Source of the DNA: Desulfovibrio ferrophilus | GTDB taxonomy: Bacteria > Desulfobacterota > Desulfovibrionia > Desulfovibrionales > Desulfovibrionaceae | Direction: 5' to 3' | Assembly (NCBI RefSeq): GCF_003966735.1 | Contig: NZ_AP017378.1 | Coordinates: 372,001-436,000 of the forward strand | Length of the DNA: 64,000 nt | Part shown: positions 1 through 64,000 of the stretch, in pieces | Numbering within the stretch: position 1 is the stretch's first letter | How the letters are laid out: every line of letters starts with the position of its first letter | The notes under the pieces: model-generated | Database searches by the model: none | The model's input: the letters and a program-made list of their open reading frames with translations, nothing else | What the model was told of the DNA's origin: nothing | Position numbers and translations under genes: made by a program

Positions 1-1
1 C

Positions 2-682
2 TTCGTGGCCAGGGGAGCGAGCATCGGCCCCCGCACCAAGGTCTTCCCTGGCAGTTATGTTGGGGATGGCTGCGTTGTCGGTGCCGACTGTACGTTGTAC
101 CCCAATGTAACGCTGATGGCAGGTACCGTCCTTGGCGACCGGGTGATGATTCATTCCGGTGCCGTGCTTGGGAGTGACGGGTTTGGCTATGTGCCGACCC
201 CGGCTGGCCGCGAGAAGATTCCCCAGGTCGGGACCGTGCTGGTTGAGGATGACGTTGAGATTGGTGCCAATACCACCATTGACCGCGCCATGCTCGAAAA
301 GACTCTGATCGGCGGCGGCACGAAGATCGACAACCTTGTACAGATCGCCCACAATTGTACTTTCGGAAAAAACTGTACCATCGTCTCACAGGTTGGGATC
401 GCAGGCAGTTGTACCGTTGGCAGCAATGTGATCATGGCTGGCAAGGCCGGTCTGGCCGACCATCTGGACATTGGTGATGACGTCGTCATCGGACCCAAAT
501 GCGGTGTGCGCGTGTCTATTCCCGATGGCAAGCGCATGGGCGGGCACCCTGCCATGGAGTATGGAACCTACATGCGCCATATGTCCCTGGCCCCCAAAAT
601 TCCCGATTTGTTCAAGCGGGTAAAGAAACTCGAAAAAGAATTGACCGCCCTGCTTGCGGCGTCAGACGAGGGAGACAACTAA
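2..682 (+). CDS. lpxD: UDP-3-O-acylglucosamine N-acyltransferase LpxD (5' truncated)
   Basis: LpxD adds the second (N-linked) hydroxyacyl chain to UDP-3-O-acyl-glucosamine, the third step of lipid A synthesis in the cytoplasm. The window opens inside the gene: 226 residues are visible and the N-terminal uridine-binding part lies off the left edge. What is seen is a left-handed beta-helix of hexapeptide repeats, the family's active-site histidine in the motif QIAHNC (about residue 118 of the visible part), and a C-terminal alpha-helical tail ending in [16 protein letters not shown] at position 5 is open but sits inside the hexapeptide domain and is not the start. The TAA stop overlaps the fabZ ATG by one base (TAATG), so the two are translationally coupled. 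Confidence 0.95.
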
Positions 683-1146
683 TGAGCGAACTCCCCCAAT
701 TTGTGGATATTCAGCAGATTTTTGAATTGCTTCCTCACCGTTATCCTTTCCTGATGGTGGACCGAGTGACGGAAGTCGTTCCCGGTGAATCCCTGAAGGC
801 GTTCAAGAATGTCACAGTGAATGAGCCCTTTTTTCAGGGTCATTTCCCTGGTTTGCCAGTGATGCCTGGCGTGCTGATGTGCGAGGCGCTGGCTCAGGCT
901 GGCGGATTGCTGGCACTGCTTTCCGATGAGGAAATGTCCAAAGGCGATAATGTCTTCCTGTTTACGGGCATCGACAAGGTTCGATTCCGTCGTCGGGTGG
1001 TTCCTGGTGACAAACTTGATCTTGAAGTCTTCGATATGAAGCGCAAGATGAACCTGATCAAGATGAGCGGCAAGGCACTGGTCAATGGCGAGCTCGCCTG
1101 CCAGGGTATTATGTCTGCTGCCATTGTGAATAGAGAGGATATGTAG
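682..1146 (+). CDS. fabZ: 3-hydroxyacyl-ACP dehydratase FabZ
   Basis: FabZ dehydrates 3-hydroxyacyl-ACP to trans-2-enoyl-ACP in type II fatty acid synthesis; it draws on the same hydroxyacyl-ACP pool as LpxA and LpxD. The 154-residue product is normal length for the hot-dog-fold family. The catalytic histidine is in LPHRYPFLMVDRV near residue 22, and the catalytic glutamate follows HFPGLPVMPGVLMCEALAQ. The reading frame is open further upstream inside lpxD, but the ATG at 682 gives the standard N-terminus and overlaps the lpxD stop by one base. The TAG stop overlaps the next start in the same way (TAGTG). lpxD-fabZ-lpxA is the classic lipid A gene order. Confidence 0.96.
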   Translation: MSELPQFVDIQQIFELLPHRYPFLMVDRVTEVVPGESLKAFKNVTVNEPFFQGHFPGLPVMPGVLMCEALAQAGGLLALLSDEEMSKGDNVFLFTGIDKVRFRRRVVPGDKLDLEVFDMKRKMNLIKMSGKALVNGELACQGIMSAAIVNREDM

Positions 1147-1958
1147 TGGCCAACCAGATTCATCCTACTGCAGTGGTGGACCCGGGCGCGAAGCTTGGGG
1201 ACAACGTGACCATTGGTCCGTATGCCATTATCGAATCCGATACCGAGATCGGTGACGGGACCCGCATCGATGCCTTTGCCCAGATCAAGCGCTATACGAG
1301 CATGGGGGCGAATAACGTCATCCATTCCAACGCGTTGATCGGCGGTGAACCGCAGGATATGAAATTCAAGGATGCCGATACACGCGTGGTCATGGGTGAC
1401 AACAACATCATCCGTGAATTCGTGACCGTGCATCGTGGAACCCCGGAAGGTCGCGGTGAGACCAGGATTGGATCGGGCTGCATGATCATGGCATATGCCC
1501 ATGTGGCCCATGACTGTGTCTTGCATGATCACGCCATTCTGGTGAACTGCGTCATGCTGGCCGGCCATGTTGATATCGGTTCCCATGCCGTGGTCAGTGG
1601 AATGACTGGTGTGCATCAGTTTACGCGCATCGGTGATTACGCCTTCATTGGTGGAATGTCTGGCGTCTCTTTGGACGTGCCGCCCTATATCCACGCCACA
1701 GGGGTTCGCGGAGCCTTGCGGGGCTTGAACCTGATAGGGCTTCGTCGTGCAGGAATAGACCGCGCGAGTATCAAGGCCTTGAAACAGGCCTACACCACTA
1801 TTTTCCGTTCCGGTATGGGGCGCAAGGAAGCCTTGGCTGAGGCCGAGGAGGTCCTGGGCGATGTTCCGGAGGTCATGAAGATGATCGAGTTCATCCGCAG
1901 CAGTGAACGCGGGGTGCACAGCGACATCGGTATGCGTAACGGTGATAAAGACAGTTAA
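1146..1958 (+). CDS. lpxA: Acyl-ACP--UDP-N-acetylglucosamine O-acyltransferase LpxA
   Basis: LpxA transfers a 3-hydroxyacyl chain from ACP to UDP-GlcNAc, the first committed step of lipid A synthesis. The product has 270 residues, close to the usual 262. Hexapeptide repeats cover residues 5-185, and a helical C-terminal domain begins about residue 195 (LKQAYTTIFRSG). The catalytic histidine is in the segment YAHVAHDC near residue 122. Translation starts at a GTG that shares its G with the fabZ stop codon, which implies coupling. An intrinsic terminator follows immediately. Confidence 0.96.
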   Translation: MANQIHPTAVVDPGAKLGDNVTIGPYAIIESDTEIGDGTRIDAFAQIKRYTSMGANNVIHSNALIGGEPQDMKFKDADTRVVMGDNNIIREFVTVHRGTPEGRGETRIGSGCMIMAYAHVAHDCVLHDHAILVNCVMLAGHVDIGSHAVVSGMTGVHQFTRIGDYAFIGGMSGVSLDVPPYIHATGVRGALRGLNLIGLRRAGIDRASIKALKQAYTTIFRSGMGRKEALAEAEEVLGDVPEVMKMIEFIRSSERGVHSDIGMRNGDKDS

Positions 1959-1965
1959 CCTTCAA

Positions 1966-1991
1966 GGCCGGGCGCAATCCCGGCTTTTTTT
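1966..1991 (+). terminator. Intrinsic terminator between lpxA and lpxI
   Basis: A GCCGGG/CCCGGC stem (1967-1972 with 1979-1984) and a 6-nt loop are followed by seven T residues at 1985-1991. The ATG of lpxI lies only nine bases beyond the T run, so lpxI must rely either on readthrough or on a promoter inside lpxA. Confidence 0.7.
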
Positions 1992-1999
1992 GTGATGCT

Positions 2000-2827
2000 A
2001 TGACCAAGACACTTGGAATTATTGCCGGTGGACGCAGGTTCCCCTTTATGGTGGCAGAGCGCGCACGTGAGGCTGGGATTCGCGTTGTGGCCGTGGGCTT
2101 TACCGGGAATACGGACCCAACACTGGCTGACCATGTTGATGTCTTTGAGATGGTGCATCTGGGACAGTTGTCCAAATGCATCAAATTCATGAAAGCCAAT
2201 ACGGCAGATTCGGTGGTCTTTGCCGGAGCTATCAACAAGCCCAAGGCCATGGATATCCGCCCCGATCTGTTGGCGGCCAAACTGTTGTTCAAGCTCAAGG
2301 GCAAAGGTGACGACGCCATTCTGTCCACCGTCCTCGATGTGTTCGAGTCGCATGGATTGAACGTGGGTGATCCCCTTGAATTTGTGCCCGGGTTGGCTAC
2401 CCCAGAAGGTGCGCTGACCTCCAGGCAACCAACACGCGATGATCTTGAGGACCTCCGATTTGCCTGGCCCAAGGCCAAGGCCATTGGAGAGATGGATATC
2501 GGTCAGTCCCTGCTGGTCAAAGCTGGAATCGTATTGGCTGTCGAAGGGCCGGAGGGCACCGACGCCGCCATTCTGCGTGCGGGTGAGTTGTCCTCAAAAG
2601 GGTGCGTGCTCTGCAAGGTTTACAAGCCTGGGCAGGATATGCGTATCGACAGGCCCGCAGCAGGGTTGAATACCGTTCGGTCCATGATCGAGGCTGGTGG
2701 TACCTGTATCGGTATCGAAGCCGGGCGATCCATCTTTTTTGAACAGGACGAAGCCGTGGCTCTGGCAGAGAAGCATGGCGTCTCCATTATTGGCCTTTCC
2801 TCTGAAATCCTAGGTCTCGGTTCCTAA
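2000..2827 (+). CDS. lpxI: UDP-2,3-diacylglucosamine diphosphatase LpxI
   Basis: LpxI hydrolyses UDP-2,3-diacylglucosamine to lipid X, the fourth lipid A step, replacing the unrelated LpxH of gammaproteobacteria. The product has 275 residues. The N-terminus LGIIAGGRRFPFMVAERAR matches the family's glycine-rich start, and the C-terminal part carries GTCIGIEAGRSI and the DEAVALAEKHGVSIIGL end typical of LpxI. No clear ribosome-binding site precedes the ATG; the T tract of the upstream terminator lies there instead. The position directly after lpxD-fabZ-lpxA supports the assignment. Confidence 0.92.
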   Translation: MTKTLGIIAGGRRFPFMVAERAREAGIRVVAVGFTGNTDPTLADHVDVFEMVHLGQLSKCIKFMKANTADSVVFAGAINKPKAMDIRPDLLAAKLLFKLKGKGDDAILSTVLDVFESHGLNVGDPLEFVPGLATPEGALTSRQPTRDDLEDLRFAWPKAKAIGEMDIGQSLLVKAGIVLAVEGPEGTDAAILRAGELSSKGCVLCKVYKPGQDMRIDRPAAGLNTVRSMIEAGGTCIGIEAGRSIFFEQDEAVALAEKHGVSIIGLSSEILGLGS

Positions 2828-2852
2828 GTCGTCCATTATTGTCCGATGGCAT

Positions 2853-2888
2853 AAGGCCGGACAGGAAATATCCTGTCCGGCCTTTTTT
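2853..2888 (+). terminator. Intrinsic terminator after lpxI
   Basis: A perfect 14-bp stem (2853-2866 with 2871-2884) with a 4-nt AATA loop is followed by a T run. It closes the lipid A operon and lies between convergent genes. The A run at its 5' side means it could also work for the minus-strand gene. Confidence 0.9.
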
Positions 2889-2946
2889 GATCCTGGGGTG
2901 TATGTCGGTGCATGCCACCTTTGCTGGTTCAGACGTCTATTTATCG

Positions 2947-3657
2947 TCAGAATTTCATGGTGGCGGTGGTCAGACCGTGTACGGGCAGAATGGTCCCTGC
3001 CATGGCTTTGATTTTTTGGATGTTGTCATAGGCCGCAAAGGCGTCACAGTGGACACCTGGGCAAATGGCGGGGCCGTTGGCAGGGAAGTTCTTCTCGTTG
3101 CAACAGAAGCCGGGCATGATCACCGGCTCGGAAGCCGTTTCAATAATCACGGTCTGGCAACCGGGAGAGTGGCCGGGAGTCAGCAGGCAACGGATGCCGG
3201 GTACCGGTTCTGCGTCGCCATCCAGGGTTTCGAACTCGATGTCTTCGATGAAGTACTCGTCGTAGCGATGATCCAGAGGGTGGGGCGCCTTGCAGAAGTC
3301 CAGTTCGATCTGCTGGACGATGTGCCGGGCTTTGGTGAACAGTCGGTTGTTGCCGCAGTGATCGTCGTGCAGATGGGTGTTGATGATGATATCTACATCG
3401 TCCGGGGCTACCCCCTGAGTTTCAAGTGCTTCGGTCAGTGTTGTTACATGAAGGCCTGTGTCTTCGGTAAAGCCTGCAGGTTCCATGACCTCGTCTTCAT
3501 CCAAACCGGTATCAATAAGAATGGTACGGCCTTCGCCGCGTACAAGCAGGGAATAGATGGGCAGCCAAATCGGTTGGCCGTACCCCTGCTGGTAGGTCAT
3601 GATTCCCTGGTCGGGGTTGCGAACACCTGTGAGTAGAGGTGTAACAGTGTAGGGCAT
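2947..3657 (-). CDS. MBL-fold hydrolase, N-acyl homoserine lactonase-like
   Basis: This is a 236-residue cytoplasmic metallo-beta-lactamase-fold hydrolase. The dinuclear metal site motif THLHDDH is at residues 94-100, a further ligand is in LTPGHSPG near residue 160, and the domain ends with ILPVHGL. Length and overall layout (LIDTGLDED before the HxHxDH motif) resemble the AHL-lactonase branch (AiiA/AttM-like). True substrate specificity cannot be read from the sequence, and other lactones or thioesters are possible. It is preceded by AAGGAG at a 7-nt spacing, and lies 17 nt after the nitroreductase gene on the same strand, so the two probably form one operon. Confidence 0.85.
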   Translation of the reverse strand: MPYTVTPLLTGVRNPDQGIMTYQQGYGQPIWLPIYSLLVRGEGRTILIDTGLDEDEVMEPAGFTEDTGLHVTTLTEALETQGVAPDDVDIIINTHLHDDHCGNNRLFTKARHIVQQIELDFCKAPHPLDHRYDEYFIEDIEFETLDGDAEPVPGIRCLLTPGHSPGCQTVIIETASEPVIMPGFCCNEKNFPANGPAICPGVHCDAFAAYDNIQKIKAMAGTILPVHGLTTATMKF

Positions 3658-3674
3658 GGGCGATCTCCTTTATA

Positions 3675-4280
3675 CTAGGGCAGAATGTCAGTTGTGGTTC
3701 CAAAGGTTCCATTGAATACGAACTCGGACAGCGTTCTACGCTGGCGAGGTGCGGATTCCATGGTTTTGAGATCTTCAGGAAGATGTATTGGGTCGCCAGG
3801 ATACCCCAAGGCAATAGCGGCAACGGGGTCGAATTCATCGGGGATGGAAAAGGCAGTACGGGCCTTGTCCTTGTTGAAACCGGCCATCTGATGGACGAAG
3901 ATTCCTACGGACACGGCCTGTATGCTGAGTTGAGCCACGGCCTGACCCACATCGTGCAGGGCATGCTGGTTGGGTTTGCCGCTTTGCGCGAATGATGTTC
4001 GCGCGACGGAAAGCATCAACACGGGGGCGCTTGTGGCCCACTTCTGGTTGCCGGGGAGCAGGCAGTTGAACATTTTTTCATAGAGTTCCTGAGCACTCTT
4101 TTCGGCCAGGATGAAAAACCAGGGCTGATCGTTGTAGCAGGAAGGCGCCCACCGTGCTGCTTCAAGTATGGAGAGCAGGTCTTCGCGGGCTACCGGGCGG
4201 TTGGCAAAGGCTCTGGGGCTCCAACGATCACGGATGGTATTGAGGACCGGATAATCGGTCGAAGCAGTCTTGACGTGCAT
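3675..4280 (-). CDS. Nitroreductase family protein
   Basis: A 201-residue FMN-dependent oxidoreductase of the nitroreductase fold. The FMN-binding N-terminal pattern TIRDRWSPRAFANRPV, the ARWAPSCYNDQPWFFI segment and ALGYPGD near the C-terminus are typical. Family members reduce nitroaromatics, quinones or flavins with NAD(P)H; the substrate here is unknown. I placed the start at the ATG at 4280 because it has a good ribosome-binding site (CAGGAGAAATAC before it); an in-frame ATG 75 bases further upstream has none and would add an atypical extension. It is first of a two-gene minus-strand unit with the metallo-hydrolase. Confidence 0.88.
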   Translation of the reverse strand: MHVKTASTDYPVLNTIRDRWSPRAFANRPVAREDLLSILEAARWAPSCYNDQPWFFILAEKSAQELYEKMFNCLLPGNQKWATSAPVLMLSVARTSFAQSGKPNQHALHDVGQAVAQLSIQAVSVGIFVHQMAGFNKDKARTAFSIPDEFDPVAAIALGYPGDPIHLPEDLKTMESAPRQRRTLSEFVFNGTFGTTTDILP

Positions 4281-4419
4281 GTATTTCTCCTGTTGGCCTG
4301 GGAGGTTCTTCATGTTCGGCAGGAGATAGTTTATGCTGGGGATGAAGGAAGTCAACCCGGCTGTTCTCTCGAAATTGACCGCGGGGGAAGGTGAATCGGG
4401 GAGGGAGGGGTTTCAGTAT

Positions 4420-4448
4420 TTGATGTTCAGGCGGAACTGTTTTATACA
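4420..4448 (+). promoter_or_regulatory. Candidate sigma-70 promoter for the PSP1-metG unit
   Basis: TTGATG (4420-4425) and TATACA (4443-4448) are separated by 17 nt and lie about 40 nt upstream of the PSP1 gene start in the divergent intergenic region. The match is moderate (four of six at each box). Confidence 0.4.
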
Positions 4449-4488
4449 GGCGCGTTACGCCCCATCTAACAATGATGAGAGATGATCT

Positions 4489-5610
4489 ATGAGCCATGTA
4501 CTCGGCCTGAAGTTTAGCGACTACGGCCAGATATATTATTTTGATTCCGGTGCCTTCGTTGTTTGCAAGGAGGACCGGGTTATCGTCAAGACGGAACAGG
4601 GCATGGGTCTTGGTACGGTGGTTACCGTGCATGAGGAATGTCCTGAAAGCGTCGGAGAAGAGGAGTTGAAGTCCATCTTCAGGCTGGCCACTGAAGAGGA
4701 CCTTGCCGCAGAGACTGAAAATCTGAAACTGGCCAGGGAAGCATACAGCTTTTGCCGGGAGTGCGTCCGCGATCGCGAGTTGGAAATGAAACTTGTGGAT
4801 GTGGAGGTCTTTTTCGACCGCGGCAAAATGATCTTTTACTTCACGGCTCCGGGACGGATCGATTTCCGGGAGTTGGTCAAGGATCTGGTCAAGACCTACC
4901 GGACTCGTATCGAGCTTCGGCAGATCGGTGTACGCCATGAAACGCAGATGCTGGGAGCTGTGGGCAACTGCGGTATGGTGGCCTGCTGCCGACGGTTCAT
5001 GCGCAAATTCAACCCCGTGACCATCAAGATGGCCAAGGAACAAAATTTGTTCCTTAACCCCACCAAGATTTCAGGTATTTGTGGACGTCTTTTGTGTTGT
5101 CTGTCCTTCGAGGAAGAGAACTATCAGATATTCTACAAGCGTTGCCCGCGGATTGGTAAGCGTATGGATACCGATCAGGGGCTGCTGAAGGTCATGCGCG
5201 CAAATTTCTTCCGTAACAGTGTGACTGCATACACCGATCGCGGTGAGGAACTGGAATTTACCCTGGATGAGTGGGAAGCCTTGAATCCCCGACGGTTTGA
5301 TCCCAATATTCCACGCCCCGAGCCAGCTCCGAGCAGCGAGCCCAAGCGCCCGCCCCGTCGTGGTGGCAGGCCCGGTTCGCCAAGGGATGGGGGCCGTCCC
5401 AAGCTTGGACGCGGCCCCAGGCCGCAGCCCGAGAAAAGTCCCGCTGAGGGCGATACCCAGCCTCCTGCTGACTCCGCACCTCGCGAGGCTACGCCCGAGC
5501 AGGCGCCTGCGTCCAAGGATCGGAGCGAAACCGATGGCCCTGCCAGCGAGCGCAAACCTCGCAAGCGTAAGCGCCGTCGTCGTCCCAGAAGAGCCAAGAA
5601 AGAAGACTAG
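4489..5610 (+). CDS. PSP1 (RicT/YaaT-like) domain protein with a long basic tail
   Basis: The first 260 residues form a PSP1 C-terminal-type domain as in Bacillus RicT (YaaT), which acts with partners in RNA processing and development; its role in proteobacteria is not established. Cysteine pairs expected of the family are visible in GMVACCRRFM and in GICGRLLCCLSFE, positions that in Bacillus RicT relate to Fe-S binding by the Ric complex. The last 110 residues are a low-complexity Pro/Arg/Lys/Glu tail ending in an arginine/lysine-rich stretch, likely disordered and RNA-binding. The gene lies directly before metG with a 33-nt gap to my preferred metG start, and is probably co-transcribed with it. 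Confidence 0.85.
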   Translation: MSHVLGLKFSDYGQIYYFDSGAFVVCKEDRVIVKTEQGMGLGTVVTVHEECPESVGEEELKSIFRLATEEDLAAETENLKLAREAYSFCRECVRDRELEMKLVDVEVFFDRGKMIFYFTAPGRIDFRELVKDLVKTYRTRIELRQIGVRHETQMLGAVGNCGMVACCRRFMRKFNPVTIKMAKEQNLFLNPTKISGICGRLLCCLSFEEENYQIFYKRCPRIGKRMDTDQGLLKVMRANFFRNSVTAYTDRGEELEFTLDEWEALNPRRFDPNIPRPEPAPSSEPKRPPRRGGRPGSPRDGGRPKLGRGPRPQPEKSPAEGDTQPPADSAPREATPEQAPASKDRSETDGPASERKPRKRKRRRRPRRAKKED

Positions 5611-5643
5611 AAGCCGCAGCGCGGCATGAAAAGGAGAGAGACC

Positions 5644-7596
5644 TTGGATCGGTTTTTCATCACTACACCTATTTATTACGTCAACGCCAAGCCTCACCTG
5701 GGGCATGCTTATACGACGATCGTGGCCGATAGCATTGCGCGGTATCATCGCCTTGCCGGACACGAAACGTTCTTTTTGACCGGTACGGACGAGCACGGCG
5801 ACAAGATTGTCGAGGCCGCTGAAAAGGCGGGGAGTACCCCGCAGGAGTACGTTGATTCCATCAGCGAGCAATTCCGTACTCTGTGGCCGGAGATGATGAT
5901 TTCCAACGACGACTTCATTCGGACCACCGAGGAGCGCCACAAGAAGGTCGTCTGTGATATCCTGCAAAAGGTCTATGATGCAGGCGATATCTACCAGAGC
6001 GAGTACGAGGGGAAATACTGCACCGGGTGCGAGCAGTTTCTGACTGACAAGGACCTCGACGAGAATGGCTTGTGCCCGGATCACAAGGTTGCCCCCACGG
6101 TCATCAAGGAAAAGAACTATTTCTTCCGGATGTCCAAGTATCAGGATTGGCTGAAGCAGCACATTCAGGACAATCCTGACTTCATCCGTCCCGAGCGGTA
6201 TCGAAACGAGGTTCTGTCCATGCTTGACATGGGCGTGCTGGAGGATCTGTGTATCTCGCGTCCCAAGTCCAGGTTGACCTGGGGAATCGAGCTGCCTTTT
6301 GATTCCGAGTACGTGACCTATGTCTGGTTCGATGCGCTGATCAATTACATTACGGCTTTGGGTGGCCCCGAGAGTGAGAATTTTTTAAAATTCTGGCCCA
6401 GCACCAACCACTTGGTTGCCAAGGATATCCTGAAGCCTCATGCGATTTTCTGGCCCACGATGCTCAAGGCTGCCGGGTTCGAGACCTATCAGAATCTGAA
6501 TGTTCACGGCTACTGGCTGGTGCAGGACACCAAGATGTCCAAATCCATCGGTAATGTGATTGAGCCTTTGGCCATGAAGGACAAGTACGGGCTGGACGCC
6601 TTCCGTTATTTCCTGCTGCGCGAGATGCGTTTCGGCCGTGATGCCTCGTTCTCGGAGCGGGCGCTGGTTGGGCGGCTGAATGCCGACTTGGCCAACGACC
6701 TGGGCAATCTGTTCTCGCGGGTGCTGTCCATGACACACAAGTATTTCGGTGGCGAAGTCCCCGAGATGGGGCATCGAGCTCATGCCGAGGATGTCGAAAT
6801 TCTGAATCTGGCGATGAACAGCTTCCGCAATTACCAGCAGTTGTTCCCTCGCTTTCAATTCGCCCGGGCTCTGGAGGCGTTGTGGGAGCTGGTGCGCGGT
6901 TTGAACAAGTATGTGGACGTCACCGCCCCCTGGGCCTTGTTCAAAAATGGGGATACGGAACGGCTTTCCATTGTCATGGGAACTCTGCTTGGGCTGATGC
7001 GCAAGATTGCACTGCATGTCTGGCCGGTGATGCCTCAGACTGCCGAGACCATGCTTGAGCAGTTGGGTGAGGCATTTACCCCTCAGGCCGTGAATCTGGC
7101 CGAAGAGGCCGACTCTTTTGGCGATTTCATTAAGCCCGGGACCAAGCTGGCCAAGGCATCGAACCTGTTCCCGCGTGTGGAGCTGGAGGAGCCGGAGGCC
7201 AAGCCTCAAAAGGAACCCAAGGCCAAGAAAGAGAAAAAGGCCCAAAAGACTCCTGCTCCGGCTGAGCCCGGTGTCGCTGAGTTTGCGGATTTTCAGAAGC
7301 TGGATTTGCGTTTGGGAACCGTGCTCAGTGCCGAGCCGCATCCCGATGCGGATAGGCTGTACGTGGTCAAGATCGATCTGGCTGAACCCGAACCTCGTCA
7401 GGTCGTGGCAGGGCTTCGTGAACACTTCGAGCCTGATTTCCTGATCGGACGGCAAGTGGTCGTTGTGGCCAACCTTGCTCCGCGGAAGCTGCGGGGGGTT
7501 GAGTCCCAGGGAATGATTATGGCCGTGAAGGATAAAGACGGTATGCAATTGCTGACTGCTACTGGTTCAGTGGAGAACGGCAGTAAAGTTTCATAA
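5644..7596 (+). CDS. metG: Methionyl-tRNA synthetase MetG
   Basis: MetG charges tRNA-Met. The 650-residue product has the class I signatures HLGH (near residue 20) and KMSKS (near residue 300), a zinc knuckle region (CTGCEQFL ... GLCPDH), an anticodon-binding helical domain, a Lys/Ala/Pro-rich linker and a C-terminal Trbp111-like tRNA-binding OB domain (FADFQKLDLRLGTV). I chose the TTG at 5644 as the start: AAGGAG lies 7 nt upstream and the product then begins at DRFFITTPIYYVN, as is usual for MetG. An in-frame ATG at 5626 has no ribosome-binding site and would place this AAGGAG inside the coding region. Confidence 0.95.
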   Translation: MDRFFITTPIYYVNAKPHLGHAYTTIVADSIARYHRLAGHETFFLTGTDEHGDKIVEAAEKAGSTPQEYVDSISEQFRTLWPEMMISNDDFIRTTEERHKKVVCDILQKVYDAGDIYQSEYEGKYCTGCEQFLTDKDLDENGLCPDHKVAPTVIKEKNYFFRMSKYQDWLKQHIQDNPDFIRPERYRNEVLSMLDMGVLEDLCISRPKSRLTWGIELPFDSEYVTYVWFDALINYITALGGPESENFLKFWPSTNHLVAKDILKPHAIFWPTMLKAAGFETYQNLNVHGYWLVQDTKMSKSIGNVIEPLAMKDKYGLDAFRYFLLREMRFGRDASFSERALVGRLNADLANDLGNLFSRVLSMTHKYFGGEVPEMGHRAHAEDVEILNLAMNSFRNYQQLFPRFQFARALEALWELVRGLNKYVDVTAPWALFKNGDTERLSIVMGTLLGLMRKIALHVWPVMPQTAETMLEQLGEAFTPQAVNLAEEADSFGDFIKPGTKLAKASNLFPRVELEEPEAKPQKEPKAKKEKKAQKTPAPAEPGVAEFADFQKLDLRLGTVLSAEPHPDADRLYVVKIDLAEPEPRQVVAGLREHFEPDFLIGRQVVVVANLAPRKLRGVESQGMIMAVKDKDGMQLLTATGSVENGSKVS

Positions 7597-7600
7597 GTTC

Positions 7601-7627
7601 AGGGGCGCGCAGGCGCCCCTTTGCATT
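7601..7627 (+). terminator. Possible terminator hairpin after metG
   Basis: A perfect 8-bp GC-rich stem AGGGGCGC/GCGCCCCT (7601-7608 with 7613-7620) with a 4-nt loop is followed by a poor T tract (TTGCATTT). Termination may be partial, since the next gene starts 23 nt after the stem. Confidence 0.45.
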
Positions 7628-7642
7628 TGACGGGTAAGTCGC

Positions 7643-8668
7643 ATGCGAATTCTGAATATCGACGGCAGGTATTTTGTTCGGGCCTTTCAGGAGATGGGCC
7701 ATGAGGTGCTCAGTGTTGGCCGCGAGAAGACCTGTGATTTCGTGCTGGAGGAAGTCGCTTCACTCCGGCGTCTCGTTGATTTTCTGAAGGAAAGGGAGTT
7801 TCGCCCTGATCTTGTGCTCTGGGCTGATCGTTGCCAACCCCCTTCGGTGGCGGGTTTCGAAACGTTGCCTGCGCCTTGCATCGGTTTCTCCATCGATCAG
7901 TACTGTAACCCCTGGCACTCGCCATTTTCGGCGGCCTTTGATCTGATGCTGGTGGCCCAGAAGGATTATATGGGCATGTTCCAGCATCGTGATTTCCCTC
8001 GCCCTGTTGAATGGTTTCCGCTGTTCTGTTCTCTGAGCAAGGATGTTGATCCAGGGGGCGAGCGTGATATCCCCGTCTCCTTTGTGGGAACGCTGACTGG
8101 TTCCATCAATCAGACGCGCATGGATTTTCTGACAGCCTTCAAGCAGCGTCACCCCGTGTTTCTGCATCAGGGGTTGTATCCGCCCGTGTATGGACGTAGC
8201 AAGATAGTACTGAATCAGTCCGCAGCAGGTGAAATCAATTTTCGAACGTTTGAAGCTTCAGCGTGTGGCGCGGCCGTGCTTACGGAGGATATCGCCAATG
8301 GACAGGCTGAAATATTCTCTCATGGCGAGACGATATTGACGTATCCGCGCGGGGATGCCGAGGCGGCTGCCCGGGTGGCTCGCGACTGGCTGAGTCGTCC
8401 CGATGATTTGGCTCGGGTGGCGGATGCCGGGCGGGAATCGGTGGTGGCCGAGCACAGTGATCGTGTTCGGGCTCAAACGATTATCAAGCATGCCGAGCGG
8501 TTGGCGCGCAGGCATTCCTGGCAGTGGCGTTTCGAGAACCAGGGACTTGTCAGGGCCGAGCTGTCCAAAATGTTTACAATGCTGAGCTCGGACATGGAAT
8601 TGCCTATTCCCCAGCCCCTGCGTGACAGCTATATGCAGATGGTCAAGATGTACATGTCTGCGCAATGA
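7643..8668 (+). CDS. CgeB-family glycosyltransferase-like protein
   Basis: A 341-residue cytoplasmic protein with a GT-B-like layout: an N-terminal Rossmann-type half (MRILNIDGRYFVRAFQEMGHEV ...) and a C-terminal CgeB-like half where a nucleotide-sugar site is expected (INFRTFEASACGAAVLTED, then a GDAEAAARVARDWLSRPD segment). Such proteins occur with surface-polysaccharide or flagellin-glycosylation genes in this group, but no donor or acceptor can be inferred here. It follows metG by 46 nt on the same strand. The start ATG has only a weak purine-rich site (GGGTAAG). Confidence 0.75.
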   Translation: MRILNIDGRYFVRAFQEMGHEVLSVGREKTCDFVLEEVASLRRLVDFLKEREFRPDLVLWADRCQPPSVAGFETLPAPCIGFSIDQYCNPWHSPFSAAFDLMLVAQKDYMGMFQHRDFPRPVEWFPLFCSLSKDVDPGGERDIPVSFVGTLTGSINQTRMDFLTAFKQRHPVFLHQGLYPPVYGRSKIVLNQSAAGEINFRTFEASACGAAVLTEDIANGQAEIFSHGETILTYPRGDAEAAARVARDWLSRPDDLARVADAGRESVVAEHSDRVRAQTIIKHAERLARRHSWQWRFENQGLVRAELSKMFTMLSSDMELPIPQPLRDSYMQMVKMYMSAQ

Positions 8669-8705
8669 TTGATTCTGGCAGTATGGGTGGCGAGGGTCTT
8701 TTCAC

Positions 8706-8734
8706 TGGACTCTCGGCCCCGCCTGAACTATAAA
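8706..8734 (+). promoter_or_regulatory. Candidate sigma-70 promoter for carB
   Basis: TGGACT (8706-8711), a 17-nt spacer and TATAAA (8729-8734) lie about 118 nt upstream of carB in the 183-nt gap after the glycosyltransferase gene. I see no pyrimidine-type attenuator (no strong hairpin followed by a T run) between this and the carB start. Confidence 0.4.
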
Positions 8735-8851
8735 ACCCGCAGCTTTTTTACGGGAAATGCCTGCCCCTGATCCTTCCCTCCAAGGCTGCCCCGTATTGCG
8801 TCCCACCCATTCCGGGGGCGTACTGCGATAACCCGAACACCCATCGAGCAC

Positions 8852-12082
<3,231 letters not shown>

Positions 12083-12149
12083 TATTTGACGCGACTCAAT
12101 CAGCCGGATCAACCTTCATCCAGCCGCTTGGACGCGGCGGGGAAGAGAT

Positions 12150-13565
12150 ATGAAACGTGAATTCTGCGGCCTGTTCGGCATCTATAATAATCCCGAAGCC
12201 GCGCACATGACTTATCTGGGGCTCTATGCCCAGCAGCATCGAGGTCAGGAAAGTGCCGGTATTGTCACTTGGGACGCGGGCAAGCAATTTATCCGCGAGC
12301 AGAAGGGCATGGGCCTTGTGGCCGATGTGTTCAATGAGCGCCACCTCCAGAAGGAACTCAAGGGCGACATTGCCGTGGGGCATGTGCGCTATTCCACTAC
12401 CGGGGCTTCGCTGATCCGCAATGCCCAACCGTTCCTGGTGAGCTTTGGCGATCTGCAATTGGCCATTGCGCACAACGGCAATCTGTCCAACTCCGCCGTG
12501 CTGCGTGCGGAATTGGAACATGCCGGAACCATCTTCCAGACCACCATGGATACCGAGATTATCGTGCACCTTATTGCACGTCACATGTCCAAGGACGGCA
12601 TGGAGATCGAGGACGCCGTGGCTGCGGCCTGTCGCCGTGTGGAAGGTGCATTCTCGTTGCTCATTCTGGCGAATGACAAGCTCATTGCCCTGAAGGACCC
12701 CAACGGTTTCAGACCCTTGGCCTTTGGCCGTATGGGCGAATCCTATGTCTTTGCCAGTGAGACCTGCGCCTTTGATTTGTTGGAAGCCGAATTCCTGCGG
12801 CCTGTGGAACCCGGCGAGATGGTGATCATCGACCGTGAGGGCTTGAGAAGCAAGCGCTACTGCGAGCCCAATGGTCGGAGCCATTGTATTTTCGAGCTGA
12901 TCTATTTCGCCCGTCCGGATTCCGATGTGTTCGGCCAGAATGTCTATCAGTGCCGCAAGGCCATGGGCGCAGCCCTGGCCCGTGAGTGCCCTGTGGATGC
13001 CGATTTCGTGATGCCGTTCCCCGACTCGGGAAATTATGCCAGCGTCGGCTACGCCCAGGAATCGGGCCTGCCTCTGGAACTGTGCATGATTCGCAACCAC
13101 TATGTGGGGCGGACATTCATCAAGCCTTCCCAGGGTGAGCGTGATTTTTCCACCAATATGAAATTGAACCCCGTGCGCAGCATGGTCGAGGGCAAATCCA
13201 TCCTTGTGGTGGAAGACTCCATCGTGCGTGGTACCACCATCCGTACCCGTATCAAGAAGCTTCGTGACCTTGGTGCCCGCGAGATCCACATGCGTGTGTC
13301 CTGCCCGCCCATCAAATATGGTTGCTACTACGGCATTGATTTCCCGACCAGAAGCCAGCTCATCGCTGCCCAGCACAGTGTGGACGAGATTGCCAAGATG
13401 ATTGGCATCGACAGCCTGCACTACCTGAGCATTGAAGGCTTGCTGTCCTCGGTACAGAACCCCGGTGACTTCTGTCTGGCCTGTTTTGATGGTAAGTATC
13501 CTGTCGCGCCTTGCCTTGGTGTTGACAAGGAATGCCTGGAACAGATCAAAGGCATGAAGCCCTAG
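12150..13565 (+). CDS. purF: Amidophosphoribosyltransferase PurF
   Basis: PurF makes 5-phosphoribosylamine from PRPP and glutamine, the first step of purine synthesis. The 471-residue product begins MKREFCGLFG: the cysteine at position 6 is the likely N-terminal nucleophile after removal of a short propeptide. The PRPP motif VVEDSIVRGTT is near residue 355. Cysteines in CIFELIYFARPDS, SCPPIKYGC and CLACFDGKYP lie where the Bacillus-type enzyme binds its oxygen-sensitive 4Fe-4S cluster, so this is a cluster-containing form, fitting an anaerobe. It heads a tight plus-strand run that continues to the PBP1A gene. Confidence 0.96.
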   Translation: MKREFCGLFGIYNNPEAAHMTYLGLYAQQHRGQESAGIVTWDAGKQFIREQKGMGLVADVFNERHLQKELKGDIAVGHVRYSTTGASLIRNAQPFLVSFGDLQLAIAHNGNLSNSAVLRAELEHAGTIFQTTMDTEIIVHLIARHMSKDGMEIEDAVAAACRRVEGAFSLLILANDKLIALKDPNGFRPLAFGRMGESYVFASETCAFDLLEAEFLRPVEPGEMVIIDREGLRSKRYCEPNGRSHCIFELIYFARPDSDVFGQNVYQCRKAMGAALARECPVDADFVMPFPDSGNYASVGYAQESGLPLELCMIRNHYVGRTFIKPSQGERDFSTNMKLNPVRSMVEGKSILVVEDSIVRGTTIRTRIKKLRDLGAREIHMRVSCPPIKYGCYYGIDFPTRSQLIAAQHSVDEIAKMIGIDSLHYLSIEGLLSSVQNPGDFCLACFDGKYPVAPCLGVDKECLEQIKGMKP

Positions 13566-13576
13566 GAGGATCGAGC

Positions 13577-14569
13577 ATGGGACCCAAATCCCGGGAACGG
13601 GACTGGCTGGCGCTGGCCCGAGAAACCATCGATGTGGAGGCTCAGGGGTTGGCGCATGTTCGCGATCGACTGGATGACAACTTCGTCATGGCCCTGGAGA
13701 TGATGGCCAACTGCAAAGGGCGGGTTGTTGTCACGGGTATCGGCAAGTCCGGGCTCGTGGGGCGCAAGATCGCGGCAACCCTGTCCAGTACAGGTACACC
13801 TTCTTTTTTTCTGCATCCTGTTGAGGGCGCCCATGGCGACCTGGGCATGCTCAGGCCCGAGGATGTGGCTCTGGCCATCTCCAACAGTGGGGAAACCGAC
13901 GAGTTGAATGCCATCCTTCCCACGATTCGAGCCGCTGGAGTGCGCATTATTGCGCTCACCGGTTGTGCGGATTCGACAATGGGCCGGATGGCAGAGGCGA
14001 TCATTGATTCGGGAGTGGAGCGCGAGGCCTGCACTCTGAATCTGGCTCCAACGGCCAGCACCACGGCCACTTTGGCTCTTGGTGACGCATTGGCCATCTG
14101 CCTGATCGAATGGAAATCCTTCAAGACCGAAGACTTCAAGCGTCGTCATCCCGGTGGAGCTTTGGGCCAACGCCTGAGCCTATCCGTGGCTGATCTGATG
14201 CATGTGGGCAATATTCCCGTTGCGAACGAGAGCACCGACCTGGGCCATGCCCTGGATGCTCTTACTCAGGGTGGCCTTGGGGCATTGGCTCTGACTGCTG
14301 AAGATGGCTTGCTCACCGGTATCCTGACCGATGGAGATGTCCGCCGTGCCCTGTGCAGTGGTTCTCCTGACCTTCAGGCTCCTGCCTCTGCGTTCATGAC
14401 CCGGCAGCCTTCCTGTGCAGGTCCACAGTCCACGGCTGCGGAGGTTCTGGATCTGATGGAAGAGAAGGCCATTACCGTGATGCCCATTGTTGACGGTGAT
14501 GGCAGACTGACGGGCATGATCCATCTGCATGACCTGCTGGGTAAGGGATTGCTCAAATTCTCCGGCTGA
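13577..14569 (+). CDS. kdsD: Arabinose-5-phosphate isomerase KdsD/KpsF
   Basis: KdsD interconverts ribulose 5-phosphate and arabinose 5-phosphate, the entry to Kdo synthesis for the lipopolysaccharide core. The product has 330 residues: an SIS domain (VVTGIGKSGLVGRKIAATLSSTGTPSFF, and SNSGETDELN) in the first 200 residues and two CBS domains afterwards (ADLMHVGNIP ..., AFMTRQPSCAG ...). Histidine-containing HPGGALGQRL is typical of the family. The start is the ATG at 13577 with AGGAGG before it; an in-frame ATG at 13532 lies inside purF. It is 11 nt after purF. Confidence 0.93.
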   Translation: MGPKSRERDWLALARETIDVEAQGLAHVRDRLDDNFVMALEMMANCKGRVVVTGIGKSGLVGRKIAATLSSTGTPSFFLHPVEGAHGDLGMLRPEDVALAISNSGETDELNAILPTIRAAGVRIIALTGCADSTMGRMAEAIIDSGVEREACTLNLAPTASTTATLALGDALAICLIEWKSFKTEDFKRRHPGGALGQRLSLSVADLMHVGNIPVANESTDLGHALDALTQGGLGALALTAEDGLLTGILTDGDVRRALCSGSPDLQAPASAFMTRQPSCAGPQSTAAEVLDLMEEKAITVMPIVDGDGRLTGMIHLHDLLGKGLLKFSG

Positions 14570-14599
14570 CCGGAGCCCCCAACAAAGGCGATAAACGCA

Positions 14600-16225
14600 A
14601 TGAATGACCCGCGAGAACAGAGGTTCTGGGGATGCCGGCCAGAGATTTGGGCCGGCCTTCTCATTTTGGGCACCACGGCTCTGCGTGTGTGGTTTGTGCA
14701 GTCCGGGCAGTTGGATTTGGTCCAGGATGAGGCCCAGTATTGGGACTGGTCGCGTACCCCGCAGCTGTCCTATTTCACCAAGGGCCCGCTGATTGCCTAT
14801 ATCATCAGCGCAGGTTCCTGGTTGTTTGGCGATACGGCGTTGGGAGTTCGCGCCGGGGCCATCGCAGGATCGTTTGCGTCGCAATGCATTTTGTATGTGG
14901 GGATTGCAGGTCTCTGGAACAGGCCCCGCCTGGGCCTGTTGACCCTGGTCGTGCTCAACACAACGATTTTCTTCATGGCTTCTGGCATTTTGATGACCAC
15001 TGACAGTCCGCTTATGGTCTGCTGGTGGGCGGCATTGTTTGCGTTGTATGAGGCTGGACGTCGACCGGAACGCCTGTGGCCGTTCGTGGTCATGGGAGTA
15101 GCTCTGGCGCTGGGGACATGGGGCAAGTACATGATGCTGGCCTTTTCCGGGACAGCGATTCTTTACGGGCTGTTGCTCCTGCGTCGTATGCAGGCGGGTA
15201 GTTTGTTCTGGAAGCGGCTGTTCGTGACGCTCCTGGCCGGTTCATTTGTGGGGCTTATGCCCATTCTTCTCTGGAACGTGGGCAATGATTTTGCAGGCTT
15301 CAAGCATGTTGCGCATCTTGGAGGGATGGCGGGTAAGGGCTCCGGGCAGTGGCTGCGCTTTGATCGTTTTCCCGAATATTTTGGCAGTCAGTTTGGACTG
15401 CTGATGCCGTGGTGGTTCTGCTTCTGCGTGTATGGTGCCTGGGGAGTGTTGACGCGTCTGTTCGGAAGCCACGCACGTGCAGCCAAGGCTACTGAAGCCC
15501 TGGAGTACAGGCAGGTCGCACTGCTTGCCGTTGGATTCTGGCCGGTCTGGGGCTTTTTCGCGGTCTGGTGTTTTCACACCAAGGTCCATCCCAACTGGTC
15601 GGCCGTGAGTTATGCCTCGGGTATGATTCTGGCGGCAGTGATCTGGGATCGAATCTGGCGTGAGCTGTCTGGCCGTACCTGGAAGGTTTGGCTGTGGCCC
15701 GTGATCGGCGCTGCTTTTTTTGCCGTATTCCTGGTTCATGATCGTCTGCCGATCCCTTGGCGTCTGGAAGGGAAAGTTCCGTTCACCGAAACGTCGTTTG
15801 CGTTGGAGAACCCCGCATTGCATCTCAAGGGCTGGAGTGATCTGGGGCGCGAGATCGACGAACTACGGCGGACCCGGTTTGATGATCCCGACAATGTGTT
15901 CCTGTTCGGTGATCACTATGACGTGACCTCGGCCCTGTCGTTTTTCGTGCCCGGACAGCAGCGGGCTTTCTGTGCGACCACGGGGCGCAGGCTCAATCAG
16001 TACGACCTGTGGCCCGGGCCGGATTATCCTGTCGGGGCCGGTGCTATTTTTGTACGCAAGGGCTTTGACAAGGGCACGCTTCCCGAGGTCCCTCTGCTCT
16101 TTGATAAAATCGAGGGAATGAACTATCAGTCTACCCACGGAGGCCGACCAGCGCGAAGATTCACGATTTTCTTGTGCTACGGGTACAAGGGAGAGTGGCC
16201 GCCAATGGTCAGCACGGAGTACTGA
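14600..16225 (+). CDS. ArnT/PMT-type membrane glycosyltransferase (GT39-like)
   Basis: A 541-residue inner-membrane protein with about ten hydrophobic segments and a soluble C-terminal part. The N-terminal periplasmic loop carries the acidic motif DEAQYWDWSRTPQLSYFTKG near residue 45, the signature of the PMT/ArnT superfamily, which uses polyprenyl-phosphate sugars to modify lipid A, other lipids or proteins. The exact substrate is not readable; the closeness of kdsD suggests a lipopolysaccharide decoration. It lies 30 nt after kdsD and one base before the YkgJ gene. Confidence 0.85.
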   Translation: MNDPREQRFWGCRPEIWAGLLILGTTALRVWFVQSGQLDLVQDEAQYWDWSRTPQLSYFTKGPLIAYIISAGSWLFGDTALGVRAGAIAGSFASQCILYVGIAGLWNRPRLGLLTLVVLNTTIFFMASGILMTTDSPLMVCWWAALFALYEAGRRPERLWPFVVMGVALALGTWGKYMMLAFSGTAILYGLLLLRRMQAGSLFWKRLFVTLLAGSFVGLMPILLWNVGNDFAGFKHVAHLGGMAGKGSGQWLRFDRFPEYFGSQFGLLMPWWFCFCVYGAWGVLTRLFGSHARAAKATEALEYRQVALLAVGFWPVWGFFAVWCFHTKVHPNWSAVSYASGMILAAVIWDRIWRELSGRTWKVWLWPVIGAAFFAVFLVHDRLPIPWRLEGKVPFTETSFALENPALHLKGWSDLGREIDELRRTRFDDPDNVFLFGDHYDVTSALSFFVPGQQRAFCATTGRRLNQYDLWPGPDYPVGAGAIFVRKGFDKGTLPEVPLLFDKIEGMNYQSTHGGRPARRFTIFLCYGYKGEWPPMVSTEY

Positions 16226-16226
16226 T

Positions 16227-16790
16227 ATGTCCGATCCGCACGTCTGCGCCAGATGCGCCCAAAAAGGGCCGACCTGCTGTCAGCTGGACCCCGGAAACGA
16301 GGAGTTCTGCTTTCCCTTGTCGGAGATGGAGCGGGATCGGATTCTCAAGGAGTTGGCCGGTGATGAGGGCGCTTTTGCCCAGCAGGCCAACACGGATGGT
16401 TTTGTGGAAAATCTGCATAAGCTGTTCCCCGGTGAGCAGCAGGCAGTGGACAAGCTGTTTCCAGGAACGAAATTTCACATCCGGCTCGCTGTTGACGAAC
16501 AGGGGCGCTGCCGGTTGCTGGGGCCCGAGGGCTGCCGGCTGCCTCGTGAGGCACGGCCATATTATTGTCGTCTGTTTCCTTTCTGGTTTGCAGGGGGGAA
16601 ATTGAACGTGTTCGCTGCCTCCCGCTGTCTGTTGCAGCGCGAAGCACGAACCCGGTTACGAATGCTGGCTCTCGTGGGAGAGTCCGATAAACGATTGAAA
16701 GAACTCTACGGCAGGCTCAGACTGGCCTGGGGCCTGGCCCCACGCAAAGGGCTGCCTGGAATAGACAAGTGTCATCGGAAAAAATCATGA
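16227..16790 (+). CDS. YkgJ-family cysteine-cluster protein
   Basis: A 187-residue cytoplasmic protein with cysteine clusters at CARCAQKGPTCCQ (residues 7-19), near residue 95 (RCRLLGPEGCRLPREARPYYCRLFPF) and later single cysteines. This is the pattern of the YkgJ (CxxCxxxCC) family, thought to bind zinc or Fe-S; the function is unknown. The start follows the upstream stop by one base (TGATATG) and the stop overlaps the PBP1A start by four bases (ATGA), so all three genes are coupled. Confidence 0.85.
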   Translation: MSDPHVCARCAQKGPTCCQLDPGNEEFCFPLSEMERDRILKELAGDEGAFAQQANTDGFVENLHKLFPGEQQAVDKLFPGTKFHIRLAVDEQGRCRLLGPEGCRLPREARPYYCRLFPFWFAGGKLNVFAASRCLLQREARTRLRMLALVGESDKRLKELYGRLRLAWGLAPRKGLPGIDKCHRKKS

Positions 16791-19171
16791 AAAAAGTAGT
16801 TATCGTTCTGGCCGCGCTGTTTGGCGGCGGAGCTATTCTTGCCGCCGCTTTGGTTGGTGGTATGTATTACTGGGCCTCTCTGGACCTGCCTGATTTCAAG
16901 CGCATTACGGATTACAATCCACCGCTTGTGACCACGGTCTATGCCCGTGATAATCGGGTCCTGGGTTATTTCTACAAGGAACGCCGCTTTCTGGTGACCA
17001 TCGACGAATTGCCCAACCACGTCTCTCGTGTTTTTCTGGCAGCAGAGGACTCGGGCTTTTACGAGCATGAGGGCGTGGACCTGTTGGCCATCTTCCGGGC
17101 CTTCGTCAAGAACCTTCAGGCAGGGCATGTGGTGCAGGGTGGCTCGACCATTACGCAACAGGTCATCAAATCCCTGCTGCTGACCCCTGAGCGAAGCTAC
17201 AAGCGCAAGATCAAGGAAGGGATTTTGGCCTATCGCCTTGAGCGGTTCCTGACCAAAGACGAAATCCTGACCATTTATCTGAATCAGATATTCTTCGGGG
17301 CACGGGCCTATGGCATTGAGTCCGCAGCCCGGACGTATTTCGGGGTGCACGCCAAGGACCTTTCCGTTGCCCAGGCTGCACTGTTGGCTGGCTTGCCCAA
17401 GGCCCCCAGCAAGTTCAATCCCTTTGCCGATCCCGAGAAGGCAATTTCTCGGCAGCATTATGTGCTTTCGCGGATGCTGGATCAGAATTGGATCACTCAG
17501 GAGCAATACGACGATGCCCTGGCCGAGGAACTGGTCTTCAAGAGCATGGAAGACCCGTCCTGGCACCAAGGGGCCTACTATCTCGAGGAAGTTCGCCGGA
17601 GACTCATCGATCATTACGGCGAGGATCGGGTCTATAATTCGGGCATGCATGTGTACACCGGTGTCGACTTGACGCATCAGGTGGCTGCCGAACGTTCTGT
17701 GCGCAAAGGTCTTGAGGCCTCTGCCCGCAGGCGTGGCTGGACCGGCCCCAACAGCCATCTGGAAGAGGAGCAGCGCGAGACCTACCTTACGGAAAATCCT
17801 TTTGTGGTCGAGGCGCTGGAGCCTGGCGAATGGATTGAGGTTCTTGTGTCCGAGGTGGAGAAGGATCAGGCTCTGGTTCGTTTTGGCGAGTTCAAGGGAG
17901 TGATTAAGGCCAAGGACCTGTCCTGGGCACGGACTCCCGATCCATCCAAAGCGACCGAGGACGTACCGCCGGTCAAGGACTGCGCACTTGTGCTCAAATC
18001 TGGCGATGTGGTCTGGGCTGAGGTCAAGGCAGTGCCTCCTTCGGTTCTCAACCCCGGGACAAAGGCGCCCAAGGGTGGCCCGGTGTGGGAGCTGGCACTC
18101 AGGCGCAGACCCGTGGTTCAGGGTGCGTTGGTCTCCATCGATCCGCGTAGCGGTGAAGTTTTGGCACTGGTGGGGGGCTATTCCTTTGCGGAAAGTCAGT
18201 TCAACAGGGCGACACAAGCCGAGCGTCAACCCGGCTCGGCCTTCAAACCCATTGTCTATTCCACTGCATTGGACAATGGCTTTACCCCATCCAGTGTGAT
18301 GCTTGATGCGCCCATTGTCTATACTGATTCCGAGACTGACAAGGTCTGGAAACCCGAGAATTTCGAGGGCGTGTTCTTTGGCCCGACTTTGCTTCGCAAC
18401 GCCTTGTGCAAATCCCGTAACCTGGTCACCATCCGCGTGGCTCAACGGCTTGGTGTGCGCAAGATCATCGAGCGTGCAAAGGCCCTGGGACTTGAGGCTG
18501 ACTTCCCCGAGGATCTTTCCGTGAGTTTGGGTTCCGCCCCGGTTTCGCCTTTGAATCTGGCGCAGGCGTACACCGCCTTTGCCCGTGGTGGGTCCATCGT
18601 CAAGCCCCGGATTATCTTGAAGGTAGAAAGCGCTTGGGGCGATGAGTTGGAAATAAACGAGCCTGAGTATTCCGATGCCATCAGCCCCCAGACGGCCTAC
18701 ATCATTGCCTCGCTGATGAAAGAGGTTGTGCGTGATGGTACGGGCTGGCGCGCCAGGGTGCTCAAACGCCCTGTTGCTGGCAAGACCGGAACCTCCAATG
18801 ATGAACAGGATGCCTGGTTCGTGGGGTACAGCCCGTACCTGTTGTCTGTTGTGTATGTGGGCTTTGATCAGCTGACACCCATGGGCAAGTACGAGACCGG
18901 TTCGCGAGCGGCGTCGCCTCTGTGGGTGGATTATCGCATGGCCGTGGAGGCCGAATATCCAATCGAGGACTTTCCGCAGCCTCCGGGCATTGTCATGGCT
19001 CGTATTGACGCGGCCTCGGGCCTTCTTGCCGGTCCGAAATCCGAGAAGACCTACTTCCTGCCCTTCAAGGACGGAACCCAGCCTACCGAAACGGCTCAGG
19101 ATGGCGGCGGTAGTGGACCGAATCCATCGACGTCGAGCAAGGGTGAGGATCTGCTGAAGCAGATTTATTAA
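16787..19171 (+). CDS. Penicillin-binding protein 1A (bifunctional transglycosylase/transpeptidase)
   Basis: A class A PBP of 794 residues that polymerises and cross-links peptidoglycan. An N-terminal membrane anchor (residues 1-28) precedes the GT51 transglycosylase (EDSGFYEHEGVD, GGSTITQQ, and KIKEGILAYRLE); an OB-like insert follows; the transpeptidase has SAFKP (active serine), SRN and KTGTSND. A low-complexity Gly/Ser tail ends the protein. I chose the ATG at 16787 because it overlaps the upstream stop as ATGA and starts exactly at the membrane anchor; a GTG at 16769 would add six residues. A strong terminator follows. Confidence 0.94.
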   Translation: MKKVVIVLAALFGGGAILAAALVGGMYYWASLDLPDFKRITDYNPPLVTTVYARDNRVLGYFYKERRFLVTIDELPNHVSRVFLAAEDSGFYEHEGVDLLAIFRAFVKNLQAGHVVQGGSTITQQVIKSLLLTPERSYKRKIKEGILAYRLERFLTKDEILTIYLNQIFFGARAYGIESAARTYFGVHAKDLSVAQAALLAGLPKAPSKFNPFADPEKAISRQHYVLSRMLDQNWITQEQYDDALAEELVFKSMEDPSWHQGAYYLEEVRRRLIDHYGEDRVYNSGMHVYTGVDLTHQVAAERSVRKGLEASARRRGWTGPNSHLEEEQRETYLTENPFVVEALEPGEWIEVLVSEVEKDQALVRFGEFKGVIKAKDLSWARTPDPSKATEDVPPVKDCALVLKSGDVVWAEVKAVPPSVLNPGTKAPKGGPVWELALRRRPVVQGALVSIDPRSGEVLALVGGYSFAESQFNRATQAERQPGSAFKPIVYSTALDNGFTPSSVMLDAPIVYTDSETDKVWKPENFEGVFFGPTLLRNALCKSRNLVTIRVAQRLGVRKIIERAKALGLEADFPEDLSVSLGSAPVSPLNLAQAYTAFARGGSIVKPRIILKVESAWGDELEINEPEYSDAISPQTAYIIASLMKEVVRDGTGWRARVLKRPVAGKTGTSNDEQDAWFVGYSPYLLSVVYVGFDQLTPMGKYETGSRAASPLWVDYRMAVEAEYPIEDFPQPPGIVMARIDAASGLLAGPKSEKTYFLPFKDGTQPTETAQDGGGSGPNPSTSSKGEDLLKQIY

Positions 19172-19193
19172 GTCATTCCCCCAATCCAATCAC

Positions 19194-19230
19194 AACGCCG
19201 CAGTCTGCAACCAGACTGCGGCGTTTTTTT
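19194..19230 (+). terminator. Intrinsic terminator after PBP1A gene
   Basis: A perfect 14-bp stem (19194-19207 with 19212-19225), CAAC loop and T run. It ends the purF-to-PBP1A run. Confidence 0.92.
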
Positions 19231-19316
19231 GAGGATGTGAGGCTGGCTGTGAATATCAGTATGAATGGCATCTCAACCTGTATATTACCTGAGTCATGAA
19301 ATTTGTTTGAGAATGT

Positions 19317-19344
19317 TTGAAAATCACGTCCAAACGGTTAGAAT
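19317..19344 (+). promoter_or_regulatory. Candidate sigma-70 promoter for the GAK-like cluster
   Basis: TTGAAA (19317-19322), a 16-nt spacer and TAGAAT (19339-19344; five of six to consensus) lie about 75 nt upstream of the first gene of the cluster and after the PBP1A terminator. Together these imply that the cluster is its own transcription unit. Confidence 0.45.
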
Positions 19345-19418
19345 GGAATTCGAGAGAGTGAAGACTCCGAGTCTGAAAGGCGGAAAGACTTGCCCCGGGT
19401 TTAAAGATGGAGGATTTG

Positions 19419-19700
19419 ATGGCTGGTAGGTTCGTGAAGTTTGAAAAGACCCTCAATGGAACCGAGATACAGGCCTTGACCGAAGTGCTGGCAAAGCACT
19501 TGGCAGGGATGGAGTGTCTTGATTATGATAATATTTCCAGGCTCAAGCTGAATCTGAAGTATGAACTCGGGCAGGGAGTTATTCGCCTCAAGGTGGATTA
19601 TCAGGATACGCTTTCTACCGAAGGGGGGGCGGACCGGAGGATAAAGTGGAAGGCAGTGCGGTCCTTCAGGATCATGCCTCCTTCGACTATTCTGAAGTGA
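19419..19700 (+). CDS. N-terminal half of a frameshifted CxxxCH ('XXXCH') domain protein
   Basis: This reading frame codes for 93 residues: MAGRFVKFEKTLNGTEI then a segment of alternating hydrophobic and charged residues (LKLNLKYELGQGVIRLKVDYQD). The start ATG at 19419 has GGAGG five bases upstream; an ATG at 19407 is part of that site. After STEGG at a G7 tract (19623-19629) the frame continues into arginine-rich sequence of low plausibility. The next frame, open from 19565, carries the conserved C-terminal half. One extra G in the tract would join both into one protein of about 182 residues. I read this as one gene broken by a single-base change or by a sequencing error; a programmed shift is possible but less likely. 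Confidence 0.65.
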   Translation: MAGRFVKFEKTLNGTEIQALTEVLAKHLAGMECLDYDNISRLKLNLKYELGQGVIRLKVDYQDTLSTEGGADRRIKWKAVRSFRIMPPSTILK

Positions 19701-19966
19701 AGAAAAGGATGAAGAGGGATTTCAGAACCATCAAGGTTGCCTTGGCAGCAGGGGCGCTTCCCGACGTAGTCGTGGTGGACCGCTTTTTGGTCGATTCTGC
19801 TTTGATCGTGCGTAGTCCCGGCGATGGTGACGAGTATTACGGCACATATAACGAGGCGATAGACTCTTTCACTAAAGCCTGGAAGGCCTCTGATCTGGTC
19901 GAGCTTCGCGCGGCCCATCAGGCGATCACGAATTGTGTGAAAATTTGTCACCGCATGTATAAGTAA
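19646..19966 (+). CDS. C-terminal half of the CxxxCH ('XXXCH') domain protein
   Basis: The 106-residue frame (nominal start GTG 19646, without a ribosome-binding site) contains FDYSEVKKRMKRDFRTIKVALAAGALPD, a predominantly helical domain, and ends in NCVKICHRMYK. The CxxxCH end motif is the feature for which, as I recall, the 'XXXCH' family was named in connection with the GAK system; it resembles but is not a standard CxxCH haem motif. It should be the continuation of the frame at 19419-19622 and has no independent start signal. Function unknown. A gene for a CofD-like protein follows. Confidence 0.65.
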   Translation: MEGSAVLQDHASFDYSEVKKRMKRDFRTIKVALAAGALPDVVVVDRFLVDSALIVRSPGDGDEYYGTYNEAIDSFTKAWKASDLVELRAAHQAITNCVKICHRMYK

Positions 19967-20102
19967 TTATTAGGACTGCGGGCATAGCTGTATGACAGCC
20001 TAGGTCCTCGAGAAGAGATGTTGGGAGAAGGCTGTTGTCTGGTTCGGGTTGAATTATTGGTTCTGTCTTCGTCTTAAGCACTGATCTAACCAAAGGGAAA
20101 TC

Positions 20103-21296
20103 GTGGTCCGAATCCGTATCAGCAAGGACGTCCATTTACCGGATCCGTTGCGTCTGGAGCGAATGGCAAGGAGCCCTGAGCTTGGTCCCAAGGTGTTGTT
20201 CTTTTCTGGAGGAACGGCCTTGCGCGAGCTTTCCCGGGAGATGCTGCGCTGGTCTCATAATACCATTCACATCATTACTCCCTTTGATTCCGGCGGCAGT
20301 TCCGCCAAGCTGCGCAAGGCGTTCAGAATGCCCGCCGTAGGGGATATCCGCAATCGGCTGATGGCCCTTGCGGACAGGAGCCTGCTCGGCAATGAGGAGA
20401 TCTTCAGGCTGTTTGCGCATCGCCTTCCCAAGGAGGCCAGTTCTGGAGAACTGCAAGATGAGTTGGAGCGTATGACCAAGGGGAACCATAGGTTGGTTTC
20501 CTGTATTCCCGACCCAATGCGCAAGATTATTCGCCACCATCTGCAGAGTTTCCAGGACTCAATGCCATCGGATTTCGATCTTACCGGGGCAAGTATCGGG
20601 AATTTGGTACTCGCCGCGGGATATCTGGAACACCAACGGCGTATGGACCCGGTGATCTATATTTTCTCAAAGTTGGTTCAGGCGCGCGGAACGGTGCGCC
20701 CCGTCGTCAACAAGGACATGCATCTGATGGCGGAGCTGGACAACGGCGAGGTCATTATTGGCCAGCATCTGATTACGGGAAAGGAAACTGGACCCATCCA
20801 TGAAACAATCCGGAGTTTGCGGCTGACCCAGACTCTGGAGGGTCGCACGGTTGTGGATGTTCCTATCCGCAATAAGATGAAGGAACTCATCGCAGAAGCG
20901 GAATTGATTTGCTATCCCATTGGCAGCTTCTATTCCAGTGTGGTGGCCAATCTGTTGCCTTCAGGCGTGGGGAGCGCCATTGCTGCCAACTCCTGCTCCA
21001 AGGTCTTTGTACCCAACCTGGGAATGGACCCCGAGGCCAAGGGCTTGTCGGTAACGGATCAGATCGGCATTTTGCTGGGGTATCTACGCCGGGATGCCCC
21101 GAATGAGATTGCGGATGCTGAAATTCTCAATTTTGTGTTGCTGGATATCAAGAACGGGAAGTACCCCGGCCCCATCGATCAAAAATTGATCAGAAGTTGG
21201 GGCTTGGAGATCATTGATTGTTCCCTGGTCACGGAGGCCAGCAGCCCGTATCTTGATGGTGCGAAGCTGGCTGAAGTGTTGCTGTCGCTCACCTGA
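20103..21296 (+). CDS. YvcK/CofD-like protein, GAK-system type
   Basis: A 397-residue protein of the CofD/YvcK superfamily. Seen: VLFFSGGTALRELS (glycine-rich nucleotide loop, near residue 35), TPFDSGGSSAKLRKAF and AVGDIRNRLMALAD, which line up with the GGTGL, DDGGSSGRLR and PPGDIRNCLVAL blocks of YvcK. CofD transfers a phospholactyl group to make F420, and YvcK binds UDP-sugars; the length and divergent C-terminal half suggest neither role exactly. The start is GTG at 20103 with AAAGGG upstream. From memory, a distinct CofD-related branch belongs to the 'GAK system' (ATP-grasp plus kinase) of Desulfovibrio-like genomes. The flanking CxxxCH and amphi-Trp-like genes agree. Confidence 0.8.
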   Translation: MVRIRISKDVHLPDPLRLERMARSPELGPKVLFFSGGTALRELSREMLRWSHNTIHIITPFDSGGSSAKLRKAFRMPAVGDIRNRLMALADRSLLGNEEIFRLFAHRLPKEASSGELQDELERMTKGNHRLVSCIPDPMRKIIRHHLQSFQDSMPSDFDLTGASIGNLVLAAGYLEHQRRMDPVIYIFSKLVQARGTVRPVVNKDMHLMAELDNGEVIIGQHLITGKETGPIHETIRSLRLTQTLEGRTVVDVPIRNKMKELIAEAELICYPIGSFYSSVVANLLPSGVGSAIAANSCSKVFVPNLGMDPEAKGLSVTDQIGILLGYLRRDAPNEIADAEILNFVLLDIKNGKYPGPIDQKLIRSWGLEIIDCSLVTEASSPYLDGAKLAEVLLSLT

Positions 21297-21357
21297 TCCC
21301 GAGGCATTGAGCCATGGGGGCGGGCGGGGGTGAACGTGCTAACGTCGGAGGAAAACT

Positions 21358-21699
21358 ATGGGCAAGGACAAGATTTCCCTGAAGGCCGTTCAAGGCCGTG
21401 CTCAGGCTGCTGAATACCTGGAGGAATTTGCCAAAAGCCTGCGTGCTGGCAAGATCCTGATTGAGCAGGATGAGGACTCGCTGATGCTCTGCCCTCCTGA
21501 TGTTGTCGACCTGGAAGTTCAGGCCAAGTCCAAAAAGGGCAGTCAAAAGTTTTCCCTTGAGGTGGTCTGGAGTACGGATCAGGAACAGCAGGCCATTCGG
21601 ATTTTGCCGGTGGACGACGATGCCATGCCGGTCAAGTCAGAATCCACTATACCCGCCAAGAAGACCACCTCAAAGCCATCCGGTAAAACCAAGAATTAG
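21358..21699 (+). CDS. Small amphi-Trp-like domain protein
   Basis: A 113-residue protein: an N-terminal helix (GRAQAAEYLEEFAKSLRAGKILIE), then strands LEVQAKSKKGSQKFSLEVVW, with the tryptophan at the end of an amphipathic strand, then a disordered Lys/Thr/Pro tail. The pattern fits the amphi-Trp domain as I remember it, a family of unknown function that accompanies GAK-system genes. The start at 21358 has CGGAGG upstream. It is the last gene before an intrinsic terminator and probably co-transcribed with the CofD-like gene 61 nt upstream. Confidence 0.7.
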   Translation: MGKDKISLKAVQGRAQAAEYLEEFAKSLRAGKILIEQDEDSLMLCPPDVVDLEVQAKSKKGSQKFSLEVVWSTDQEQQAIRILPVDDDAMPVKSESTIPAKKTTSKPSGKTKN

Positions 21700-21721
21700 G
21701 TACCGCTTGTTCACCGATATT

Positions 21722-21754
21722 GCCCCGTCTGGTTCGCCTGTCGGGGCTTTTTTT
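21722..21754 (+). terminator. Intrinsic terminator after the GAK-like cluster
   Basis: A GCCCCG/CGGGGC stem (21722-21727 with 21742-21747), a 14-nt loop and seven T residues. Confidence 0.75.
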
Positions 21755-21792
21755 GGATGAGTTGTCTGAGCCATGGGCAGAGCGATGTTGTT

Positions 21793-21805
21793 TTTTGTTA
21801 CAAAA
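21793..21805. promoter_or_regulatory. Palindrome upstream of flagellin, possible operator
   Basis: TTTTGTTACAAAA is a perfect 6+1+6 inverted repeat about 80 nt upstream of the sigma-28 promoter, in a 300-nt AT-rich gap. It may be a regulator site or chance; nothing identifies a binding protein. Confidence 0.3.
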
Positions 21806-21884
21806 GAGATGTTTATATTTGCTTGTATTTATTGGATATATTGATGAAGAGAGGACTTTTTTCGGATCAGGATTGGAAAAACAC

Positions 21885-21911
21885 TAAAGTTACCCTGATT
21901 CAAGCCGATAA
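21885..21911 (+). promoter_or_regulatory. Sigma-28 (FliA) promoter of the flagellin gene
   Basis: TAAAGTTA (21885-21892), an 11-nt spacer and GCCGATAA (21904-21911) match the sigma-28 consensus (TAAAGTTT, 11 nt, GCCGATAA) at 15 of 16 positions. It predicts a leader of about 100 nt, ending in a strong AAGGAGG site, before the flagellin ATG. Confidence 0.9.
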
Positions 21912-22017
21912 GACTTGCGAGTGGGTTGGGGCAACAGGTCAAGCGTCAGTGGGCACTAGACGCGACCGACAGCCTCAGATTCAGCACGGAAGCCTAGACA
22001 TTCAAGGAGGAAAGGCT

Positions 22018-22911
22018 ATGTCGCTCGTAATTAATAACAACTTGATGGCCGCTAATGCGTCCCGCAACCTGAGCCAGTCGTACAGTGCTCTGGGAACATC
22101 AATCCGCCGCCTGTCATCTGGCCTGCGCGTCGGTATCGCCGCTGACGACGCGGCCGGACTGGCCGTTCGAGAGCTGATGCGCTCGGACATCGCCGCTCTT
22201 GGACAGGGCGTGCGTAACGCCAACGATGCGATTTCGATGATCCAGACCGCCGACGGTGCGCTCCAGGTTATCGATGAAAAACTCATCCGTATGAAGGAAC
22301 TGGCCGAACAGGCTTCTACGGGTACCTACAACTCCGACCAGCGTCTGATCATCGACTCCGAGTATCAGGCCATGGCTTCGGAAATCACTCGAATCGCCAA
22401 TGCCACGGACTTCAACGGTATCTATCTGTTGAACGGTAACCTTTCCGGTTCGACTCATACTGGATCGGGGCTTGTGAGCTCTGGCAAGCTGAAGGTTCAC
22501 TTCGGTACCGGCAATGACAGCGCCGAGGACTATTACTACGTCCAGATCAACACCTCCACGGCTTCGGCCATGGGAGTTGGCAATCAGGCGGCTTCCACGT
22601 CTGCCGGTTTCACGATCTCGACCCAGTCTGCGGCGCAGAACGCCCTTGACGGTATCAAGAATGCCATCGTGTCCAAGGACAAGATTCGCGCGGCTCTGGG
22701 TGGTATCCAGAACCGACTGGAAAACACAATCAGCAACCTGCAGATTCAGGCCGAGAACCTGCAGGCCGCCGAATCCCGTATCTCGGATGTGGACGTGTCC
22801 CTCGAGATGACCGAATTCGTGCGTAACCAGATCATGTCCCAGTCTGCGGTCGCCATGCTGGCCCAGGCCAACTCGCTGCCGCGGATGGCAATGAGTCTGC
22901 TGGGGGGGTAG
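22018..22911 (+). CDS. Flagellin
   Basis: The main filament subunit, exported by the flagellar type III system. The 297-residue product has the conserved N-terminal domain (SLVINNNLMAANASRNLSQS, LSSGLRVGIAADDAAGLAV) and C-terminal coiled-coil domain (SRISDVDVSLEMTEFVRNQI, ending AMSLLGG), with a short variable centre, so it is a small flagellin. The open frame runs on upstream, but the start is the ATG at 22018 behind AAGGAGG. A sigma-28 promoter and a strong terminator make it a single-gene unit. No other flagellar gene is in the window. Confidence 0.95.
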   Translation: MSLVINNNLMAANASRNLSQSYSALGTSIRRLSSGLRVGIAADDAAGLAVRELMRSDIAALGQGVRNANDAISMIQTADGALQVIDEKLIRMKELAEQASTGTYNSDQRLIIDSEYQAMASEITRIANATDFNGIYLLNGNLSGSTHTGSGLVSSGKLKVHFGTGNDSAEDYYYVQINTSTASAMGVGNQAASTSAGFTISTQSAAQNALDGIKNAIVSKDKIRAALGGIQNRLENTISNLQIQAENLQAAESRISDVDVSLEMTEFVRNQIMSQSAVAMLAQANSLPRMAMSLLGG

Positions 22912-23006
22912 TTGATGCGGCGTGAGTCTTGATGACCGGCTTGCGCCCATCCATTCTCCGTTGAACATGAAGATCAACGGACCAGAGACAGTTAATGCCA
23001 CTCGCG

Positions 23007-23035
23007 AAAGGCGGGGCCCATCGGCCCCGCCTTTT
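23007..23035 (+). terminator. Intrinsic terminator after flagellin
   Basis: A 12-bp stem (23007-23018 with 23023-23034) with a CATC loop, ending in TTTT. It lies about 95 nt beyond the flagellin stop. Confidence 0.85.
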
Positions 23036-23116
23036 CTGCGTTTGGATGTCACGATTATGGTTGGTTTCGTTGCCGCCCGGCTTTTCAAGCCGTCTTCTTT
23101 ACGGCATGGTCAGGCC

Positions 23117-23506
23117 ATGAAAACAAGATACGATGACATATCCCCCTACATCACCAAGGATGGCTCCATTATTCGCGAACTGATGCACCCAAGTCAGCAT
23201 CCTGTCTGCGGGCAAAGCCTGGCTGAGGCCATCGTGCCGCCGCATGCCACCACAATGGCCCATGTGCACCACAGGACGGAGGAACTCTATCATGTCACGG
23301 CCGGACGGGGCCGCATGGTGCTTGGTGCTGAGAGTTTTGACGTGTCGCAGGGAGATACGGTGCTTATAGCACCGGGCACGGAACATCACATCAGGAACAC
23401 AGGGAAACAGGACCTGCGTGTATTGTGCTGCTGTTCCCCTGCCTATACCCATGATGATACCGAACTCTGTGGACCGAAAGACCAGGAGCAGGCTGTTGAT
23501 CGTTGA
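23117..23506 (+). CDS. Cupin-domain protein
   Basis: A 129-residue single-domain cupin. Metal-ligand histidines and glutamate are in AHVHHRTEELYHV (cupin motif 1, near residue 55), and motif 2 is PGTEHHIRNTG. Small cupins of this type bind a metal and may act as mannose-6-phosphate isomerase-like enzymes or sugar/amino-acid sensors; no function can be assigned. The ATG at 23117 is chosen because it gives the standard family start; an in-frame upstream start would run across the flagellin terminator. The ribosome-binding site is weak. The MIF-like gene lies 62 nt downstream. Confidence 0.8.
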   Translation: MKTRYDDISPYITKDGSIIRELMHPSQHPVCGQSLAEAIVPPHATTMAHVHHRTEELYHVTAGRGRMVLGAESFDVSQGDTVLIAPGTEHHIRNTGKQDLRVLCCCSPAYTHDDTELCGPKDQEQAVDR

Positions 23507-23568
23507 GGATTGGATTCCTATGATGAAAAGACAGGCCGTAACCAACTGAACGGCCTTGGGAGGTGCGA

Positions 23569-23913
23569 ATGCCGTATGTGAAAGTGCAGACCAATGTTGA
23601 TCTGGATGAGGCAGCACGACAGGAATTGACGCGCAAGCTGTCGACCCTGGCATCGGAGTTGACCGGTAAACCCGAGCAATGGGTCATGGCCCAGGTGCAA
23701 GCCGGAGTCACCCTGATGCACGGAGGCTCGTTCGGTCCTGCCGCCTATGTGGAGTTCAAGAGTATTGGTCTGAACGAGGGCGTGTGCGCCGACCAGTCCG
23801 CAGGCATCTGCGAATTACTGACCGCTGAAATCGGGGTGCCTGCCGAGCATGTCTATATTGAATTCAAGAATTTGGAGCGGTGTTTGTTTGGCTGGAACGG
23901 CGCCACCTTCTAA
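23569..23913 (+). CDS. MIF/phenylpyruvate tautomerase-like protein
   Basis: The 114-residue product matches macrophage migration inhibitory factor in length and at key points: it starts MPYVKVQTNV, giving the N-terminal catalytic proline after Met removal, has LTGKPEQW with the lysine that lines the tautomerase pocket (residue 34), and ends with GWNGATF, as in the eukaryotic protein (GWNNSTF). The likely activity is enol/keto tautomerisation of phenylpyruvate-type substrates; the physiological role in bacteria is unknown. GGGAGG precedes the ATG at 23569; an ATG six bases upstream is less well spaced. Confidence 0.88.
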   Translation: MPYVKVQTNVDLDEAARQELTRKLSTLASELTGKPEQWVMAQVQAGVTLMHGGSFGPAAYVEFKSIGLNEGVCADQSAGICELLTAEIGVPAEHVYIEFKNLERCLFGWNGATF

Positions 23914-24199
23914 CGGCGGCGAGGGATGGCCATCTGTTTTGTTGCTTCGAGTCCTTCAACCTCTCACATATGTCTTGAAACGCTGCGAGTTTGAAGGACT
24001 TTTGCGCCTTGCATTCAACCACCCAGCGTCGCCGTTGGGGAAGGGCAGTTGCTATAATCTGGCCGTCTGAGGAGTTGTCGCGGGAGGTTTGCACGAAATA
24101 CGCAGTGATCTTGATGATGCCTTGCGTTGCGCACTGTTTCTTTTTGAACATCCTGTTTTCAGTGGGCAGCAGTAAAATCAGGAATTGGAACAAATGGTC
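23914..24199. other. Intergenic region with one inverted repeat
   Basis: No coding region is supported in this 286-nt gap between the MIF-like gene and the convergent Fe-S gene. A perfect 10-bp inverted repeat AGTCCTTCAA/TTGAAGGACT lies at 23950-23959 and 23991-24000, with a 31-nt loop and a short T stretch after it. It could be a weak terminator for the MIF-like gene. Confidence 0.4.
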
Positions 24200-25375
24200 T
24201 TATGACTGTGATGGCTTTTCGGGCCGTACACGTTCGTGTGCGGCCTTGATTGTGCGTTTGAACCAGGCTTTCAAGCGCAGGCGATTGAGGTAGGTCAAGG
24301 GAGCGGCGGATATCTTGGCCTGCCCGGCAGCGGCTTGTTTGGGGAAGAAGGCCAGATCGAGGACGTGGACCGCGGGTACATAGCTTGAGAGATACGCCGT
24401 GCAACCAGCGCAGTAGGTGACCACCGTCCTCCCCCGAGATTCCTCGCGTCGGATATTGCCCCATTGCGTTGCCAACTGGCGGTCCACCGGGGCGACATTA
24501 CCGCCTTCACCACAGCACACGGTGTTCATGCCGTGGTGCTTCATCTCCTTCACTTCAAGACCCATGCGGTCCAGCAAGGTGCGGACTGACTTGTGCGCCT
24601 CGGGGTGGTCACGTAGGGGGCAGGGGTCATGGACCGATACAGCGCCCGAGAGGTTTGCATTTTCGGGGACACCGTTGGCCGCTAGATATTCATAAACGGT
24701 CTCGGGGCGAATTTGGCCCCCATTTTTTTCAAAAACCCCGTAGCAGTTGGGGCAGTTGACCAGCACCCTGCGTATTCCTCGCTTCACCAGCCAATCGCGC
24801 ATTTCAGAGAAGCGTTCGTCAAAGGCCTGTTCGCGCCCAAGGTCGTGAGACGGCTTGGTGCAGCAGTCCATGACAACGCCGAGGTTGGGGACCTTGCTCA
24901 TCAGGAAGGTGAAGAGTTTGCGCGTGACCGCAGGGCGCGTGCCCGGGAAGGTGCAGCCTGGAAAGAACACCGTGTCGCAGCCATCGGGCAAGCCGTACCA
25001 AGTGTAGCGCGAGGAAGTCCCGCGCGTCTCGTAGTCCACCAGTCGGTTGTGCTCGGGGAAATGACCAAGACCTTCGCGCACAGCCGATCGGCGCATGTCC
25101 AGAAACAGTGCTTTGGGGTCGAGGTCCAGAGGGCAGACCGTGGTGCAGAGGCCACAAAGGCTGCAGGAGAAGGGCAGACGCTCACGTTCAGTGCGCGGGC
25201 TGTTCCATTCCCCGGCGATGCGCCAGGGAGTGCCGTAGCGTCGCAGGAAGGCACACTCACGCACGCAGACGCCGCATTCAATGCAGTTCTGGCGCATATG
25301 CTCGAGCCGCTCGTCCAGGGCAAAGACCGTGGACGGCGGCGCGGGCATAACCGAGGTGTTTTTCCTGCGGCTCAT
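24200..25375 (-). CDS. Fe-S oxidoreductase with two 4Fe-4S motifs and CCG domains (HdrD/GlpC-like)
   Basis: A 391-residue soluble protein. Residues 35-45 (CIECGVCVREC) and 70-80 (CSLCGLCTTVC) form two ferredoxin-type 4Fe-4S sites. Two CCG domains follow: MDCCTKPSHDLG near residue 168 with its NCPNC partner, and NTVCCGEGGNVAP near residue 288 with YCAGC. This layout is shared by GlpC, LutA/LldE-linked proteins and heterodisulfide reductase subunit D, which pass electrons between a donor and a disulfide or quinone. The partner is unknown. The gene starts two bases after the U32 gene, so both are one transcription unit. Confidence 0.85.
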   Translation of the reverse strand: MSRRKNTSVMPAPPSTVFALDERLEHMRQNCIECGVCVRECAFLRRYGTPWRIAGEWNSPRTERERLPFSCSLCGLCTTVCPLDLDPKALFLDMRRSAVREGLGHFPEHNRLVDYETRGTSSRYTWYGLPDGCDTVFFPGCTFPGTRPAVTRKLFTFLMSKVPNLGVVMDCCTKPSHDLGREQAFDERFSEMRDWLVKRGIRRVLVNCPNCYGVFEKNGGQIRPETVYEYLAANGVPENANLSGAVSVHDPCPLRDHPEAHKSVRTLLDRMGLEVKEMKHHGMNTVCCGEGGNVAPVDRQLATQWGNIRREESRGRTVVTYCAGCTAYLSSYVPAVHVLDLAFFPKQAAAGQAKISAAPLTYLNRLRLKAWFKRTIKAAHERVRPEKPSQS

Positions 25376-25377
25376 GA

Positions 25378-27366
25378 TTAGATCAGGTTCAGGTCCCAGT
25401 TGAAGGTGCTGATGCGGTTAGGTGCGGGCACTTCGCGGGGGACGGACTCGAAGATGTGCGCGAACATGGCATATCCGGCTGAGGTCAGTTCTCTTTCCTT
25501 GTCGCGCAGATCAATGCCCCAGCTGGGGAAAATCCAGTTGTTTTGACCATAGCGCCGGGTCCAGCAGACCTCACCCATGGGGCTGGCCATGGGTTTTTCG
25601 GTCTTGAAGCTTTCGGGTTTGATGCGCGTGATCCCCATGGGCCAGTTGCCGTAGGTCACAAAACCAAGGGGCAATGGGCTGTGCTTTGGCAGGGCCAGAA
25701 TGTCCTCGCGGGCCAGTTCCGGACTGACTACGGCACCGGCAAAGCCCATGGTCTTCAGTTCCGCCAGGGCAAGGGGATTGGCGATGTTGCAGAAGGGTCC
25801 TGCCCATAGTTCCAGGGCGCGCCCTTTGGCGTGTGCCAGGAAATTCTCGAACAGATGCAACTGCCATGGAGCACCCAGTACAAAACGTCTGGCTCCGGCT
25901 TTGTAAGCTCGGGACACAGTGTCAAACCAGAGTTTCTCCTCTTCGGGCCAGATGACCGGAGGCATCCACAACTGGTAGTTGGCCGCGCCTTTGAGAAGCA
26001 TCTTTGGAGCCAGCCACAGGGCGGCCTTGGCACCCTTGAACATGCGTTTGGGCGGACGTCGGTTGACGTTGATGATTTCGAAGCGAACCTTACCCTTGCC
26101 GCCACCGCGGAGTCCTCTGGGGAGTTCGGGAATGAACTCGCTGGCTCCCGGTTTGGCAACACGGACGCTGTCCAGCTCGCGCTGAAGTCCGGCAATGGCT
26201 TCGCTCAGTTCCGGTTCACGGCGGTCGATGAGAAAGACCGGAGTGCCACCCTTGGGAGGGCGTTGGGACATGAAATCGAGACGCCCACCTTTGGGCACGT
26301 TGCGGGTCACTCGGACGGTCTGGTGCCAGGGTTCATCCTGATAGCCCACGCGCAACAAGTCGCCCTTGAGCAGCGGAACACGCGGGGAGACCTGCTGCTT
26401 GCGTCCTGCTGTTTTGCCTGTGCGAGCCACGGGCATTCCCGATCCTGTCTGGGAAGACGGGTCCGTGGGATCGTAGCGCCGTTGCGGCAGGAAGGAGTAA
26501 TGGGAACCCTTGCGACCCAGCGATTGGTCCAACAGGCTCAGGGCCGCTTTGCGGACCGCGGGGTCGTCACCACCATCACGCAACATGCGATAGGCGCTTG
26601 TGGTATAGTAGACGTAGTGGGGGCCTTTCTTGCGGCCTTCGATTTTCCAGGCTGCAACCTGAGGAATGGTGGCCAGTGTTCTGGTCAGCACATCCAGGGA
26701 CAGGTCGTTGCAGGAGAAATAGCGGGACTTCTTGCCACGCAGGTCGTATTCGCGTCGGCAGGGCTGCACGCAGCGCCCACGCAGACCGCTTTTGCCGCCC
26801 ATGTAGCTGGACCAGTAACAACGGCCCGAGACGTTGTAGCACAGCGCCCCATGTACGAAGACTTCGAGCTTCAGGCTTTCCGGGCAGGCATCGGCCAGGG
26901 ACTTGATTTCGTCAATATGCAGTTCGCGCGGCACGACCACACGATCCACGCCCATCTCGGCAATGGCCTTGAGTGAACCTGCCTGACTGATATTGGCCAG
27001 GGTGGACAGGTGCAATTCACCCTCATATCCGGTCTGGCGTGCCAGGTTGACCATGGCCAAATCCTGGACAATGAGCCCGGCGGGGTTTACGTAGCGGGCC
27101 AATCGGTCCATCAGTCGTCCTGCAGACTCCACGTCTGAAGGTTTGACCAGGGTGTTCATGGCAACGTAGACGCGTTTGTCCTTGCTGCGTGCCAGTTCGG
27201 TCAACGCGGCAAGGTCGGCTACGGAAAAGTTGTCGGCCTGCATGCGGGCGGAAAAGTGCTTGAGGCCTACGTAAATGGCGTCCGCCCCTGCTGCCAGCGC
27301 GGCCAAAAAGGCGGTGCGGTCCCCCGCGGGAGCGAGGACTTCGGGGCTTTGGCTTGAGTTCATCAT
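25378..27366 (-). CDS. U32-family peptidase-like protein (RlhA/YegQ-type)
   Basis: A 662-residue protein of the U32 family. Seen: EVLAPAGDRTAFLAALAAGADAIYVGLKHFSARM at the start, DRVVVPRELHIDEI, and the signature EVFVHGALCYNVSGRCYWSS with a following cysteine cluster (GRCVQPCRREY) typical of the family's Fe-S site. Despite the name, studied members (RlhA, TrhP, UbiU/V) are Fe-S-dependent hydroxylation factors for 23S rRNA, tRNA or ubiquinone. The C-terminal half is RlhA-like in length, with its own variable domain. It may therefore be an rRNA-modification protein; peptidase activity is not implied. It starts 68 nt from the divergent pyrK. Confidence 0.85.
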   Translation of the reverse strand: MMNSSQSPEVLAPAGDRTAFLAALAAGADAIYVGLKHFSARMQADNFSVADLAALTELARSKDKRVYVAMNTLVKPSDVESAGRLMDRLARYVNPAGLIVQDLAMVNLARQTGYEGELHLSTLANISQAGSLKAIAEMGVDRVVVPRELHIDEIKSLADACPESLKLEVFVHGALCYNVSGRCYWSSYMGGKSGLRGRCVQPCRREYDLRGKKSRYFSCNDLSLDVLTRTLATIPQVAAWKIEGRKKGPHYVYYTTSAYRMLRDGGDDPAVRKAALSLLDQSLGRKGSHYSFLPQRRYDPTDPSSQTGSGMPVARTGKTAGRKQQVSPRVPLLKGDLLRVGYQDEPWHQTVRVTRNVPKGGRLDFMSQRPPKGGTPVFLIDRREPELSEAIAGLQRELDSVRVAKPGASEFIPELPRGLRGGGKGKVRFEIINVNRRPPKRMFKGAKAALWLAPKMLLKGAANYQLWMPPVIWPEEEKLWFDTVSRAYKAGARRFVLGAPWQLHLFENFLAHAKGRALELWAGPFCNIANPLALAELKTMGFAGAVVSPELAREDILALPKHSPLPLGFVTYGNWPMGITRIKPESFKTEKPMASPMGEVCWTRRYGQNNWIFPSWGIDLRDKERELTSAGYAMFAHIFESVPREVPAPNRISTFNWDLNLI

Positions 27367-27434
27367 ATCAACCTTGTATCGTTTGCCGATGCTTCGAGCT
27401 GAACCGGAGCGCGACTCAAAAGGAAAAACCGGAC

Positions 27435-28235
27435 ATGTTTGGAAACGCCTGTCAGGACACTACAGTAAAGTCCTTGACCCGCTTCGGCAAGGGGGAAGGG
27501 GATGGAGAGTTCATTGAACTGACCCTTGAGCACCCCGGCCTTGATAATGCCGCCTGGAAACTTTGGAAGCCGGGACAGTTCGTGATGGTCCGTCCCGAGA
27601 GTTTCGGGCTGGACCCGCTCATGGGCCGTCCGTTTTCCATTACCAGCGCCGACGAGGAACAGGGGATTAGTATATTCTTTCAGGTCATGGGCCAGGGAAC
27701 CCGCAAGCTGGCGTCCCTGAAACCGGGGGAGCCCGTCACTTTGTGGGGCCCGCTGGGAAATGCCTTTGCTGTTCGCAAGGACACTCCCACGCTTGTACTT
27801 GCCGGGGGCATCGGCATCGCCCCGTTCTACGAATATGTCAAGCGCCATGAACAACCCGAGAACCTGCGCATGATCTTCGGACATCGTCCTCCTTTGGCCT
27901 GTTATAACTGGGAACGCGCACAGGGCGTGTGTTCCTGCGAGGCGCATCATGAAACATGTCGCCAGGACCTGATGGATTTTATTGCACTCATTGAAGAGAC
28001 GGTACCACAGTATTGTAATGATGGGCTGATCATTGCCTGTGGTCCGCTGCCCTTTTTGGAGACCATCAAGAAGGTTGCCGACCAGCACGGTGGTCGGGCT
28101 CAGCTCTCCCTGGAAAATCGCATGGCCTGCGGTGTGGGGGCCTGTCTGGGCTGTGTCTGCGATCACAAGACCGAAGGTCCGGTCTCGGTTTGTGCGCGAG
28201 GCCCTGTGTTCTGGTCCGATGAGATTGAGCTGTAG
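27435..28235 (+). CDS. pyrK: Dihydroorotate dehydrogenase electron-transfer subunit PyrK
   Basis: PyrK is the FAD/2Fe-2S subunit that passes electrons from dihydroorotate via PyrD to NAD+. The 266-residue product has a flavin-binding barrel (GRPFSIT, residues 58-64), an NAD-binding half (LVLAGGIGIAPF) and the C-terminal 2Fe-2S motif CGVGACLGCVCDH with a later cysteine (SVCARGPVF). I start it at ATG 27435, which has AAAAGGA upstream; the frame is open further upstream, but that would overlap the divergent U32 gene. pyrD follows after 12 nt. Confidence 0.93.
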   Translation: MFGNACQDTTVKSLTRFGKGEGDGEFIELTLEHPGLDNAAWKLWKPGQFVMVRPESFGLDPLMGRPFSITSADEEQGISIFFQVMGQGTRKLASLKPGEPVTLWGPLGNAFAVRKDTPTLVLAGGIGIAPFYEYVKRHEQPENLRMIFGHRPPLACYNWERAQGVCSCEAHHETCRQDLMDFIALIEETVPQYCNDGLIIACGPLPFLETIKKVADQHGGRAQLSLENRMACGVGACLGCVCDHKTEGPVSVCARGPVFWSDEIEL

Positions 28236-28247
28236 GAGGCGGTAACG

Positions 28248-29159
28248 ATGGATATGCGAGTGAATATTGCGGGTCTGGAACTGTCCAACCCGGTGATGAC
28301 CGCCTCGGGAACTTTTGGGTATGGCGTGGAATTCAAGCGCTATGGCCAATTGGAGAAGCTGGGCGGCATGGTGGTCAAGGGGTTGTCTCTGGAACCGCGT
28401 GCAGGTAACCCCATGCCACGCATCGCCGATGCTCCGGCAGGAATGCTCAATGCCATTGGCCTGCAGAATATCGGGGCCAGAAATTTTGTGGAAAAGAGAC
28501 TGAAACTGCTGCCGTGGGGTGAAACCGCTGTGGTTGCCAATCTCTATGCCTGCTCGGCCAGTGAATTTGCTGACCTGGCGGCGTATTTGAGCGAACAGGA
28601 AGGCATCGCCGCGCTGGAGGTGAACATCTCCTGCCCCAACGTCAGTTCGGGTGGAGTGCTCTTCGGACAGGACCCATCCATGGCAGCGGCGGTGACCCGC
28701 GCGGTCAAGGACCGCAGTGGAGAGATGCCGGTCATTGTCAAACTGACGCCCAATGTCACGGATATTGCCTCAATGGCCAAGGCCGTTGTGGATGCCGGGG
28801 CCGATGCCGTGTCCCTGATCAATACCCTGTCCGCCATGTCCGTGGATGCCCGTACCCGCAAGCCTCGTCTGGCCAACGTCATTGGTGGTCTGTCCGGCCC
28901 GGCCATCAAGCCCGTGGCCCTGCGCTGCGTGTGGCAGGTCGCTCAGGCCGTGGATGTGCCGATCATCGGCATGGGTGGTATCACCAGTGCCGAGGACGTT
29001 CTTGAATTCATCCTCGTGGGTGCCACTGCTGTCCAGGTGGGCACAGCCAATTTCATCCGCCCGGACTTTGCCTTCCGTCTGGTGGACGAATTGGCTGCGC
29101 TTGTGGACGAGCTTGGCATTGAAAGCTGGGATGACTATCGAGGTTCGCTGCAAGTCTAG
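28248..29159 (+). CDS. pyrD: Dihydroorotate dehydrogenase catalytic subunit PyrD (class 1B)
   Basis: It oxidises dihydroorotate to orotate in pyrimidine synthesis, using FMN and, through PyrK, NAD+. The 303-residue product has the class 1B features: the active-site cysteine in NISCPNVSSGG (near residue 130) instead of serine, the FMN-binding KLTPNVTDI and the phosphate loop GMGGITSAEDVLEFI. AGGAGG precedes the start. No terminator is visible after the gene. Confidence 0.95.
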   Translation: MDMRVNIAGLELSNPVMTASGTFGYGVEFKRYGQLEKLGGMVVKGLSLEPRAGNPMPRIADAPAGMLNAIGLQNIGARNFVEKRLKLLPWGETAVVANLYACSASEFADLAAYLSEQEGIAALEVNISCPNVSSGGVLFGQDPSMAAAVTRAVKDRSGEMPVIVKLTPNVTDIASMAKAVVDAGADAVSLINTLSAMSVDARTRKPRLANVIGGLSGPAIKPVALRCVWQVAQAVDVPIIGMGGITSAEDVLEFILVGATAVQVGTANFIRPDFAFRLVDELAALVDELGIESWDDYRGSLQV

Positions 29160-29274
29160 CCATCTGTTGAAAAAAACATCGATTGCGGCGGATTAGCCGT
29201 TGACTGACTCGTAGCCTGCGGGGCCTTCCCTTACGCACTGAACACTTCCAACAGATTGGATTCGGATACTTACC

Positions 29275-30009
29275 ATGACATACCTTTCCGCCGAGGATCA
29301 TCCAGAGATCATCGACGATATGGCGCGAGCCATCGTGGGCGGCTTTGCTCCCAAGGCACTGATTCTTTTTGGTTCACAGGCCCGTGGAGACGCAGACGAG
29401 TTTTCAGATGTGGATTTCGTGGCCGTGGTGGACTCGGGTCAGCCTTCGGATGATGTGCAGCGCGATATCCTGCGTGCGCTGTCAAGATTTCCTCTGGACG
29501 TGCATGTTTTTGTGCGTACCCCCGAAGAATATCTGCGCCAATCTCGCATTCCCGGAGCCATGGTCTATCCTGCAGAACGGGAAGGCAAGTTCCTTCACGA
29601 ATGGCCGGGCTGGCGTGAACGCAGTGCTGTGGACACGGATGCCGAGCGTGATCGCCAGGTGGTGCTGCGCAATGAATATTGTACTTCGGCCCTGGACTAT
29701 TTGGAAGAGGCCGAAAAGCGGCTGGGCAGTGAATCCTGGTTGGCGTGCCGTGATCGTTGTCGTTATGCGGTGGTCAAGGCGCTCCAGGGGCTGCATGTGC
29801 GTGCAGGAACACATCCTCCGCGAGATATTGATGTGGCCTTTCAGTTTCGTGCAGCCCGTACCCTGACGCCCGAAGTGGCGGATTGGCGCGAGACTGCCAT
29901 GGATTTGCACTTGGCTGTTCCCGAATCCCTTGAATCTGCTGCCGGGTTGTTGAAGCGGACGACGGCCATGGTGCAGGCGATTATTGAACTGTACGCCCTG
30001 GAGGGGTGA
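29275..30009 (+). CDS. MNT nucleotidyltransferase-HEPN fusion protein
   Basis: A 244-residue protein with an N-terminal minimal nucleotidyltransferase domain: LFGSQARGDADEFSDVDFVAVVD holds the GS-x10-D-x-D active site (residues 32-48). The C-terminal half (residues 120-244) is helical, with YCTSALDYLEEAEKRLG and RDRCRYAVVKALQGLHV, as in HEPN domains. In two-gene MNT/HEPN pairs the MNT protein AMPylates and silences the HEPN RNase; here both are on one chain. The HEPN catalytic RxxxxH is not clearly present, so it may be a non-toxic nucleotidyltransferase. The ribosome-binding site is weak. It lies two bases before the transporter gene. Confidence 0.8.
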   Translation: MTYLSAEDHPEIIDDMARAIVGGFAPKALILFGSQARGDADEFSDVDFVAVVDSGQPSDDVQRDILRALSRFPLDVHVFVRTPEEYLRQSRIPGAMVYPAEREGKFLHEWPGWRERSAVDTDAERDRQVVLRNEYCTSALDYLEEAEKRLGSESWLACRDRCRYAVVKALQGLHVRAGTHPPRDIDVAFQFRAARTLTPEVADWRETAMDLHLAVPESLESAAGLLKRTTAMVQAIIELYALEG

Positions 30010-30011
30010 AT

Positions 30012-30458
30012 ATGGATATTGTGTATCTGCTGCTGGCGGTGGCTGCCGGGGCAACGGCTCCCATTCAGGCCGGTATCAACGGCCAACTCCGGGCCTCCTG
30101 GGCAGGCGACGCAGTATTGGCATCGCTTGTGTCCTTCATTGTAGGCACCGTGACTTTGGCATTTTATGTTATCGCAACCAGGCTCCCCGTCCCTTCGTTG
30201 AGTTCTGCGGGGCAGGTCCCGTGGTGGCATTGGACTGGGGGAACCCTGGGTGCATTTTTCGTGACCATGACCGTGCTGTTGGCCTATCGTCTGGGTGGCA
30301 CCACCCTGTTTGCTCTGGTGGTGACCGGACAGCTCATTGCCTCCCTGGCTTTGGATCATTTCGGATTGCTGGGCTACCCGATGCACGCCATCAGCTGGCA
30401 ACGTCTGGTGGGGGTCGCTTTTTTGATTGTCGGCGTGGTGCTTGTCAGAAAATTCTAG
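30012..30458 (+). CDS. DMT-superfamily small transporter (YdcZ/DUF606-like)
   Basis: A 148-residue inner-membrane protein with five predicted membrane segments, including the N-terminal YLLLAVAAGATAPIQAGINGQLR and C-terminal LVGVAFLIVGVVLVRKF. This is the half-sized DMT family that works as a dimer; its substrates are unknown. The ATG at 30012 is preferred (GGAGGGG upstream); a GTG six bases earlier overlaps the previous stop. Confidence 0.82.
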   Translation: MDIVYLLLAVAAGATAPIQAGINGQLRASWAGDAVLASLVSFIVGTVTLAFYVIATRLPVPSLSSAGQVPWWHWTGGTLGAFFVTMTVLLAYRLGGTTLFALVVTGQLIASLALDHFGLLGYPMHAISWQRLVGVAFLIVGVVLVRKF

Positions 30459-30493
30459 GTATTCCCATTTGTTCCGTTATCAGGCTATACTTG

Positions 30494-30519
30494 GGGCGGT
30501 TACCGAAGGGTGACCGCCC
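30494..30519 (+). terminator. Hairpin after the DMT transporter gene
   Basis: An 11-bp stem with one wobble (30494-30504 with 30509-30519) and a GAAG loop. No T run follows, so it may only weakly terminate or may stabilise the mRNA end. Confidence 0.35.
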
Positions 30520-30555
30520 TTAATGATATGAATGACCAACGACGGAGATTGTTTC

Positions 30556-31344
30556 ATGAAGAAGTTGATTGTCTGGGGTGGGTTGGGACTGACTCTGCTG
30601 GTGGCAGGTGCCATTGCAGTGACCATCATGTCCATCAACCCCCTGATTGAAAAGGCCGTGAATACCTTCGGCCCCAAGCTGGTTGCCGCACCTGTTCATC
30701 TGGACACATCCGATGTGTCCGTATTCTCGGGCGAAGGCGAGTTACGTGGGTTGTTCGTGGGCAATCCGGCCGGATATAAATCTGAAAGTGCATTTAAACT
30801 TGGCGCCGTGAGGGTCAAGGTGGACAAGGAGTCCTTTGCCTCGGATCGCATCGTGATCAATGACATCACCATCCTCGCTCCTCAGATTACATATGAGTTG
30901 TCCGGCAGGAAGTCGAATATTCAGGCTTTGCTGGATAATGTAAACAAGACAGCAGGTCAGGAGCAGGCTGCCGAAAAACAGCGCAAGAAGTCTGGTCAGG
31001 AAGAACCGGGCGGAGGCCAGAAGATTCAGATTGACAATCTGCTTATCAAGGGTGGCGAGATCACTTTGGCCATCACTGGCCTTGGCGGTGAGGTCATGAC
31101 CGTGCCGTTACCGGAGATCCATCTGACGGACATTGGCAAAGATAAGGACGGAGCCACTCCTGCCGAGGCCTTTGCCCAGATCATGGCTGCCGTGAACAAG
31201 GCTGTGGGTAAGGCTGCAGCAGGTTCGTTGGGCAACCTGACCAAGGGGCTTGAAAAGAGTCTTGAGGATTTGAAGAACAACTCCGGCGACCTCAAGAAGG
31301 GCGTCGATGACTTGAGCAAGGGCATCAAGGGGATGTTCCAGTAA
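30556..31344 (+). CDS. Membrane-anchored AsmA-like protein of unknown function
   Basis: A 262-residue protein with one N-terminal membrane anchor (KKLIVWGGLGLTLLVAGAIAV) and a periplasmic part. Residues 30-120 (PVHLDTSDVSVFSGEGELRGLFVGNP) resemble the repeated beta modules of AsmA/DUF748-type proteins, which are linked to outer-membrane lipid transport. A Gln/Lys-rich linker (residues 135-160) leads to a second beta segment and a C-terminal helix rich in Lys, Gly and Asp (LEKSLEDLKNNSGDLKKGVD). The start is the ATG at 30556; an ATG 24 nt upstream would precede the GGAG site. Confidence 0.65.
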   Translation: MKKLIVWGGLGLTLLVAGAIAVTIMSINPLIEKAVNTFGPKLVAAPVHLDTSDVSVFSGEGELRGLFVGNPAGYKSESAFKLGAVRVKVDKESFASDRIVINDITILAPQITYELSGRKSNIQALLDNVNKTAGQEQAAEKQRKKSGQEEPGGGQKIQIDNLLIKGGEITLAITGLGGEVMTVPLPEIHLTDIGKDKDGATPAEAFAQIMAAVNKAVGKAAAGSLGNLTKGLEKSLEDLKNNSGDLKKGVDDLSKGIKGMFQ

Positions 31345-31389
31345 GAACTGAGGGTTGATTGTCCTGTGAGGTTTTCTGAGATCGGTACG

Positions 31390-31422
31390 AGGCGGAGCGG
31401 CAATGCTGCTCCGCCTTTTTTT
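31390..31422 (+). terminator. Terminator between convergent AsmA-like gene and mutY
   Basis: AGGCGGAGC/GCTCCGCCT stem (31390-31398 with 31408-31416), a 9-nt loop and seven T residues. Confidence 0.85.
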
Positions 31423-31424
31423 GT

Positions 31425-32567
31425 TCAGGGAGTGTTTGGCGAGTGAGTAAGAAGTTTGTGGAAGCGTTCATCTTCGGCCAGGGCGTCGATGAGCTTGCGG
31501 TGACCGGCGGGAAAGGCGTGGTCATCGAGTTCTTCGAGAGTTGCCCATTTATGGGCCGTGGCTGCGGTCAGGGCAGGGGGGCCGAGGCCGTTGACTGCAG
31601 CCAGGAAAAAGCAGTGCAGAGTAACCCGGAAACGGGTGTAGCCGTGCTTGATGATGCGAATGGGGTTCTGTGCCACGACTTCGAACCCTGTCTCCTCGGC
31701 GTATTCACGGACCACGGCCTGTTCAGGCGTTTCGCCTTCTTCCACTCCTCCGCCAGGAAATTCCCACAGCCCTCCCCAGACATCGTCCTCATGTCGTCGC
31801 TGGATGAAAATACGTCCTTTGTTGATCAATACCCCAGTGGCAATGGACAAAGGGGTGATGTCGACCTTTTTGCCGGGAACGGGGCGATGCTCAGTGATGC
31901 CCAATCGTCTGGCCTCGCACAACTCGGCGAGAGGGCAATTGGCGCAGACTGGGGTACGTGGTTTACACACCAGGGCTCCGAGTTCCATCAGTCCCTGGTT
32001 GAAATTGCGGGCCTGACCTGCGGGCAGTAGCTCTGCGGCCAGAGCCCAGAGTGCTTTCTGAGTTGCCGTTTCGCCCACGGGGGCATCCAGATCAAAGACC
32101 CGAGCCAGCACGCGCGCGACGTTGCCGTCCACCAGAGGTTCGTCCTGCTCATAGGCAATGGAAAGAATTGCGGCAGCGGTGTAGGGGCCGATGCCGGGTA
32201 GCGCCAGCAGGGTGGCTTTATCCTCCGGGACCCATCCATCGTGGCTGTCTACCATGATTTGGGCAGCGCGCATCAGGTTGCGGGCACGGTTATAGTAGCC
32301 CAGCCCTTCCCACAACTTGAGGATGTCATCCTCGTTGGCCTGCGCCACAGCGGAGGGTGACGGCAGCTCGCGGGTCCAGCGTTCAAAGTAGGCCACCCCA
32401 CGTTCCATCTGAGTCTGCTGAAGCATGATCTCCGATATCCAGACATGATACGGATCGTAGCTTTCGCGCCAGGGCAGGGGGCGTGCGTTGTCCTTGAACC
32501 AGTGGAGAAGGGCAGGGGCAAAGGCCTTGTGGGCCGAAGTGATGATCGTATCGTGGGGTATGGTCAT
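31425..32567 (-). CDS. mutY: A/G-specific adenine glycosylase MutY
   Basis: MutY removes adenine mispaired with 8-oxoguanine. The 380-residue product has the helix-hairpin-helix and catalytic region (LPGIGPYTAAAILS, VDGNVARVLARVFDLD), the 4Fe-4S loop C-x6-C-x2-C-x5-C (CKPRTPVCANCPLAELC), and a C-terminal Nudix-like 8-oxoG-recognition domain with an intact box (GGGVEEGETPEQAVVREYAEETGFEV), which is unusually well preserved for MutY. The start ATG follows GCGGAG. It lies convergent to the AsmA-like gene. Confidence 0.94.
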   Translation of the reverse strand: MTIPHDTIITSAHKAFAPALLHWFKDNARPLPWRESYDPYHVWISEIMLQQTQMERGVAYFERWTRELPSPSAVAQANEDDILKLWEGLGYYNRARNLMRAAQIMVDSHDGWVPEDKATLLALPGIGPYTAAAILSIAYEQDEPLVDGNVARVLARVFDLDAPVGETATQKALWALAAELLPAGQARNFNQGLMELGALVCKPRTPVCANCPLAELCEARRLGITEHRPVPGKKVDITPLSIATGVLINKGRIFIQRRHEDDVWGGLWEFPGGGVEEGETPEQAVVREYAEETGFEVVAQNPIRIIKHGYTRFRVTLHCFFLAAVNGLGPPALTAATAHKWATLEELDDHAFPAGHRKLIDALAEDERFHKLLTHSPNTP

Positions 32568-32682
32568 GAGTGCTCCGCAAGAAGGGCGAACCTGTCACGG
32601 GGCGAGAGTGATTGCAAGTTTGGTCTGGATCGTTTTCAGACTGAGGGACTCAGTGCCCAGGAGTTAGTGCGGTGATATGGTG

Positions 32683-35600
32683 CTAAATCGATGGATGAGG
32701 GCAATTGCAACGGTCCGGGATGAAATAGTCCATGACCGGGAGATCGGTGAATTCCTGTTCCACATTTTGTAACAGGAACTCTGCAGGGTTGTTGAGCAGG
32801 GTCTTGTCCTTGACCGGAACGGTGACACAGAACAGCTCTCCCCAGTTGGTTGAGTAAACGATGCTCGCTTCGACCAAGGCTTTGTGTTCGCGGGGTTGAA
32901 TGAGGTTGAGAATAAAGAAGGCGCGCACGATGCGTTCGGTGTTGAGCATCTCACTGATGTCGGTGTTGAAGGTTGTCTTGGGCGGGAAGAATTCCAGTAG
33001 TTTGTCTTGAAGGGACTCAATGTCCTTGGCTGTGACCGGGGAAATGGAATAGTCGCCCTTGACCCCCATACCTGGTTCGTAAAGGCCATTGGCCGTGAGC
33101 CAGACCAGGGATTCTGCCAGATCCGGCCCTTTGCGCAGGTTGGCCAGTTGGAGGCGATCCTTGCCCGACACTTCCTGAGCGCCTTGTATTTCCCAATACG
33201 AAGGCTGCCCCATTTTTTTGCCCGAGGCCGAGACATGCAAGACCCGAAATGTGTTGCCCGTGATGGACAGGAATGGGATGTGCTCGATCTTGTGCTGACG
33301 CTTGGAGAAGGTAGCAAAGATCTTTCGGCCGAGTTTGGTCAGATCCTCGGGGGTGATGGCGATTTTGATGTTGGCTTGGGAATCGCGGACGCGCATGTAG
33401 GTGCGTACGATGAATTTGTTCACCAGGGTACCGATGCTGACCAATTTGTCGAATGTCCAGTCCATGACCATGGAGGCGTCGCCCTTGCGCGTGGCCGAAG
33501 AGTTGAACAGGTTGTGAATTTCTGTTTCCTCGCGGCGCTGGGCTCTGAGTCCGTCGCTACAGAATTCGGCGATTTTGGTCTTCAGGAAGAAGGATAGCCG
33601 GACCAGCTTCAGAGAGTCTTTTTCCTTGGTGCGGACATAGTGCTCGCTGATTTCATGGAACATGAGCACATAGGGGTCGACCTTGCTCAGGCTGGTGAAG
33701 CCACGGGCCAGATTGTCCTTCAGGCGATCGCAGAGCAGGGTGCTGCCCTCGTTATCCTCGGAGGCGATGTATTTTTCCAGCAACCCGAATTTCATGATGG
33801 ATTTGAAGGGACTCTTCAGGGCTTTGACGATCTGCCACAGGGAGGCTCCGAAAAATTCCTCGGGTGGGATATCAACCAGATTGCCCAGATCCACGTAACG
33901 GTCGGCGGCCCGGCCTGTTGCCAGGGCCGTGCGGATGCGGGCGTACTCTTTGTCACTGCTGCCCACCGGAGTGACCCACCACAGGGGAGCCTTGCCCGCG
34001 GCACACACGGCGGAACGGTAGAACTCCTCCTTGAGCAGGAGAGCCTGGGCAGAGCCTGAACTTTCGGAGTCACTGAACCCGAAATTGTTTTGGCGGATGT
34101 TCTCCAGGTCCATGGTGAAGAAATGGACTTCCAGGCCAAAGGTTTCGTCGGCCCAGCGCTCGATGTGCTCCAGTTTGTCCATCAGGCCATCGATGAGGTT
34201 CTCGGGCATGTTTTCGGGGTCGTAGCAGACCCAGTAGTCCAGGTCGGAACCTGCATTCTGTGCCACGGTTCCCACGCTTCCTATGGTGTACAGGGCTTCG
34301 ATGAGGATCGGGTCCGGAACGGGCATGGGGGGACTGGCCTTGGGGAAGAACTTTCGGGCGAAATCCAGTGTGGTGTAGTCCACGGCATAGCCCGCGACCC
34401 GGGTGTCCAGCGGCAGAGGCTCCAATTCCTTGGAGTGCCTTTCGAACGTCTCGGAATGCAACAGGAATGGAGCAAGGCTGAAGAAGCCCGCTTTTTCCGG
34501 GCCGAGCTTGTCACAGCACCAGGAGATTCGGCGCTCGTTGTTGATCATGAAGGCCAGGGATTGGGCTCTGAGTTCACGGGTCTCGAACCACAGGTCTACG
34601 GCCTTGTCTGCGAGATCTCCATTCTGAGCAGGAGGGGAAATCTTGCCTGCTAGGGTCGCCGAGCGTCTGGTCAGGAAACGGTCTTCGGCCTGCATCAAGG
34701 TTGGATTGTCGGTGAACAACCCCCCGAAGGAAGGGGAGGGCAGCCCTGAGGAAGCCAGGGCTGTGCGCAACAGGCGTGAGCCGCAGAATTTTGCTTGAGT
34801 GCACTGGGACAGCAGGAACTCCAGGCCCTCGCAGTTGCTATCCAAGAGTTGCAGTTCCGTGAGATCGCAGGCCGTGAAGCGGCAGGTCCGCAAGCGGAGA
34901 TCATGGCATTTCAGCCCGCGCAGGTCTGACTCCGAGACATCGAACATGGTGATACGCGAGGCACACAAGGTCATTGTTCGAAGAACACTGCGTTCGATTC
35001 GGATGTCCAGCATGGTGCAATCGAACAGCCGTGCGCCACTAAAGTCACAGTCCACGAAAACGCATTCAATAAAGCGAGTGCCCACGATCAGGGTGTTTGT
35101 GAATTTGACCCCCACAAAGGTGCATTGCTGGAAGGCTGCATTCTCCAGGAAAGCGTTGGAGAAGTCGATGCGTTGCAAGGTTCGGGATTCGTAAATAGGG
35201 GTGACCTTGCGTCCGGAATATTCCGAGGCACTACCACTGTCGCTGACCGTGGAGTCACCAAATTGTACGCTGATGGCTTCGCCCCCGCCGCCGCCTCCGA
35301 ACATGGAGAAGAACCCACCTTCTTTATCTTTTTTCTTCGCAGGGGCTTTCTTGGCCGTTTTGGCTGGTTTGAAGTTCGCGACAGCCTTATCTGCATTGGC
35401 CCAGACTGGTGGTGAAAATGTGGGCAGCAGTTCCAGAAGCGGAGTGGATTCGGCTCCGTTGCTGCCAGTCATGGCCGCTTCAAGATGCGAAAGGGCCGCG
35501 TCCGGTTCCAGGGCTGCCAGGGTTGCGAAAAGTAGTCCGCCCAGTTTCTTCCCCGCATTCCCAAGAGTTTTGATGAACAGCTTGTATTCACGGTTTGGCA

Positions 35601-36528
35601 GCATGGGCAGGCGTGACAGTATGTCCGGCCGGATATTTTCATTCTTCTTGTACAGAGCGGCGAACAGTTTGCCCTGATCTCTGGGAGCCAGCGTGGCAAT
35701 AACGTCCAAGGCACCTCTTTGCACGAGTTTGTCAGGATGCAGGAGCAGCTTGGCGGCAGCCTTGGCGGGAGTGGAGGATGGCTCGGCGTCGGCTTGCGTC
35801 AACAGCTTCAGCGCTGCCCGCAGTGTGGGGGCATGCTGGGTCGTTAGTAGTTCGGTTACCGGAGCGATGCAGTCCGGGCCAGCAATAATGCCGTGCCTGC
35901 TGAGCATTGGGGCCAGATTCTTGTCGGGGCGTTGTCGTGCAGAAATACTCGTTGTGGCTGCATTCAAGGCGTCTGACCAGGCCTTTCCATAGGGCCCGTC
36001 CATGAGGGCCTCTCGAACAGGATAGGCCACGCTGAGGCCTTGTTTGGCGCAGTCTTCGAGGAATTGGCTCGCAGGCTCGGGAGGTGTTTTGGCAATTTTG
36101 GGCAGGGCATCAAGTGCCGCCTGGTGCAGAGGCTCCAGCGATGCGATGCGCCCTGATAGGATACGGTTGACAGCGTGGAGCATCAACTCATTGGGAATGA
36201 TCGAAAGGCCTGGCTGAGTTTTTGGGTCATCCCCCTGGCCGCGCAGGCAGGCCATGATTGCCAACGGGGGGGCTAGGGATCCCATGCCGGGCAGGCAGGA
36301 GGTGTAGAAGGATTCAAGCTCAGGGTCGTTGGCTGATTGAGCGCGGGACATCAGTAACAGAGCGGTCTCGGCAAGAACGGACTCATCCTTGGCTGCGTGC
36401 TCGACGATGTCCTCAATCAGGCGCAGAATTTCTTCCCGCAGCCGTTCCGGTGGCGGGTGGGTGGTGAGTCCCTTGAGCCTTTTGACAAGGTCCGGGAGTT
36501 GCTGGTTGTTTTGAGCTGTTTTCCCCAT
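32683..36528 (-). CDS. Class I adenylate cyclase with N-terminal helical and pentapeptide-repeat regions
   Basis: A very large protein of 1281 residues. Residues 1-380 are helical and resemble HEAT/ARM-type repeats (AALKLLTQ ..., LVQRGALDVIATL). A Lys/Ala-rich linker and a glycine run (about 388-416) lead to residues 450-590, where short repeats such as FSNAFLENAAF and FVDCDFSGARLFDCTM suggest a pentapeptide beta-helix. From about residue 640 the sequence is a class I adenylate cyclase: LYTIGSVGTVAQNAGSDLDYWVCYD (746-770) matches the CyaA active-site region, with the aspartates of SDLD. This cyclase class makes cAMP and is best known in gammaproteobacteria (about 850 residues). The extra parts are likely to be regulatory or targeting domains. 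No membrane segment is seen. Confidence 0.85.
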   Translation of the reverse strand: MGKTAQNNQQLPDLVKRLKGLTTHPPPERLREEILRLIEDIVEHAAKDESVLAETALLLMSRAQSANDPELESFYTSCLPGMGSLAPPLAIMACLRGQGDDPKTQPGLSIIPNELMLHAVNRILSGRIASLEPLHQAALDALPKIAKTPPEPASQFLEDCAKQGLSVAYPVREALMDGPYGKAWSDALNAATTSISARQRPDKNLAPMLSRHGIIAGPDCIAPVTELLTTQHAPTLRAALKLLTQADAEPSSTPAKAAAKLLLHPDKLVQRGALDVIATLAPRDQGKLFAALYKKNENIRPDILSRLPMLPNREYKLFIKTLGNAGKKLGGLLFATLAALEPDAALSHLEAAMTGSNGAESTPLLELLPTFSPPVWANADKAVANFKPAKTAKKAPAKKKDKEGGFFSMFGGGGGGEAISVQFGDSTVSDSGSASEYSGRKVTPIYESRTLQRIDFSNAFLENAAFQQCTFVGVKFTNTLIVGTRFIECVFVDCDFSGARLFDCTMLDIRIERSVLRTMTLCASRITMFDVSESDLRGLKCHDLRLRTCRFTACDLTELQLLDSNCEGLEFLLSQCTQAKFCGSRLLRTALASSGLPSPSFGGLFTDNPTLMQAEDRFLTRRSATLAGKISPPAQNGDLADKAVDLWFETRELRAQSLAFMINNERRISWCCDKLGPEKAGFFSLAPFLLHSETFERHSKELEPLPLDTRVAGYAVDYTTLDFARKFFPKASPPMPVPDPILIEALYTIGSVGTVAQNAGSDLDYWVCYDPENMPENLIDGLMDKLEHIERWADETFGLEVHFFTMDLENIRQNNFGFSDSESSGSAQALLLKEEFYRSAVCAAGKAPLWWVTPVGSSDKEYARIRTALATGRAADRYVDLGNLVDIPPEEFFGASLWQIVKALKSPFKSIMKFGLLEKYIASEDNEGSTLLCDRLKDNLARGFTSLSKVDPYVLMFHEISEHYVRTKEKDSLKLVRLSFFLKTKIAEFCSDGLRAQRREETEIHNLFNSSATRKGDASMVMDWTFDKLVSIGTLVNKFIVRTYMRVRDSQANIKIAITPEDLTKLGRKIFATFSKRQHKIEHIPFLSITGNTFRVLHVSASGKKMGQPSYWEIQGAQEVSGKDRLQLANLRKGPDLAESLVWLTANGLYEPGMGVKGDYSISPVTAKDIESLQDKLLEFFPPKTTFNTDISEMLNTERIVRAFFILNLIQPREHKALVEASIVYSTNWGELFCVTVPVKDKTLLNNPAEFLLQNVEQEFTDLPVMDYFIPDRCNCPHPSI

Positions 36529-36621
36529 GCCAGTCCAGTAGTATGACCGTAGAAAAAAGAGTGTTTCCCCAAGTCTTTAATATACTCAAAAATGTGAGTT
36601 CAGTAAACGTCGCCTCGGGAT

Positions 36622-37365
36622 TTAGGCCTTGCCCTGGTTTGCCACCGCCTGTTCCGCCCGTTTGATTTCATCCGGGTCACCGAGATAGTAATGGCGTAGA
36701 GGCGTTAGGGCGTTATCGAGCTCATAGACCAGGGGAACTCCTGTGGGAATATTTAGTGCAGTGATAGTGTCGTCACTCATCGAATCGAGATACTTGACCA
36801 AGGCTCGCAAACTGTTGCCATGTGCAGCAATGAGCAGTTTCTGGCCTTGCAGGATTTGTGGGGCGATGACGTTATGCCAGTATGGCAGGACTCGGTCCAC
36901 GGTATTTTTGAGACTTTCGGAAAGGGGCAGGTCCTCCTGCGAAAGGCCTGCATAACGGGGGTCGTGTCCGGGGTGGCGCTTGTCTGAGGCTTCAAGAGGT
37001 GGTGGAGGAGTTGCGTAGCTGCGCCGCCAGATGAAGACCTGTTCCTCGCCATATTTTTGAGCGGTTTCAGTTTTATTCAGACCTTGAAGCGCTCCGTAAT
37101 GACGTTCGTTGAGTCGCCAGTGGCGCTCCACCGGAAGCCACATCAAATCCATTTCACGCTGGATGATCCAGAGCGTTTCGATGGCTCGTTTGAGGACGGA
37201 GGTGTGGCAGCGGTCAAATATATATCCCTGTTCGTGCAGGTTTTTTGCGCCAGCCAGGGCTTCTTCCATACCCTTTGGGGTCAGGCCGACATCCGTCCAA
37301 CCAGTGAAGCGGTTGGCGAGGTTCCATTCGCTCTGGCCATGCCGAACGAGAACGAGTTTATACAT
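36622..37365 (-). CDS. gpmA: 2,3-bisphosphoglycerate-dependent phosphoglycerate mutase
   Basis: GpmA interconverts 3- and 2-phosphoglycerate in glycolysis. The 247-residue product begins [15 protein letters not shown] with the phosphohistidine in RHG, then [30 protein letters not shown] and the second active histidine in [15 protein letters not shown] chose the ATG at 37365, because TGGAG lies six bases upstream; an ATG four codons earlier contains that site. Confidence 0.93.
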
Positions 37366-37567
37366 TGTTGGCTCCATGCAGAGGGTGACTCGGCAAACGT
37401 GTGCTTGCCAGAGAGACGTTCAATCATTATGTACACAACTTGCCGGGTGAAGAAAAGAAATCCGCTTCGAGAAGCTGCATTTTTGACTTGCCAAGCGCGT
37501 TTGTTCGAGGTATCTAACCCGCCTTTTCCGAGACTTTACTGACAATTCATCCATGGAGGATCGAACC

Positions 37568-37786
37568 ATGAAAAAAGATATCCATCCCAAGAACCACACG
37601 GCCAAAATTCGTTGTGCCTGCGGCTTTGAGATTGAGGCCCAGTCCACCAAAGGCGAGTTGGTTGAGGTAGAAATCTGCTCCAACTGCCATCCCTTCTACA
37701 CCGGCAAGCAGCGCTTTGTTGATACTGCTGGTCGCATTGACCGCTTCCGCAAGAAGTATGCTTCCTTCGGCAAAAAAGCCGAATAG
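37568..37786 (+). CDS. rpmE: 50S ribosomal protein L31
   Basis: A 72-residue L31 of the zinc-binding (C+) type: cysteines in RCACGFEI and [13 protein letters not shown], then [16 protein letters not shown]. The start ATG at 37568 has GGAGG upstream. Zinc-containing L31 usually implies a possible zinc-free paralogue elsewhere, induced in zinc shortage; none is in the window. It opens the plus-strand group rpmE-DUF1385-prfA-prmC. Confidence 0.96.
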
Positions 37787-37906
37787 CTGTTTTCGCGGGC
37801 TGCTGGCCCGCCGTTTTTCCGCCTCCGCAACGGGCCGCTGGTCTGTTGGCGGAGGCGCTTTTCTATGTGCGTTCAGGCGCGCAGAAAATCGCACCCCGGG
37901 AAAAGA

Positions 37907-38854
37907 ATGACACTGATGCGCAAGCTGTTTAGTCCGCTGGTCGCGGCCACGCCTACTGTTGGTGGGCAGGCTGTGATGGAAGGCGTGATGATCCGTAATA
38001 AGGAAAGGCTGGCCATCGCCGTGCGTAAGCCCGACGGGACCATTGAGGTTCAGACTCGCCCCTGGTTTTCCTTATGCGGACATCCTTGGGCCAAGAAGCC
38101 CTTTGTTCGCGGTTTTCCGGTTCTCCTGGAGACGCTGGTCAATGGCATCAAATCTCTTAACTGGTCGGCTCAGACCGCACTGGAAGAAGAGACCGGTGAA
38201 GAGATCAAGCCATGGGCCATGGCGCTGACCGTCGCATTTTCCGTGGTCTTGGCGCTGTGCATGTTCGTGGTTCTGCCGCATCTGTTCTCGCTGGGCATGA
38301 AGTCTCTGGGCTTGGGTGGTGGTACTGAAGACCTTTCCTTTCATATTTGGGACGGTTTCTTCAAGCTCGCTGTTTTTCTCGGCTACATCTGGGGGATTTC
38401 CTGGTTTCCCGAGATCCGGCGAGTCTTCGAGTATCACGGAGCCGAGCACAAAGTGATTTGGGCCTATGAAAACGGCTGTGAGCTTGTCCCGGAACAGGCC
38501 CGGGGTTACAGTCGTTTGCATCCGCGTTGTGGAACGGCATTCTTGCTGTTTGTACTTTCCTTGGCCATTCTGATGCATGCGGTGTTGATACCGGCCCTGC
38601 TGACCGTGTATTCGCCCGATGGTGCTGTGTACAAGCAGCTTTATCTCATCGGGATCAAGGTCATGATGATGGCGCCCATTGCCGCTGCCGCCTTTGAGCT
38701 GATCAAGTATACAGGCAAGCACAGCGGAACCGCTGCTTGCCGTGTGCTTTGCTGGCCGGGGCTTATGTTGCAGCGCATGACTACCTTCGAGCCTGATGAC
38801 GAGCAGCTCGAGGTGGCGATTGCCGCGCTCAAAGGCGCAGTCCACAACGAGTAA
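37907..38854 (+). CDS. DUF1385 membrane protein
   Basis: A 315-residue inner-membrane protein with the DUF1385 signatures GGQAVMEGVMIRN (near residue 20), RGFPVLLETLVNGIKSL, the metal-like motif EYHGAEHKVIWAYENG and HPRCGTAFLLFV. About four membrane segments are seen. Its function is unknown; as in many bacteria it sits beside rpmE and prfA, which suggests a link to translation or envelope growth. The start at 37907 follows a GGGAAAAG site; an ATG three codons later is an alternative. Confidence 0.88.
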   Translation: MTLMRKLFSPLVAATPTVGGQAVMEGVMIRNKERLAIAVRKPDGTIEVQTRPWFSLCGHPWAKKPFVRGFPVLLETLVNGIKSLNWSAQTALEEETGEEIKPWAMALTVAFSVVLALCMFVVLPHLFSLGMKSLGLGGGTEDLSFHIWDGFFKLAVFLGYIWGISWFPEIRRVFEYHGAEHKVIWAYENGCELVPEQARGYSRLHPRCGTAFLLFVLSLAILMHAVLIPALLTVYSPDGAVYKQLYLIGIKVMMMAPIAAAAFELIKYTGKHSGTAACRVLCWPGLMLQRMTTFEPDDEQLEVAIAALKGAVHNE

Positions 38855-38871
38855 TCCGCACGAGGAACGCC

Positions 38872-39945
38872 ATGTTCGCCAAGCTGGAAAGCATTGAGCT
38901 GAAATATGAAGAACTGGAAAAGGAACTGTCCCAGCCGGACGTGTTCAATGACCAGGACCGATACCGCAGGCTGACCAAGACCCATTCCGATTTGGGACAG
39001 GTGGTCAAGATTTTTCGTGAGTATCGTTCTCTTGAGCAGGATCTTCATGACAACGAAGAGATGCTCCATGATGACGATGCCGAGATATGCGAGATGGCCA
39101 AGGCCGAGATCGATGCCATCAAGCCGCAATTGCCAGTGCTCGAGGAGCGGCTGAAGGTTCTGCTTCTGCCCAAGGATCCTCTGGACGACAAGAATATCAT
39201 TCTTGAAATCAGGGCGGGTACCGGTGGCGAGGAAGCAGCCTTGTTTGCTGCCGACCTGTTCCGTATGTACTCCCGCTACGCTGAGACCTTGGGCTGGAAG
39301 CTGGAGATCATGGACGCCTCCGAGACTGGCACTGGTGGTTTCAAGGAAGTCATCGTCAACATCTCTGGCGATCAGGTCTACAGCCATCTCAAATTCGAAT
39401 CCGGCATTCATCGCGTGCAGCGTGTTCCTGCGACCGAGTCTCAGGGCCGTATTCACACTTCGGCCGTGACCGTCGCCATTCTGCCCGAGGCCGAAGGTGT
39501 CGAGGTGGAAGTGGCCGACGCAGACCTGCGAGTGGATGTGTTCCGCTCTTCCGGTCCTGGTGGTCAGAGCGTCAATACGACGGACTCTGCCATTCGTCTG
39601 ACTCACGTCCCTTCCGGTCTTGTGGTTATCTGTCAGGATGAGAAGTCGCAGCACAAGAACAAGGCCAAAGCCATGAAGGTCCTGAAGGCGCGTCTCTTCC
39701 AGATGGAGGAAGACAAGCGTCAGAAGGAAGAGGCTGATGCCCGCCGGGCCCAGGTTGGAACCGGTGACCGCTCAGGCCGTATCCGGACGTATAATTTCCC
39801 TCAGGGCCGTGTGAGCGATCACCGCATCAACTTGACCCTGTACCGTCTGGAAGAATTCCTGGCCGGTGATATTGCCGAGATGGTTGAGGCTTTGACCTCC
39901 CATTATCAGGCAGAATCCTTGAAACAGCAGGCCGATGACGCCTAG
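38872..39945 (+). CDS. prfA: Peptide chain release factor 1
   Basis: RF1 ends translation at UAA and UAG codons. The 357-residue product carries GSGPGGQ-type catalytic motif (SSGPGGQSVNTTDSAIR near residue 225) and the PxT codon-recognition motif in RVPATESQGRIH, which distinguishes it from RF2. The N-terminal coiled domain is complete. A GAGGA site precedes the ATG. It lies 17 nt after DUF1385 and 8 nt before prmC, whose product methylates the GGQ glutamine. Confidence 0.96.
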   Translation: MFAKLESIELKYEELEKELSQPDVFNDQDRYRRLTKTHSDLGQVVKIFREYRSLEQDLHDNEEMLHDDDAEICEMAKAEIDAIKPQLPVLEERLKVLLLPKDPLDDKNIILEIRAGTGGEEAALFAADLFRMYSRYAETLGWKLEIMDASETGTGGFKEVIVNISGDQVYSHLKFESGIHRVQRVPATESQGRIHTSAVTVAILPEAEGVEVEVADADLRVDVFRSSGPGGQSVNTTDSAIRLTHVPSGLVVICQDEKSQHKNKAKAMKVLKARLFQMEEDKRQKEEADARRAQVGTGDRSGRIRTYNFPQGRVSDHRINLTLYRLEEFLAGDIAEMVEALTSHYQAESLKQQADDA

Positions 39946-39953
39946 GAATACAG

Positions 39954-40832
39954 ATGGTTGATCATGTACTGACGATCGGCGCATTGCTGGCCGAATCTGA
40001 CGAAATATTGAAAGGCGCGGGGGTTGATTCTCCGCGCCTTTCTTCGCAGATTCTGGTGGGTCATGCCCTGGGGCTTGATCGGGTTCGCCTGGTTGTAGAG
40101 CGCGGCCGTGTGCTCAGTGCCGCGGAAGTTTCTGGTATTCGGTCTCTGGTGGCTCGACGGGCTGCAGGTGAACCTGTGGCGTATATCCTCGGGGAGAAGG
40201 AATTCTTCGGTTTGGCCTTCCGGGTCAATTCTGATGTGCTAGTGCCTCGGCCCGAGACCGAGCATCTTGTGGAAGAGGTACAGCGCCACTTCATGCCGGA
40301 CCAAGGTTTTCGGTTTGCCGACTTTGGAACGGGCAGTGGTTGTATTGCAGTCACCCTCGCACACCTGTTTCCCCATGCAATAGGCTTGGCCTTCGATATT
40401 TCAATCGGGGCGCTCGGTGTTGCTTGTGGCAATGCCCGATTGCTTGCCGTGGAGCAGCGCATCGGTTTTGTGCAGGCCGATCTCGAACTTCCTGTGGTCA
40501 GAGGTGCTTCGCTGGATCTTGTGGTTTCGAATCCGCCTTATGTTTCCGAGATGGAATATGGCACTGTAAGTCATGAGGTTTCAGATTTTGAGCCTCGAGG
40601 AGCCCTGGTGCCGGATGTGTCCGGCGAATCCGATGGCCTGGAGTGCTATCGTGCACTGATACCGCTGGCGGGTTGTGCGTTGCGGTCTGGTGGTTGGTTG
40701 ATCATGGAGATCGGATATGACCAGGGGGAGTCGGTTCCACAGATTGTGGATAACTGTTCATTGTTCGATTCGGTCAACGTTGTTTTAGACCTTGCTGGCC
40801 GGGACAGAATTGTTGTGGCCAAGCGATTCTGA
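39954..40832 (+). CDS. prmC: Release factor glutamine methyltransferase PrmC (HemK)
   Basis: PrmC methylates the glutamine of GGQ in release factors using S-adenosylmethionine. The 292-residue product has an N-terminal helical release-factor-binding domain, PRPETEHLVEEV (near residue 95), the SAM-binding DFGTGSGCIAVTLA and the catalytic NPPYVSEME. It directly follows prfA, its substrate's gene. Confidence 0.94.
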   Translation: MVDHVLTIGALLAESDEILKGAGVDSPRLSSQILVGHALGLDRVRLVVERGRVLSAAEVSGIRSLVARRAAGEPVAYILGEKEFFGLAFRVNSDVLVPRPETEHLVEEVQRHFMPDQGFRFADFGTGSGCIAVTLAHLFPHAIGLAFDISIGALGVACGNARLLAVEQRIGFVQADLELPVVRGASLDLVVSNPPYVSEMEYGTVSHEVSDFEPRGALVPDVSGESDGLECYRALIPLAGCALRSGGWLIMEIGYDQGESVPQIVDNCSLFDSVNVVLDLAGRDRIVVAKRF

Positions 40833-40933
40833 TTGTGTGGAAAAACACACGTTGTGGTTTTTTTCATACAAAACCAACGGCTTATTCGTTTTTAAATATT
40901 CAATAAATTCAGTGAGTTGTGTCTTTTGAACGC

Positions 40934-40948
40934 TGGCACGAATTTTGC
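40934..40948 (+). promoter_or_regulatory. Sigma-54 (-24/-12) promoter of lpxC
   Basis: TGGCACG (40934-40940), AATT, then TTGC (40945-40948) reproduce the sigma-54 consensus (TGGCACG, 4 nt, TTGC) exactly, preceded by the expected pyrimidine. The predicted transcript would start near 40960, about 12 nt before the lpxC ATG and right at the GGAGG site (40961-40965). An imperfect palindrome GTGTG/CACAC lies about 95 nt upstream, in the range of enhancer sites. Confidence 0.75.
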
Positions 40949-40971
40949 CTATAGGTGTATGGAGGATATGA

Positions 40972-41895
40972 ATGCACCTACAAACTACTATATCTAAGAC
41001 CGTTCGTTGCTCTGGTGTTGGTCTGCACAGCGGCCGTAAGGTCGGCCTTGAGCTGATTCCGGCTGATGCTGATTCCGGCATCGTCTTTTGCCTGAAGACG
41101 CTCGATGGTGAAAAGTTCATCACTCCCTCTCCTGAAAATGTCGTAGGCACCGGGTTGGCTACCACCTTGGGTAACGGCGATGGTTCTGTTGCCACGGTGG
41201 AACACCTGCTGGCTGCGCTTCGGGGATTGGGGATCGATAATATTCTGGTTAAGGCTGATGGTAGCGAGATTCCGATTATGGATGGTAGTGCCGCTTCCTT
41301 TGTCTATCTTTTGCGCTCGGCCGGTCTTTCCAAGCTGAACAAGCCCCGGCGTGTTCTGGCTGTGACCAAGAGCTTTGAGCACAAGGATGGAGAAAAATCC
41401 ATCAAGGCTCGTCCTTATAACGGATTCAGTGTGGATTACCTCATTGATTTTGATCATCCTTACATCGGAAGCCAGGTCCTGAGTTTTGAACTCACTCCTG
41501 AGAGTTTCGTTCGTCGCATCGCCAAGGCTCGCACCTTCGGCTTTCTGAAGGAAGTCGAATTGCTGCACAAGAATGGCCTTGCTCTTGGTGGATCTCTTGA
41601 TAATGCCGTGGTTCTTGATGAGTATGGCGTGATTAATGATGAGGGTCTGCGCTACAAGGACGAATTTGTGCGCCACAAGGTCTTGGACTTCATCGGCGAC
41701 ATGGCTGTCGCTCCGTTGCCCATTCACGGACATTTTGAAGTGAGTTGCTCTGGGCATGCCTTTAATAATGAATTTTTGCGCCTGCTGACGGATAGGGAAA
41801 TGTCCTGTCTGAAGTTGCAGGAGCTGGCTGCCGACGGCGTGCGTCCTGTGCGCGAAGCCCGTCCTGAAGCCGTGCTTGCGTCCGCAGTGGCGTAA
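40972..41895 (+). CDS. lpxC: UDP-3-O-acyl-N-acetylglucosamine deacetylase LpxC
   Basis: LpxC is the zinc deacetylase of the committed lipid A step, between LpxA and LpxD. The 307-residue product starts QTTISKTVRCSGVGLHSGRKV, and has VEHLLAALRGLGIDN (first zinc histidine, near residue 78), PIMDGSAASFVYLL, and HKVLDFIGDMAV (zinc His and Asp, near residue 230), plus GHFEVSCSGHAFN near the C-terminus with the general acid histidine. GGAGG precedes the ATG. It is apart from the other lpx genes and has its own sigma-54-type promoter and a terminator. Confidence 0.96.
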   Translation: MHLQTTISKTVRCSGVGLHSGRKVGLELIPADADSGIVFCLKTLDGEKFITPSPENVVGTGLATTLGNGDGSVATVEHLLAALRGLGIDNILVKADGSEIPIMDGSAASFVYLLRSAGLSKLNKPRRVLAVTKSFEHKDGEKSIKARPYNGFSVDYLIDFDHPYIGSQVLSFELTPESFVRRIAKARTFGFLKEVELLHKNGLALGGSLDNAVVLDEYGVINDEGLRYKDEFVRHKVLDFIGDMAVAPLPIHGHFEVSCSGHAFNNEFLRLLTDREMSCLKLQELAADGVRPVREARPEAVLASAVA

Positions 41896-41919
41896 GTGTA
41901 ATCAAGGTGCATGATTTTT

Positions 41920-41953
41920 CGGCCCGTCCCGTTTTGGGGCGGGCCGGCCTTAT
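41920..41953 (+). terminator. Terminator after lpxC
   Basis: An 11-bp GC-rich stem with one G-T pair (41920-41930 with 41936-41946) and a GTTTT loop; the T tract (CCTTATTAT) is weak. Confidence 0.6.
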
Positions 41954-42025
41954 TATAAGGATGTAGAAGGGCAGGGGGAATGATGAGAAAATTTCGGGTA
42001 AGCAGAAAAAGGTTCGCTTTTTGGC

Positions 42026-42052
42026 TTGACTTGAAACGTCCCTGCGTATAAT
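42026..42052 (+). promoter_or_regulatory. Promoter of the tRNA-tuf unit
   Basis: A perfect TATAAT (42047-42052) and TTGACT (42026-42031) lie 38 nt before the first tRNA; the spacing of 15 nt is short. The GC-rich sequence following the -10 box (CCCG) is typical of stable-RNA promoters. Confidence 0.6.
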
Positions 42053-42089
42053 TACCCGTTTCCCGACGACGAAGGTCGTCAGAGAGCTG

Positions 42090-42165
42090 GCTGGCGTAGC
42101 TCAATTGGCAGAGCAGCTGATTTGTAATCAGCCGGTTGCGGGTTCGAGTCCCATCGCCAGCTCCA
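42090..42165 (+). tRNA. tRNA-Thr (anticodon TGT)
   Basis: A 76-nt cloverleaf with encoded CCA: acceptor GCTGGCG/CGCCAGC, anticodon stem GCTGA/TCAGC with loop TTTGTAA (anticodon TGT at 42123-42125) and T-arm with GTTCGAGTC. First of four tRNAs. Confidence 0.97.
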
Positions 42166-42182
42166 TTTGAAAATTGAATTGT

Positions 42183-42268
42183 GGAGGGGTTCCCGAGTGG
42201 CCAAAGGGAACAGACTGTAAATCTGTCGGCGATTGCCTTCGGAGGTTCAAATCCTCCCCCCTCCACCA
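42183..42268 (+). tRNA. tRNA-Tyr (anticodon GTA)
   Basis: An 86-nt class II tRNA with a long variable arm. Acceptor GGAGGGG/CCCCTCC, anticodon stem ACAGA/TCTGT with loop CTGTAAA (anticodon GTA), T-arm GGTTCAAATCC and encoded CCA. Confidence 0.97.
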
Positions 42269-42339
42269 TTTTTTAGTTTATTGTGCGAGAAGAGACTGTA
42301 GGAGGCAGAGACCCTGCCGCTGGACTGCAGGACGATCGC

Positions 42340-42416
42340 GCGGGAATAGCTCAATTGGCTAGAGCATCAGCCTTCCAAGCTGAGGGTTGCGGGTTCGAGT
42401 CCCGTTTCCCGCTCCA
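42340..42416 (+). tRNA. tRNA-Gly (anticodon TCC)
   Basis: A 77-nt cloverleaf: acceptor GCGGGAA/TTCCCGC, anticodon stem TCAGC/GCTGA with loop CTTCCAA (anticodon TCC), T-arm with GGTTCGAGTCC, encoded CCA. Confidence 0.97.
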
Positions 42417-42462
42417 TCCATCCCGTCGTCCAGCCCCTCCCCTTCTTCAGTTTTTTATAAAA

Positions 42463-42538
<76 letters not shown>

Positions 42539-42608
42539 TATCCTTTTTGTGTATTCTTTTTTAGTGAACTTCGAACCGCAACCGTAAAAGTACGGGGGTA
42601 GTAAGAAA

Positions 42609-43802
42609 ATGGGCAAGGCAAAATTCGAGCGCACCAAGCCGCACGTTAACATTGGTACCGTCGGCCACATTGACCACGGTAAGACCACTCTGACCGCAGC
42701 TATCACCAAGACCGCCAATATGAAGGGCGGCGGTGCATACGTAGCGTTTGACGAGATCGATAAGGCTCCTGAAGAGAAAGAGCGCGGCATCACCATTGCC
42801 ACCGCTCACGTCGAGTACGAGACCGAGAACAGGCACTACGCTCACGTAGACTGCCCCGGTCACGCCGACTACATCAAAAACATGATCACTGGTGCTGCCC
42901 AGATGGACGGCGCGATCATCGTTGTTGCCGCCACCGACGGCCCCATGCCTCAGACTCGTGAGCACATCCTGCTCGCCCGTCAGGTTGGTGTGCCTTCTCT
43001 GGTCGTCTTCCTGAACAAGGTTGACCTGGTGGACGACGAAGAGCTGCTGGAGCTGGTCGAGATGGAAGTGCGCGAGCTGCTTTCCAAGTACGACTTCCCC
43101 GGCGACGACATTCCGGTCATTCAGGGCTCCGCTCTGAAGGCTCTGGAAGCCGAAACCCTCGACGATCCTGCTTGTCAGCCGATCTTCGATCTGCTGGACG
43201 CTTGTGACAGCTACATCCCTGAGCCCGAGCGCGACATCGAGAAGCCTTTCTTGATGCCCATCGAGGATGTGTTCTCCATCTCTGGCCGCGGCACCGTCGT
43301 GACCGGTCGTGTTGAGCGCGGCATTGTCAAGGTCGGTGAGGAAGTGGAAATCGTTGGTATCAAAGATACCACGAAGACCACCTGCACCGGCGTCGAGATG
43401 TTCCGCAAGCTGCTTGACCAGGGTCAGGCTGGCGACAACGTGGGCGTGCTGCTGCGCGGCGTGAAGCGTGATGAAGTTGAGCGTGGTCAGGTTCTGGCTG
43501 CTCCCAAGTCCATCAACCCCCATACCAAGTTCAAGGCCGAAGTGTACGTCCTGTCCAAGGAAGAGGGCGGTCGTCACACTCCGTTCTTCACCGGCTACCG
43601 TCCCCAGTTCTACTTCCGTACGACCGACATCACTGGTGTCATCGCTCTGGAAGAGGGTGTCGAGATGGTCATGCCCGGCGATAACGCTGTCTTCATCGTA
43701 GAGATGATTCACCCTGTGGCCATGGAAAAGGGCCTGCGCTTCGCAATTCGCGAAGGCGGCCGTACCGTGGGTGCTGGTGTTGTCTCTGAGATCATGGAGT
43801 AA
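42609..43802 (+). CDS. tuf: Elongation factor Tu
   Basis: EF-Tu brings aminoacyl-tRNA to the ribosome. The 397-residue product is complete, with G1 GHIDHGKTT (residues 18-26), the switch region [13 protein letters not shown]3 DCPGHADY and G4 NKVD, then the two beta-barrel domains. Codon use is strongly biased, as expected for a very highly expressed gene. It is followed by rpmG after three bases. Confidence 0.98.
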
Positions 43803-43805
43803 ATT

Positions 43806-43955
43806 ATGCGAGTCAAAGTTCAACTTGCCTGCACTGAGTGCAAACGGCGCAACTATTCGACCATGAAGAACAAGAGAAATACGACTGGTCGAATCGAGCT
43901 GAAAAAGTACTGCCCGTTTGACAAGAAGCACACTGTGCACAAGGAATCCAAGTAA
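43806..43955 (+). CDS. rpmG: 50S ribosomal protein L33
   Basis: A 49-residue L33: [20 protein letters not shown] at the start, with CTEC and a later [10 protein letters not shown] supplying three visible cysteines, so a zinc-binding type is likely though the usual fourth cysteine is replaced. It lies three bases after tuf and is followed by the tRNA-Trp and secE, the standard order. Confidence 0.95.
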
Positions 43956-44010
43956 AACTACGTTACGCTTTGCGTACGTGGATTTGGTCTCCACCCAAGT
44001 AGGTACTTCG

Positions 44011-44040
44011 GTAGGGGCTGGGTCTGTGCCCGGTCCCTAC
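44011..44040 (+). other. Hairpin between rpmG and tRNA-Trp
   Basis: A 12-bp stem with two wobble pairs (44011-44022 with 44029-44040) and a 6-nt loop lies in the 116-nt gap. There is no T run beyond TTT, so it is more likely a processing signal or weak terminator than a full stop. Confidence 0.35.
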
Positions 44041-44071
44041 TTTCCCATAAGGGTGGAAGACGTCGCGATGC

Positions 44072-44148
44072 AGGGGTGTAGCTCCAACGGCTAGAGCGCC
44101 GGTCTCCAAAACCGGATGTTGTGGGTTCGAATCCCCCCACCCCTGCCA
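44072..44148 (+). tRNA. tRNA-Trp (anticodon CCA)
   Basis: A 77-nt cloverleaf: acceptor AGGGGTG/CACCCCT, anticodon stem CCGGT/ACCGG with loop CTCCAAA (anticodon CCA), encoded 3' CCA. Its place between rpmG and secE is conserved in many bacteria. Confidence 0.97.
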
Positions 44149-44170
44149 TTTTTTAGCATCGGAAGGGAAC

Positions 44171-44467
44171 ATGGCTAAACGCAAGACCACGCGTAATGGC
44201 GCCGAAGGTGCCGCCACCGCTCCGAAAAATGCTCCCAAGGCTGCAAAGCAGAGCAAGAAGGAAGCCCCTGAGGCTCCTGGCAAGGTAGAGCAGTTCAAGG
44301 AGTACTTCGACCAGTCCATCGTTGAGATGAAGAAGGTCACCTGGCCGACCCGCAAGGAGGCTGTTGCCACAAGTGCGGCTGTCTTGGTGCTGGTTATCTT
44401 CATGTCCCTGTTCCTGGGGATCGTCGATCTGGGGCTGTCCAAGGCCATCGAAGCGATTTTGTCATAG
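44171..44467 (+). CDS. secE: Preprotein translocase subunit SecE
   Basis: A 98-residue single-span SecE that clamps SecY in the translocon. A Lys/Ala-rich N-terminal extension (residues 1-40) precedes the conserved FDQSIVEMKKVTWPTRKEAV amphipathic helix and one membrane segment (TSAAVLVLVIFMSLFLGIVDLGL). The GGAAGG site precedes the ATG. nusG follows after 27 nt. Confidence 0.95.
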   Translation: MAKRKTTRNGAEGAATAPKNAPKAAKQSKKEAPEAPGKVEQFKEYFDQSIVEMKKVTWPTRKEAVATSAAVLVLVIFMSLFLGIVDLGLSKAIEAILS

Positions 44468-44494
44468 CGGTTAAGGCCGCAAGGTGAGTGTCAC

Positions 44495-45049
44495 ATGACT
44501 GAGAACAACGAAGGACTCCCGAACCCCAGGTGGTACATTGTTCATACCTATTCCGGGTATGAGCAGCGTGTGGAACAGACCATCAGGGAAATGATGCGTA
44601 CTGGGCAGGACCACGGCCAAGTCAAGGAAGTCGTCATGCCCACGGAGAAGGTCATCGAGCTCGTCAAGGGTGAGAAGAAGACCTCCACGCGCAAGTTCTA
44701 CCCCGGCTACGTGATGCTCCAGATGATCCTGACTGATGAGTCCTGGCATCTGATTCAATCCATTCCGCGTGTGACTGGCTTTGTGGGTGGCAAGACCCGC
44801 CCGGCCCCCATGCGTGACAGTGAGGCCGAACGGATTCTCACCATGATGGAACAGCGCCAGGAGCAGCCCCGTCCCAAGTTCAAGTTTGAACGTGACGACG
44901 AGGTCCGGGTTATTGATGGCCCGTTCTCCGGCTTTAACGGGGTTGTGGAAGACGTCAACTACGACAAAGGCAAACTACGTGTTTCGGTGTCCATCTTTGG
45001 GCGCCAGACTCCGGTTGAGCTGGACTTCGTCCAGGTCAGCAAGGGTTAA
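44495..45049 (+). CDS. nusG: Transcription termination/antitermination protein NusG
   Basis: A 184-residue NusG. The NGN domain (WYIVHTYSGYEQRVEQTI ... RKFYPGYVMLQM) binds RNA polymerase; the C-terminal KOW domain (RDDEVRVIDGPFSGFNGVVEDV) binds Rho or S10. Length is normal. It is co-directional with secE and the rpl genes. Confidence 0.96.
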   Translation: MTENNEGLPNPRWYIVHTYSGYEQRVEQTIREMMRTGQDHGQVKEVVMPTEKVIELVKGEKKTSTRKFYPGYVMLQMILTDESWHLIQSIPRVTGFVGGKTRPAPMRDSEAERILTMMEQRQEQPRPKFKFERDDEVRVIDGPFSGFNGVVEDVNYDKGKLRVSVSIFGRQTPVELDFVQVSKG

Positions 45050-45105
45050 GCACTGTCTGGATTCGTGGTTCATCGAAATACGTTTAAAGATTCGAGGGTG
45101 TAGCA

Positions 45106-45531
45106 ATGGCCAAGAAAGAATTGGCAAAAATCAAGCTCCAGATTCCCGCTGGCTCCGCCAACCCGTCCCCTCCGGTCGGTCCGGCACTTGGACAGCATGG
45201 TCTGAATATCATGGAGTTCTGCAAGGCGTTCAACGCACGCACGCAGGACGAGAAGGGCATGATCATCCCGGTGGAAATCACCGTGTTTGCGGACCGCTCT
45301 TTTACTTTCATCACCAAGACGCCTCCGGCGTCCGTGCTGCTCAAAAAGATGGCCAAGATCGATAAGGGCTCTGGTGAGCCCAATCGCGACAAGGTCGGCA
45401 AGGTCACCAAAGCTCAGGTTCTTGAGATCGCAAAGCTCAAGATGCCCGATCTGACGGCCAAGGATGAGGCATCTGCCATGAACAGCATCATGGGCACTGC
45501 CCGTAGCATGGGAATCGACGTCGTCGAGTAG
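45106..45531 (+). CDS. rplK: 50S ribosomal protein L11
   Basis: A 141-residue L11, complete, with [32 protein letters not shown] in the N-terminal domain and the rRNA-binding C-terminal domain containing [26 protein letters not shown]. It forms the GTPase-associated centre with the L10/L12 stalk. rplA follows after 11 nt. Confidence 0.97.
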
Positions 45532-45542
45532 GGAGAAGGACA

Positions 45543-46250
45543 ATGCCCAAACACGGAAAAAAATTCAGAAACGCAGTGAAAGCATATGATGCTGCTACTG
45601 CGTACGAAATGCCCGAAGGCGTCAAGTTGGCGCTGGAAGCTTCGTATGCCAAGTTTGACGAGACCGTTGATGTTGCCATCAAGCTCGGTGTCGACCCCAA
45701 GTACTCTGACCAGATGGTGCGCGGTGCCGTTACTCTGCCTCACGGCCTGGGTAAGGAAATTCGAGTTGCTGCCTTCTGTCAGGGTGACAAGGAAGCAGAA
45801 GCCAAAGAGGCTGGCGCCGATGCAGTCGGTGGTGACGATTTGGTTCAGCAGGTCAAGGATGGCTGGCTCGAGTTCGACAAGGCTGTTGCCACCCCGGACA
45901 TGATGGCCAAAGTCGGTCTGATTGGTCGTGTGCTCGGTCCCCGCGGACTGATGCCTAACGCCAAGACCGGTACTGTGACCTTTGATATTGGCACTGCCGT
46001 CAAGGAACTCAAGGCCGGTAAGGTCGAGTTCAAGGTCGACAAGGCCGGTATCCTGCATGCCCCTCTGGGCAAGGTGTCCTTCGGACCCGAGAAGATTCTC
46101 GACAACATGAGGGCCTTGGTGGACACTGTGATCCGCCTGAAGCCTTCTGCTGCCAAGGGAACCTACCTTCAGTCCATTACCGTGGCTACCACCATGGGAC
46201 CTGGCGTGAAGGTCGAGTCTTCCACGGTTCAGAAATACATCGAAGCTTAA
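45543..46250 (+). CDS. rplA: 50S ribosomal protein L1
   Basis: A 235-residue L1, the normal length. It carries [45 protein letters not shown] and the C-terminal [15 protein letters not shown]1 forms the mobile stalk and, in bacteria studied, represses its own rplKA mRNA. A GAAGG site precedes the ATG. Confidence 0.97.
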
Positions 46251-46435
46251 TGCAAGCATGACCGCGCCCGGACTCTGTTCGGGCGCGGATCAGATATCCG
46301 TAGATACAATGTGTATCTGCATGCGGTATGTGAAGACGAGTCGGAGACAACAGGTGGGGAAACCCTTAATTTCCTGTCGAGACTACTTTGGCTCATCTTC
46401 GCTCGGGAGAACCCTCAAGTCCATAGGAGGATGCG
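46251..46435 (+). promoter_or_regulatory. Leader region of rplJL, probable L10 autoregulatory RNA
   Basis: 185 nt without a gene lie between rplA and rplJ, much longer than the other gaps in this operon. A perfect 9-bp stem CCGCGCCCG/CGGGCGCGG (46262-46270 with 46280-46288) begins it, without a T tract. Further complementary purine/pyrimidine stretches follow (GTGGGGAAACCC, GAGACTACTTTGG). In many bacteria L10 binds such a leader to repress rplJL; that this one does so is inference from position and length. Confidence 0.45.
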
Positions 46436-46957
46436 GTGAACAGGACGGAGAAAGCTGAAGTTATCAGCAGTCTTAAGTCCCGGGCCGACGGTGCCAGCAT
46501 CGCCATTGTCACGGACTTCAAGGGCCTCACGGTCGAAGATATGACCGACCTGCGCAGGCAACTGCGCGAGGCTGGTGTCGACTACCAGGTTGTGAAAAAC
46601 ACCCTGGCGCGGATCGCCCTCGAAGGCGGAACGCATGAGGTATTGAAGGACGGGATCAAGGAGAACTGCGCCGTAGCCTTTGGGTACGACGATCCTGTGG
46701 CTGCTGCGAAGGTCCTGAGCGAGTACGGCAAGAAGAACAAGAAGTTCCAAATCCGCTTCGGTAGCCTGGAAGGCAAATTCATGGACGAAAACGCCATGAA
46801 GGAACTCTCCAAGCTCCCCAGCAAGCCGGAACTGCTTGCCAAACTCCTCGGTACCATGAACGCAGTGCCCACCAACTTCGTGTGCCTGTTTGCGAACCTG
46901 GAACGCAAGTTCCTGTATGCCCTTACTGCCATCAAGGAGCAGAAAGAGGCGGCTTAG
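46436..46957 (+). CDS. rplJ: 50S ribosomal protein L10
   Basis: A 173-residue L10, the base of the L12 stalk. It has [24 protein letters not shown] and [12 protein letters not shown] in the rRNA-binding domain and a C-terminal helix that carries L12 dimers. The start is a GTG at 46436 with AGGAGG upstream. Confidence 0.96.
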
Positions 46958-47021
46958 TTCCAAACAAGCCAAAAACCTTAGCACATTGTGCATGAGCCAA
47001 AGTTTCTAGGAGGAATTTCAA

Positions 47022-47405
47022 ATGGCTGACATCACCAAAGATCAGGTTGTAGAGTTTATTTCCAATATGACCGTCCTCGAGCTCTCCGAGTTTATCTCTG
47101 AGCTCGAAGAGAAGTTCGGCGTTTCCGCTGCTGCCCCCGCCATGGCCATGGCTGCCATGCCTGCCGGTGAAGCTGCTGCCGCTGAAGAAGAGAAGACCGA
47201 GTTTGACGTTGTGCTGACCGCTGCTGGTGGCAACAAGATCGCCTGCATCAAGGCTGTCCGCGCCATCACCGGTTTGGGCCTCAAAGAAGCCAAAGCCAAG
47301 GTTGACGAGCTGCCTTCTACCCTGAAGGAAGCCGTCTCCAAGGACGAGGCCGAAGAAGCCAAGAAGCAGATCGAAGAAGCTGGCGCCGAGTGCGAAGTTA
47401 AGTAG
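47022..47405 (+). CDS. rplL: 50S ribosomal protein L7/L12
   Basis: A 127-residue stalk protein that recruits translation GTPases. N-terminal dimerisation helices ([25 protein letters not shown]), an Ala-rich hinge (residues 37-58) and the globular C-terminal domain ([34 protein letters not shown]). AGGAGG precedes the ATG. A strong terminator follows. Confidence 0.97.
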
Positions 47406-47432
47406 CTTCTTTTTGAACTCTTGCTTATTCGG

Positions 47433-47472
47433 GAGCGCGATGTCCTTTTTGTGCATCGCGCTCTTTTTTTTT
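47433..47472 (+). terminator. Terminator/attenuator after rplL
   Basis: A perfect 10-bp stem GAGCGCGATG/CATCGCGCTC (47433-47442 with 47454-47463), an 11-nt loop and nine T residues. Being in the rplL-rpoB gap it can set the ratio of ribosomal protein to RNA polymerase mRNA. Confidence 0.85.
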
Positions 47473-47747
47473 CTACTTAATGCATTTTTTGCTTGCGCAA
47501 GTTTTCTTCTTTGGCTATGACTACCCTCTTCGTGTCGTAGTCTCCTATACGCTATTTATATAATGAAGCTGTTGCATGGTCCTTCCCACCCGTTGCGCCG
47601 CATGAGGTGCGGTGCGTCCTTCTTGGCGCCCCACTGCTGGGCGTTTACCCTTTTTTGTTGGAAGATATTAGTTGCCTAAGCGATCGGGTAGACCGACTAA
47701 GGGTCGAGTCTGCTTTTTTGGTATAATTTCTCGTCTGTGAGGGAGAA
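47473..47747 (+). promoter_or_regulatory. rplL-rpoB spacer with promoter-like boxes and a second hairpin
   Basis: There is no coding region here. Perfect TATAAT boxes occur at 47559-47564 and 47722-47727; the second is part of TGGTATAAT, an extended -10, 21 nt before the rpoB start, though neither has a clear -35 box. A 5-bp hairpin CGCCC/GGGCG (47627-47631 with 47639-47643) followed by TTTACCCTTTTTT resembles a weak terminator. A 10-bp palindrome CTTGCGCAAG lies near 47490. The rpoBC genes therefore seem to have their own expression signals. Confidence 0.5.
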
Positions 47748-50700
47748 ATGGTCCAACTTTTCAAACATTTCGGCAAGATCGCCTCGAACCACACCGTACC
47801 GCACCTGCTGAATCTTCAGGTGGATTCCTACAAGCGCTTTCTGCAGCTTGATTGTCCGCCTGCCAGTAGGAAAGACGAAGGTCTCGAAGGCGTGTTCCGG
47901 TCCGTGTTTCCCATTGAGGACTTCAATAAAACCGCAAGCCTTGAGTACGTCAGCTACGACATTAGCCCGCCGAAGTACGACGAGGCCGAGTGCATTGCAA
48001 AGGGGCTGACCTTCGAAGCTCCTGTGCGTATCACTGTGCGGCTTGTTGTCTACGATGTGGACGAGGAAACAGAAAACCGTACCATCCGTGATATCAAAGA
48101 GCAGGATATCTACTTTGGCACCATTTCGTTGATGACGGACAAGGGAACGTTCATCGTTAACGGAACTGAGCGTGTCATTGTTAACCAGCTCCAGCGTTCA
48201 CCCGGTATCATCTTTGAGCATGATTCCGGTAAATCGCATTCTTCCGGTCGAGTTCTCTATTCCTGCCGTATCATTCCCATGCGTGGGTCCTGGCTGGACT
48301 TTGACTTTGACCACAAAGACATTCTGCATGTGCGTATCGACCGCCGCCGCAAGATGCCGTCCACTATCCTCTATAAGGCCATGGGCATGTCCAAGGCCGA
48401 GATTCTCTCCTACTTCTACGACACGGAGAAATATCGACTGGAGAAGGGACGCGTTCTGCGCCAGCTTGATGCTGACCGCTTCTGCAAAGAAGTTGCGTTC
48501 GTTGATGTGGCGGGCTCGGATGGCGAAATCATCGCCACCCAGGGCAAACCCATCACTAAGCGTCTGTTCAAGAAGATGCTCAAAGATGGCGTGACCGAGC
48601 ATGAAGTCGATCCCGCAGGCCTGGAGACCATGTTCCTGGCCGTTGAGATTGTGGACAAGAAGAGTGGCGAAGTCCTGGCCGATGCTGGCGAGGTCATGTC
48701 CCATGAACTGATCGAGAAGTTGGAGGCTGCCAAGGTCACCGAGATTGAGATGCTGTACACTCGTGGAGCCGAGGTTTCCTCCTCCATTCGTGACACCTTG
48801 ATGCTCGACAAGACCACGGACACCGCTTCTGCCCAGGTCGAGATTTATCGTCGCCTGCGCCCCAGCTCGCCTCCGACTCCCGAGATCGCGTCCACGTTCT
48901 TTGAGAACCTGTTCCGCAACCCCGATTACTATGACCTGTCGAGTGTTGGGCGTTATAAGCTCAATTCGCGTCTGGGCCTGGACGAGCCCCTGGATAACAG
49001 GACTCTGACCAACCAGGACATCCTGCGAGCCATCAAACTGCTTGTGCAGTTGAAGGACTCTCGTGGACCCGCTGACGACATCGATCATCTCGGCAACCGC
49101 CGCGTGCGTCCTGTCGGTGAACTGGTCGAGAACCAGTATCGCATCGGCCTGGTGCGTATGGAGCGAGCCATCAAGGAGCGCATGAGCCTCCAGGAAGTGG
49201 CGACTCTGATGCCCCATGATCTGATCAACCCCAAGCCGGTTGCAGCTGTCTTGAAGGAGTTCTTCGGAACTTCGCAGTTGTCTCAGTTCATGGACCAGAC
49301 CAACCCGCTCTCCGAGGTCACTCACAAGCGTCGCCTGTCCGCACTCGGACCCGGTGGCCTGACCCGTGAGCGAGCAGGATTCGAAGTTCGCGACGTGCAC
49401 GTTTCTCACTACGGTCGTATCTGCCCCATTGAGACGCCTGAAGGACCGAACATTGGTCTGATCGTGTCCCTGACCACACATTCCAAGGTCAACGACTTCG
49501 GTTTCATCGAGTCGCCATACCGCGTGGTCACCGATGGCAAGGTTACTGACGATGTGCGTTACCTCGATGCCTCCATGGAGGCGAGCGAAGTCATCGCGCA
49601 GGCCAATGCGCCGCTGGATGAAACCAAGGGCTTTATCAATCCCATGGTCAACGCCCGTATCAATGGTGACCCGCAGTTGGTCCCCAATGAAGACGTGACC
49701 ATGATGGACATCTCGCCCAGTCAGATTGTGTCCATCTCCGCAGCATTGATTCCCTTCCTGGAGCATGATGACGCCAACCGCGCGCTCATGGGCTCCAACA
49801 TGCAGCGCCAGGCCGTGCCGCTCCTCGAGTCCCATATGCCCCTGGTGGGTACCGGGATGGAAGGATCCGTTGCGCGGGACTCCGGCGCCTGCCTGCTGGC
49901 TACCAACGATGGCGTCATCGAGTTTGTCGATGCCGACAAGATCGTTGTGGCCTACGACGAAGGTGTGGCCAAGCCTGCTGGTGGCGTGAAAAGCTACGAC
50001 ATGGTCAAGCACCACAAGTCGAACCAGAATAGCTGCTTCGGACAGAAGCCCCGGGTCAAGCCTGGGCAGAGAGTCGTGAAGGGTGAAGTTCTGGCCGACG
50101 GACCGAGCATTGAGAACGGCGAGCTTGCCTTGGGCAAGAACCTGATGGTCGCCTTCATGCCTTGGTGTGGTTATAACTTTGAGGACTCCATCCTCATCTC
50201 CGAGCGCATGGTCAAGGAAGACGTCTACACCTCGGTTCACATCGAGGAGTTTGAACTCGTCGCCCGTGACACCAAGCTCGGACCCGAAGAAGTCACACGT
50301 GATATCCCCAACGTCGGCGAGGATATGCTCCGCAACCTCGACGAATCGGGTATCATTCGCATCGGTGCCAACGTGGCCCCCGATGATATTCTGGTCGGCA
50401 AAATCACTCCCAAGGGTGAGACTCAGCTGACTCCTGAAGAAAAGCTCCTGCGCGCCATCTTTGGTGACAAGGCTCGCGACGTAAAGAATACCTCCCTCAA
50501 GGTTCCGCCGGGAATCGAGGGGACGGTCATTGACGTCAAGGTCTTCAACCGTCGTTCCGGCGATAAGGATGACCGCACCAAAGAGATCGAGGATCTGGAG
50601 CTTGCTTCCCTCGACCGCAAGGAACTGCAACATGTTGCCGCCTTGGGTAACAGCATCCGCCGCAAGATGTGGGATGTTGTCCAGGGTAAACAGTTGGCGT

Positions 50701-51854
50701 CATCCGTTGCTGGCAAGAGAAAGGGCGAAGTCCTGGCTGAAGCCGGTGCCACCTTGCAGGAGGATGTCTTCTCCGAGATTCCCGTCAAGAAGCTTGGCGG
50801 TCTGTTCAAGGCCAAGAGCGTCAACGACGAGGTCAAAGAGTTCCTTGATGACTACGAGCGTCAGGTTCGTTTCATCAAAGATATCTACGAGGTCAAGCGT
50901 GGTAAGGTCACCGAAGGCGACGATCTGCCTCCGGGCGTGATCAAGATGGTCAAGGTCTACCTTGCTGTGAAGCGTAAGCTCAGCGTGGGTGACAAAATGG
51001 CCGGACGTCACGGTAACAAGGGTGTTGTTTCCAATATCCTGCCTGCCGAAGACATGCCGTTCTTCGCGGACGGAACCCCGGTGGACATCGTGCTGAACCC
51101 CTTGGGTGTTCCTTCTCGTATGAACATCGGTCAGGTCATGGAAATTCACCTTGGTCTGGGCTGTGCCATGCTCGGCCGCAAGATTGCCGAGATGATCGAC
51201 AGCGGTGAGCACCTGAAGGATGTCCGCAGGGATATCAAGGCCATCTACAACTCGCCCGAGACCGATAAGGTCATCGACGACCTGTCTGACGAAGAAGTGG
51301 TGGACATGGCCAAGAAGCTGCGCCGCGGCGTAGTGGCCAAGACCCCTGTCTTTGACGGCGCAGTCGAGGGCGAGATCTGGAACTGGCTGGAGCAGGCTGG
51401 CATGGATAGCGACGGAAAATCCGTCCTTTATGATGGCCGTACCGGTGTGCCCTTCCATAATCGGGTCACCGTGGGCATCATGTACATGCTCAAACTGCAC
51501 CACTTGGTTGACGAAAAGATTCACGCACGTTCCACCGGTCCTTACAGTCTCGTTACTCAGCAGCCGCTGGGTGGTAAGGCTCAGTTCGGTGGTCAGCGTT
51601 TGGGTGAAATGGAAGTCTGGGCCCTTGAGGCCTACGGCGCGGCGTATCTTCTCCAGGAGTTCCTGACCGTCAAATCCGACGATGTGCAGGGCCGTGTGAA
51701 GATGTACGAGAAGATCGTCAAGGGCGAAAACTTCCTCGAAGCCGGTCTGCCCGAGTCATTCAACGTTCTGATCAAGGAACTGATGGCTCTGGGGCTGGAT
51801 GTGCAGCTCAATTACGAAGAGGGCGCAACCGGCAGACCCCGGTTCCGCCAGTAG
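47748..51854 (+). CDS. rpoB: DNA-directed RNA polymerase subunit beta
   Basis: The 1368-residue beta subunit, complete. Seen: the rifampicin region ([33 protein letters not shown] near residue 525), [15 protein letters not shown], the conserved [12 protein letters not shown] near residue 1085, and the C-terminal [25 protein letters not shown]. No substitution at the classical rifampicin-resistance positions is evident in what I can read. It starts with ATG at 47748 behind GGGAGA. The start is 81 nt from the rpoC start at the other end. Confidence 0.98.
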
Positions 51855-51934
51855 ATTGGTAAACGCTCCCGCCGGGCGGCTTGGTCGCCCGGCGGAAAAG
51901 ATATTGAACGCATAACGTTTCGCGAGGTAGATCA

Positions 51935-56104
<4,170 letters not shown>

Positions 56105-56127
56105 AAGAGGCAGATAAGACAAGATAT

Positions 56128-56155
56128 AGGGACCGCTTTGGCGGTCCCTTTTTTT
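56128..56155 (+). terminator. Terminator after rpoC
   Basis: A perfect 9-bp stem AGGGACCGC/GCGGTCCCT (56128-56136 with 56141-56149), TTTG loop and seven T residues. Confidence 0.92.
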
Positions 56156-56166
56156 GGCCTAAAAGA

Positions 56167-56195
56167 AGCGCCGGTGGCCCACTGCCACCGGCGCT
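56167..56195 (-). terminator. Terminator of the minus-strand efflux operon
   Basis: A perfect 12-bp stem (56167-56178 with 56184-56195), 5-nt loop, followed on the minus strand by TTCTTTT. A second perfect 10-bp hairpin (56207-56216 with 56224-56233) lies before it and holds the TAA stop of the pump gene in its 7-nt loop. Confidence 0.75.
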
Positions 56196-56220
56196 ATCCA
56201 CGTCTGAACCCTGCCGAATA

Positions 56221-59200
56221 TTACGGCAGGGTTTGTTTATCAACGGCGCTGGATGGGGAGGGGGGAGTGACGCCGTTGAAATAGGTACGAATGCTCTTGG
56301 TTGCATCATCCAGAATGCAATACAGGCTGGGGACCAGGCACAGGGTAATGGCCGTGGCGAACAGAATGCCAAACCCAAGAGAGATGGCCATAGGGATCAT
56401 GAAACGAGCTTGACGCGAGGTTTCCAGAAGCATGGGCATCAGGCCGAAGAAGGTGGTGAGCGTGGTCAGCATGATGGGGCGGAACCGCGTTAAGCCCGCC
56501 GCTGTCGCGGCTTCAAAGGCGTTTTGCCCCTGCTCGCTGTTGCTATTTGCGGTATTGATGAAGACTAGGGAATCGTTCACCACCACCCCAGACAGGGCCA
56601 CGATGCCGAACATGCTGGGGATGCACAGGGCATAGCCCATGAGCAGATGCCCAAGAATGGCTCCCACCACACCGAAGGGGATGCAGACCATGATGATCAG
56701 CGGCTGCGTGTAACTCCCGAAGGGGATGGCCAATAGGGCATAGACGACTAGCAGGGCAAGAAGCAGTCCGACTACAAGACTCTGCATACTTTCGGTCATG
56801 TCGGCCTGACGGCCTTCGAAACTCCAGGCAAGGCCCGGTACCGACTTCATCAGACGAGGCAGGACATCACTCTTCAGGCTTTGCAGGACCAGGGTCGCCT
56901 GGGCTGTGGGTTGAACCTCGGCTGTGACCTCGATGGTTCGGCGACCTTGATGGCGGGTGATCTGGGTGTAGGCTCGCCCTCGTTCAATGCTGACGGCTTC
57001 AGTTAACGGAATTTCGCTTCCGTCAGGAGTGCGCAGAATCATGTTTTCCAGGGAATATTCGGTGGCGCGCTCGGCCTTGGGCAAAAGCGTTCGCACTGTG
57101 ATTTCGTTGCGACCGCGTTGCTGAGCCAGGGCTTTTGCACCATAGAAGGCGCTACGCACCTGGGATGCAACGTCGGCGGCCGTCAACCCGGCGGCGAGGC
57201 CAGCAGGCAGCATATGAAAATCCAACTGCTGCTTTCCGTCGGCCGAACCGTCATCGATGTCCGATGCACCACCAAATTTGGACAGTTCAAGAGCCAGAGT
57301 CTGTCCAGCAGCATTGAGGGTTTCGGTGTTGCGATGCGAAAGTTCTACATTGACCGCAGGGTCCGAGCCGGGCCCTCCCTTGTCGGATTTGAAGGTCAGG
57401 TTTTCCAGCCCGGGGATTTCTCCACTGCGTTGGCGCCACTGATTGATGAACGCAGCGGTGCTGATAGGGCGGGCGTCGGCATCGGTGAGGTAGACCCTCA
57501 AGGAAACGGTATTATCCGAAACCACGGAGAAAACTGATTTGACCAGGGCCTGCCCTCCGTTATCTATGGCGACCGCCTCGGCCACTGTGGTCAGGTATTG
57601 TCGCACTTCTTCCAGCCGGGAGGCTGGTGACCCGTACGGCAGGGTTGCTTCACAATAGCCCAGATCGGACTCGGTTTTGGGGAACAGGGTGAAGCCCATC
57701 CGTCCGCTGCCTGCATAGGCGCCGACGATCAGCAACAGGGCCAGTCCGCCCGCAACAACGGCGTAACGGTATTTGAGGGCAGCCCGCAGCAAGGGGCCAT
57801 AGCGATTGATAACAAAGGCATCAAACTTCTTTTGGAAGTTCGTATGCCAGCGCGCCAAACGATTCGTGCTGTGAGTGGCGGAATGCTTTGTGTGAGCCAT
57901 GTGTGCGGGCAGGACGAACAGACTCTCCACCAGCGAGATCAAAAAGACCGTGATGACGACGATGGGGATGTTCCTGAATATTTTGCCGGGAACACCTGGT
58001 ACGAAAAGTAGCGGTGCGAAAGCAGCTACATTGGTCAGCACCGCAAAGGTCACGGGCATGGCCATTTCTTTGGCACCGATGATGGCCGCTTTCAAAGGAG
58101 GCATTCCCTCTTCGCGACGGGCGTGGATGTTTTCGCCCACCACGATGGCGTCGTCCACCACGATTCCCAGGGCAACGATGAAGGCGAACATGGAAATCAT
58201 GTTGATGGACAGATCCATGGAAGGCAGAAACAGGAAAGCCCCGAGAAATGAGATCGGGATGCCCAGGCTGACCCAGAACGCAACGCGAATCTCCAGGAAC
58301 AGTGCCAACAGAATGAAGACCAGGATCAACCCCATCCAGGCGTTTTTGAGCAGCAACTCGGCCCGCTGGTTGAAGGTGTCCGACATGTCCCTGAGCACAG
58401 CCACATCCAGCCCCTCCGGGGCCGATGCCTTGAATTGCTCGACAATGTTCATTGTGGCATCGGAGACCTGACCCGGGGTCTGGTCACCAACACGGTACAC
58501 ATCCAATCCCACCGTGGTCTGGCCATTATAAACCGCATAGTTGTTGGAATCCTCGAAGTCTTCCCGCACAGTGGCAATGTCCTGGACCAGAACCTGCGAA
58601 CCGTCCTCGGTGGAAATGAGCGGGATACGTCCGAATTCCCAAGCCCAGTCGCGGCGTTCCTTGACACGGACCAGGACGTCACCGCCTTTGGTGCGGATGG
58701 TGCCCCCCGGTGTTTCCACCGCTGCTGCGGCGATGGTGTCGGCCACGTGTTCGAGGGTCAGGCCATACCGTCGAAGCTGTGCCTGGGCGATCTCGACGTG
58801 CACTTCATGATCGCGCACTCCTTTGAATTCCACGATGGTGATATCGGGTGACTGGAGCAGCATGTCCCTGAGTTCGTCAGCCTTGTCACGTAAGACAAGT
58901 TCGGTCTGCTCGCCGTAGACAGCAAGGCTTACGACCTCGCGGCTGTGGGTGTTTTCGCTGATAACCGGGTCTTCGGCTTCGTCGGGAAAGGTGGAGATGC
59001 CATCTACTTCGCTTTTCACGTCCTGGGTCAGCTTGGAGATGTCCGCCCCTTCCTGGGCTGTGATGGTGACGCTGGCTGAACCTTCACTGGCTGTGGAGTC
59101 GATTTCATCCACACCGTCCAATCCCTGTACGGCGTCTTCGATGGCCAGGATAATGCCCTGCTCCACCTCTTCGGGGCTGGCACCGGAGTAGGCAACTCTG

Positions 59201-59355
59201 ATGCTGACCTGGTCTTCGGAAAACTCGGGGAAGACCTCCTGCTTGATCATGGTGGCCATGATCAAGCCACCGATCAGGCAGATCAACATGATCAGGTTGG
59301 AGGCTACGGAATTGCCTGCCATCCAGGCAATGGGCCCTTTGCTATTATCCATCAT
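56221..59355 (-). CDS. RND efflux transporter permease
   Basis: An inner-membrane proton-driven pump of 1044 residues with the RND layout: a first membrane helix (MAGNSVASNLIMLICLIGGLIMA), a large periplasmic loop, then membrane helices 2-7, with the proton-relay DD in LGIVVDDAIVVGEN, a second periplasmic loop and helices 8-12. Substrate (drug or metal) is not readable; the CusA-type methionine relay is not evident, so the HAE-1 (drug-type) branch is more likely. The start at ATG 59355 (GGGAGA seven bases upstream, followed by a second ATG) overlaps the fusion-protein gene by 11 bases. Confidence 0.92.
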   Translation of the reverse strand: MMDNSKGPIAWMAGNSVASNLIMLICLIGGLIMATMIKQEVFPEFSEDQVSIRVAYSGASPEEVEQGIILAIEDAVQGLDGVDEIDSTASEGSASVTITAQEGADISKLTQDVKSEVDGISTFPDEAEDPVISENTHSREVVSLAVYGEQTELVLRDKADELRDMLLQSPDITIVEFKGVRDHEVHVEIAQAQLRRYGLTLEHVADTIAAAAVETPGGTIRTKGGDVLVRVKERRDWAWEFGRIPLISTEDGSQVLVQDIATVREDFEDSNNYAVYNGQTTVGLDVYRVGDQTPGQVSDATMNIVEQFKASAPEGLDVAVLRDMSDTFNQRAELLLKNAWMGLILVFILLALFLEIRVAFWVSLGIPISFLGAFLFLPSMDLSINMISMFAFIVALGIVVDDAIVVGENIHARREEGMPPLKAAIIGAKEMAMPVTFAVLTNVAAFAPLLFVPGVPGKIFRNIPIVVITVFLISLVESLFVLPAHMAHTKHSATHSTNRLARWHTNFQKKFDAFVINRYGPLLRAALKYRYAVVAGGLALLLIVGAYAGSGRMGFTLFPKTESDLGYCEATLPYGSPASRLEEVRQYLTTVAEAVAIDNGGQALVKSVFSVVSDNTVSLRVYLTDADARPISTAAFINQWRQRSGEIPGLENLTFKSDKGGPGSDPAVNVELSHRNTETLNAAGQTLALELSKFGGASDIDDGSADGKQQLDFHMLPAGLAAGLTAADVASQVRSAFYGAKALAQQRGRNEITVRTLLPKAERATEYSLENMILRTPDGSEIPLTEAVSIERGRAYTQITRHQGRRTIEVTAEVQPTAQATLVLQSLKSDVLPRLMKSVPGLAWSFEGRQADMTESMQSLVVGLLLALLVVYALLAIPFGSYTQPLIIMVCIPFGVVGAILGHLLMGYALCIPSMFGIVALSGVVVNDSLVFINTANSNSEQGQNAFEAATAAGLTRFRPIMLTTLTTFFGLMPMLLETSRQARFMIPMAISLGFGILFATAITLCLVPSLYCILDDATKSIRTYFNGVTPPSPSSAVDKQTLP

Positions 59356-60571
59356 GACGGCTCTCCCTGATGTTTTCGGAGGCCATAGCGTCATCGGTCT
59401 TTACCTGAACGTGCAGTGTCATGCCCTGAATTGGTGAAGCGATGTCGGTGGTGACCACCTGTTCACCTGTCTGCAGGCCAGAGGTGATGAAGACAGTATT
59501 GCGGTCGCTCCAGGTTACGTTGACAGGGCGGATGTTCAGGGTATTGCCGTTGGCAATCCAAACGGAAGTGCCATCACGCAGGGCCTGCCGGGGCAGGGCG
59601 ATTACATTGGAAACAGTTGGGCCGGTGATGTGTGCCGTGACGTATTCGTTGAGTACCAGTGGCTGGTTTCCATCCCGCAATCCCATCGGATCAGGAATGC
59701 TGATCAAAACCCGGGCCATGCGGCTGGATTCCACCAGTTCTCCAATGCGGCGCAGGACATGACCGGAACGGCTGGCCTGACTGGTTTTGCTCTCGATCTG
59801 CACAGCACTGCCAGGAGTTTGGGAAGTGGAGAAAATGATCCAGCGCAACTGGGAGACCGGAACAGCGGCTTCGATCCAGTATTCATCGGTGCCGACCAGA
59901 GTACCCAGAGTGTCGGTGGTTGAGATGTCGGAACCGAGGTTTACCGAACGCTCGGTGACCAGCGCGTTGAAGGGGGCTTTCACCTGGCTGCGTTCAAGGT
60001 TCAGCCGGGCCACTTCCAGAGCTGCCTCGGCGTCGTCCAGATCTGCCTCGGCTTGAGCCAGTTGCGGTTCTCGCAGGGCAAGAGACGTTTCATTCACTGC
60101 GGTGTCGGAGGAGAGGGAGAGCAGCTCCAACTGAGCTTTGGCCACTTGTTGCTGACCTCTCTCCAGGTCCAGGTCGGCCCGGGTACGTATGACTTCGTTC
60201 TGGGCTTGGCGTAAAGCCAGACGGTAGTCGGTATCATCCAGTTTCAGGGCGATTTCACCGGATTGCAGGAGACCGCCAGGGGTGAAGGATTCCGAAAGCT
60301 TTTGGACGTGACCGGACACCCTGGCGCGTAGTTCGATTTCACGGGCGGCACTGACGGTTCCCATGACCTCGATGCTGATGGGCCGATCTTCGGCTTTGGC
60401 TGATATGGTTTCGACCAGGGTTGGGGTTACGCCAGCGGCTCGGCCTCGACCTGCAGAGGGCCGAGAAAAGAGCAGTGAGGCAGCAATGGCCGCTCCGCCA
60501 AGAAGGAGTAACAGGGGCATTCCAATGGTCAGCCAACGCCGGGAGGAGGTGGCTTTATGTGTATTGTTCAT
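59345..60571 (-). CDS. RND efflux membrane-fusion (periplasmic adaptor) protein
   Basis: A 408-residue adaptor. An N-terminal anchor (RWLTIGMPLLLLLGGAAIAASLLF, without a lipobox) precedes the barrel (GTVSAAREIELRARVSGHV), a long helical hairpin (RTRADLDLERGQQ ... ARLNLERSQVKAPF), the beta barrel (LVGTDEYWIEAAVPVSQLRW) and the membrane-proximal domain (ALPRQALRDGTSVWIANGNTL). It links the pump to the outer-membrane factor. Its ATG overlaps the upstream stop by one base (TGATG). Confidence 0.9.
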   Translation of the reverse strand: MNNTHKATSSRRWLTIGMPLLLLLGGAAIAASLLFSRPSAGRGRAAGVTPTLVETISAKAEDRPISIEVMGTVSAAREIELRARVSGHVQKLSESFTPGGLLQSGEIALKLDDTDYRLALRQAQNEVIRTRADLDLERGQQQVAKAQLELLSLSSDTAVNETSLALREPQLAQAEADLDDAEAALEVARLNLERSQVKAPFNALVTERSVNLGSDISTTDTLGTLVGTDEYWIEAAVPVSQLRWIIFSTSQTPGSAVQIESKTSQASRSGHVLRRIGELVESSRMARVLISIPDPMGLRDGNQPLVLNEYVTAHITGPTVSNVIALPRQALRDGTSVWIANGNTLNIRPVNVTWSDRNTVFITSGLQTGEQVVTTDIASPIQGMTLHVQVKTDDAMASENIRESRHDG

Positions 60572-62019
60572 CACGAGTGTTTCCTTGTGATATTGGTGAG
60601 AATGAGGCCCGTTGGGGTGAGTTTGTCTGCCCAGTCAGTACCTAGAGCCCGATAGAGGGTGATGCGGTTCTTGAGGAGGTCGGTTTTTTCCTGAATCAGT
60701 GTGCGTTCCAGAGTCTGAACGGTGGTTAGCGCATTAAGCATGGAAAGATAATCGTCCACGCCGTTCAAATAGCGTCGGTGCGCTTCCTCCTTGGCCAGAC
60801 GGGCGGCTGTGAGTTGCTTGCCTAGTGCCAGAAGGTAGTCTTGTTGCCCGGATTCGGTCACCAGCGCATCCTCAACTTCCTGAATGGCGGTGAAGACGGT
60901 TTCCTCGTAGGCAGCCAATCGCTCCTGAGCCAGAGCGCGGGTGCGATCAACCTCGGCCGCGCGTGTTCCACCGTCGAGCAGCGGGAAGACCAGACTGGAG
61001 GCCAGATTAAGGCTCCAGGCATCAAACAGATTTTCCAGTGTGTTTCCTCCGTAATCTGCGGAAGCACTGAGAGTCAGATCGGGCAGACGGTCAGCGCGGG
61101 CGGTGGCGATTTGCCAATCGGCAGACTCAAGAGCCAGACCTGCAGAGCGAATATCCGGGCGTGAGGCCAGAAGATCGGCAGGAAATCCCGTTTTGGGTGG
61201 GGTGGGTAGATCGGGTAGGGCGGAACTCTGGGGCAACTGCAGGCTGCCAGGCATCTGACCTGTCAGTATGGCTAACTCGTTGAGGGTTGTTCGTTCCTGG
61301 GTTTTGAGTGGAGGGAGCAGGGCCTTGGTTGCTGCCAGGGTTTGCTGTTGTTGCAGAATGTCCAGAGCCGAGGCCTGGGAAGCAGCGAAAAGCAATTGCT
61401 GAACGCTCAGGATTTGCTCGTTGGTGGCAACCTGATTCCGCACCAGGCGAACCTGTTCACGAGTGGCGAGTAAATCCAACCAGGCTTCGCTGACCTCACC
61501 GGCGACGGTGATAGCGGCAGTATTCAAGTCTTCGCGTGATGCCTGGGCATCGAGGAGTCCCGACTGAGCGGTGGCCCGAAGGCGTCCCCAGAGATCAAGT
61601 TCGTAGGAAGCAGCAAGTCCGAGTCCGTAGGAGTCACTCAGGGTTAAAGAGTCTGCCCCGGATGAAGGGGTTTCGGTCCAACTGCGAGTGTGTCCGGTGT
61701 CACCCGTGGCATTCAGTGACGGAGTCAGCGCTGCTCCTGCCTGTCTGGCCAATGCCCTGGATTGCTCGAGTTGTGCCCAGTACTGCCGCAACGTGAAGCC
61801 TCTGGAGAGGGCCTTGTCCACCAGCATGTTCAGTTGTGCACTATTGAATTGCTCCCACCATTGCCCTGGAGCTTCGCCCAGAGGTGAATACAGGGAGTAG
61901 TGGGCAGGTAGTGCCGCTGAAAGCGTATCGCGTTTTTCAGGGGCAAAGGGTGCACAACCCACCGCGAGTATTACCAAGGGAGTCACGCAGGTGAGGAGAA
62001 GTAGGCGAAGGTGTTTCAT
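60571..62019 (-). CDS. Outer-membrane efflux lipoprotein (NodT/OprM type)
   Basis: A 482-residue TolC-like channel. It begins with a lipoprotein signal ending in ILAVGC|AP (cysteine near residue 22), then two repeats of the outer-membrane efflux domain: LYSPLGEAPGQWWEQF, LSDSYGLGLAASYELDLWGRL in the first half, and ADRLPDLTLSASADYGGNTLENL in the second. I chose the ATG at 62019 because it gives the signal peptide directly; an in-frame ATG at 62052 would coincide with the predicted transcription start. It is first gene of the efflux unit and has its own copy of the ECF-type promoter motif. Confidence 0.9.
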   Translation of the reverse strand: MKHLRLLLLTCVTPLVILAVGCAPFAPEKRDTLSAALPAHYSLYSPLGEAPGQWWEQFNSAQLNMLVDKALSRGFTLRQYWAQLEQSRALARQAGAALTPSLNATGDTGHTRSWTETPSSGADSLTLSDSYGLGLAASYELDLWGRLRATAQSGLLDAQASREDLNTAAITVAGEVSEAWLDLLATREQVRLVRNQVATNEQILSVQQLLFAASQASALDILQQQQTLAATKALLPPLKTQERTTLNELAILTGQMPGSLQLPQSSALPDLPTPPKTGFPADLLASRPDIRSAGLALESADWQIATARADRLPDLTLSASADYGGNTLENLFDAWSLNLASSLVFPLLDGGTRAAEVDRTRALAQERLAAYEETVFTAIQEVEDALVTESGQQDYLLALGKQLTAARLAKEEAHRRYLNGVDDYLSMLNALTTVQTLERTLIQEKTDLLKNRITLYRALGTDWADKLTPTGLILTNITRKHS

Positions 62020-62059
62020 GGGAGGTGTTCTTCCGGTTGATGATGAGATCATGGTGGAA

Positions 62060-62087
62060 GAACGGTTGGGGTGCGCAAAACCTGCGC
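62060..62087 (-). promoter_or_regulatory. Predicted ECF-sigma promoter of the efflux genes
   Basis: On the minus strand GCGCAGG (62087-62081), a 16-nt spacer, then CGTTC (62064-62060), with TTTTT before the first box. It shares both boxes and the exact spacing with the site before the anti-sigma gene. Transcription should begin near 62052, about 33 nt before the outer-membrane factor start. Confidence 0.7.
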
Positions 62088-62109
62088 AAAAAGTTCTGTT
62101 TAATTTGTC

Positions 62110-62664
62110 CTAGGCGGACAGGGGAGAGAGGACGGAGCGCAGGGCTTTGCGGGCACGGACAAGCAGGGATTCCACAGCCGAGACCGTGACATCCATGGCC
62201 ATGGCTATTTCATCGTAGCGCAGGCCTTCGTTGTGCCGCAGGATGAGCGCGGTCCGTTGTGATTCGGGCAGACGGCGTACTGCCTGGGCCAGAGCGTCGG
62301 CTGTTTCCTGGCGGATGGCGGCGTGCATGGGGGTGTCATGGTCCGGCTGTTCGGGAAGTTGTTCCACAAGTAGTGGTTTCTTCTTGCGTACGTAGTCCAG
62401 GCACAGGTTGCGGGCGATACGCATGGCCCAAGCCCGGAAGCTGGTGCCCGGAGTGTAGGTGGCAGCATTGGTAAAGATACGCAGGAATGTTTCCTGGGCC
62501 ACGTCCGCCGCTTCGTGGGCGTCGCCCAGAAAGCGGAAGGCAAAGCCATGCACGGACCCCTGGTGTCGCTCCAGCAGTTCCCGGAAGGCTCGATGATCCT
62601 CGTCAGCAATAAGCAGCATCAGATGATCGTCATCGAGGGAAGAGTAGTTTTTAAAGAAGAGCAT
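62110..62664 (-). CDS. ECF RNA polymerase sigma factor
   Basis: A 184-residue sigma-70-family ECF factor. Region 2 includes GFAFRFLGDAHEAADVAQETFLRIF (residues 40-65) and AWAMRIARNLCLDYVRKKK; region 4 is LPESQRTALILRHNEGLRYDEIAMAMDVTVSAVESLLVRARKALR, a typical helix-turn-helix for the -35 box. It follows the sensor gene by 14 nt, and the anti-sigma and sensor genes are upstream in the same unit. The CnrYXH-like set suggests release of sigma when the periplasmic sensor is triggered. Confidence 0.92.
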   Translation of the reverse strand: MLFFKNYSSLDDDHLMLLIADEDHRAFRELLERHQGSVHGFAFRFLGDAHEAADVAQETFLRIFTNAATYTPGTSFRAWAMRIARNLCLDYVRKKKPLLVEQLPEQPDHDTPMHAAIRQETADALAQAVRRLPESQRTALILRHNEGLRYDEIAMAMDVTVSAVESLLVRARKALRSVLSPLSA

Positions 62665-62678
62665 TCTGTGATTGTAGC

Positions 62679-63125
62679 CTAGTGGGGCATCTGGGGGCGA
62701 TGGGCTTTCATGTTCTCGATGAATTCGCGAGTTTTCTCCGGGCCAACTTCTTCTCTCATTCGCAACAGGAAAGTGGTCGCAGTCTCAATCTTGTAGCGAT
62801 GCAGAAGAAGTTGCTGTTCTGTTAATGCTTCGAGGCGTTGGAGGGTAGGCGGCTCAATACCGGTCAGTTCAAGCATTCGCTTGTTCATGTTGGATTCACG
62901 CTTCTGGTGGAAGTCACCCATGGCCTGGTGGAGTTGCAGTTCTGCTTCAAGCAATATCCGACGCTTGGATTCGGGGATTTTCAGTTGGTTGATCTGGTGC
63001 ACTGCTAAATTGTGTCCCCTGTCGGGGGCAGTGAAGAACAGGGCGTGGTGAGCTGCAGCGGCGATGAACCCTATATTAAGGAATATGGAAAACAGGATCA
63101 GGATACGTTTTGTTCTGAGCTTCAC
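62679..63125 (-). CDS. Periplasmic heavy-metal sensor (Metal_resist/CnrX-like)
   Basis: A 148-residue protein with an N-terminal membrane anchor (TKRILILFSIFLNIGFIAAAAHHALFF) and a helical periplasmic domain with many His, Met and charged residues (LHQAMGDFHQKRESNMNKRMLELTGIEPP, LLLHRYKIETATTFLLRMREEVGPEKTREFI, ending KAHRPQMPH), like CnrX, ZraP and Spy relatives. Metal binding is inferred from the family and the histidines; the metal is unknown. The start is GTG at 63125 with AAGGAG upstream, overlapping the anti-sigma stop by four bases (GTGA). A longer reading frame upstream has no signal. Confidence 0.8.
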   Translation of the reverse strand: MKLRTKRILILFSIFLNIGFIAAAAHHALFFTAPDRGHNLAVHQINQLKIPESKRRILLEAELQLHQAMGDFHQKRESNMNKRMLELTGIEPPTLQRLEALTEQQLLLHRYKIETATTFLLRMREEVGPEKTREFIENMKAHRPQMPH

Positions 63126-63541
63126 AGGTATTCTCCTTGTCCGTCGATCAATACGGAGAGGGTATCGGTGCTGGTGGTCGATGAGGCAATGGCCGTGCTG
63201 TAGAACGTGGCCGTATACAGAAAGACACCGAGCAGAAGCCCTGCGGCGAGGGCGGTGATCCCCAGTCCTTTGTTGAGTGTGGGTAAGGCTAACCACCATG
63301 AGCCAACCGGTTTTTCAATGGATACGTTGCGTGCTGCAAGCAGGGTGGATGCAATCAGGTCCGGTGTCGGAGGTGGTCCGGGCAAGGCCCCAATATCATT
63401 ATATAGCCGCTGCAACTCGTCGAGGCGTTGCTGGCAGCCTGTGCATTCCAGGACATGCTCCTTGAGATTGCGGGCCTCGCTGGGGGCGAGCTCGCCATCC
63501 AGCCAGGCGTGTATATGCTGATCAGCTTTTTTACAGTTCAT
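63122..63541 (-). CDS. Anti-sigma factor with zinc-finger (zf-HC2) domain
   Basis: A 139-residue protein: MNCKKADQHIHAWLDGELAPSEARNLKEHVLECTGCQQRLDEL gives the HxxxCxxC zinc-binding anti-sigma domain (residues 1-45), then a Pro-rich stretch, one membrane segment (LGITALAAGLLLGVFLYTATFY, near 100-120) and a short periplasmic tail. This is the layout of membrane anti-sigma factors that hold ECF sigma factors. The start ATG 63541 has AAGGAG upstream; an open frame further upstream lacks a site. It is the first gene of the unit. Confidence 0.85.
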   Translation of the reverse strand: MNCKKADQHIHAWLDGELAPSEARNLKEHVLECTGCQQRLDELQRLYNDIGALPGPPPTPDLIASTLLAARNVSIEKPVGSWWLALPTLNKGLGITALAAGLLLGVFLYTATFYSTAIASSTTSTDTLSVLIDGQGEYL

Positions 63542-63590
63542 GAGTTCTCCTTGGACCACTGTGTGTGGCATACAATGTCCATATATGATG

Positions 63591-63618
63591 GAACGTACGA
63601 GGACGCAAAAACCTGCGC
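63591..63618 (-). promoter_or_regulatory. Predicted ECF-sigma promoter of the anti-sigma/sensor/sigma genes
   Basis: On the minus strand GCGCAGG (63618-63612), a 16-nt spacer, then CGTTC (63595-63591), with a run of T before it. It predicts a start near 63583, about 42 nt before the anti-sigma ATG. Identical boxes and spacing occur before the outer-membrane factor gene. Confidence 0.7.
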
Positions 63619-63697
63619 AAAAAAAATACCGGGAAAGAGGAACGGACAAATTCCGAGAGAGGCCTTGTGGCGCATCGAAAAAAAAGGCAGGATGTGC

Positions 63698-63724
63698 TTG
63701 ACAGCTTCAGCCCGGCAGTATATT
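63698..63724 (+). promoter_or_regulatory. Candidate promoter of rpsL
   Basis: A perfect TTGACA (63698-63703) is followed after 15 nt by TATATT (63719-63724; five of six). The spacing is short. It is the only strong pair in the 440 nt between the divergent anti-sigma gene and rpsL. Confidence 0.5.
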
Positions 63725-63825
63725 TACCCCGGACTTTGGTTGAATATACCGGCCCAAATGGGTCGGCGTCCACTACTTAACGATTCCTTGGGGATCCTCT
63801 GAGAGTGGAAGATAGCTCTGCTAAG

Positions 63826-63859
63826 AACGGCAGGGGGAATCTTCCCCCTGCCGTTTTTG
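63826..63859 (+). terminator. Intrinsic terminator in the rpsL leader
   Basis: A perfect 14-bp stem AACGGCAGGGGGAA/TTCCCCCTGCCGTT (63826-63839 with 63842-63855) closes on a 2-nt loop (larger in practice) and is followed by TTT. It lies about 100 nt after the candidate promoter and 120 nt before rpsL, with no gene between, so it probably works as an attenuator or ends a short RNA. Confidence 0.8.
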
Positions 63860-63981
63860 ATACTGTTTAGGCTGGCGTCGAACGGCCGGAAGTTCCGGGA
63901 CCGAGAAACGCGTTTTTCTGAGGCATGAGGCGGTGAGGCAACCGCCCGTAAATGTGCCGCAAATACCGGTGGAGGAAATGA

Positions 63982-64000
63982 ATGCCGACCATCAATCAGT
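63982..64000 (+). CDS. rpsL: 30S ribosomal protein S12 (5' end only)
   Basis: The window ends six codons into this gene. GGAGGAAATGA precedes the ATG and the first residues read MPTINQ, the universal start of S12. S12 is normally followed by rpsG and fusA, which lie off the right edge. The assignment rests on only these residues, its ribosome-binding site and the context near rpoBC. Confidence 0.85.

Follow-up and report, generated by a model that had tools for sequence, protein, structure and literature searches.

How is lpxC, the gene for the committed enzyme of lipid A synthesis, transcribed in Desulfovibrio ferrophilus, and what would switch it on? In the stretch of DNA that was analysed (64 kb, the window in what follows), lpxC follows prfA and prmC on the forward strand. 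The initial annotation placed a sigma-54 promoter in front of lpxC, with a start about 12 nt before the ATG, at the ribosome-binding site itself, and proposed a GTGTG/CACAC palindrome some 95 nt upstream as a candidate activator site. A profile match identifies the gene as lpxC, both boxes lie where they were said to lie, and the palindrome is present, 99 nt from the -24 box, start to start (Table 1). The GG and GC dinucleotides stand in the TGGCACG-N4-TTGC spacing, the spacer is AATT and the base after TTGC is C; the published Desulfovibrio sigma-54 consensus is tGGcacg / tTGCt, as given in the available part of PMC4641369. Counting 12 nt past the C of the -12 element puts the predicted start where it had been expected, and the predicted leader of 12 nt begins at the ribosome-binding site.

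Table 1. Features upstream of and including lpxC (positions in the window), and the candidate regulator (position in the genome, contig C1)
Feature	Position	Strand	Basis or remark
prmC, upstream neighbour	39954..40832	+	TIGR03534, E 1.2e-74; stop 40832
Candidate upstream activator site TTGTGTGGAAAAACACAC	40833..40850	+	19.6 bits to the family motif; exact 16-mer unique in genome
Hairpin over the palindrome	40833..40871	+	-14.8 kcal/mol, z -2.47
Terminator-like match at the palindrome	40834..40851	+	sequence scan
Palindrome GTGTGgaaaaaCACAC, GTGTG-N6-CACAC	40835..40850	+	sequence; between prmC stop and lpxC ATG
Possible second activator site (weak, low confidence)	40861..40878	+	5.2 bits to the family motif
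Sigma-54 -24 element TGGCACG	40934..40940	+	sequence; kept in relatives
Sigma-54 -12 element TTGC	40945..40948	+	sequence; kept in relatives
Predicted transcription start	40960	+	12 nt past the -12 C (40948); from box position
GGAGG ribosome-binding site, within the predicted 12-nt leader	40961..40965	+	sequence
lpxC, UDP-3-O-acyl-N-acetylglucosamine deacetylase, 307 aa	40972..41895	+	ATG 40972; TIGR00325, E 1.3e-91
NtrX-like response regulator with GAFTGA	C1:634493-635863		about 215 kb from lpxC

The best-supported account, and one that we consider quite probable, is that lpxC has a sigma-54 promoter activated from the palindrome by an NtrX-like regulator. Sigma-54 RNA polymerase would transcribe lpxC from the two boxes (40934-40948), starting near 40960. 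An NtrY-like kinase would phosphorylate the NtrX-like regulator encoded in the same operon (C1:634493-635863), the phosphorylated regulator would bind the palindrome about 100 nt upstream, and its GAFTGA loop would open the lpxC promoter. A DUF4390 protein and an HD-GYP regulator probably feed envelope and cyclic-di-GMP signals into the regulator. What we infer in this scheme is where transcription starts, that the regulator activates instead of represses, and which signals are sensed. The earlier reading, sigma-54 control of lpxC through an enhancer-binding regulator with the palindrome as its site, is supported by the conservation of the box, a family motif, a GAFTGA-bearing candidate and the published binding of DVU2934.

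The genome contains 24 strong and two weak matches to the sigma-54 activator domain, and the strong ones make it likely that an RpoN gene is present. The candidate regulator has a REC domain, a GAFTGA-bearing sigma-54 activation domain and a Fis-type HTH. It is the last member of an operon-like row that encodes a DUF4390 protein, a kinase with an NtrY N-terminal region (PF19312, E 2.7e-9, covering positions 67-145 of 291 only), an epimerase and a REC-PAS-HD-GYP protein (HD_5 at 281-439 of 455); thus, both a kinase and a REC-HD-GYP protein are encoded beside the NtrX-like regulator. The five-gene DVU2934 operon of D. vulgaris has the same content of kinase, HD-GYP regulator and sigma-54-type regulator. 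From this gene content, rather than from a sequence comparison with DVU2934, we infer that the row is the counterpart of DVU2931-2934.

In D. vulgaris Hildenborough, according to the available text of PMC3333781, DAP-chip gave lpxC (DVU2917) as the only target of DVU2934, with a motif verified by gel shift. DVU2934 is also listed with GAFTGA and lpxC in the accessible part of PMC4641369. The D. vulgaris operon is described, in portions of PMC3333781 and PMC4114195, as five genes that include the kinase, DVU2931, DVU2933 and DVU2934. The HD-GYP domain of DVU2933, at 282-458, degrades cyclic-di-GMP in vitro (PMC4114195, same portion). Both units have a sigma-54-type response regulator, an operon with a kinase and an HD-GYP protein, and a site, here a candidate one, upstream of lpxC. 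They differ in species and in breadth: the motif was reported in few strains there, namely, among relatives, at the lpxC genes of D. vulgaris Miyazaki and D. desulfuricans G20 alone (PMC3333781, in the text available), whereas here a motif recurs across the family.

A sigma-54 promoter could be real and still be driven by another of the 24 activators, or be supplemented by read-through or a housekeeping promoter, so that sigma-54 would only tune lpxC. The number of strong activator domains allows for this, as does the fact that lpxC comes after prmC in the same orientation. According to the section of PMC4114195 at hand, a DVU2933 transposon mutant could be obtained, and therefore the dependence of lpxC on the operon may be partial. 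Against this, a simple consensus scan of 40700-42700 gave no sigma-70-like site (1.5 expected), a hairpin lies between prmC and lpxC, and the co-occurrence and gene clustering described below point to one activator. We regard this alternative as unlikely, and return to the NtrX-like regulator and its presumed site.

One match to the palindrome pattern is present in the window, where 0.08 would be expected, and the exact 16-mer is a single copy in the genome. The proposal that it is an activator site gains from a motif shared by relatives: motif EM on 64 family upstream regions found TGTGgNNAAAAANNCAC (.TGTgGc.AAAAAgcCAC), with a log-likelihood of 409 against 81-93 in three resampled sets, and this motif coincides with the palindrome. 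In 50 of the 64 regions the highest-scoring site begins 80-109 nt upstream of the box. In 44 regions there is a second site above 5 bits, and in 19 of these 44 it is 18-19 nt from the first. Nevertheless, the palindrome could be nothing but the terminator of prfA-prmC, which would fit both the stable hairpin and the terminator-like match over it. The distance of the motif from the box in so many relatives, its frequent repetition and the uniqueness of the exact 16-mer in the genome argue otherwise, and we give this alternative a slightly lower chance than the previous one. The two roles could be combined, with the hairpin ending the prmC transcript and the palindrome serving as both terminator and activator site.

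Looser matches to the palindrome are less telling by number, since sites with up to three mismatches count 20 in the genome against 20 for the reversed control. Among these 20 sites, a box of score at least 9 lies downstream (99 nt) at the lpxC site only. At other sites, a score-9 box lies 55 nt upstream (L297), a score-8 box 56 nt upstream (L308), boxes of score 8 and 9 overlap the site (L299), and a score-8 box lies 158 nt downstream (L311). A second palindrome pair, at C1:966232-966290, was rejected as a candidate; it lies within a TrkH-like coding sequence (by eye) with no sigma-54 box nearby. A site of the form GTG-N8-11-CAC was not enriched in 30 loci from other families of the order (5 against 4.2 expected).

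The box at lpxC, in turn, is held to be real because it is conserved in relatives; its count alone does not exceed chance. With at most one mismatch the pattern occurs twice in the window (1.99 expected, i.e., the chance level), and exact matches in the 3.72-Mb genome number six against five for a reversed control pattern. Four of the six exact boxes fall in no stop-to-stop frame longer than 150 codons, and the other two are just upstream of lpxC and of nifH (the latter gene recognised by eye). The six are not randomly placed in the genome, and position helps the case. The exact consensus upstream of nifH (L032, C1:1601145) is a useful internal standard.

LpxC was found in 69 of 99 family genomes, and the TIGR00325 model gives the same 69. 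For the counts, a box was required to keep GG and GC and to match in at least 8 of 11 bases, start codons were picked by script, and three loci were excluded: L036 (upstream region identical to that of L002), the fragment G022 and the second LpxC-like gene of G011. L002 was the one useful relative that came from a scan of genome contigs. Conservation of both boxes had been suggested as a check, and the result was clear: at 64 of the 68 lpxC loci of the family, a box lies no more than 100 nt from the start. Extending the distance to 200 nt brings the number to 66 of 68, whereas 1 of 68 has one within lpxC itself and resampled sequences have one in 8.6% of cases (the resampled controls throughout are first-order Markov draws, not exact shuffles). 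Two loci (L094 and L099) account for the difference, their boxes lying more than 100 nt out, and in the two loci without a box (L079 and L098), inspection by eye shows GG or GC with one base changed. With the box beginning at -36 to -39 in 35 of the 66 loci, the near-absent leader claimed for this lpxC is common in the family as well.

In 46 of the 56 family rows in which prmC was found upstream, 124-237 nt separate it from lpxC. In G069 (L099), lpxC begins 65 nt past the prmC match, as if it had moved into the prmC operon; no box occurs within 100 nt, and this genome has no activator ortholog over the cut-off.

That the boxes match by chance, with lpxC transcribed in some other way, is very improbable: counts in window and genome do equal chance, but the box recurs at the 64 of 68 family loci and, across the phylum, at 68 of 129 loci, where the reverse strand gives 2 of 129.

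Orthologs of the activator were called at 56% identity or more in the family and at 49% or more in the phylum, cut-offs set by eye at gaps in the lists, and the lists were entered by hand into the co-occurrence scripts. In the family, 63 genomes have both LpxC and the activator, six LpxC alone, four the activator alone and 26 neither (Fisher 3e-14); four of the six with LpxC alone are less than 90% complete. Genomes at least 90% complete give 55/2/4/20 in the same order, and one genome per genus gives 27/0/2/8 (p 1e-6). These family p-values overstate the case because the genomes share ancestry.

Beyond the family, an activator ortholog is present in all 54 genomes from other families of the order among the matches listed; 16 genomes with no match lie outside that list. 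Of these genomes, 42 were tested for LpxC and 37 gave a match; at 22 of the 30 loci read the box is present, against 2.8% of resampled sequences. Six of the eight loci without it belong to one genus (g55), where TTGA replaces TTGC. All six loci read in this genus (L155-L159 and L164) have TGGCATG with TTGA shortly before the lpxC ATG, and these letters may mean a variant -12 box and an mRNA with almost no leader.

Across the phylum, 136 of 148 genomes gave an LpxC match. From 137 rows, G000, G029 and five rows that were fragments or cut at the N terminus (G259, G295, G274, G275 and G225) were left out, followed by G239, whose upstream region is short, so that the set scored was 129 loci of 128 genomes. 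A box within 150 nt is present at the 68 loci mentioned above, compared with 3.6% of resampled sequences. Box and activator are both present for 66 loci, the box only for two, the activator only for 20 and neither for 41 (Fisher 5e-16). In other words, 66 of the 68 boxed loci are in genomes with an activator ortholog, and 20 of the 86 activator loci have no box. On an LpxC tree (a quick method with a simple model), one trait changes 13 times and the other 10. Independent pairs number 9-11: about four point in the same direction, almost none in the opposite one, and the rest show no difference (median p 0.125). After this correction, the co-occurrence keeps its direction without being significant, and so it is consistent with the account rather than proof of it.

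The genes are also often neighbours. At 27 of the 86 activator loci, spread over 18 families, lpxC and the activator lie within 10 kb on one strand; eight of them lack a box within 150 nt. Among 12 of these neighbourhoods, chosen by hand, a kinase was recognised in ten, and an ORF of 186-195 aa lies between lpxC and the regulator in seven; the three such ORFs that were scanned are all DUF4390. The regulator operon of Syntrophobacter fumaroxidans has lpxC immediately upstream of it, and DVU2934 orthologs are known outside Desulfovibrio (both from the available text of PMC3333781).

These patterns suggest a broader reading, towards which we lean slightly: across much of the phylum an envelope sensor, made up of DUF4390, NtrY-like and NtrX-like proteins, would drive lpxC via sigma-54, often from the same gene cluster, and loss of lpxC would go with loss of the activator. 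In that case lpxC, whose function is usually essential, would stand wholly under sigma-54. Should the pattern hold, the committed step is under a sigma-54 two-component switch in many bacteria, which would give NtrYX and DUF4390 systems a definite output that can be tested. The control itself is not new; sigma-54/DVU2934 control of lpxC has been in print for D. vulgaris since 2011 and 2015. As far as our literature search shows, what is new is the breadth and the clustering of lpxC with the activator across the phylum, and part of the family-wide breadth may already be in print (regulon conservation in PMC4641369). No phylum-wide claim of this kind was found in the portions of the CC-licensed literature available, and a 2025 review on how lipid A is regulated (PMC12444477), searched by word, mentions neither Desulfovibrio nor RpoN.

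Other systems resemble this one in part. In Rhodobacter sphaeroides, an NtrY-like kinase and an NtrX-like regulator are likewise tied to lpxC expression, but there lpxC mRNA rises 8.8-fold without NtrYX, and the available text reports no NtrX site at lpxC, reads the control as indirect and, as far as it extends, mentions no sigma-54 promoter for lpxC (PMC7240162). As NtrYX lowers lpxC mRNA there, and by a route read as indirect, the sign of control is not transferable. Bordetella PlrSR, with PlrP, is also an NtrYX-family pair with a periplasmic DUF4390 protein encoded beside the kinase, and in the sections of PMC13001219 at hand genetics suggests an effect of this protein on the NtrY-type kinase, exerted from the periplasm; neither lpx nor sigma54 appears as a word in the paper's text. 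A sigma-54 promoter predicted by software has been noted for Leptospira lpxC, in the part available of a review (PMC12655853).

Some genomes of the family may do without LpxC altogether. No LpxC match was obtained in 24 of the 81 near-complete family genomes, and in seven genera all of the sampled genomes (2-4 each) have none; the genera concerned include g9, g10, g15, g25, g26, g40 and g41. Judged by the LpxC match alone, such lineages may lack canonical lipid A. The LpxC-like gene that G011 has in addition (C43:14566-15402) is 35% identical and shows an in-frame TAG and a model score under the cut-off; the activator ortholog at C43:18723 is about 3.3 kb away.

Two other features of the window may be mentioned. 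A 1281-aa protein (32683-36528) combines pentapeptide repeats with a class I adenylate cyclase-like part, both matches being under the curated cut-offs. On the reverse strand, an ECF sigma factor gene is followed by outer-membrane, HlyD-type and RND efflux genes (56221-62664); these were recognised by eye, the HlyD-type gene being the only one scanned by profile.

What is best known of lipid A control is the proteolysis of LpxC in E. coli and related bacteria. There, FtsH/LapB target the same committed enzyme, acting on the protein and not on transcription, and the FtsH degron of E. coli LpxC is LAXXXXXAVLA (both from the available part of PMC12444477). The tail of LpxC here (41863-41895) is non-polar, with AVLASAVA, and resembles that degron; among the family LpxC tails listed, 27 of 34 end in A. 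By this resemblance, proteolytic control of LpxC may also exist here.
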